The notes beneath the pieces are model-generated. The model had not been told where the DNA came from. It saw only the letters and a program-made list of their open reading frames with translations, and made no database searches. From Campylobacteraceae bacterium (GTDB taxonomy: Bacteria > Campylobacterota > Campylobacteria > Campylobacterales > Sulfurovaceae), in contig JALWZI010000055.1 of assembly GCA_027002755.1 (NCBI GenBank), positions 1 through 25,825 on the forward strand: 25,825 bases of DNA. The letters run 5' to 3'. Position 1 is the first letter of the stretch. Each line of letters starts with the position of its first letter. The translations under genes were made by a program, and so were the position numbers. Positions 1-25,825 of this stretch are shown here, in pieces.

Positions 1-1113
1 GGCCTGGGCGGCGGGAGGGGAGAGCTCCGCCGCGGCGGCGGGTGCGACGCCGGAGAGCTCTTTCTGGAGGGTGCGGATCATCTCGTCGATCTCTTTGACC
101 GAGAGGGCCTCCATCATCTTGAAGAGGGTCAGGGAGAGGACGAACTCGCCGTCGCTTCCCAGAAAGAGCAGCTCCTTGGCCTCGGCGAGGATCCGGAAAA
201 ACCGGTCGAGGATCAGAGGGCTGAAACGGGGATCCTTGGCGAAGAGAAGCTCTTTCAGATGCAGCGTCAGCTCGTCGACGATCATCTCCGTCTCGTAGTC
301 GGCACACTCGTGGACAAAGGCCAGGATCCCCGCTTCGTCTTTGTGGAGGATCCGATCCAGGAGCTCATCCAGCTTCGCCGGATCGATGATCCCCAACATA
401 GAGGTGACGGTGGCCAGATCCACGGTTCCCTTGGCATAGACGATGGCCTGATCCAGCAGGGTCAGAGAGTCCCGCAGGCTTCCCGCACCGCTGCGGGCGA
501 TGATCTCCAGGGCTTCGGGCTCGTAGTCGATGCTCTCCAGATGGAGGATATGCTCAAGGTGGCTCTTGACCAGGCGGGGCGGGATCTTTTTGAACCGGAA
601 GTGCTGGGTCCGGGAGAGGATCGTCGCCGGGAGTTTCAGCGGATCGGTAGTGGCCAAAATAAACTTGACGAATTCCGGGGGCTCCTCCAGGGTCTTGAGC
701 AGGGCGTTGAAGGCCTGGGTGGTCAGCATATGGACTTCGTCGATGATGAAGATCTTGAAGCGGCCGCTCCCGGGCTTGTATTTGGTGTGCTCGATCAGCT
801 CCTTGATATCGTCGATTCCCCGGTTGGAGGCGGCATCCATCTCGATGATGTCCATGTGACGGTATTCATTGGCCATTTGGCAGTGGGGACATGCTTCACA
901 GGGTTTGGAGGTCGGTCCCTTTTCGCAGAGCAGGGCCTTGGCGAAGATCCGGGCGGTGGAGGTCTTGCCGCTGCCCCGGAGCCCCGAGAAAAGGTAGGCG
1001 TGGGAGAGCCGGTCGCCGTCGAGCGCCTGGGCCAGGGTCTGGGAAACGGTCTCCTGGCCTACCAGATCGGCGAAGGATCGGGGACGATATTTACGTGCAA
1101 GTGCCAATGCCAC
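1..1113 (-). CDS. dnaX: DNA polymerase III subunit gamma/tau, 3' part cut by window edge
   Basis: Clamp-loader ATPase subunit of the DNA polymerase III holoenzyme, which loads the sliding clamp at primed sites. The 371 visible residues show the N-terminal AAA+ domain: Walker A GLRGSGKT at about 44-51, a zinc-binding cysteine set at 63, 72, 75 and 78, Walker B-like DEVH at about 125-128, and a downstream ATTDPLKLPATILSR sensor/arginine-finger stretch. Domain III follows, and an Ala/Pro-rich linker begins where the window ends, so the tau-like C terminus is missing. The start is a GTG at 1113: AAGGA lies about 7 bases upstream and the typical LARKYRP opening follows within a few residues. The nearest upstream ATG is out of frame. 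The gene is transcribed away from the metallopeptidase, with a 197-bp gap between them. Identification is very secure; only the C-terminal length is unknown. Confidence 0.96.
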   Translation of the reverse strand, partial: MALALARKYRPRSFADLVGQETVSQTLAQALDGDRLSHAYLFSGLRGSGKTSTARIFAKALLCEKGPTSKPCEACPHCQMANEYRHMDIIEMDAASNRGIDDIKELIEHTKYKPGSGRFKIFIIDEVHMLTTQAFNALLKTLEEPPEFVKFILATTDPLKLPATILSRTQHFRFKKIPPRLVKSHLEHILHLESIDYEPEALEIIARSGAGSLRDSLTLLDQAIVYAKGTVDLATVTSMLGIIDPAKLDELLDRILHKDEAGILAFVHECADYETEMIVDELTLHLKELLFAKDPRFSPLILDRFFRILAEAKELLFLGSDGEFVLSLTLFKMMEALSVKEIDEMIRTLQKELSGVAPAAAAELSPPAAQA

Positions 1114-1310
1114 AGAACTATCCTTAACTTCATTTGATGCCGTAAAAGAGACTCTATTTTAGTGGATCTTTGCTTTCGGGGATATAAAAATGACTCTGTT
1201 CAAACCGATATAATTTTGTTATGATTTTCGGATAGGCCTCTGCAGCCTGCTGCCGGTGGGCAGAGAGGAAAAAAACCGGACTGATACGAATAAAATCGCA
1301 AGGAGCGGAT
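1114..1310. promoter_or_regulatory. Divergent intergenic region dnaX / zinc peptidase with candidate -10 boxes
   Basis: This AT-richer gap of 197 bases separates two divergent genes. On the plus strand TATAAT lies at 1209-1214 and TATGAT at 1220-1225; either would give the metallopeptidase an 85-100 base leader. On the minus strand TAAAAT (plus 1156-1161) could serve dnaX with a leader of about 36 bases. No convincing -35 boxes are visible, which is common for sigma-70 promoters in Campylobacterota. A 6-bp inverted repeat CTCTGC/GCAGAG lies in the leader of the plus-strand gene. No small ORF here looks real. Confidence 0.4.
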
Positions 1311-2189
1311 GTGAAACTGGACGATATCGAGGAGAGCCGGCACGTCGAAGATCGGCGGATGAGCAGCGGCGGGGGGAGGCTTTCGGCGGGAACCCTGATG
1401 ATGCTTTGGCCGCTGATCCGTATGCTGCTGCGGACCAAGATCGGTTGGGCGATCATCGGATTGGGTGTCGTCGCCTATCTGGCGGGATTCAATCCTCTGA
1501 GCCTGGTCGGGGGAGGGGGAAGTGCGGCAGTTCACCGGGCTCCCGGTGCCCAGGAGCAGCAGGAGGCGGTACGGATGAAAAAGGTTCTGGCTTCGACGGA
1601 ACAGGTCTGGAGTCAGATCCTGGGGAAATACGGCCGTCGATACGATCCGCCGACTCTGGTCCTCTACCGGGGAATGACCCGCAGCGGGTGCGGCTATGCC
1701 CAGGCACAGGTGGGGCCTTTTTACTGTCCCACGGACAAAAAGATCTATCTCGATCTCGGATTTTTCGAGGAGATGAAGCGAAAACTCGGAGCCCCCGGGG
1801 ATTTCGCCCAGGCCTACGTACTGGCCCACGAGGTGGGACATGCGGTGCAGGATCAGCTGGGAATCCTGGACAAGGTCCATCGTCTGCAGCAGCAGGCACT
1901 CCAGCGGGGGAACAAAACCCGGGCCAACCATCTGCAGATCCCGGTGGAACTTCAGGCCGACTGTTTCGCCGGGGTCTGGGGACATTACGCCCGCCGTCAT
2001 TTGGAGCCGGGGGACATCGAGGAGGCGATCAATGCCGCGTCGAAGATCGGTGATGACGCGCTGCAGAAGCAGTCCCGGGGCTATGTGGTCCCCGACAGCT
2101 TCACCCACGGGACCTCCCGCCAGCGGATGGAGTGGTTCATGCGGGGATTCAAAAGCGGCGACCTCAAGGCCTGCGATACCTTCCGTTAG
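1311..2189 (+). CDS. Neutral zinc metallopeptidase, YpfJ-like family
   Basis: A 292-residue protein of the bacterial neutral zinc metallopeptidase family (the E. coli YpfJ type, Pfam Zn_peptidase). After a polar N terminus there is one hydrophobic membrane segment at about 42-60, then a glycine-rich linker and the catalytic domain. The zincin motif HEVGH is at 173-177, and the third ligand is probably Glu214 in ELQADCFAGVWGH. Substrates of this family are not well defined; the membrane anchor suggests action at the inner membrane. The start is GTG at 1311, six bases after AAGGAG; an overlapping ATG at 1309 is out of frame. Its stop overlaps that of the converging c-di-GMP gene by four bases. 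Family assignment is firm, biological role unknown. Confidence 0.9.
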   Translation: MKLDDIEESRHVEDRRMSSGGGRLSAGTLMMLWPLIRMLLRTKIGWAIIGLGVVAYLAGFNPLSLVGGGGSAAVHRAPGAQEQQEAVRMKKVLASTEQVWSQILGKYGRRYDPPTLVLYRGMTRSGCGYAQAQVGPFYCPTDKKIYLDLGFFEEMKRKLGAPGDFAQAYVLAHEVGHAVQDQLGILDKVHRLQQQALQRGNKTRANHLQIPVELQADCFAGVWGHYARRHLEPGDIEEAINAASKIGDDALQKQSRGYVVPDSFTHGTSRQRMEWFMRGFKSGDLKACDTFR

Positions 2190-3871
2190 CGGTTGTTTTC
2201 CAGATACCGGTTGCATGTTTCGGCATCCATCGGACGGGCAAAAAGATATCCCTGTTGCCTGGGCAGTCCGATGGAGGTCAGGAAACGGGACTGCTCTTCG
2301 CGTTCGACCCCTTCGACGACACATTGCAATCCGTAGATGTCGGCGATGTTCTTGATGACGTGGACCAGATCTCGGTTTTGAGGGTCTTCCGGAAGATTCT
2401 CGACGAAACTTCGGTCGATCTTGATCTCGTCCACGGGGAGGGTATGGAGATAACGGAGCGAGGAGTATCCCGTTCCGAAATCGTCGATAGAGATCCGGAT
2501 CCCGAAATTCCGAAGGATCTCCAACTCTTCACGTTCCTCTTTGGAACAGGTCAGAAACTCCTGTTCGGAGACCTCGACGATAAGATGCTCCAACTCGGGT
2601 TGATAGCGTCTGAAAAGAGCGGAAAAACCCGCCCGACTGAAATCGTCCAGATAGACATTGACCGAGAGGCGGATATCCAGCCCCGCTGCTCTCCACCTGC
2701 TGAAATCCCCGAAAGCCTGCTCCATGATCTGATAGTCGATCCGATGGATCAGGCGGTGTTCCCTGGCCAGAGGGAGGAAACGGTCCGGTTCCGAGATGAT
2801 TCGTCCATCGGGGCCGATCCATCGGGCCAGAGCCTCCACCCCGATGACTTTGCCGCTCGCAAGATCCATGATCGGTTGATAGTAGGGGACAAAGGCCCGT
2901 TGCTCGATCGCATGATAGAGGGCATCGACGCCGTGATAGGTCCGGGAGATCCTCTCCTGCATGTAGGGCTGGAAACGTACGATCCGGCTGTGGGGCTGGG
3001 ATTTGGCATAGGTCAGGGCGGTGCCGGCTCCGCTGACAAGATCGGTGACGGTGCGGGCATCTTCCGGGAAGTGGATCACGCCGGCATTGAAACGCAGAGT
3101 GACCGACTGGTCATCGACCCGAAGGGGGAGATCGAAAAGATGATGCTGCAGGCGGCTCAACAGTCCCTCGGTCTCCTGGAGATCCCGGATCAGCAGGACG
3201 AATTCGTCGGCCCCGTATCGATAGGTGTTGCCCCGGCCCGCCAGCTCTTCGAGTCTGCGCGCCAGACGGGCGAGAACCCGGTCGCCGAAACGGTGGCCGA
3301 AAATGTTGTTGATGGACCCGAAATCCTCCAGATCGATCATGATCAGTACAAAATGTTCCGTTTCGGAGATCGCCTGCTCCAACTGCCGATAGAAGGCATG
3401 GCGATTGGGCAGGCGGGTCAGGGGATCGAAGTTTTCGAAATAGCTGCTTTTGCTCCGTTGAAAAAGCAGCTCTTTCTCCAATCGTTTTCGATCGGAGATA
3501 TCCAGTACCACACCGACCATTTTCCGCGGTTTGCCGTTTGTATCGTAAAGAAGATACCCCTTTTCATGGACCCATACCTCCCGGCCGTTACGGAGAAAGA
3601 TCCGATGCTGAAGGTCGTAGAACTCCTTTTCGCCGGCAAGCACCTGTGCGATCTCCCGTTCCACCTCTCGGCGGGTCTCCTCGTCGATCACGGAGAGAAA
3701 AACCTCGAAAGAACTTTCCTCTGTTGTATCGAGCCCATAGATCTTTTTCTTCTGTTCGCTCCAGTAGGTTTCATTGCTTTGAAGATCCCACTCCCAGTAA
3801 CCGATCTCTCCCACCTCTTCCGCCAGGCGCCAGATCTCCGTGAACTCCTCTTTGTCGAGCCTCTTATCCAT
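2186..3871 (-). CDS. PAS-GGDEF-EAL protein, probable c-di-GMP phosphodiesterase
   Basis: Cytosolic c-di-GMP signalling protein of 561 residues without membrane segments: PAS domain (about 16-128, with the PAC-like end VGVVLDISDRKRLEKEL), GGDEF (about 147-305), EAL (about 325-561). The GGDEF domain looks degenerate: the signature is GADEF, the Lys in the usual DxxHFK stretch is Gly (DLEDFGSINN), and no RxxD inhibitory site is present. The EAL domain keeps its expected catalytic residues: EALARW, SVN, EVSE, IDDFGTGYSSL, EIKIDRSF, VVEGVE and QGYLFARPM. The likely activity is therefore c-di-GMP hydrolysis, possibly tuned by the GGDEF and PAS domains. Start 3871 is preferred over an in-frame ATG at 3886, because AAGGA sits six bases before it and a TATAAT box at 3898-3903 would leave almost no leader for 3886. 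Confidence 0.93.
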   Translation of the reverse strand: MDKRLDKEEFTEIWRLAEEVGEIGYWEWDLQSNETYWSEQKKKIYGLDTTEESSFEVFLSVIDEETRREVEREIAQVLAGEKEFYDLQHRIFLRNGREVWVHEKGYLLYDTNGKPRKMVGVVLDISDRKRLEKELLFQRSKSSYFENFDPLTRLPNRHAFYRQLEQAISETEHFVLIMIDLEDFGSINNIFGHRFGDRVLARLARRLEELAGRGNTYRYGADEFVLLIRDLQETEGLLSRLQHHLFDLPLRVDDQSVTLRFNAGVIHFPEDARTVTDLVSGAGTALTYAKSQPHSRIVRFQPYMQERISRTYHGVDALYHAIEQRAFVPYYQPIMDLASGKVIGVEALARWIGPDGRIISEPDRFLPLAREHRLIHRIDYQIMEQAFGDFSRWRAAGLDIRLSVNVYLDDFSRAGFSALFRRYQPELEHLIVEVSEQEFLTCSKEEREELEILRNFGIRISIDDFGTGYSSLRYLHTLPVDEIKIDRSFVENLPEDPQNRDLVHVIKNIADIYGLQCVVEGVEREEQSRFLTSIGLPRQQGYLFARPMDAETCNRYLENNR

Positions 3872-3897
3872 TTCGGATCCTTCCATACTCTTCTTTG

Positions 3898-3903
3898 ATT
3901 ATA
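3898..3903 (-). promoter_or_regulatory. Candidate -10 box of the GGDEF/EAL gene
   Basis: Read on the minus strand this is a perfect TATAAT. Transcription starting about 7 bases downstream would give a leader of about 20 bases to the ATG at 3871, matching the Shine-Dalgarno there. A second weaker box, TATAGT, lies further upstream (plus 3927-3932). No clear -35 box is seen. Confidence 0.5.
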
Positions 3904-3968
3904 TCGACTATTCCGAAGACTCTTCTACTATAGAGGGAATATGTTCTGTTCCATAACCCGCCATTGGG

Positions 3969-3974
3969 TATAAT
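3969..3974 (+). promoter_or_regulatory. Candidate -10 box of the leuS transcript
   Basis: Perfect TATAAT located 30 bases before the leuS GTG start, giving an expected leader of about 25 bases that contains the CGGAG Shine-Dalgarno at 3992-3996. No consensus -35 box is visible. It is a good candidate for driving leuS-lptE-folC. Confidence 0.5.
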
Positions 3975-4004
3975 CTCTCCAATTTCACCGACGGAGCGAC
4001 AACC

Positions 4005-6446
<2,442 letters not shown>

Positions 6447-6481
6447 ATTGAGAATTGAGAATGGAGGTTTGAGAATGGAAA
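6447..6481 (+). repeat. Degenerate heptamer array ATTGAGA-type, five units
   Basis: Beginning directly after the leuS stop, the sequence divides cleanly into five 7-base units: ATTGAGA, ATTGAGA, ATGGAGG, TTTGAGA, ATGGAAA. The third unit holds GGAGG at 6463-6467 and the fifth starts with the ATG at 6475, with exactly one heptamer between them. The array thus forms the ribosome binding site and start codon of lptE. It is purine-rich on the plus strand. Confidence 0.85.
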
Positions 6482-7068
6482 TTTTTCGTCGTTTGTCGTT
6501 TGTCGTTTGTCGTTTGAATAAAAGTGTTGCAGAGCAACACCTGCCAAAATTCCTCATTCCTCATTCCTCATTCCTCATTCCGTTAATGGCGATTTTAATC
6601 GCCGTTAACGGCTGCGGGTACAGACCGGCGTCCCAATATGCCCGCCATCTTCTCCCCGATCCGGTCTATGTGGATGTGAGACTCAGCGGGGTCGAACCCC
6701 AAAACGGGGTCTATCTCAAAGAGGAGATCATGAAGGTGCTTCGGACCCATTTCCAGGAGAGGGTCGTTTCCGACAAAAAACGTTCCGTCAGTCAGATCTC
6801 CGTTCCGAACTATACGATCAGCTATTCGCCTTTGACCTACGATACCGACGGTTATGTGACCCGCTACCGGGTAACGGCCGATATCGTTTTTGAGCTCAGG
6901 ACGCCGAAGGAGACGCTGCGGAAGCGGATTTCCGCTACGGAAGATGTCAGCATCCAGCCGGGATCTCTGACCAGCACCGCGGCACGTGAATATGCCATTC
7001 GGGTCGCCATCCGCAAAGCGATGGACAACTTTATCGCCTGGGTGGCTCAAAAGGGTTACGGGAAGTGA
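6475..7068 (+). CDS. lptE: LPS-assembly lipoprotein LptE
   Basis: Probable outer-membrane lipoprotein partner of LptD in lipopolysaccharide insertion, 197 residues. The assignment rests on position between leuS and folC, a lipoprotein signal ending VNGC with Cys47 as the lipidated residue (Asn at -2 is not typical of a lipobox), and a mature domain with LptE-like pattern (GVEPQNGVYLKEEIMKVL, then alternating beta strands, then AAREYAIRVAIRKAMDNF). The start at ATG 6475 is supported by GGAGG seven bases upstream; the in-frame ATG at 6586 would leave a very short signal and no Shine-Dalgarno. Residues 5-40 are encoded largely by heptamer arrays, giving an unusually long signal region with a hydrophobic core derived from the TCCTCAT array. 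Its stop overlaps the folC start (GTGA). Confidence 0.85.
   Translation: MEIFRRLSFVVCRLNKSVAEQHLPKFLIPHSSFLIPLMAILIAVNGCGYRPASQYARHLLPDPVYVDVRLSGVEPQNGVYLKEEIMKVLRTHFQERVVSDKKRSVSQISVPNYTISYSPLTYDTDGYVTRYRVTADIVFELRTPKETLRKRISATEDVSIQPGSLTSTAAREYAIRVAIRKAMDNFIAWVAQKGYGK
6488..6515 (+). repeat. Heptamer array (GTCGTTT)x4
   Basis: Four perfect tandem copies of GTCGTTT followed by one more G. It lies inside the 5' end of lptE and encodes part of the RLSFVVCRL segment of the presumed signal region. The preceding bases (TTC at 6485-6487) are not a full unit. Confidence 0.95.
6524..6540 (+). repeat. Short perfect hairpin between two heptamer arrays
   Basis: GTGTTGC, loop AGA, GCAACAC: a 7-bp perfect stem with a 3-base loop, placed between the GTCGTTT and TCCTCAT arrays. 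Hairpins of the same geometry sit beside the arrays in folC and between moxR and the DUF58 gene. No T-tract follows, so it is not a standard terminator; it lies inside the lptE reading frame. Confidence 0.85.
6551..6580 (+). repeat. Heptamer array (TCCTCAT)x4
   Basis: Four perfect copies of TCCTCAT plus a partial TC. The reverse complement ATGAGGA is a rotation of GAGGAAT, the unit repeated three times at 12492-12512, so the two loci share a unit in opposite orientation. In lptE it encodes FLIPHSSFLIP, the hydrophobic core of the signal peptide. Confidence 0.95.
6580..6611 (+). repeat. 15-bp inverted repeat in lptE signal-peptide coding region
   Basis: CCGTTAATGGCGATT, a TT spacer, then AATCGCCGTTAACGG: a 15-bp inverted repeat with a single G-T wobble in RNA. 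It starts where the TCCTCAT array ends and stops just before the lipidation cysteine codon (6613-6615). It is a strong potential RNA hairpin about 105 bases into the lptE coding sequence. Confidence 0.85.
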
Positions 7069-8339
7069 ACCCCTCCTTTTCCGACTTCCTCGAAAGCAAA
7101 CCCCTCTACTACAAAGAGATCGATCACGAGCGGGTGCACAGAGCCTACGCACAGCTGCGTGAAGAGATCGCCCACCCTCCGGCGGTGCATATTGTCGGCA
7201 CGAATGGGAAGGGAAGCACCGGACGGATTCTTGCGTTTTTAGCGTGGCGGGGAGGGATGGAAGATGGAAGATGGAAGATGGAAGATGAAACTCCGCAAAG
7301 CGGAGAAAAAAACTCCTCACTCCTCACTCCTCACTCCTCACTCTCCGTAGGACACTACTCCTCTCCCCACATCCTCCGCTTCAACGAGCGGATCTGGATC
7401 GACGGCGAGAATGTCTTGGATGAGGTGCTGGAAGAGGGACATCGTCGTCTCTACAAGATCCTCGGGTCCGAGATGAGCGAGGCGTTGAGCTATTTCGAAT
7501 ACACCACTTTGTTGGCGCTGCTGCTTTTCGAACGCTGCGATCTGATCGTCCTGGAGGCAGGGCTGGGCGGGGAGTTCGATGCTACCAATGTGGTGGAAAA
7601 CAAAATGCTCACTGTTGTCACCCCCATCGGGATCGATCATCAGGCCTTTCTGGGAGACTCCATTGAGGCGATCGCCGAGACCAAGCTGCGCAGTATCACG
7701 CCGAACACACAGGTGCTCCTGGCCCCTCAAGCCTATGAGGAGGTGGAAAGCGTCGCCCGGAAGATCGCAAACGAACGTCATTGCGAAATCTATATCATGA
7801 AAAAAGACGTTTCAGAAGAAACGCAAACCGACACTCAAAATCCAAAATCCAAAATCCAAAATCTAAAAAAGGGTTGGCCGGAATTTCTGTGTGAGAACGC
7901 TTCGGTGGCGTTGCGGGCCCTGGATCTGCTCGATATGCCTGCCGATCCCGGGGCGTTGAAAGCGCTGGAGCTTTTCGGACGCTTCTATCCTCTTGCGGAA
8001 AATATACGCATCGATGTGGGGCATAATCCTCTGGCTGCCCGAGCGATCGTCGAGGCGATGGAGCCGGAGACGGTGCTGATCTACAACTCCCTGGATGACA
8101 AGGATTATCGAGAGGTGCTCTCGATCCTGCGCCCCAAGCTCAAACGGGTGGAGCTGATCCCTATCGAGACGCAACGGGGGGTAGCTCTGGAGCGGATCAA
8201 GGAGGCCCTGGAGGAGCTGGAGATCCCCTGGGAGTGTTTCAACGGACTGCTTTTCAGCCATGAACACTATCTGGTATTTGGCTCCTTCTATACGGTCGAA
8301 GCCTTTTTGCAATCACAAAACAGGGACCGATCGTTCTGA
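7065..8339 (+). CDS. folC: Bifunctional folylpolyglutamate synthase / dihydrofolate synthase
   Basis: Mur-ligase-type enzyme that adds glutamate to dihydropteroate or folates. Seen in 424 residues: P-loop GTNGKGS at 45-51, substrate-loop motif SSPHILRFNERI from about 99, VLEAGLGGEFDATN, and TPIGIDHQAFLGDSIEAIAETK in the central domain; the C-terminal domain includes IRIDVGHNPLAARAI. The start is GTG at 7065, overlapping the lptE stop, so translation is probably coupled. Two stretches look foreign: about 30 residues at 64-94 between the P-loop helix and the SSPH motif, encoded by GGAAGAT and CTCCTCA arrays around a hairpin, and TQNPKSKIQN at about 256-265, encoded by AAAATCC repeats. The frame is open through both and the landmark motifs are kept, so the enzyme is probably active with two extra loops. 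Confidence 0.95.
   Translation: MNPSFSDFLESKPLYYKEIDHERVHRAYAQLREEIAHPPAVHIVGTNGKGSTGRILAFLAWRGGMEDGRWKMEDETPQSGEKNSSLLTPHSSLSVGHYSSPHILRFNERIWIDGENVLDEVLEEGHRRLYKILGSEMSEALSYFEYTTLLALLLFERCDLIVLEAGLGGEFDATNVVENKMLTVVTPIGIDHQAFLGDSIEAIAETKLRSITPNTQVLLAPQAYEEVESVARKIANERHCEIYIMKKDVSEETQTDTQNPKSKIQNLKKGWPEFLCENASVALRALDLLDMPADPGALKALELFGRFYPLAENIRIDVGHNPLAARAIVEAMEPETVLIYNSLDDKDYREVLSILRPKLKRVELIPIETQRGVALERIKEALEELEIPWECFNGLLFSHEHYLVFGSFYTVEAFLQSQNRDRSF
7251..7286 (+). repeat. Heptamer array (GGAAGAT)x4 inside folC
   Basis: Four perfect copies of GGAAGAT at 7259-7286, preceded by a related GGAGGGAT. Purine-rich on the plus strand. It is translated within folC as MEDGRWKMED, a segment with no counterpart that I recognise in FolC proteins. 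Confidence 0.95.
7291..7305 (+). repeat. Short perfect hairpin between heptamer arrays in folC
   Basis: CTCCGC, loop AAA, GCGGAG: a 6-bp perfect stem and 3-base loop, placed between the GGAAGAT and CTCCTCA arrays. It has the same layout as the hairpin at 6524-6540. A run of A follows on the plus strand, i.e. a T-tract on the antisense strand, but it lies inside folC. Confidence 0.85.
7313..7340 (+). repeat. Heptamer array (CTCCTCA)x4 inside folC
   Basis: Four perfect copies of CTCCTCA followed by CTCTCC. The reverse complement TGAGGAG is a rotation of GAGGAGT, a unit found at 12520-12526 in the moxR downstream array. It is translated as SLLTPHSSLS just before the conserved GHYSSPH stretch of FolC. 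Confidence 0.95.
7808..7864 (+). repeat. Hairpin plus heptamer array (AAAATCC)x3 and one variant, in folC
   Basis: A 6-bp perfect stem CGTTTC, loop AGAA, GAAACG (7808-7823) precedes three perfect AAAATCC units (7837-7857) and a fourth variant AAAATCT (7858-7864). The array encodes QNPKSKIQN in folC. This is the second insert-like tract in the gene, again one hairpin plus about four heptamers. Confidence 0.9.
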
Positions 8340-8345
8340 ATGTGT

Positions 8346-8351
8346 TATAAA
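8346..8351 (+). promoter_or_regulatory. Candidate -10 box for mfd
   Basis: TATAAA in the 53-base folC-mfd gap would give an mfd leader of about 35 bases. No -35 box is clear, so mfd could also be read from the upstream transcript. Confidence 0.3.
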
Positions 8352-8392
8352 TTCCGCACTTTTTTACCTCATCCAAAGGCCGATTTCTAGGA

Positions 8393-11389
8393 ATGGAACC
8401 CTCAAGACTCTTTGAATACCTGAAAAAAACCTCCGCCAAGGAGCGGGCCGATCTTGTTGTCGTCCGTGATGACAAAAGCGCTGAACAGGCGGCGACCGTA
8501 GCCCGTTTCCAGGGCATTCGCCCCTTTATACTTCCTCAGCTTCGGGTCAGCCCCGGCGAGGATCTTCGCAGCTACGGACCCGAGATTCAGGAGCTTTTCA
8601 CTCAGCTTTCAAGCTATTACCGTTACCGAGAAGAGAAGCTTCTCATCGCTCCGCTTCATACGCTCAGCCTCCCGCTGCCCAAAGCGGAGTGCTTCGATAC
8701 CCGGATGCTGGAGTTCGGCGACAAGCTCGATCTAACGCAGTTCAAAGATCTCCACTATCGCTGGGGCTACCACTTCGTCGATCTGGTCAGCGAAGCGGGG
8801 GAGGTCTCGGTGCGGGGGGATATCGTGGACCTCTTCAGTCCCGGGATGGAACACCCCTGGCGGATCAGCCTCTTCGACGACGAGATCGAAAGTATCCACC
8901 CCTTCGATCCCGACACCCAGAAGCGCCGGGGGGACGAGGAGCTGGAGAGCGTGACGCTGCGGCCCGCCTTTCTGGCTCTTAGCGAAGAACAATTCAACGC
9001 TCTAAAATCCCGGGTGGAGTCCAGCCCCTGGGAGAGTTTCGTCAAAGATATCGACTCTTTGGGTCTCTGGCATCTGGAGGAGCTGGGGGTCGATCTATTG
9101 AGCGAACTTCGCAGCGTGGCTGCCGAGGATCTGAGCGAAGATCTGGACGAACTCTACAGCCTCAACAAGCCCCTGATCCCCCGGGAGAGCTATCCGGCTA
9201 CCACACTGCCCCAAGCCGGGAAGTGGCGGGATCTGGAAGTAGCCGACCCCAACAAACTCATCGAAACCCACCGGGACAAACGCATCACCGTCATCGCCCG
9301 CAGCGAATCCCTGGTGCGGGGGAGTCAGCTGGTCGATCTGGAGCGGCTCAACTTCGTCTATCAGGAGGGGATCCTCAACCTTCTGGGCCCCGACGAGCTG
9401 ATCCTCTCGCTCAACAAGCCGGTCAAACGGCGCCGCGTCAAGCGCCCCAGCCTGGTGCTGGACGAGATGCGTCCCGGCGAATACGTGGTCCACGAAACCC
9501 ACGGAGTGGGGATCTTCAAAGGGATCGAAAAGCGCGAAGTCCTGGGGGCGACCCGGGAGTTTGTGGTGATGCAGTATCAGGGCGAGGATACCCTGCTGGT
9601 GCCAGTGGAGAACCTGGAGGTGATCGACCGCTATGTGGCAGACAGCGGAACGCTGCCGGTACTGGACCGCCTGGGCAAAGCCAGCTTCAAACGTCTCAAA
9701 GGCAAGGTGCGGGAGAAGCTCTTCGCCATCGCTTCCCAGATTATCAACATCTCTGCACAGCGGATGCTCCAAAAGGGGATCCCCCTGCGGGTCGATCCGG
9801 CGGAGCACGCTCTTTTTCTCTCCCAGGCGGGTTTTGAGCATACTGAGGATCAGATGGAGGCGATCCGGCAGATCATGGAGGAGCTTGCCAGCGGCCGGAT
9901 GATGGATCGGCTGCTCAGCGCGGATGTGGGCTTCGGCAAGACCGAGGTGGCGATGAACGCCATCTTCGCCGCGGTGCGCAGCGGCTACCAGGCGATGATG
10001 GTGGTTCCCACGACACTGCTGAGTGCCCAGCACTTCCGAAGTCTCAAGGAGCGCTTCGCCCCCTGGGAGATTGAGGTGGCCCAGCTTGACCGCTACACCA
10101 CGCCCAAAAACAAACGGGAGATCCTGCGCCGCCTGGAGACGGGGGAGCTGCAGGTCGTGGTGGGCACCCATGCCCTGCTGGGGGCTAAGTTCAAAAACCT
10201 GGCCCTGGTGGTCGTCGACGAAGAGCACAAATTCGGCGTCAAACAGAAAGAGGCGCTCAAAGAGATGGCGGTCAATGTTCATCTCCTCTCGATGTCCGCT
10301 ACTCCGATCCCGAGATCGCTCAACATGGCGCTTTCGAAGATCAAGAGTTTCAGCGAGATCCTCACGCCGCCGACGGAGCGGGTGGGGGTACGCACCTTTG
10401 TGAAGAGTTTCGATAAGGCCGTCGTCAAGGAGGCGATCCTGCGGGAGCGCCGCCGGAACGGGCAGACCTTCTACGTCTACAACTCCATCGCCGGGATCGA
10501 GGAGAAAGCGCGGCAGCTAAAAGAGCTGATTCCCGATCTGCGCATGACGGTGCTCCACTCCAAGATCAGCGCCGCGGCGACCGAAAAGGAGATGATGAAA
10601 TTCGAAGCGGGGGAGTACGACCTGCTGCTTTCCACCACCATCGTCGAGTCGGGGATCCATCTGCCCAACGCCAACACGATGATCGTCGACGGGGCCGAAA
10701 ACTTCGGCATCGCCGATCTGCATCAGCTCCGGGGCCGGGTGGGCCGGGGCGGCCGGGAGGGCTACTGTTATTTGCTCGTCGAAGAGAAGGAGCATCTGCC
10801 CGAGAATGCTTGCCGACGCCTCCTGGCCCTGGAGAGCCATTCGGAGCTGGGCAGCGGGGCGGTTCTGGCCTTTCACGATCTGGAGATCCGGGGCGGAGGC
10901 AATCTCATCGGCGAAGCCCAGTCGGGCCACATCAAACAGATCGGCTACAGCCTCTATCTGCGGATGCTCGAAGACGCCATCCGGGAGCTCAGCGGCCAGA
11001 AGGAACAGGCGGAGCGGGGCGTGGATATCAAACTCCAGGTCGATGCCTATCTCAGCGACGAACTCATCGGCGAAGACCGCCTCCGCCTGGAGCTCTACCG
11101 CCGCCTGGCTCAGGCCGAGAGTGTGGCGGAGGTCTATGAGATCGAAGAGGAGATCGCCGATCGCTTCGGCAAGCCCGATACCGTCACCCGTCAATTCATC
11201 GAGATGATGGCCATCAAAGTCCTGGCCAGAGAGCGGGATATCAGCAAAGTCTCCAGTTACGACGAGCGGGTCTTCTTCGAATTCCACGACGGCCGGGACC
11301 GTGTGATCCTCAAGGCCCCCAGCAAAGACGACGACGATATCCTGGCGACGGCCATGGGTTATCTCCGGGCGGAGAAGGCTTCAAGCTAG
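8393..11389 (+). CDS. mfd: Transcription-repair coupling factor Mfd
   Basis: ATP-dependent translocase that removes RNA polymerase stalled at DNA lesions and recruits UvrA. It has 998 residues, in the range I expect for this phylum. Domains in order: UvrB-like N-terminal module; CarD-like RNA polymerase interaction domain from about residue 355 (GEYVVHETHGVGIFKGI); superfamily 2 helicase lobes with Walker A GFGKT at 513-517, DEEH at 609-612, motif III SATPIPRSL, and motifs V/VI in TTIVESGIHLPNANTMIVD and LHQLRGRVGR; C-terminal TRCF domain. The ATG at 8393 is used; AGGA lies too close to be an ideal Shine-Dalgarno, while AAAGG further upstream is rather far, so initiation may be weak. Neighbourhood near folC resembles Campylobacter. 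Confidence 0.98.
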   Translation: MEPSRLFEYLKKTSAKERADLVVVRDDKSAEQAATVARFQGIRPFILPQLRVSPGEDLRSYGPEIQELFTQLSSYYRYREEKLLIAPLHTLSLPLPKAECFDTRMLEFGDKLDLTQFKDLHYRWGYHFVDLVSEAGEVSVRGDIVDLFSPGMEHPWRISLFDDEIESIHPFDPDTQKRRGDEELESVTLRPAFLALSEEQFNALKSRVESSPWESFVKDIDSLGLWHLEELGVDLLSELRSVAAEDLSEDLDELYSLNKPLIPRESYPATTLPQAGKWRDLEVADPNKLIETHRDKRITVIARSESLVRGSQLVDLERLNFVYQEGILNLLGPDELILSLNKPVKRRRVKRPSLVLDEMRPGEYVVHETHGVGIFKGIEKREVLGATREFVVMQYQGEDTLLVPVENLEVIDRYVADSGTLPVLDRLGKASFKRLKGKVREKLFAIASQIINISAQRMLQKGIPLRVDPAEHALFLSQAGFEHTEDQMEAIRQIMEELASGRMMDRLLSADVGFGKTEVAMNAIFAAVRSGYQAMMVVPTTLLSAQHFRSLKERFAPWEIEVAQLDRYTTPKNKREILRRLETGELQVVVGTHALLGAKFKNLALVVVDEEHKFGVKQKEALKEMAVNVHLLSMSATPIPRSLNMALSKIKSFSEILTPPTERVGVRTFVKSFDKAVVKEAILRERRRNGQTFYVYNSIAGIEEKARQLKELIPDLRMTVLHSKISAAATEKEMMKFEAGEYDLLLSTTIVESGIHLPNANTMIVDGAENFGIADLHQLRGRVGRGGREGYCYLLVEEKEHLPENACRRLLALESHSELGSGAVLAFHDLEIRGGGNLIGEAQSGHIKQIGYSLYLRMLEDAIRELSGQKEQAERGVDIKLQVDAYLSDELIGEDRLRLELYRRLAQAESVAEVYEIEEEIADRFGKPDTVTRQFIEMMAIKVLARERDISKVSSYDERVFFEFHDGRDRVILKAPSKDDDDILATAMGYLRAEKASS

Positions 11390-11530
11390 TCCTGCAAAAA
11401 TCTACTTTATCTATGAATAAAGTTGCCGCATCAAAGTTTGAGATAGTTACATGGTGCGGTGAGAATATTAATCCTTAGTTAAACTCCCTCAAGTAGAATC
11501 CTGATAACAATAAATTTTTAGGAGTCTTGT
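11390..11530 (+). promoter_or_regulatory. mfd-moxR intergenic region with inverted repeats and candidate promoter
   Basis: This 141-base AT-rich gap holds three small inverted repeats: ACTTTAT/ATAAAGT at 11404-11423, TCAAAGTTTGA at 11431-11441, and CCGCA (11426-11430) pairing with TGCGG (11455-11459) around it. None is followed by a T-tract, so a terminator is not clear. A possible -10 box TAGAAT lies at 11494-11499, about 30 bases before the moxR start, followed by the strong TAGGAG Shine-Dalgarno. This is the likely promoter region of the moxR/bat cluster. Confidence 0.4.
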
Positions 11531-12475
11531 GTGGAGACGATCAACAGAATCAGAAACGAGGTCCACAAGGTCGTGGTCGGCCAGGAGAAGATGGTCGAAG
11601 CGCTCCTGACCGGCTTGCTGACCCGGGGGCATATTCTCCTGGAGGGGGTGCCGGGTCTGGCCAAGACCACCACGGTCAATGCGCTGGCCAAAACCCTGGG
11701 CCTGACCTTCAAACGAGTGCAGTTTACCCCCGACCTGCTCCCCAGTGACATCATCGGCACCGAGATCTACGATCCCACCAACAACACCTTCAAGATCAAA
11801 AAAGGTCCCGTCTTTACCAACCTGCTCCTGGCGGACGAGATCAACCGGGCCCCGGCCAAGGTCCAGTCGGCCCTGCTGGAGGTGATGCAGGAACGCCAGG
11901 TCACCATCGGGGACGAGACCTTCAAGATCTCGCTGCCTTTCCTGGTCATGGCGACCCAGAACCCGGTGGAACAGGAGGGGGCCTACGAGCTGCCCGAAGC
12001 CCAGCTGGACCGCTTCATGATGAAGGTGGTCGTGGGCTACAACACCCGGGAAGAGGAGCTGGAGATCGCCCGCCGAGTCGCCAATAACGCTTTCGAAGCG
12101 ATCGAGCAGGTGGCCACCATCGAGGATCTGGACCGTCTGCGTCGGGAGGCGATGCAGGTGCATATGGACGAAGAGATCGAAAAGTACATCGTGGAGCTGG
12201 TCTTCGCCACCCGGGAGCCGGAGAAGTACGGCCTGGAGAAGATCAAACCCTACATCGAGTTCGGCGCCTCGCCGCGGGCCAGTATCGATATGTACAAAGC
12301 CGCCCGGGCCGTCGCCTACCTCAAGGGACAGGATTTTGTCTCCCCCATCGAGATCGCCTACATCGCCAAAGAGGTGCTCCGTCACCGGATCATCCTCAGC
12401 TACGAGGCCCAGGCGGAGGAGATCAGCCAGGATTGGATCATCGAGCAAGTCCTGGCAGCAGTACCGATCCCGTAG
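11531..12475 (+). CDS. MoxR family AAA+ ATPase, first gene of the bat cluster
   Basis: A 314-residue MoxR-type AAA+ ATPase, thought to act as a chaperone or metal-insertion helper for von Willebrand A proteins encoded beside it. Walker A GVPGLAKT at 39-46, Walker B LLADEINRAPAKVQ from about 99, sensor stretch ATQNPVEQEGAYELPEAQLDRF, and a C-terminal lid domain (GASPRASIDMYKAARAVA). The start is GTG at 11531, six bases after GGAG. Downstream come a DUF58 gene, batA, batB, a TPR gene and batD, the classic MoxR/Bat order linked to aerotolerance or envelope stress in other bacteria. The stop codon lies inside a small hairpin and a repeat-filled 198-base gap follows, so expression of the following genes may be partly uncoupled. 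Confidence 0.95.
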   Translation: METINRIRNEVHKVVVGQEKMVEALLTGLLTRGHILLEGVPGLAKTTTVNALAKTLGLTFKRVQFTPDLLPSDIIGTEIYDPTNNTFKIKKGPVFTNLLLADEINRAPAKVQSALLEVMQERQVTIGDETFKISLPFLVMATQNPVEQEGAYELPEAQLDRFMMKVVVGYNTREEELEIARRVANNAFEAIEQVATIEDLDRLRREAMQVHMDEEIEKYIVELVFATREPEKYGLEKIKPYIEFGASPRASIDMYKAARAVAYLKGQDFVSPIEIAYIAKEVLRHRIILSYEAQAEEISQDWIIEQVLAAVPIP

Positions 12476-12480
12476 ATCGG
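12464..12480 (+). repeat. Hairpin spanning the moxR stop codon
   Basis: CCGATC, loop CCGTA, GATCGG: a 6-bp perfect stem whose loop and second arm contain the moxR TAG stop. No T-tract follows, so it is a weak candidate terminator or mRNA-stabilising structure. Confidence 0.5.
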
Positions 12481-12484
12481 CACT

Positions 12485-12533
12485 GCCGAGTGAGGAATGA
12501 GGAATGAGGAATTAGGAGTGAGGAGTGACGGAT
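12485..12533 (+). repeat. Heptamer array GAGGAAT-type, seven units
   Basis: In one continuous 7-base phase: GCCGAGT, GAGGAAT three times, TAGGAGT, GAGGAGT, GACGGAT. The centre is exact and the ends are decayed. It is purine-rich on the plus strand and forms the left arm of the element between moxR and the DUF58 gene. Its units are the reverse complements, after rotation, of those in lptE (6551-6580) and folC (7313-7340). Confidence 0.9.
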
Positions 12534-12534
12534 T

Positions 12535-12551
12535 GCGTTTTTGCAAAACGC
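12535..12551 (+). repeat. Short perfect hairpin next to heptamer array
   Basis: GCGTTTT, loop TGC, AAAACGC: a 7-bp perfect stem with a 3-base loop, the same geometry as at 6524-6540. It directly follows the GAGGAAT array. About 70 bases of AT-rich sequence with no recognised content (12552-12620) separate it from the right array. Confidence 0.85.
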
Positions 12552-12620
12552 CTATTATTTTTGAAAAAGAGGTATTTATTCGTGAACAGTAAAATAATTT
12601 TCGTAGAAAATTTTTCAATA

Positions 12621-12652
12621 ACTACTCACTACTCACTACTCACTACTCACTC
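12621..12652 (+). repeat. Heptamer array (ACTACTC)x4
   Basis: Four perfect copies of ACTACTC plus a partial ACTC. The reverse complement GAGTAGT differs by one base from GAGGAGT in the left array, so the two arms form an imperfect long inverted repeat around the AT-rich core. It ends directly at the hairpin covering the DUF58 start site. Confidence 0.95.
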
Positions 12653-12676
12653 GTATTTCCGGGAGGAAATACGATG
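12652..12676 (+). promoter_or_regulatory. Hairpin enclosing the ribosome binding site of the DUF58 gene
   Basis: CGTATTTCC (12652-12660), loop GGGA (12661-12664), GGAAATACG (12665-12673): a 9-bp perfect stem immediately followed by the ATG at 12674. The Shine-Dalgarno GGGAGG is split between loop and stem, so folding in the mRNA should limit ribosome access. This could set a low or regulated translation level, for example temperature- or protein-dependent. The structure is read directly; its function is inferred. Confidence 0.7.
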
Positions 12677-13501
12677 AATATCGTCGCCAAAAAGATCACC
12701 CTCAAGACCCGCAAGCAGGTCTTCGGCGAGATGCTGGGGAACAACGCTTCTCTGTTTCAGGGGGAGGGGTTCGAGTTCGCCGAGCTGCGGGAGTATATCT
12801 ACGGTGACGATGTCCGCAAGATCGACTGGAAGACCACTGCGAAGCTGCGCAAACCCTACGTCAAGATCTACCACGAAGAGCGGGAGCTCAATGTGGTGGT
12901 CTCCACGATGCTCAGCGGTTCGACCTGGTTCGGGACGCAGCGTCCCAAGAGCGAATACATGGCCGAGCTGCTGGCGGTCCTGGGTTTTTCGGCGGTGAAA
13001 AACAGCGATCTCTTTACCCATCTGCTCTATGCCGACCGGCTCTACCGGATGAGCCGCCCCTCCAAGAAGCTCTTTTCCGTCACCAAGGAGCTGGAGGAGG
13101 CGCTGGCCTTCGATCCCCTGGGCAAAGAGGCGGATTATGCCGGCTGGAGCGATACCCTCTATCGGCGTGTGAAGAAGAAGTCCCTGATGTTCCTGATCGG
13201 GGATTTCGTGGGAGAGGTGGACCTGCGGCTCCTGAGCCGTAAACACGACCTCTTCGTCATCATCGTCCGGGACCGTTTCGAAGAGCACCCCAGATCCCTG
13301 GGCTATCTCCGCCTCGTCGATCCCGAAAGCGGCGAGAGCTTCGAGGGGGATATCAATGAGGGGGTCATGGCCGAATACCGCAAAGCGATGGTGGCCAATG
13401 ACCGCCGCCTCTATCGGCATCTGCGGAAAAACGGGATCCGCTACGTCAAACTCTATACCGACGAAGACCCCTTCGCCAAACTGATCAAGAGGATGCGATG
13501 A
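12674..13501 (+). CDS. DUF58 domain protein of the moxR/bat cluster
   Basis: A 275-residue soluble protein with the DUF58 signature GEGFEFAELREYIYGDDVRKIDWKTTAK (in part) followed by PYVKIYHEERELNVVV, residues about 33-75. The remainder resembles a von Willebrand A-like fold, which DUF58 proteins often show, although the expected acidic DxSxS metal motif is replaced by STMLSGST, so metal binding may be lost. No signal peptide or membrane segment is seen. It is the usual partner gene of MoxR ATPases; the molecular role is unclear. Start ATG 12674 has an ideal Shine-Dalgarno GGGAGG, but this lies in a hairpin. Its end overlaps the next gene by four bases (ATGA), suggesting coupled translation. 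Confidence 0.93.
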   Translation: MNIVAKKITLKTRKQVFGEMLGNNASLFQGEGFEFAELREYIYGDDVRKIDWKTTAKLRKPYVKIYHEERELNVVVSTMLSGSTWFGTQRPKSEYMAELLAVLGFSAVKNSDLFTHLLYADRLYRMSRPSKKLFSVTKELEEALAFDPLGKEADYAGWSDTLYRRVKKKSLMFLIGDFVGEVDLRLLSRKHDLFVIIVRDRFEEHPRSLGYLRLVDPESGESFEGDINEGVMAEYRKAMVANDRRLYRHLRKNGIRYVKLYTDEDPFAKLIKRMR

Positions 13502-13911
13502 GACCCGAGAACAATATGACGCTGCCGCCCATCAAAGATATCAAGCCGATGGTGCAGATCCCCGACCACAGCCTCTGGCTCTACTGGGGAGTGATCGCTC
13601 TGGGGGTTCTGATCCTTGCCGGAGCGGTGTTTCTGCTGATCCGCTGGATCCTGGCCCATCGGCACGTCAATCGGGCCAAGCAGTATCTTGAAGCGCTGCA
13701 CCGCGTCGACTGGAGTGATCCCAAGAAGGCAGCCTACACCATCACCCGCTACGGACGGCTGTTGGCGACGGACGAGCGGCGTAAAGAGCTTTTCAGCCAG
13801 CTTCTACCGCTGTTGGAGCGCTACAAATACCGCAAAGAGGTCGGTCCCGTGGACGAAGAGACCCGGCGCCGCTTCGAACTCTACAGGCAGGTCTGCGATG
13901 AGTCGGTTTAG
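13498..13911 (+). CDS. Small single-pass membrane protein of the bat cluster (DUF4381-like position)
   Basis: A 137-residue protein with a short N-terminal stretch rich in Pro, one transmembrane helix at about 27-50 (LWLYWGVIALGVLILAGAVFLLIRWIL), and a helical, charged cytoplasmic domain. Size, topology and the place between DUF58 and batA fit the DUF4381 proteins of moxR/bat clusters, but I assign this by context more than by clear motifs. It may be a small scaffold linking MoxR or the DUF58 protein to the membrane-bound Bat proteins. Overlaps at both ends (ATGA with DUF58, 14 bases with batA) argue for tight co-translation. Confidence 0.8.
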   Translation: MRPENNMTLPPIKDIKPMVQIPDHSLWLYWGVIALGVLILAGAVFLLIRWILAHRHVNRAKQYLEALHRVDWSDPKKAAYTITRYGRLLATDERRKELFSQLLPLLERYKYRKEVGPVDEETRRRFELYRQVCDESV

Positions 13912-14818
13912 TTTCGAACACCCCTGGGTGTTGGGGCTGATCCTTCTGTTTTGGATCTGTTCACGCCACTGCCCCGCCCGGACCCAGGCGATCTATTTCC
14001 CGCATGTCCGGCGGCTGCTCTCGGTCCATGCCCACAAGAGCCGCTGGCTGGAGATCCTCAAATGGATCGGTATCGTGGGCCTGCTGCTGGCCCTGGCTTC
14101 GCCGGTGCTGACCGACGAATACAAGCAGATCAACAAGCAGGGACGGGATATCATGCTGATCATCGACTCCAGCGACTCCATGCGACAGCGGGGCTTCGAC
14201 CCCACCGATCCTCTCAAGAGCAAGTTCGATGTGGTCAAGGAGGTCGTGAGCGATTTCATCGACAAACGCAAAAACGACCGGATCGGCCTGATCAACTTCG
14301 CCAGCGTCGCCTTTGTCGCTTCGCCCCTGACCTTCGAAAAGAAGTTCCTGCGTCAGATCCTGGCGATGCAGGAGCCGGGGATCGCCGGGAAACGCACCGC
14401 CATCAACGATGCACTGCTTCAAACCTACAATATTCTCAACAAGAGTGACGCCAAGACCAAGATCGCCATTCTGCTCACCGACGGGATCGACAATGCCAGC
14501 CGGATCAGCTTCGACGAGATCCGCCGCCTGATCAGTGACAGCGATGTGAAGCTCTACACCATCGGCATCGGAAGCTACCGGGATTTCGATGCGCCCTATC
14601 TCAAAGCGCTGGCCCAGGCGGGGCACGGGAAGTTCTTCGCCGCGAGCAATCGCCAGACCCTGCAGAAGATCTACGACGCCATCGACAAGTTGGAGACCAG
14701 CAAACTCAAGAGCAAAAAGATCGTCCAGCACGACTATCTCTATATCTATCCGCTCTTTGTTGCGATCCTGGCGATGCTCTTCTTTATCTATCTGCGTACC
14801 GCCAAGGGGGTGGAGTGA
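13898..14818 (+). CDS. batA: BatA, von Willebrand factor A domain membrane protein
   Basis: A 306-residue inner-membrane protein: N-terminal hydrophobic helix (FEHPWVLGLILLFWI), a second helix at about 50-66 (WIGIVGLLLALASPVL), a periplasmic or cytoplasmic von Willebrand A domain with the complete MIDAS start DSSDS in LIIDSSDSMRQ and LLTDGIDNASR, and a C-terminal helix (YLYIYPLFVAILAMLFFIYL). The start at 13898 has AGGCAGG upstream and overlaps the previous gene; the much longer open frame upstream is not coding. BatA and BatB are thought to form a complex important for envelope integrity or oxygen tolerance, as studied in Bacteroides. Confidence 0.93.
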   Translation: MSRFSFEHPWVLGLILLFWICSRHCPARTQAIYFPHVRRLLSVHAHKSRWLEILKWIGIVGLLLALASPVLTDEYKQINKQGRDIMLIIDSSDSMRQRGFDPTDPLKSKFDVVKEVVSDFIDKRKNDRIGLINFASVAFVASPLTFEKKFLRQILAMQEPGIAGKRTAINDALLQTYNILNKSDAKTKIAILLTDGIDNASRISFDEIRRLISDSDVKLYTIGIGSYRDFDAPYLKALAQAGHGKFFAASNRQTLQKIYDAIDKLETSKLKSKKIVQHDYLYIYPLFVAILAMLFFIYLRTAKGVE

Positions 14819-15822
14819 TGGAATTCGTCTATCCGCAGTTTTTTTGGGTGATGATCGTCCCTTTTGCCGTCTTCGTTTTCCTGGTGACCACCAACAAGGA
14901 CAAAGTGGCAAGGATCTTCGACGAGAAGGTCCTGGAGCGCCTCCGGGCCGACAGTGAGACCCTGCCAAACTCCCTGCGGAACCTGGTGCTCTTTGCTGCG
15001 GTCTTTCTGATGATCGTGGCGTTGGCCCGTCCGGTGATCGACCGGGGAGAGAAGGTGGTGCACCTGCAGGGGATCACCCTGCTGACGGCCCTGGATATCT
15101 CGGGCTCCATGCGCTCCAAGGATCGCTATCCCAATCGGCTGGAGTTCGCCAAGAGCAAGCTCAAACAGTTCTTGGACGCCCTGCCCGGCGACAAGGTCGG
15201 TGTGATGGCCTTCGCCCACAACGCCTTTGTCCTGGCCCCTTTCACCAGTGATGCGGCCACTCTCAAACAGATCGTCGACGGAGTCAACGAAGAGTATATC
15301 AATATGGCCTCCACGGATTTCCTTGCCCTTGCCGAAGAGGCAGGGAGGCTGCTCAGAGGGAAAAAGGAGAAGATCCTGGTGGTCTTCACCGACGGCGGGG
15401 ATCCGGAGTCGCTCAAAGGGCTTCAAAAAGCTCTGAAACAGGAGGGGATCACCCTCTATGCCGTGCTCATCGGAACGAAGAAGGGAGCACCGGTTCTGGA
15501 CCGCCGCGGCCGCCCCCTCAAGAAAAGGGACGGGACCATCGCCATCACCCAGCTTAACGAGGCCCTGGGAACTATCGCCCGCCAGAGCGGCGGCGATTAC
15601 GTGATCGCCGGATACGGCCGGGAGGATGTGGCCCGTCTGGCGCATAAGATCCGCCAGCGTTTTGCCGGGGAGAAACAGGGAACGATCCGGGTGAGGGAGC
15701 GGGTGGAGCTCTTCGTCTATCCCCTGGCGGGAGCAGTGTTGCTGCTGCTGATGGGGCTCAGCTCCATGCCCCGCAGCGGGGAAGGGTTCCGTCGCCGCTT
15801 CCGAAAGGAGAAGTCCGCATGA
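14818..15822 (+). CDS. batB: BatB, von Willebrand factor A domain membrane protein
   Basis: A 334-residue paralogue of BatA with the same layout: N-terminal helix (FFWVMIVPFAVFVFLV), second helix (LRNLVLFAAVFLMIVALARPVI), a von Willebrand A domain with intact MIDAS start DISGS in TALDISGSMRSKDRY and VFTDGGDPESL, and a C-terminal helix (LFVYPLAGAVLLLLMGL). Start ATG 14818 shares one base with the batA stop (TGATG) and has AAGGGGG eight bases upstream; the GTG at 14815 is an alternative. Its end overlaps the TPR gene by four bases. Confidence 0.93.
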   Translation: MEFVYPQFFWVMIVPFAVFVFLVTTNKDKVARIFDEKVLERLRADSETLPNSLRNLVLFAAVFLMIVALARPVIDRGEKVVHLQGITLLTALDISGSMRSKDRYPNRLEFAKSKLKQFLDALPGDKVGVMAFAHNAFVLAPFTSDAATLKQIVDGVNEEYINMASTDFLALAEEAGRLLRGKKEKILVVFTDGGDPESLKGLQKALKQEGITLYAVLIGTKKGAPVLDRRGRPLKKRDGTIAITQLNEALGTIARQSGGDYVIAGYGREDVARLAHKIRQRFAGEKQGTIRVRERVELFVYPLAGAVLLLLMGLSSMPRSGEGFRRRFRKEKSA

Positions 15823-16880
15823 GAAAGATGATTCGCCTTTGGAGTGTTTTTCTGCTTCTGAGCGGCCTACTCGCCGCGGGACTCTCCGATTTCAAAATCA
15901 TCCAGGCAGCCCGGGCCGCTTATGAAAAAGGTCAATACGATAAGAGTGCGGCGCTCCTGAAGCAGTTGAAGGAGGAGAATCCGCCGCTGCAGTACGATCT
16001 GGGCAACGCCTACTACAAAGCCGGAAAATATGACAAGGCGCTGCTGCACTACAAACGGGCCAAGGGAGAAGGGGTCGATGAACATGCCAGACTCCACAAC
16101 CTCGGCAACGCCTATTTCAAAAAGCGGGAGCTGAAAAAGGCGATCAAGGCCTACGAGGCGGCCCTGAAGATCGCCGAGGATGCCGAGACCCGCTACAACC
16201 TGAAGCTGGCGAAAAAGCTCCTGGAGAAGAAGCGCCAGAAGCAGAAACAGAAGCAACAGAAGAAAAACAAACAGCAGAAGAAACAGAAACAACAGCAAAA
16301 AAATCAGCAAAAAAATCAGCAGAACAAAAACCAGAAAAACTCCGGCCAAAACAGACAGAATCAGCAGAAACAGCAGGGGCAGCAGAAGAAAAAGAATCAG
16401 CAGTCGAAACAGAACAACCAAAAGCAGAAGCCGGGGCAAAAGAGTTCCTCCAACCAAAGCGGCCGGCCCGGTTCCCAGGGTCAAAAGGAGAACCGGCAGC
16501 AGGGCAAACCCTCCGGGAAAAAACCGGAGAAGAAGCCCGAAGGAGAAAAGCAACAGCCTTCGCAGCCTCAAAACAGCCAGGGCAGCCGGCAGCAAAAGCC
16601 CGAGGAGCGAAAATCGGCCCGATACCGCCAACCACAACCGGAAAAAGCTCAGAAACAAAAAGCGCAACAGCAGCAGCGTTCGGCTCAGCAGAGCGGAACG
16701 GGCAAAGAGCCAGAAGAGGCGGTTCAGGGAGGCTCGGCCCGAGTCGATCGGGTCAAAAGCCTCCAGGCCAGGGAACTGCGGCGTCTGATGAAACGGCTGG
16801 GAGGGCAAAAGATGCCCACGCTGATGTATCAGACGGGCGGACGCAAAGCGCCCGTCAGCCCCAATGTCAACCCCTGGTAG
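15819..16880 (+). CDS. batC: BatC-like TPR protein with long K/Q/N-rich region
   Basis: A 353-residue exported or membrane-tethered protein: signal-like N terminus (MIRLWSVFLLLSGLLAAGLS), three tetratricopeptide-type helical repeats at about 25-130 (each with a LGNAYYKAGKYDKAL or LGNAYFKKRELKKAI pattern), then about 180 residues of low-complexity Lys, Gln, Asn and later Ser/Pro/Gly sequence (about 135-315), and a short ordered tail SLQARELRRLMKRLG ending NVNPW. Low-complexity basic tracts after the TPRs are common in this family; the ordered C-terminal tail ending in Trp also recurs in it. Likely to be a protein-interaction partner of BatA/BatB. Start overlaps batB (ATGA). Confidence 0.88.
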   Translation: MRKMIRLWSVFLLLSGLLAAGLSDFKIIQAARAAYEKGQYDKSAALLKQLKEENPPLQYDLGNAYYKAGKYDKALLHYKRAKGEGVDEHARLHNLGNAYFKKRELKKAIKAYEAALKIAEDAETRYNLKLAKKLLEKKRQKQKQKQQKKNKQQKKQKQQQKNQQKNQQNKNQKNSGQNRQNQQKQQGQQKKKNQQSKQNNQKQKPGQKSSSNQSGRPGSQGQKENRQQGKPSGKKPEKKPEGEKQQPSQPQNSQGSRQQKPEERKSARYRQPQPEKAQKQKAQQQQRSAQQSGTGKEPEEAVQGGSARVDRVKSLQARELRRLMKRLGGQKMPTLMYQTGGRKAPVSPNVNPW

Positions 16881-16924
16881 GTCGAAAAAATGATTGATAG
16901 GAAAAGAGATAAAGGATGTTAAAA

Positions 16925-18520
16925 ATGAAAAGATTATTGCGACAGCTCCTGATCCTGACCTCGCTTGCCGGAAGCCTGCTCATGGCGGCCGGGGTGAAGG
17001 TCCAGGTCAGTTCCACACGGATCGCCCCGGGGCAGAGTCTCCGGGTGAAACTGATCGCCGAGGGGAACGATGCCCGTTTCCCGGACCTTCAGAAGATCGG
17101 ACCCTACGCCGTGGAGAATCTTCGGCGCATGAACAAGATCGAAAGCCGTTTCGCCAACGGAAAACTGGTCACTCGGACCCAAAAGATCCTCAGTTTCGAA
17201 ATCTATCCTGACAAAAGTGTGACAATCCCGCCTTTGACGGTAAGAGTGGACGGCAAAAAATATACTACCCAGCCGGTGAAGGTGGAAGTGGTCAAGGGAG
17301 CGGGGGCCGGAAGTGCCGGGGGCTTCGCCATCCGCATGAAGGTCGACAAACCCTCGGTCTATCAGGGGGAGCCTCTGATCCTGACGGTGGATGCGGTGGA
17401 ACCTCTGCAGAGCGGGATCGCCCAGATGCAGTACACGCCCCCGGCGTTCAAAGGTTTCTTCGTCAAACCTCTGGGTGGGGAACGGCAGATCCATCAGGGG
17501 GAGACAACGATCCACCGTCTCCAGTATCTGTTGACACCCCAAAAAGCCGGAACACTGCGGATTGATTCCGCTTCGCTGCGGGTCGGGATCCGTGATCTCA
17601 ATGCCCCCGGGGATCCTTTCGGTATTTTCGGAAGTCCGCTCAAATGGGTCGCTTTGCGTTCCAATTCCCTGACGGTTTCGGTCAAACCTCTCCCGATACA
17701 GGCGGATCTGGTGGGCCACTTCGAGATGAAGGCCAAGGTTGACAAGATCCGGGTCAAAGCCAACGAACCGGTCAACTATACCCTGGAGATCCTGGGAGAA
17801 GGGAGCCTGGAGGATCTGAACGATCCCCGTTTTGATATTCCCGGTGTGACAGTCTACAGTGACGACGCCGCGGTCAAGAGCACGGTCAAGAACGGCAAGC
17901 TCTACAGCAGCTGGCGCAAAAAATATGTCTTTATCTCCGACCGGGATTTCACTATCCCCGCCCTGAAACTGACCGAATACGATTATGCCGAGGGGAAAAA
18001 GCGGACCCTGAAGACACAACCTTTTTCCATCCGGGTGAGCGGTGGGAAAGCAGCCGGAGCAGTTCCCCCCGTCCCCAAGGGGATGAAAGCGCAGCCGTCG
18101 CAGCCGGCGAAGGCGGCTACAGCCGGAGACCTGCCGAAACCTCAGGTTAAAAAACCCGTTGAAAATCTTCTGGAAGATCCGGCCTATTACGCCCGCAAAG
18201 CCTACGAAGCAAAGGCCGCCCGCCTCCCCTGGTATCTGGCCGGGGCCTTTCTGGCGGGGATGGGAGTGATGTTCCTGCTCCTGCAGCTCTGGCAGCAACG
18301 CCGAAAAAAAACCGGAGGAAGGATCTTGGGGACCAGGCGCCACTACAGTCCCGAAGAGGCACTGAAAATCCTCTATCCCCATATCAACGACGATCCCACA
18401 GTGGAAGCGATGGTTCGTCGGCTCTTGGGGAAAAAAGCGGGAGAAGCGGTAGAGATCGATCGCAAGGAGCTCGACCGTCTAACCGCCCGATACGATACGG
18501 ATTCGGCGGAGTCGAAATAA
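16925..18520 (+). CDS. batD: BatD, membrane-anchored beta-sandwich protein
   Basis: A 531-residue protein with signal peptide (MKRLLRQLLILTSLAGSLLMAAG), a large periplasmic region made of several predicted beta-sandwich repeats (VKVQVSSTRIAPGQSLRVKL, IRMKVDKPSVYQGEPLILTV, FEMKAKVDKIRVKANEPVNY), a Pro/Lys-rich linker, and a transmembrane helix near residue 438 (WYLAGAFLAGMGVMFLLLQLW) followed by a cytoplasmic tail. This is the typical BatD (oxygen tolerance protein) layout. Start 16925 has AAAGGA eight bases upstream; an in-frame ATG at 16916 directly abuts that sequence and is less likely. It closes the bat cluster, 44 bases after the TPR gene, and converges on the next minus-strand gene. Confidence 0.92.
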   Translation: MKRLLRQLLILTSLAGSLLMAAGVKVQVSSTRIAPGQSLRVKLIAEGNDARFPDLQKIGPYAVENLRRMNKIESRFANGKLVTRTQKILSFEIYPDKSVTIPPLTVRVDGKKYTTQPVKVEVVKGAGAGSAGGFAIRMKVDKPSVYQGEPLILTVDAVEPLQSGIAQMQYTPPAFKGFFVKPLGGERQIHQGETTIHRLQYLLTPQKAGTLRIDSASLRVGIRDLNAPGDPFGIFGSPLKWVALRSNSLTVSVKPLPIQADLVGHFEMKAKVDKIRVKANEPVNYTLEILGEGSLEDLNDPRFDIPGVTVYSDDAAVKSTVKNGKLYSSWRKKYVFISDRDFTIPALKLTEYDYAEGKKRTLKTQPFSIRVSGGKAAGAVPPVPKGMKAQPSQPAKAATAGDLPKPQVKKPVENLLEDPAYYARKAYEAKAARLPWYLAGAFLAGMGVMFLLLQLWQQRRKKTGGRILGTRRHYSPEEALKILYPHINDDPTVEAMVRRLLGKKAGEAVEIDRKELDRLTARYDTDSAESK

Positions 18521-18534
18521 TAAGGAGAGTCTTT

Positions 18535-19338
18535 TTAAGGTTTCCGGGATTTCAGCTGTTTCTTGTATTCCGCTTTGATCGCCCGGATGATTTTGAAGTT
18601 GTCGTCGGCTTTTCGGGAGAGCAGGTTGGGAATGAACCGGCTTTTCGAGTTGTACATCATCTCGTAGAACATGAAGCCCTTGCGGGCCTCTTCAAGCAGT
18701 TTTCGTGTCCGGTCGTTGTTGAGAGAGTTGGCTTCCAGCTCTTTGAGATTGGTGTGGAAGTTGTCGATGATCGTCTCCACATCAGCTTCGTAGTCTGGCA
18801 TCTGGGCTCCCCAGAGCTTCAGAAGGTAATCGATGGTGATCTTCATGGGACCGCGGCAGAGTTTTCCGGTCAGAGAGAGTAACTCAAGACCTCCATTGGC
18901 CGCCGGTTTGGACCCTTTGAGAAGGAGCGGAATCATACGATTGAAATTGGCTTTGAGTTTCAGTGCTCCCTCCTGGGTCGGGGGAGCCTCCAGGATCTTT
19001 CTGCTCTCCTCCCACACTTTCTGGGCTTCATCAAAAGCGTGAACAGCCTCGGGATTGTTCTTGAGACGTGACTGGAAATACTCCTTGATCCGGCGGAAAC
19101 GTCGGTCATAGGCCGGGATCGCTCGTTTCAAATCGCCGGAAGGATCGTCGAATGTGCTGTGAAGCCCCTTCATGATATAGGCTTTGAGCATCTGCTGGGA
19201 TTGGGTCATCTGGAGACAGTTGGTGTTGAAGACATCGGTCAATGTCCCGTTTTTCGGGAAAGGATCTATCTCGAAAGCTCCCAATAAGCCGACCACAGCC
19301 AACCAGATAAACCCGACCTCTCTTAACTTTTTGAGCAT
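18535..19338 (-). CDS. Secreted protein with two PilJ_N-like helical halves
   Basis: A 267-residue protein with an N-terminal signal peptide (MLKKLREVGFIWLAVVGLLGAF) and no other membrane segment. The mature part is helical. It contains FNTNCLQMTQSQQMLKAYIMKGL and, about 130 residues later, LLSLTGKLCRGPMKITIDYLLKLWG, both resembling the first helix of the PilJ/NarX-type sensor domain (the NxxGRQRMLSQ pattern). It therefore appears to be two such four-helix halves in tandem without the usual receptor signalling domain. A periplasmic ligand-binding or accessory sensor role is possible but unproven. One cysteine lies in each half. Start 19338 is chosen over a longer open frame because of the signal peptide and GGAAGGAAG upstream. 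Confidence 0.75.
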   Translation of the reverse strand: MLKKLREVGFIWLAVVGLLGAFEIDPFPKNGTLTDVFNTNCLQMTQSQQMLKAYIMKGLHSTFDDPSGDLKRAIPAYDRRFRRIKEYFQSRLKNNPEAVHAFDEAQKVWEESRKILEAPPTQEGALKLKANFNRMIPLLLKGSKPAANGGLELLSLTGKLCRGPMKITIDYLLKLWGAQMPDYEADVETIIDNFHTNLKELEANSLNNDRTRKLLEEARKGFMFYEMMYNSKSRFIPNLLSRKADDNFKIIRAIKAEYKKQLKSRKP

Positions 19339-19381
19339 AGTTTTCTTCCTTCCATTTTGTAGAGAAATAAAATTGAATGTA

Positions 19382-19387
19382 ATTATA
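19382..19387 (-). promoter_or_regulatory. Candidate -10 box of the PilJ_N-like gene
   Basis: TATAAT on the minus strand, giving a leader of about 37 bases to the start at 19338. It lies in the 68-base gap after tyrA, so the gene may have its own promoter. The local sequence AATTATAATT-like is near-palindromic, so the strand is not certain from the box alone. Confidence 0.4.
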
Positions 19388-19406
19388 ATGATAGATAAAA
19401 CCGGAT

Positions 19407-20237
19407 TCACAGGATGTCGTGAAGACCGTTGGCCTTTTCCATCCATTGGTGAAGGGTTTCCCACTCCTCCGCTTCGATCATCCGTTCGCAACGTTCCAGC
19501 TCGCCTTTGAAACAGGCGATGGCCTGGAGCAGATTCTCCTTGTTCTGGCGAAAAATATCGGTCCACATATCCGGAGAGCTCTTGGCGATGCGGCTCATGT
19601 CCCGAAAACCGCCGCCGGCCAGGGCGATGATCGCTTTGGGGTTCTCCTGTTTCATGACGGCATTGGCCAGCGAATAGCTCAGGGCGTGGGGCATGTGGGA
19701 GATAAAAGCCGCATGGCGGTCATGTTCCGCGGCATCCATGTAGAAGATCTTCATCCCCAGATCGCTGAAGATCTTTTTGGCAAGGCGCCGCTGAATCTCT
19801 CCGCTCTCTTCCACGTTGCACAGGACGACGACCTTGCCCCGGTAGAGGTCGGCCTGAGCGGCGGAAGGTCCGAATTTTTCCGTGCCGGTCATGGGGTGGG
19901 CAGCGACGAAGTTCCGCCGTATCTCGGCAGGGACCGAGTCGACGATCATCTTTTTGGTACTGCCGAAGTCGATAATGGTCGTCTCTTCTGAAACAGAGCT
20001 GAGTCGGGGAAGGACAGAGATGATCCCGTTGACCGGTATCGCCAAAACGATCAGGTCCAGTGTTTCAAAATCCTCCAGATCGTCGGTGATTTTGTCCACG
20101 AGATTGAGTTCCAGCGCTTCGATGCAGTGTTGGTCATTGTGATCGTAACCCAGGATCTCCAGGTCATCATAGCGGTCACGCATTGCAAGAGCGAAGGATC
20201 CGCCCATCAGACCGAGGCCGATTATTCCAACTTTCAT
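19407..20237 (-). CDS. tyrA: Prephenate dehydrogenase
   Basis: NAD-dependent enzyme converting prephenate to 4-hydroxyphenylpyruvate in tyrosine synthesis. In 276 residues: Rossmann dinucleotide motif GLGLMGGS from residue 7, acidic end of beta 2 (ILGYDHND), VLAIPVN, the conserved DFGSTKK, AAHPMTGTEKFGP, and the helical C-terminal dimer domain with HDRHAAFISHMPHALSYSLAN, including the catalytic His within the HP(M/L) motif region. No chorismate mutase domain is fused. ATG at 20237 has AAGGA seven bases upstream. It is divergent from bamA, a pairing I also recall in Campylobacter. Confidence 0.95.
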   Translation of the reverse strand: MKVGIIGLGLMGGSFALAMRDRYDDLEILGYDHNDQHCIEALELNLVDKITDDLEDFETLDLIVLAIPVNGIISVLPRLSSVSEETTIIDFGSTKKMIVDSVPAEIRRNFVAAHPMTGTEKFGPSAAQADLYRGKVVVLCNVEESGEIQRRLAKKIFSDLGMKIFYMDAAEHDRHAAFISHMPHALSYSLANAVMKQENPKAIIALAGGGFRDMSRIAKSSPDMWTDIFRQNKENLLQAIACFKGELERCERMIEAEEWETLHQWMEKANGLHDIL

Positions 20238-20365
20238 CTATTTTCCTTGAAATGGGATTTTCCGTTCGAAATATTAAATAATACAAAAATATTATCAATT
20301 TTATTTTAGTCAAATCTGGGTAGTATATTGATGAAAAACTTTCTGAGTGGGAAAAAGGGATGCGC
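20238..20365. promoter_or_regulatory. AT-rich divergent promoter region tyrA / bamA
   Basis: Strongly AT-rich 128 bases. For bamA, overlapping TAGTAT/TATATT boxes at 20321-20329 would give a leader of about 30 bases. For tyrA, TATTAT on the minus strand (plus 20278-20283) would give a leader of about 34 bases. T-rich tracts upstream of the bamA box (TTTTATTTTAGT) match the A/T-rich promoter style of the phylum. No operator-like palindrome stands out. Confidence 0.4.
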
Positions 20366-22453
20366 ATGTTCAAAAAAGCTGTAATTCTGGTGCTCTTCGC
20401 AGTGTCGGCGATGACGGTCCAGGCGGCAGTGCCTCACAAGGCACCTATCACCAGTATCGAGATCGAGGGGATCAGTGACTCCGACAAACTGCTGGATCTT
20501 ATCGGCCTGAAAAAAGGGGATCTCTATACCCCGGCCAGGATCCAGCATGCCAAAGCGGCTATCGTCAAGGCGTTGGAGGCTCAGGGACTCTATGGGACCA
20601 CGGTCGAGACCAAGGTCGAGCCGGTCAATGATGGAGTGGCGATCACTTTCGATGTCAACAAAGGTGAGGAGATCAAGATCGACAAGGTGAAATTTGTCGG
20701 GAACAAGCAGGTCTCCGCATCCGACCTGGAGGACAACCTCGTCAACAAAGAAGGAACCTGGTTCAGCTGGATCCCGATTATCGGTGGCGGGGGAGGAAAA
20801 GCCGTGCCCGATCAGCTTCCCTATGATCAGCTGCGGATCCGGGAAGCCTATCTGGAGCGCGGTTTCCTCGATGCCAAAGTGGCCGAACCTCTGATGAAGA
20901 TGGATTTTGCCAATCACAAGGCTGAAGTGACCTATGTTGTCGAGGAGGGAGAGCCCTATACCGTCGCTGATGTCAAGATCGCCGGTAAGGTTCCGGAACT
21001 AAAGGTCGACCAGATCATGGAAGATCTGAAGCTCAAGCCTGGCAAGGTCTTCAATGTGAAGAAACTGCGTCATGACCTGAAGACCATACAAGAGAAAGTC
21101 GGTGACATGGGATATGCATATGCCCAGATCAAACCGGTGTTCAAGAAAGACTCCCAAAAGCATACTGTCGCTGTTACCTATCAGATCAATCCCAACAAAA
21201 AAGTCACTATCCATGACGTGATCATCACCGGAAATACCAAAACATTGGACTATGTGATCCGACGCTATGTCTATCTGGCCCCGGGTGATCTCTTCAGCTA
21301 TACCGACCTGCAGGATACGAAAAAAGAACTCCAGCGGACCGGTTTCTTCGACAAAGTTGTCGTCAAGCCCCAGCGGATCAACGATCATGAGATGGATCTG
21401 CTTGTCGAAGTTACCGAAGCCCAGACCGGGAGTATTTCCGGTGGGGTCGGATATGGAAGCTATGACGGTTTTATGATCAATGCCGCTGTATCGGATCGCA
21501 ACCTTTTCGGAACAGGGATCGCCGGATCAGTCAATCTCGAATACGGGCAGAAGAGTCACAATTATGCACTCTCCTTCAAAGATCCGCGGGTCTTCAATAC
21601 ACTCTTCAGCTTTTCCGTAGGGGTTTATGACTCGAGGCAGGAATATGAATATGATGACACTGAAACCGAAAACTATACGGTCAGTCGGACCGGGGGATGG
21701 TTCAGTTTTGGTAGAAAGATCGGTCGGCATATGCATGCCTCGCTGGGATACAGCTATACAGATGTAGATTATCACGACTACACTCCACCCGTAGGAGTCG
21801 ACCCCAGAGCCTACGAATCCTATAAAAAATCATCGATTCTCGGATCGTTTACCTTTGACAATACCGATGACTACTATGTTCCCCGGGAAGGTATTTACAG
21901 TAATCTCAGTCTGGAGTATGCCGGGGTAGGAGGCGATGCCGATTTCTGGAAAGCCGATTTCAAATTCGCCGCCTATTACGGAATGGAGGATTTGATCGAT
22001 TACGATCTGATCTGGCGTTACAAGCTCCACCTGGGCTATATGGATGACGGCGGATATACTCCCATCGCGGAGATGTATACTCTGGGCGGTTCCCGTGACG
22101 GTGTGCGTGGATTCGCACCGGGATCGATTTCACCACGATATACCGATGTGACCGGACACGAGTATATTGCCGGTGGGGATCGGATCGTCGTCAACAGTAT
22201 CGAGGCAAGTATCCCACTCGATATGATTACCAATAATATGCGCTTGACCGGATTCGTGGATTATGGAATGATCAAAAACACCATCTACAAAAATATCGAT
22301 GATCGCGGATGGATCAATCGTGCTTCCGTCGGTGCGCAGGTCGAATGGAAATCTCCCTTCGGGCCTATCAATCTTGTATTCGCCACTCCTCTCAACAAGA
22401 AGTCCGGTGACGATACTGCCGTCTTCGAATTCACGATGGGCAGCAAGTTCTAA
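20366..22453 (+). CDS. bamA: Outer membrane protein assembly factor BamA
   Basis: Central Omp85 component that inserts beta-barrel proteins in the outer membrane, 695 residues. Signal peptide MFKKAVILVLFAVSAMTVQA; four POTRA domains can be counted (about 27-99, 103-193, 197-275, 279-352, each opening with patterns such as IDKVKFVGNK or IHDVIITGNT); then a 16-strand-type barrel beginning GSISGGVGYGSYDG, with the loop 6 VRGF motif at about 580 and a C-terminal aromatic signature FTMGSKF. Five POTRAs are usual in Proteobacteria, so one may be missing or unrecognised. The ATG at 20366 is preferred over 20360, because AAAAAGGG abuts the first ATG and lies about six bases before the second. Confidence 0.95.
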   Translation: MFKKAVILVLFAVSAMTVQAAVPHKAPITSIEIEGISDSDKLLDLIGLKKGDLYTPARIQHAKAAIVKALEAQGLYGTTVETKVEPVNDGVAITFDVNKGEEIKIDKVKFVGNKQVSASDLEDNLVNKEGTWFSWIPIIGGGGGKAVPDQLPYDQLRIREAYLERGFLDAKVAEPLMKMDFANHKAEVTYVVEEGEPYTVADVKIAGKVPELKVDQIMEDLKLKPGKVFNVKKLRHDLKTIQEKVGDMGYAYAQIKPVFKKDSQKHTVAVTYQINPNKKVTIHDVIITGNTKTLDYVIRRYVYLAPGDLFSYTDLQDTKKELQRTGFFDKVVVKPQRINDHEMDLLVEVTEAQTGSISGGVGYGSYDGFMINAAVSDRNLFGTGIAGSVNLEYGQKSHNYALSFKDPRVFNTLFSFSVGVYDSRQEYEYDDTETENYTVSRTGGWFSFGRKIGRHMHASLGYSYTDVDYHDYTPPVGVDPRAYESYKKSSILGSFTFDNTDDYYVPREGIYSNLSLEYAGVGGDADFWKADFKFAAYYGMEDLIDYDLIWRYKLHLGYMDDGGYTPIAEMYTLGGSRDGVRGFAPGSISPRYTDVTGHEYIAGGDRIVVNSIEASIPLDMITNNMRLTGFVDYGMIKNTIYKNIDDRGWINRASVGAQVEWKSPFGPINLVFATPLNKKSGDDTAVFEFTMGSKF

Positions 22454-22473
22454 ACCTTCGACTCCAGCCCTCC

Positions 22474-22492
22474 TCCCGGTTTCCGGCCGGGA
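22474..22492 (+). terminator. Possible hairpin terminator between bamA and pabB
   Basis: TCCCGG (22474-22479) pairs with CCGGGA (22487-22492) around a 7-base loop, about 20 bases after the bamA stop. No T-tract follows on either strand, so it is a weak candidate. A second 6-bp hairpin, TCTCAA-TAC-TTGAGA, lies at 22512-22526. The rest of the 131-base convergent gap has no recognisable content. Confidence 0.3.
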
Positions 22493-22584
22493 TCAGATTC
22501 ATCAGGATAGTTCTCAATACTTGAGACATGCTCCATACTGAATACTATTCCGAATTGTTTTTCACTCTATGGGAGATCTCAATA

Positions 22585-23568
22585 TCAAAAGGGAAGATAG
22601 ATCTTGTCGACGAGTTCCTGATACTCCAGTTCGGGATCGCTGTCCAGGGTGATCCCTCCCCCGCTTTTGTAGACCAATCCGTTTGCTCCCTTTTCCAGGT
22701 AACGGATCAGAACGGCCGAACGTAATTCATCACCTTTGCAGACACCGAAAACCCCGGTATAGAAACCCCGTTCGTAAGTTTCCGTTTTTTCGATGATCTC
22801 CAGGGTTTTACGTTTGGGGGTTCCGCTGACGGAACCTGCCGGAGTGATCTCGGCCAGGATTGATCCGATACGGGAGCGCCATCCCTCCTCAAGCTCACCG
22901 GTAACTTCGGAGCTGACCTGATAGAGTCTCTTCTTCCCGGCAGGGATCTTGTCCAGATAGCGGAAACGGGTGACCCGGACGTTTCGGGATACGCGGTTGA
23001 GATCGTTGCGCATCAGATCGGTGATCATGACATGTTCGGCAGTCTCTTTGGGGTCCTTGAGGATCCGCTCCTTTGCTCCGGGAAGCAAAGCGTCGATGGT
23101 ACCCTTCATGGGATAGGTATAGAGATTTCGCTGACGGATCGTTATGAATTTTTCCGGACTGAAGCAGGTAAACACACCGGGGAGATGGAGCTTGTAGGGG
23201 GCCTGAGCAGCCCGATAGATCTCGACAAGAGAGGTCTCTGCTTCTATTCGGCTTGGAAAGGTAAGATTGAGGAGATAGGTATTGCCGCGGCGAATCTCCT
23301 CGATGACGCTTTCGAATGCATTCAGATAGTCCGCATAGTCAGGAGGATAGGTACGGATCGGCTTCTTTTGTTTTTTGGATGGCTTTGGTGACTCCTCAGG
23401 TTCGTTACTCCACTCTTCCAGACGAAAAAGCAGGTTTCCAGGCAGTTGATCCAGAGGTTCCGCCAGAATCTGGTTTCTGTCGAAAGAGATGAGGAAAAAA
23501 AAGTCCTTCCCCTCCGCTCCCAGAGCATCAATCCGTCGAAAGCCCTCAACGTTGTTATAGAAGGTCAT
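22585..23568 (-). CDS. pabB: Aminodeoxychorismate synthase component I
   Basis: Chorismate-utilising enzyme making 4-amino-4-deoxychorismate for p-aminobenzoate and folate. The 327 residues match a shortened N-terminal region plus the full chorismate-binding domain: GNTYLLNLTFP, the PMKGT motif at 153-157, VMITDLMRNDLNRV, TPAGSVSGTPK at 242-252 and GFYTGVFG. Lys155 in PMKGT is the feature that separates PabB from anthranilate synthase, where this position is Ala. No glutamine amidotransferase or lyase domain is fused, so PabA and PabC must be encoded elsewhere. It follows pyrB by 36 bases on the minus strand. The ATG start has no clear Shine-Dalgarno. Confidence 0.9.
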   Translation of the reverse strand: MTFYNNVEGFRRIDALGAEGKDFFFLISFDRNQILAEPLDQLPGNLLFRLEEWSNEPEESPKPSKKQKKPIRTYPPDYADYLNAFESVIEEIRRGNTYLLNLTFPSRIEAETSLVEIYRAAQAPYKLHLPGVFTCFSPEKFITIRQRNLYTYPMKGTIDALLPGAKERILKDPKETAEHVMITDLMRNDLNRVSRNVRVTRFRYLDKIPAGKKRLYQVSSEVTGELEEGWRSRIGSILAEITPAGSVSGTPKRKTLEIIEKTETYERGFYTGVFGVCKGDELRSAVLIRYLEKGANGLVYKSGGGITLDSDPELEYQELVDKIYLPF

Positions 23569-23604
23569 GGGGCAATTACCGATTATTGTGCTCTGATCGG
23601 AGGA

Positions 23605-24510
23605 TCAAATCTCCGCGGGATCTGTTTCCCGGGAATCCAACAATAGAAGTTTCAGAACGGCCATACGGACATAGACGCCGTTTCTGACCTGGTCCAGGAC
23701 CATGCATCGGGGATCCTCGAGAATCTCGTCGGAGATGTCGATGTTGCGCATTACAGGGCCGGGATGCATAATCAGGATTCCCCGATCCTCCAGAAGATCC
23801 TCCGTGATACAGTAGTGGCGTGCATAGGCTTCGTAGTCATCGAAGATGGGTTTTTTGTGACGTTCCAGCTGTGCCCGAAGGCTGATGATGACATCCACGT
23901 CGTCAAGGATCTCTTCAATCCGTTCGAACTGAGGCAGATCACTGACCGGAGGCATGAAGGGCTTGGGGGCGACCAGAGAGACCCGGATCCCCATCCGACG
24001 GAAGAGACGGATGTCACTGGCGGCGACCCGTGAATTGACGATGTCCCCGACGATCGCCACACGCAGCCCTTCCAGTGCACCGTCAAACCATTCGTAGAGG
24101 GTGTAGAGGTCCAGCAGTGCCTGGGTCGGATGGGCATAGTTGCCGGCCCCAGCGTTGATGACAGGGACCATCTCCATTTCCGCCAGTCGGGAGGGGGTGT
24201 CGTTTTCGCTGTGGCGGATAATGACACCGTCAGGTTCCATGGCGCAGAGGTTGGCAAAGGTATCCTCCAGGGTCTCTCCCTTCTTGGTGGAACTTCGGGA
24301 AGGGTCCAGATGGACCATGTCCGCCCCCAGGCGTTTGGCCGCCACCTCGAAAGAGCTGCGGGTCCGGGTGGAGTTCTCGAAGAAGAGGGTGATCAGCAGT
24401 TTGCCGTTGAGCAGCGGCGCCGGACGACGGTTCTTGAAGCGGGCGGTATCCTCCAGGATTTTCTGTATCTGTCTCTCACTGAGTTGATCGGTGTCGACGA
24501 GATGCTGCAT
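23605..24510 (-). CDS. pyrB: Aspartate carbamoyltransferase catalytic subunit
   Basis: Second step of de novo pyrimidine synthesis: carbamoyl phosphate plus aspartate to carbamoyl aspartate. The 301-residue size is normal. Motifs: carbamoyl phosphate loop STRTR at 47-51, the SSTKKGE lysine loop near 73-79, HPTQALLD from 127, GDIVNSRVAASD, and HPGPVMRNIDI near the C terminus. No pyrI regulatory subunit or pyrC follows. ATG at 24510 has CAGGAG seven bases upstream. It lies 27 bases after bioD and before pabB in an apparent minus-strand operon of unrelated pathways. Confidence 0.97.
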   Translation of the reverse strand: MQHLVDTDQLSERQIQKILEDTARFKNRRPAPLLNGKLLITLFFENSTRTRSSFEVAAKRLGADMVHLDPSRSSTKKGETLEDTFANLCAMEPDGVIIRHSENDTPSRLAEMEMVPVINAGAGNYAHPTQALLDLYTLYEWFDGALEGLRVAIVGDIVNSRVAASDIRLFRRMGIRVSLVAPKPFMPPVSDLPQFERIEEILDDVDVIISLRAQLERHKKPIFDDYEAYARHYCITEDLLEDRGILIMHPGPVMRNIDISDEILEDPRCMVLDQVRNGVYVRMAVLKLLLLDSRETDPAEI

Positions 24511-24537
24511 CGGTGCACTCCTGGATCTTTTTGGGGT

Positions 24538-25242
24538 CTATTTTATCGAATCCGGGGACGGGATAGGTTTAGAGCCCGGAAAGGACCGGTCCGTCAGTCG
24601 AGCGAAATACTTCTCCAGAAACCTTCCCAGGCCTTCCTGCAGCGTCCACCAGTCCGGAAATACCGCATCGTAATAGGGACGACTGACCCGGTCGAAACTC
24701 TCGGAGTCCCGATGGAGATTGACACACCAGTCAAAGGGAAGTTGACGGGATTTCAGCAGCTCGATACTCAGAAGTGTCGCATTGATACACCCCAGTTCCG
24801 ACGGGGTGATCAGTAGCGTGTAGGCCTCGACGTCCCGGGCTATATCGATCATCATATAGTCCGGAAGCAGAGGCACCATCAGCCCCCCGGCCCCCTCGAC
24901 AACCAACAGATCGCATTTGGATTGGAGTTGACGGATCTTGTCAAGAATTTTGTCAGGGGAAATGACTCCCTTTGTATCGGCGCAAAAAGGAGCTGCAGGG
25001 AGGGGGAAAGTATAGGCGCAGAGGTCTTCCGGTTCCAAAGAGGCGAAAGCGGGATTGTGGCTTTGTACAGCTTCCAGCAGACGGGCGGCATCCTGCGGGA
25101 TCTTTTCGACGCCGGTTTCGACGGGTTTGCAGGCGCCCACCCGGATCCCGGAGCGGCCCAGGAGTTCGATCAGACGCAAAGCGGCATGGGTCTTTCCTAC
25201 CTCGGTTCCGGTAGCACTGATGAAGATCGGCTGCACTTGCAT
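24538..25242 (-). CDS. bioD: Dethiobiotin synthetase
   Basis: ATP-dependent carboxylase that closes the ureido ring of dethiobiotin from 7,8-diaminopelargonate. In 234 residues: P-loop GTEVGKT at 12-18, KPVETG with catalytic Lys39, VVEGAGGLMVPL, and an ITPSELGCINATLLSIELL stretch typical of the family. The start is uncertain. ATG at 25242 gives the usual N terminus but AAGGAA sits almost on top of it; an in-frame GTG at 25236 has better spacing. A longer open frame upstream is not coding. First gene of the bioD-pyrB-pabB group, divergent from clpS. Confidence 0.93.
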   Translation of the reverse strand: MQVQPIFISATGTEVGKTHAALRLIELLGRSGIRVGACKPVETGVEKIPQDAARLLEAVQSHNPAFASLEPEDLCAYTFPLPAAPFCADTKGVISPDKILDKIRQLQSKCDLLVVEGAGGLMVPLLPDYMMIDIARDVEAYTLLITPSELGCINATLLSIELLKSRQLPFDWCVNLHRDSESFDRVSRPYYDAVFPDWWTLQEGLGRFLEKYFARLTDRSFPGSKPIPSPDSIK

Positions 25243-25258
25243 TTCCTTGCGAAATATG

Positions 25259-25264
25259 TATAAT
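25259..25264 (+). promoter_or_regulatory. Candidate -10 box of clpS-clpA
   Basis: Perfect TATAAT, placing the transcription start near 25271 and giving clpS a leader of about 40 bases with AGAGGA as Shine-Dalgarno. On the opposite strand the same region includes TATACA and, further up, TACAAT, which could serve bioD. Confidence 0.5.
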
Positions 25265-25309
25265 TGATCTTGATTGTAACACAGTAGATTTTGAAAGAGA
25301 GGACTGACC

Positions 25310-25609
25310 GTGCCGAGAATCGAAGAGGAGATCGAAAACGAGATCGAACTCAAAGAACCTGAGCTCTATCGGGTGATTCTGCACAACGACGACTACACCA
25401 CGATGGAGTTCGTCATCGAAGTCCTGCAAAAGATTTTTCACAAGAGTTCCCGGGAAGCCGAGGAGATCATGTGGACCGTGCATGAAAAAGGGCAGGCGGT
25501 CTGCGGTCTCTACACCTACGAGATCGCTGAGACCAAAGTGGAGCAGGTCAAGCTCAAAGCCCGTCAGAACGGTTTTCCACTGTTGGCGACCCTGGAAGCG
25601 GACGAATAG
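25310..25609 (+). CDS. clpS: ATP-dependent Clp protease adaptor ClpS
   Basis: N-end-rule adaptor that delivers substrates with destabilising N-terminal residues to ClpAP. The 99 residues have the family pattern: flexible acidic N terminus, LHNDDYTTMEFVIEVL (substrate pocket acidic residues at 26-28), and VHEKGQAVCGLYTYEIAETKV, including the conserved His-Glu-Lys-Gly. The start is GTG at 25310, with AGAGGA about six bases upstream. It is followed 13 bases later by clpA, the usual gene pair. Confidence 0.96.
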   Translation: MPRIEEEIENEIELKEPELYRVILHNDDYTTMEFVIEVLQKIFHKSSREAEEIMWTVHEKGQAVCGLYTYEIAETKVEQVKLKARQNGFPLLATLEADE

Positions 25610-25622
25610 AGAGGAGAAAAAG

Positions 25623-25825
25623 ATGATCAGCGTCGAACTGAACAAAGTCTTTATGCGTGCCGTGGAGTATGCCAAACGCAAACACCATGAGTATCTGACC
25701 ATCGAGCATGTTTTTCTGGCGATACTCTCCAGTCGGGCCGGGGAACAGCTCCTGCGACTGCTGGGAGCCGAAACCCAGGAGATGAAAAAAGCCATCGTGG
25801 CCCATATCACGGCCCATGTCCCGAG
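25623..25825 (+). CDS. clpA: ATP-dependent Clp protease ATP-binding subunit ClpA, 5' part only
   Basis: The first 67 codons of ClpA, the AAA+ unfoldase of ClpAP, cut by the right edge. The visible part is the Clp N-domain: LNKVFMRAVEYAKRKHHEYLTIEHVFLAIL, the standard repeat that docks ClpS, then LLRLLGAETQEMKK. ATG at 25623 follows an AGAGGAG Shine-Dalgarno. Position directly after clpS supports ClpA rather than ClpB or ClpC. Confidence 0.92.
   Translation, partial: MISVELNKVFMRAVEYAKRKHHEYLTIEHVFLAILSSRAGEQLLRLLGAETQEMKKAIVAHITAHVP

Follow-up and report, generated by a model that had tools for sequence, protein, structure and literature searches.

Why units of seven bases are so frequent among long simple repeats of bacteria is a long-standing question, and the present locus, where such units recur beside hairpins at four sites, raises it concretely: did these arrays arise by independent slippage, or are they copies of one dispersed element? 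The window is a 25,825-nt stretch of a Nitratifractor-type Sulfurovaceae MAG (coded G000), in a genus of marine sulfur bacteria. A scan for perfect arrays of at least 2.9 copies returned seven of period 7 in the window (6488–6516, 6549–6581, 7256–7287, 7312–7343, 7836–7863, 12491–12512, and 12621–12651), none of any other period from 4 to 15, and no period-7 array in 200 Markov shuffles of the window. TRF concurred on the heptamer arrays, and a mismatch-tolerant scan added one array of period 12 and one of period 18. Hairpins of 6–7 bp were found at all four sites, where outer hairpins are also frequent. The sequence-only reading, which had placed heptamer arrays at leuS/lptE, folC (twice), and moxR/DUF58, each with a short hairpin and with units related across sites by reverse complementation and rotation, was borne out in these respects. 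Its count of five arrays with exactly four perfect copies was not, as four complete perfect copies are present in every array but the one at 12491, which holds three.

Only site 4 lies outside coding sequence; the other three fall in the LptE leader and in two FolC loops (strands are given below where assigned). Site 1 opens with a degenerate extra arm of AATTGAG/AATGGAG words, outermost on the left and running from the end of leuS (6446–6476, + strand; TRF and a lag-7 run), followed by an inner arm, a GTCGTTT array (6488–6516), within the leader peptide that this site encodes for lptE (6475–7068, +; Pfam LptE PF04390, 2.6e-11; start codon of our choosing). The right arm of 31 nt, with AATGAGG words on its G strand (6549–6579, −), has a core (6515–6550, −) composed of the linker TTTTGGCAGG and a 7-bp hairpin (6524–6540), and it is adjoined by an outer hairpin that folds with 14 pairs, including G-T, and a loop of 4, and that lies among the codons for the LptE leader (6580–6611). 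The folC gene (7065–8339, +; NCBIfam TIGR01499, 1.1e-75; no Pfam match at 1e-4) contains two in-frame array insertions. The first, site 2, has a 31-nt left arm of GAT-GGAA words (7256–7286, +), the hairpin CTCCGC-AAA-GCGGAG (7291–7305; CTTTCGC-AAA-GCGAAAG in the version at L026), and a 31-nt right arm with GAGGAGT words on the G strand (7312–7342, −). The second, site 3, has a core (7798–7834, −; hairpin 7808–7823) and a 31-nt arm with GAT-TTTG words on the G strand, the last unit being altered (7833–7863, −). Site 4 lies between a moxR-type AAA ATPase gene (11531–12475, +; Pfam PF07726) and a DUF58 gene (12674–13501, +; Pfam PF01882), with a 31-nt left arm reading AATGAGG AATGAGG AATTAGG AGTGAGG AGT (12496–12526, +), a core (12525–12560, +; hairpin 12535–12551), and a 31-nt right arm of ACT-ACTC words (12621–12651, −). 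Between this arm and the DUF58 start codon is an outer hairpin, CGTATTTCC-GGGA-GGAAATACG (12652–12673), which may be an inverted duplicate of the sequence preceding that codon.

The hairpin cores were searched for with a covariance model (the R1 family) trained on 26 cores out of 43 candidates; those with a different offset or loop, and near copies, were excluded. In the window, cmsearch matched site 1, a training-set copy, at 44.6 bits (E = 1.9e-7), and sites 3 and 4, both outside the training set, at 27.1 bits (E = 7e-4) and 26.5 bits (E = 9.3e-4). Elsewhere in the window no match fell below an E value of 0.7, and site 2, whose hairpin differs, was unmatched. The unit delineated in this way comprises a 31-bp arm, an 8-nt linker with YGGT, a 7-bp hairpin with a 3-nt loop, and a T-rich tail. 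The arm (five RRT and four GDRD) amounts to 4 3/7 repetitions of a 7-base word, or about three turns of B-DNA, and its outer end is sharp in 96 aligned copies: lag-7 identity rises from 0.42 at position −30 to 0.81 at −29, over 29 nt that lie outside the model. These were the distinct copies among 97 hits, after exclusion of the close orthologues L023 and L024, the repeats L227, L228, and L230, and 14 further hits, namely 13 in loci fetched through a heptamer pattern and one window hit with an E value of 0.72; nine of the loci, L226–L234, had been retrieved through an array-containing query. The same 14 were dropped in asking how often an array precedes a core (40 of 54 hits used). Among matches outside the training set, 21 of 23 had an array within 70 nt 5' of the core, 20 of these within 4 nt, against a background of 2%.

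Arm and hairpin are also linked in counts on arrays. In the complete genome G020, 20 of 73 arrays bear an inner hairpin, which in 13 lies at exactly 8 nt (0.8 expected by shuffling). Stem positions show double changes at six of seven pairs in preselected rows; when rows were not preselected, six or seven of the seven positions could pair in 22 of 31 GGT-linker arrays, compared with 2.6 expected. Adjacent units agree more within copies (0.78–0.92) than units shuffled among copies (0.56–0.74). Hairpins are more frequent than in shuffles; a rate no higher than chance would have told against the sequence-only reading. The suggested common plan of purine-rich array, hairpin, and pyrimidine-rich array holds in samples of the genus, with the spacing from array to hairpin fixed in many copies, but it needs correction in that 53 of the 73 G020 arrays lack a perfect hairpin in the 45 nt on their inner side. 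Outer-side hairpins (12 of 73) are nearly as many as inner ones, and in another count hairpins occurred in 8.5 of 28 equal flank lengths versus 13 of 28 inside. A further correction is that arm length is 31 nt and not simply four copies.

In a 420-kb sample from a closed genus-mate, we counted 56 arrays of period 7, 5 of period 8, and at most 1 of any other period. A few arrays reach greater lengths (106 and 193 nt), and slippage therefore acts on some of them. Arrays are likewise common elsewhere in the organism's own genome, where their absence would have told against a dispersed family. The sampled contigs of its MAG hold few (under the strict threshold, one array per 80 kb sampled), and our guess is that the short contigs break at elements. 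Within the genus, the core was present in all nine genomes with at least 26 hits to the CTC pattern and in none of the four with zero to three; it was not found in genus members G010, G029, G058, and G076. In the family genomes G001, G004, G022, G048, G059, and G071, no R1 match was found despite 16–36 CTC-pattern hits, and the core was detected in one family only. At gathering thresholds, Rfam returned only one tmRNA across three sources. Searches of plasmid and viral sequences showed that heptamer words occur elsewhere, including convergent 31-nt arrays in carA of Bacteroides finegoldii; window site 2 had no match among plasmids, and a phage mobile element, with only two weak records, was rejected as a candidate. 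As array length in 11 viral contigs ranged from 31 to 84, we claim the 31-nt rule for the R1 family only.

Orientation follows a strict order. Neighboring arrays within 200 bp form 32 convergent pairs and no divergent ones (13 are ++ and 5 −−), and of 61 clusters in which both orientations occur, all but two (+−+−− and ++−+−) are nested as +m−n; under the same rule, one array pair at the Bacteroides locus L247 (8521–8611) is divergent. Facing cores were seen in L153 and L155, and many cores have no facing core. On average, arms that share a site match or complement each other no better than swapped arms do (−12.0 versus −13.4; 2.55 versus 2.53, P = 0.59), and the halves could therefore derive from separate events. 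Folds in G048 had suggested that the arms form one long stem that coevolves, but arm swapping does not support this. A matched subset of arms is nonetheless possible, as word distances of 0–1 between arms are commoner than in swaps (17 of 58 versus about 10.7). In the genus samples, the near-exclusive period of 7, the convergent neighbors, and the fixed array-hairpin spacing uphold the earlier proposal of one dispersed family rather than independent slippage.

At the orthologous sites compared, the words change while the near-constant array length and the place are retained, and relatives carry other words or hairpins at the same places; no filled/empty pair was clean at base resolution. A word that varies while length stays, at these sites and in the 96 copies, is at odds with the expectation for STRRs or simple SSRs, in which a fixed word slips in copy number, although a few long arrays exist. 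The outer ends of arrays often adjoin an inverted copy of the neighboring gene start, found at 8 of 52 ORF starts near arrays versus 1 of 468 elsewhere. Among orthologous gene starts, 14 of the 20 that have an array no more than 90 nt away are spanned by a perfect stem of at least 7 bp, as are none of the five without an array, in a comparison over three sites picked after the effect was noticed.

Occurrence at many unrelated sites with constant boundaries, arms that point inward, nesting, stem double changes, turnover of words at near-constant length at the sites compared, and a core confined to one family point to a dispersed element family. With moderate confidence, we interpret the sites as members of a non-autonomous, miniature interspersed element family. 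In this reading, two units face each other with their hairpins inward, like two halves of a REPIN, and a putative trans-acting DNA enzyme would move or re-make them. New units may enter the center of old ones, where the hairpins sit, and such entry would place rightward arms to the left of leftward arms. Where a break or nick leaves ends that fold back, DNA synthesis primed from them could make the inner hairpins, yield the inverted gene-start copies at outer junctions, and maintain uniformity within each arm. Selfish or neutral elements are the most likely case, and the copies in lptE and folC most likely sit where the protein tolerates them. A related possibility, which we regard as doubtful, is that the elements are written and not only copied: a fold-back repair or replication activity would make the hairpins, reverse-copy the gene start, and reiterate a 7-base template on each inward 3' end until three helical turns, or 31 bases, are measured out, with arms renewed in place with new words and growth from the center, a telomere-like logic in bacteria that yielded no reverse transcriptase.

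Several other explanations share part of this evidence. Independent polymerase slippage, with heptamers favored by the polymerase footprint and hairpins that are ordinary nearby terminators, would accord with the excess of heptamers among bacterial SSRs and the polymerase-contact hypothesis set out in the available parts of two reports (PMC4692102, PMC4679880), with the few long arrays, and with the frequency of hairpins outside the arms. It is quite unlikely, given the sharp outer end of the 31-nt R1 arms, the orientation rule, and the fixed linker and hairpin spacing. The flanking genes in G020, by simple ORF calls, also show no clear gene-end preference (17 convergent, 13 divergent, and 18 tandem of 48), and a changing word with a kept length is the reverse of slippage; we rejected slippage as the source of the arrays on this fixed length and word turnover. 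Ordinary slippage also fails to explain arms that face each other across hairpins and copies that look as though they settle inside older ones. A selected regulatory RNA element, whose hairpins and CU-rich arms would hide a ribosome-binding site or bind a regulator (CsrA, Csp, S1) and whose structure would be maintained through selection on expression, is likewise improbable. Outer hairpins do often span a start codon, that of DUF58 in the window being one, and by eye can contain a purine stretch resembling a ribosome-binding site; a translational role is also suggested for TAACTGA repeats in the portion of PMC4679880 available. However, the gene context is not clear, the words vary between copies (28 among 96), four genus members have no core, and neither nested order nor arms within lptE and folC would be expected of a regulator.

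The remaining alternatives invoke known enzymes. Ordinary REPINs moved by a RAYT (Y1 HUH transposase) would fit inverted hairpin doublets in mostly intergenic DNA, and 114 of 150 genomes of the family encode Y1 proteins, array-rich G020, G038, G053, and G064 among them. We consider this very unlikely, since most copies lack a GTAG tag (among 96 copies, GGT occurs in 84, GTAG near the stem in 9, and CGTC in 0) and PF01797 had no match at E ≤ 0.001 in array-rich G046 (99% complete), G081, G070, G086, or the window MAG; a RAYT is thus rejected as a requirement. Least probable of all, and remote in our estimate, is a telomerase-like reverse transcriptase that would use a short RNA template to extend the two 3' ends of a break with the word before the ends are joined in head-to-head fashion. 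The inward G-rich strands and uniform words of each arm do resemble a head-to-head telomere fusion, and some array-rich genomes outside the genus (G005, G048, G101, G103, and G136) have a reverse transcriptase. Against this, RVT_1 (PF00078) had no match at E ≤ 0.001 in complete G020 or any array-rich genus member, the genus members with a reverse transcriptase (G010 and G058) have no pattern hits, and 27 words among 70 G020 arrays would require many templates. Ku was absent from all 13 genus genomes searched, which likewise counts against this model, and Ku-type end joining was rejected on that basis.

A dispersed element family of this kind has partial counterparts. Small dispersed repeats (SDR) of Nostoc, as reportedly described by Elhai in 2008, are hairpins of 21–27 nt with compensatory changes that lie within tandem heptamers and show nested insertions. 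The present elements likewise set a small hairpin, whose stem shows compensatory changes, among heptamers; the fixed 31-nt arm, the linker spacing, and the convergent arms are not known from the Nostoc repeats. MITEs are characterized by terminal inverted repeats, target-site duplication, and a matching transposase; here the arms are inverted in orientation, and their words differ between arms. For REPINs and REPs, and for one set of heptamer repeats, we drew on reports that we take to be those of Bertels and Rainey (2011), of Di Nocera and others (2013), and of Rehm as first author. REPINs and the GTAG and CGTC REPs, as portrayed in the available parts of the first two (PMC3116915 and PMC3733652, respectively), resemble our elements in their short hairpins with a short foot tag, inverted doublets, and many intergenic copies with some within genes, and CGTC REPs likewise have no known transposase. 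The palindromic hairpin in inverted doublets is present here as convergent arms, facing cores, and stem pairs. The heptamer elements differ in the 31-bp arm outside each hairpin, the YGGT linker in place of GTAG/CGTC, the nested order, and the lack of an obligatory tie to Y1 genes. The G-rich repeats of Xanthomonas and Nostoc are also dispersed, mostly intergenic heptamers, usually of four units, with 70 and 75 convergent pairs in two Xanthomonas genomes; they differ in having one word class (GGGAATC) and 2–26 units, and the parts of the third report at hand mention no hairpin core (PMC4692102). TAACTGA repeats of Beggiatoaceae (MacGregor 2015, PMC4679880) are similarly intergenic heptamers with a patchy distribution across phyla, but consist of a single word mostly just upstream of the start codon, again with no hairpin core mentioned in the available portion. 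The sequence-only reading was aware of no description of the hairpin-paired form in Campylobacterota, and we recognized no description of hairpin-linked heptamer arrays from that phylum in the literature searched, mostly at the level of listings; convergent heptamers as such are already known from Xanthomonas (PMC4692102).

With an arm length that has been measured, an associated hairpin, a direction, and a nested order, the heptamer unit turns the question of its frequency into one about a definable, bounded element. At some junctions, gene starts are copied in inverted form in a lineage-specific manner, which points to fold-back DNA synthesis in the formation of these elements, an idea that can be tested in a cultured species.

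The seven heptamer arrays described in the sequence-only reading were borne out as perfect period-7 runs; no perfect arrays of other periods (4 to 15 tested) were found in the window, and no period-7 arrays in 200 Markov shuffles of it. Contig C55 of a MAG (1.57 Mb, 75.6% complete) makes up the window, and, among named genomes, the nearest relatives of its FolC come from MAGs that carry the labels Campylobacteraceae, Nitratifractor and Sulfurovum. According to Pfam and NCBIfam, its genes encode leucyl-tRNA synthetase, LptE, FolC, an Mfd-type helicase, a MoxR-type AAA protein and a DUF58 protein. Site 1 encodes the LptE leader (start codon chosen by us), FolC carries sites 2 and 3 as in-frame inserts, and site 4 separates moxR from the DUF58 gene. 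Read by eye, the stretches 6549-6579, 7256-7286, 7312-7342, 7833-7863, 12496-12526 and 12621-12651 fit a 31-nt frame. The proposal of one dispersed family of arrays and hairpins was right, and it underestimated the order present.

The core, a linker with GGT and a 7-bp hairpin, was represented by a covariance model (R1), which matched sites 1, 3 and 4 in the window, with no other match below E 0.7. When 96 distinct R1 copies (from the window's genome, its array-rich genus-mate G020 and genomes of three other genera) were aligned on the hairpin, identity to the base seven positions on was 0.29 at -31, 0.42 at -30 and 0.81 at -29, and 0.64-0.97 from -29 to -6; beyond -30, outside the arm, no base dominated. 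Given the sharp rise at -29, the R1 arm is therefore 31 nt long, RRT occurring five times and a GDRD-like part four times. This boundary is not built into R1, because all of the arm but its last two bases lies outside the model. When the start was traced backwards from the core in each copy separately, the estimates scattered round -29 (exactly -29 in 23 copies, the others between -44 and -8), since a single mismatch or a chance match is enough to shift them. The 96 copies have 28 consensus words, and four identical units stand in 20 of them. Neighbouring units agreed at 0.78-0.92, versus 0.56-0.74 with units shuffled among copies, and agreement increases closer to the hairpin, mostly in line with composition.

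R1 was trained on 26 of 43 copies, and because these were preselected for having such a hairpin, its pair statistics (99.5% paired, double changes in six of seven pairs) are biased towards structure. Selection by the GGT linker alone gave 31 of 124 arrays, many also in the training set, and 22 of these form at least 6 of the 7 stem pairs (expected 2.6). Among the 23 R1 matches outside training, which include two orthologues of window sites, 21 had an array within 70 nt on the 5' side (background 2%), at 4 nt or less in 20 and at 43 nt in one; the remaining two had none. On the inner side of G020 arrays, a perfect 6-bp hairpin lay within 45 nt in 20 of 73 cases, in 13 at a distance of exactly 8 nt (shuffling expects 0.8), and the outer side had such a hairpin in 12 of 73. 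Gaps between convergent arms, which point inward, held a hairpin in 13 of 28 cases (shuffles 1.7, random places 2.3, equal-length flanks 8.5).

With arms called + if G exceeded C, neighbouring arrays no more than 200 bp apart in seven groups of loci (~720 kb) formed 32 convergent, 0 divergent, 13 ++ and 5 -- pairs. A looser threshold with 150-bp linking gave 70 clusters, in a set that includes loci of the window's own genome fetched by a heptamer pattern, a small number of overlapping loci and some orthologous groups. Nine clusters had a single orientation (++ or --) and 61 had two, with 59 of the latter in nested +m-n order (e.g., ++--, +++---) and +-+-- and ++-+- as exceptions. On average, the likeness of outermost words was no better for own than for swapped partners (mean 2.55 vs 2.53, p 0.59, 58 clusters), although distances of 0-1 were commoner (17 observed vs ~10.7 in swaps), nor was within-site complementarity (-12.0 vs -13.4, sd 1.4, 32 pairs). 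Hence, the two halves of a site look largely independent of each other.

Heptamer arrays extend well beyond the window. Its own genome matched a degenerate heptamer pattern at 22 places on 13 contigs and a CTCNNNN x4 pattern at 157 positions (overlapping positions counted), and 97 of 150 family genomes had at least one match to the latter, some single matches likely being chance. In 420 kb drawn at even steps from G020 (one contig, 2,101,285 bases), there were 56 arrays of period 7, 5 of period 8 and at most one of any other period from 4 to 20; of two second-order Markov shuffles, one gave a single array, of period 9, and the other none. Samples of G038, G053, G103 and G048 held 15, 12, 10 and 7 period-7 arrays, with other periods at most one each. 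Among tolerant arrays in G020, 49 of 76 were 27-33 nt (whole range 17 to 193). Two long perfect arrays there (L148:13307-13412, 106 nt; L150:4201-4393, 193 nt) were perhaps expanded by slippage. Sampled contigs of the window's genome (L103-L122), mostly short, held few arrays; assembly may break at the elements, and array counts from the MAG may hence be too low.

Orthologous loci show how the elements change. All of L023-L026 have FolC site 2 occupied at the window's position: L024 matches the window in its words and differs by one base in its hairpin, L025 has the window's left word and hairpin with a mixed right arm, and L023 and L026 differ in right-arm words (AAAATCC, CTACCCA) and have hairpins changed on both stem sides (CTCCGC/GCGGAG vs CTTTCGC/GCGAAAG). 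Shorter inserts stand there in L027, L031 and L033, and the site is empty in L028, L029, L030, L032, L034 and L035. At lptE, L023-L028, L033 and L034 have a C-strand arm where the window has one, and together with the window they show five rotation-distinct words; the arm was not found in L030, L031 or L032. At site C, the start of a gene that we take to be dxr-like from a motif, two arms of similar length are retained in G020, G053, G070 and G046; their word pairs are AGAATTG/ATTCTCC or GATGTTG/ATCCAAA, and the sequences between them are unrelated. G038, G064 and G081 have more complex clusters there. Word turnover at near-constant length is the opposite of slippage. In the Sulfurovum relatives L028, L030 and L033, the folC site-3 loop carries a GTAGGGGC...CCCCTAC REPIN-like insert and no heptamer element, so short elements of two kinds fit into one and the same protein loop.

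At the outer junctions, 17 of 114 outermost arms had a perfect hairpin of at least 7 bp within 6 nt (zero bases between in 12), whereas inner sides gave 6 of 114 and random places 0.45, and 7 of 21 perfect hairpins of at least 11 bp in sampled stretches abut arrays. One side of a junction hairpin is often the neighbouring gene's start and the other an inverted copy beside the arm. For three orthologous starts, picked after the effect was seen in G020, a perfect start-spanning stem of 7-23 bp occurred in 14 of the 20 genes that had an array no more than 90 nt away and in none of the 5 that had not; these 14 stems track each species' own coding sequence. The DUF58 start is an example in the window. 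Beside the lptE arm, stems of 10-15 positions and several different sequences occur in the window and L023-L027 (G-T pairs and no more than one mismatch permitted; a length of 10 is reached at 4.4% of random places), with 8 positions in L028 and L033 and none in L034. By simple ORF calls, stems of at least 9 bp stood at 9 of 52 starts near arrays (one being an element core) and 1 of 468 elsewhere (Fisher p 5e-8, core removed), and at 4 of 62 ends near arrays and 13 of 470 elsewhere. We infer that fold-back synthesis made such inverted gene-start copies at outer junctions; a rival explanation is selection for start-codon hairpins.

R1 was matched in at least 53 of 150 family genomes (up to 46 candidates per genome scored) and, under stricter filters (23 candidates scored per genome), in at least 7 of 298 phylum genomes, those seven all of the window's family. 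Loci from named Campylobacterota (80 loci, 1.13 Mb) gave six matches, in L023, L024, L025 and L027. Among the genomes and loci scanned and the matches scored, the R1 unit was found only in the window's family. Within the genus, it occurred in 9 of 9 genomes with at least 26 CTC-pattern matches and 0 of 4 with 0-3, counts that are not independent because array-rich and array-poor genomes may be separate clades. Reverse transcriptase was not matched in G020 or other array-rich genus members; it was found in G010 and G058, both without pattern matches, and in array-rich genomes outside the genus (G005, G048, G101, G103, G136). Y1 transposase was matched in G020, G038, G053 and G064 and not in G046, G081, G070, G086 or the window's genome (G000), and Ku had no match in 13 genus genomes. 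From these results, we name no enzyme for R1 elements.

Similar arrangements occur elsewhere. A plasmid record of Bacteroides finegoldii has, within the reading frame of carA, a convergent pair of 31-nt AATGAAG-type arrays separated by 96 bp (L247:6001-6158), and the same G>C rule gives a divergent pair at 8521-8611 of that locus. A Phocaeicola record holds one array of about 31 nt, and eleven IMG/VR contigs carry an AATGAAG-type word in arrays of 31 to 84 (the pattern demanded at least 31 nt). Together with the convergent heptamers that PMC4692102 shows for Xanthomonas, these arrays mean that the convergent-heptamer theme is wider than Campylobacterota. REP-like palindromes of GGGACTTCAGTCCC / GCGACTAAAGTCGC type were seen at L130 ~9270-9360 and L160:4421-4438, some inside heptamer elements. 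For R1 elements, REP/REPIN identity was rejected, tag and transposase tests being negative.

We place R1 elements among the short interspersed hairpin elements as a variant of their own; by description, not sequence, they may be akin in kind to Nostoc SDRs. R1 was not matched in the family genomes G001, G004, G022, G048, G059 and G071, which have 16-36 pattern matches, and G048, of another genus, has its own hairpin type. The loci of G048 (L123-L127) hold many words with five fixed and two free positions, GCTCTNN, and hairpins of GTGGC-NNN-GCCAC type. Hence, the heptamer element seems to have genus-specific versions across the family.
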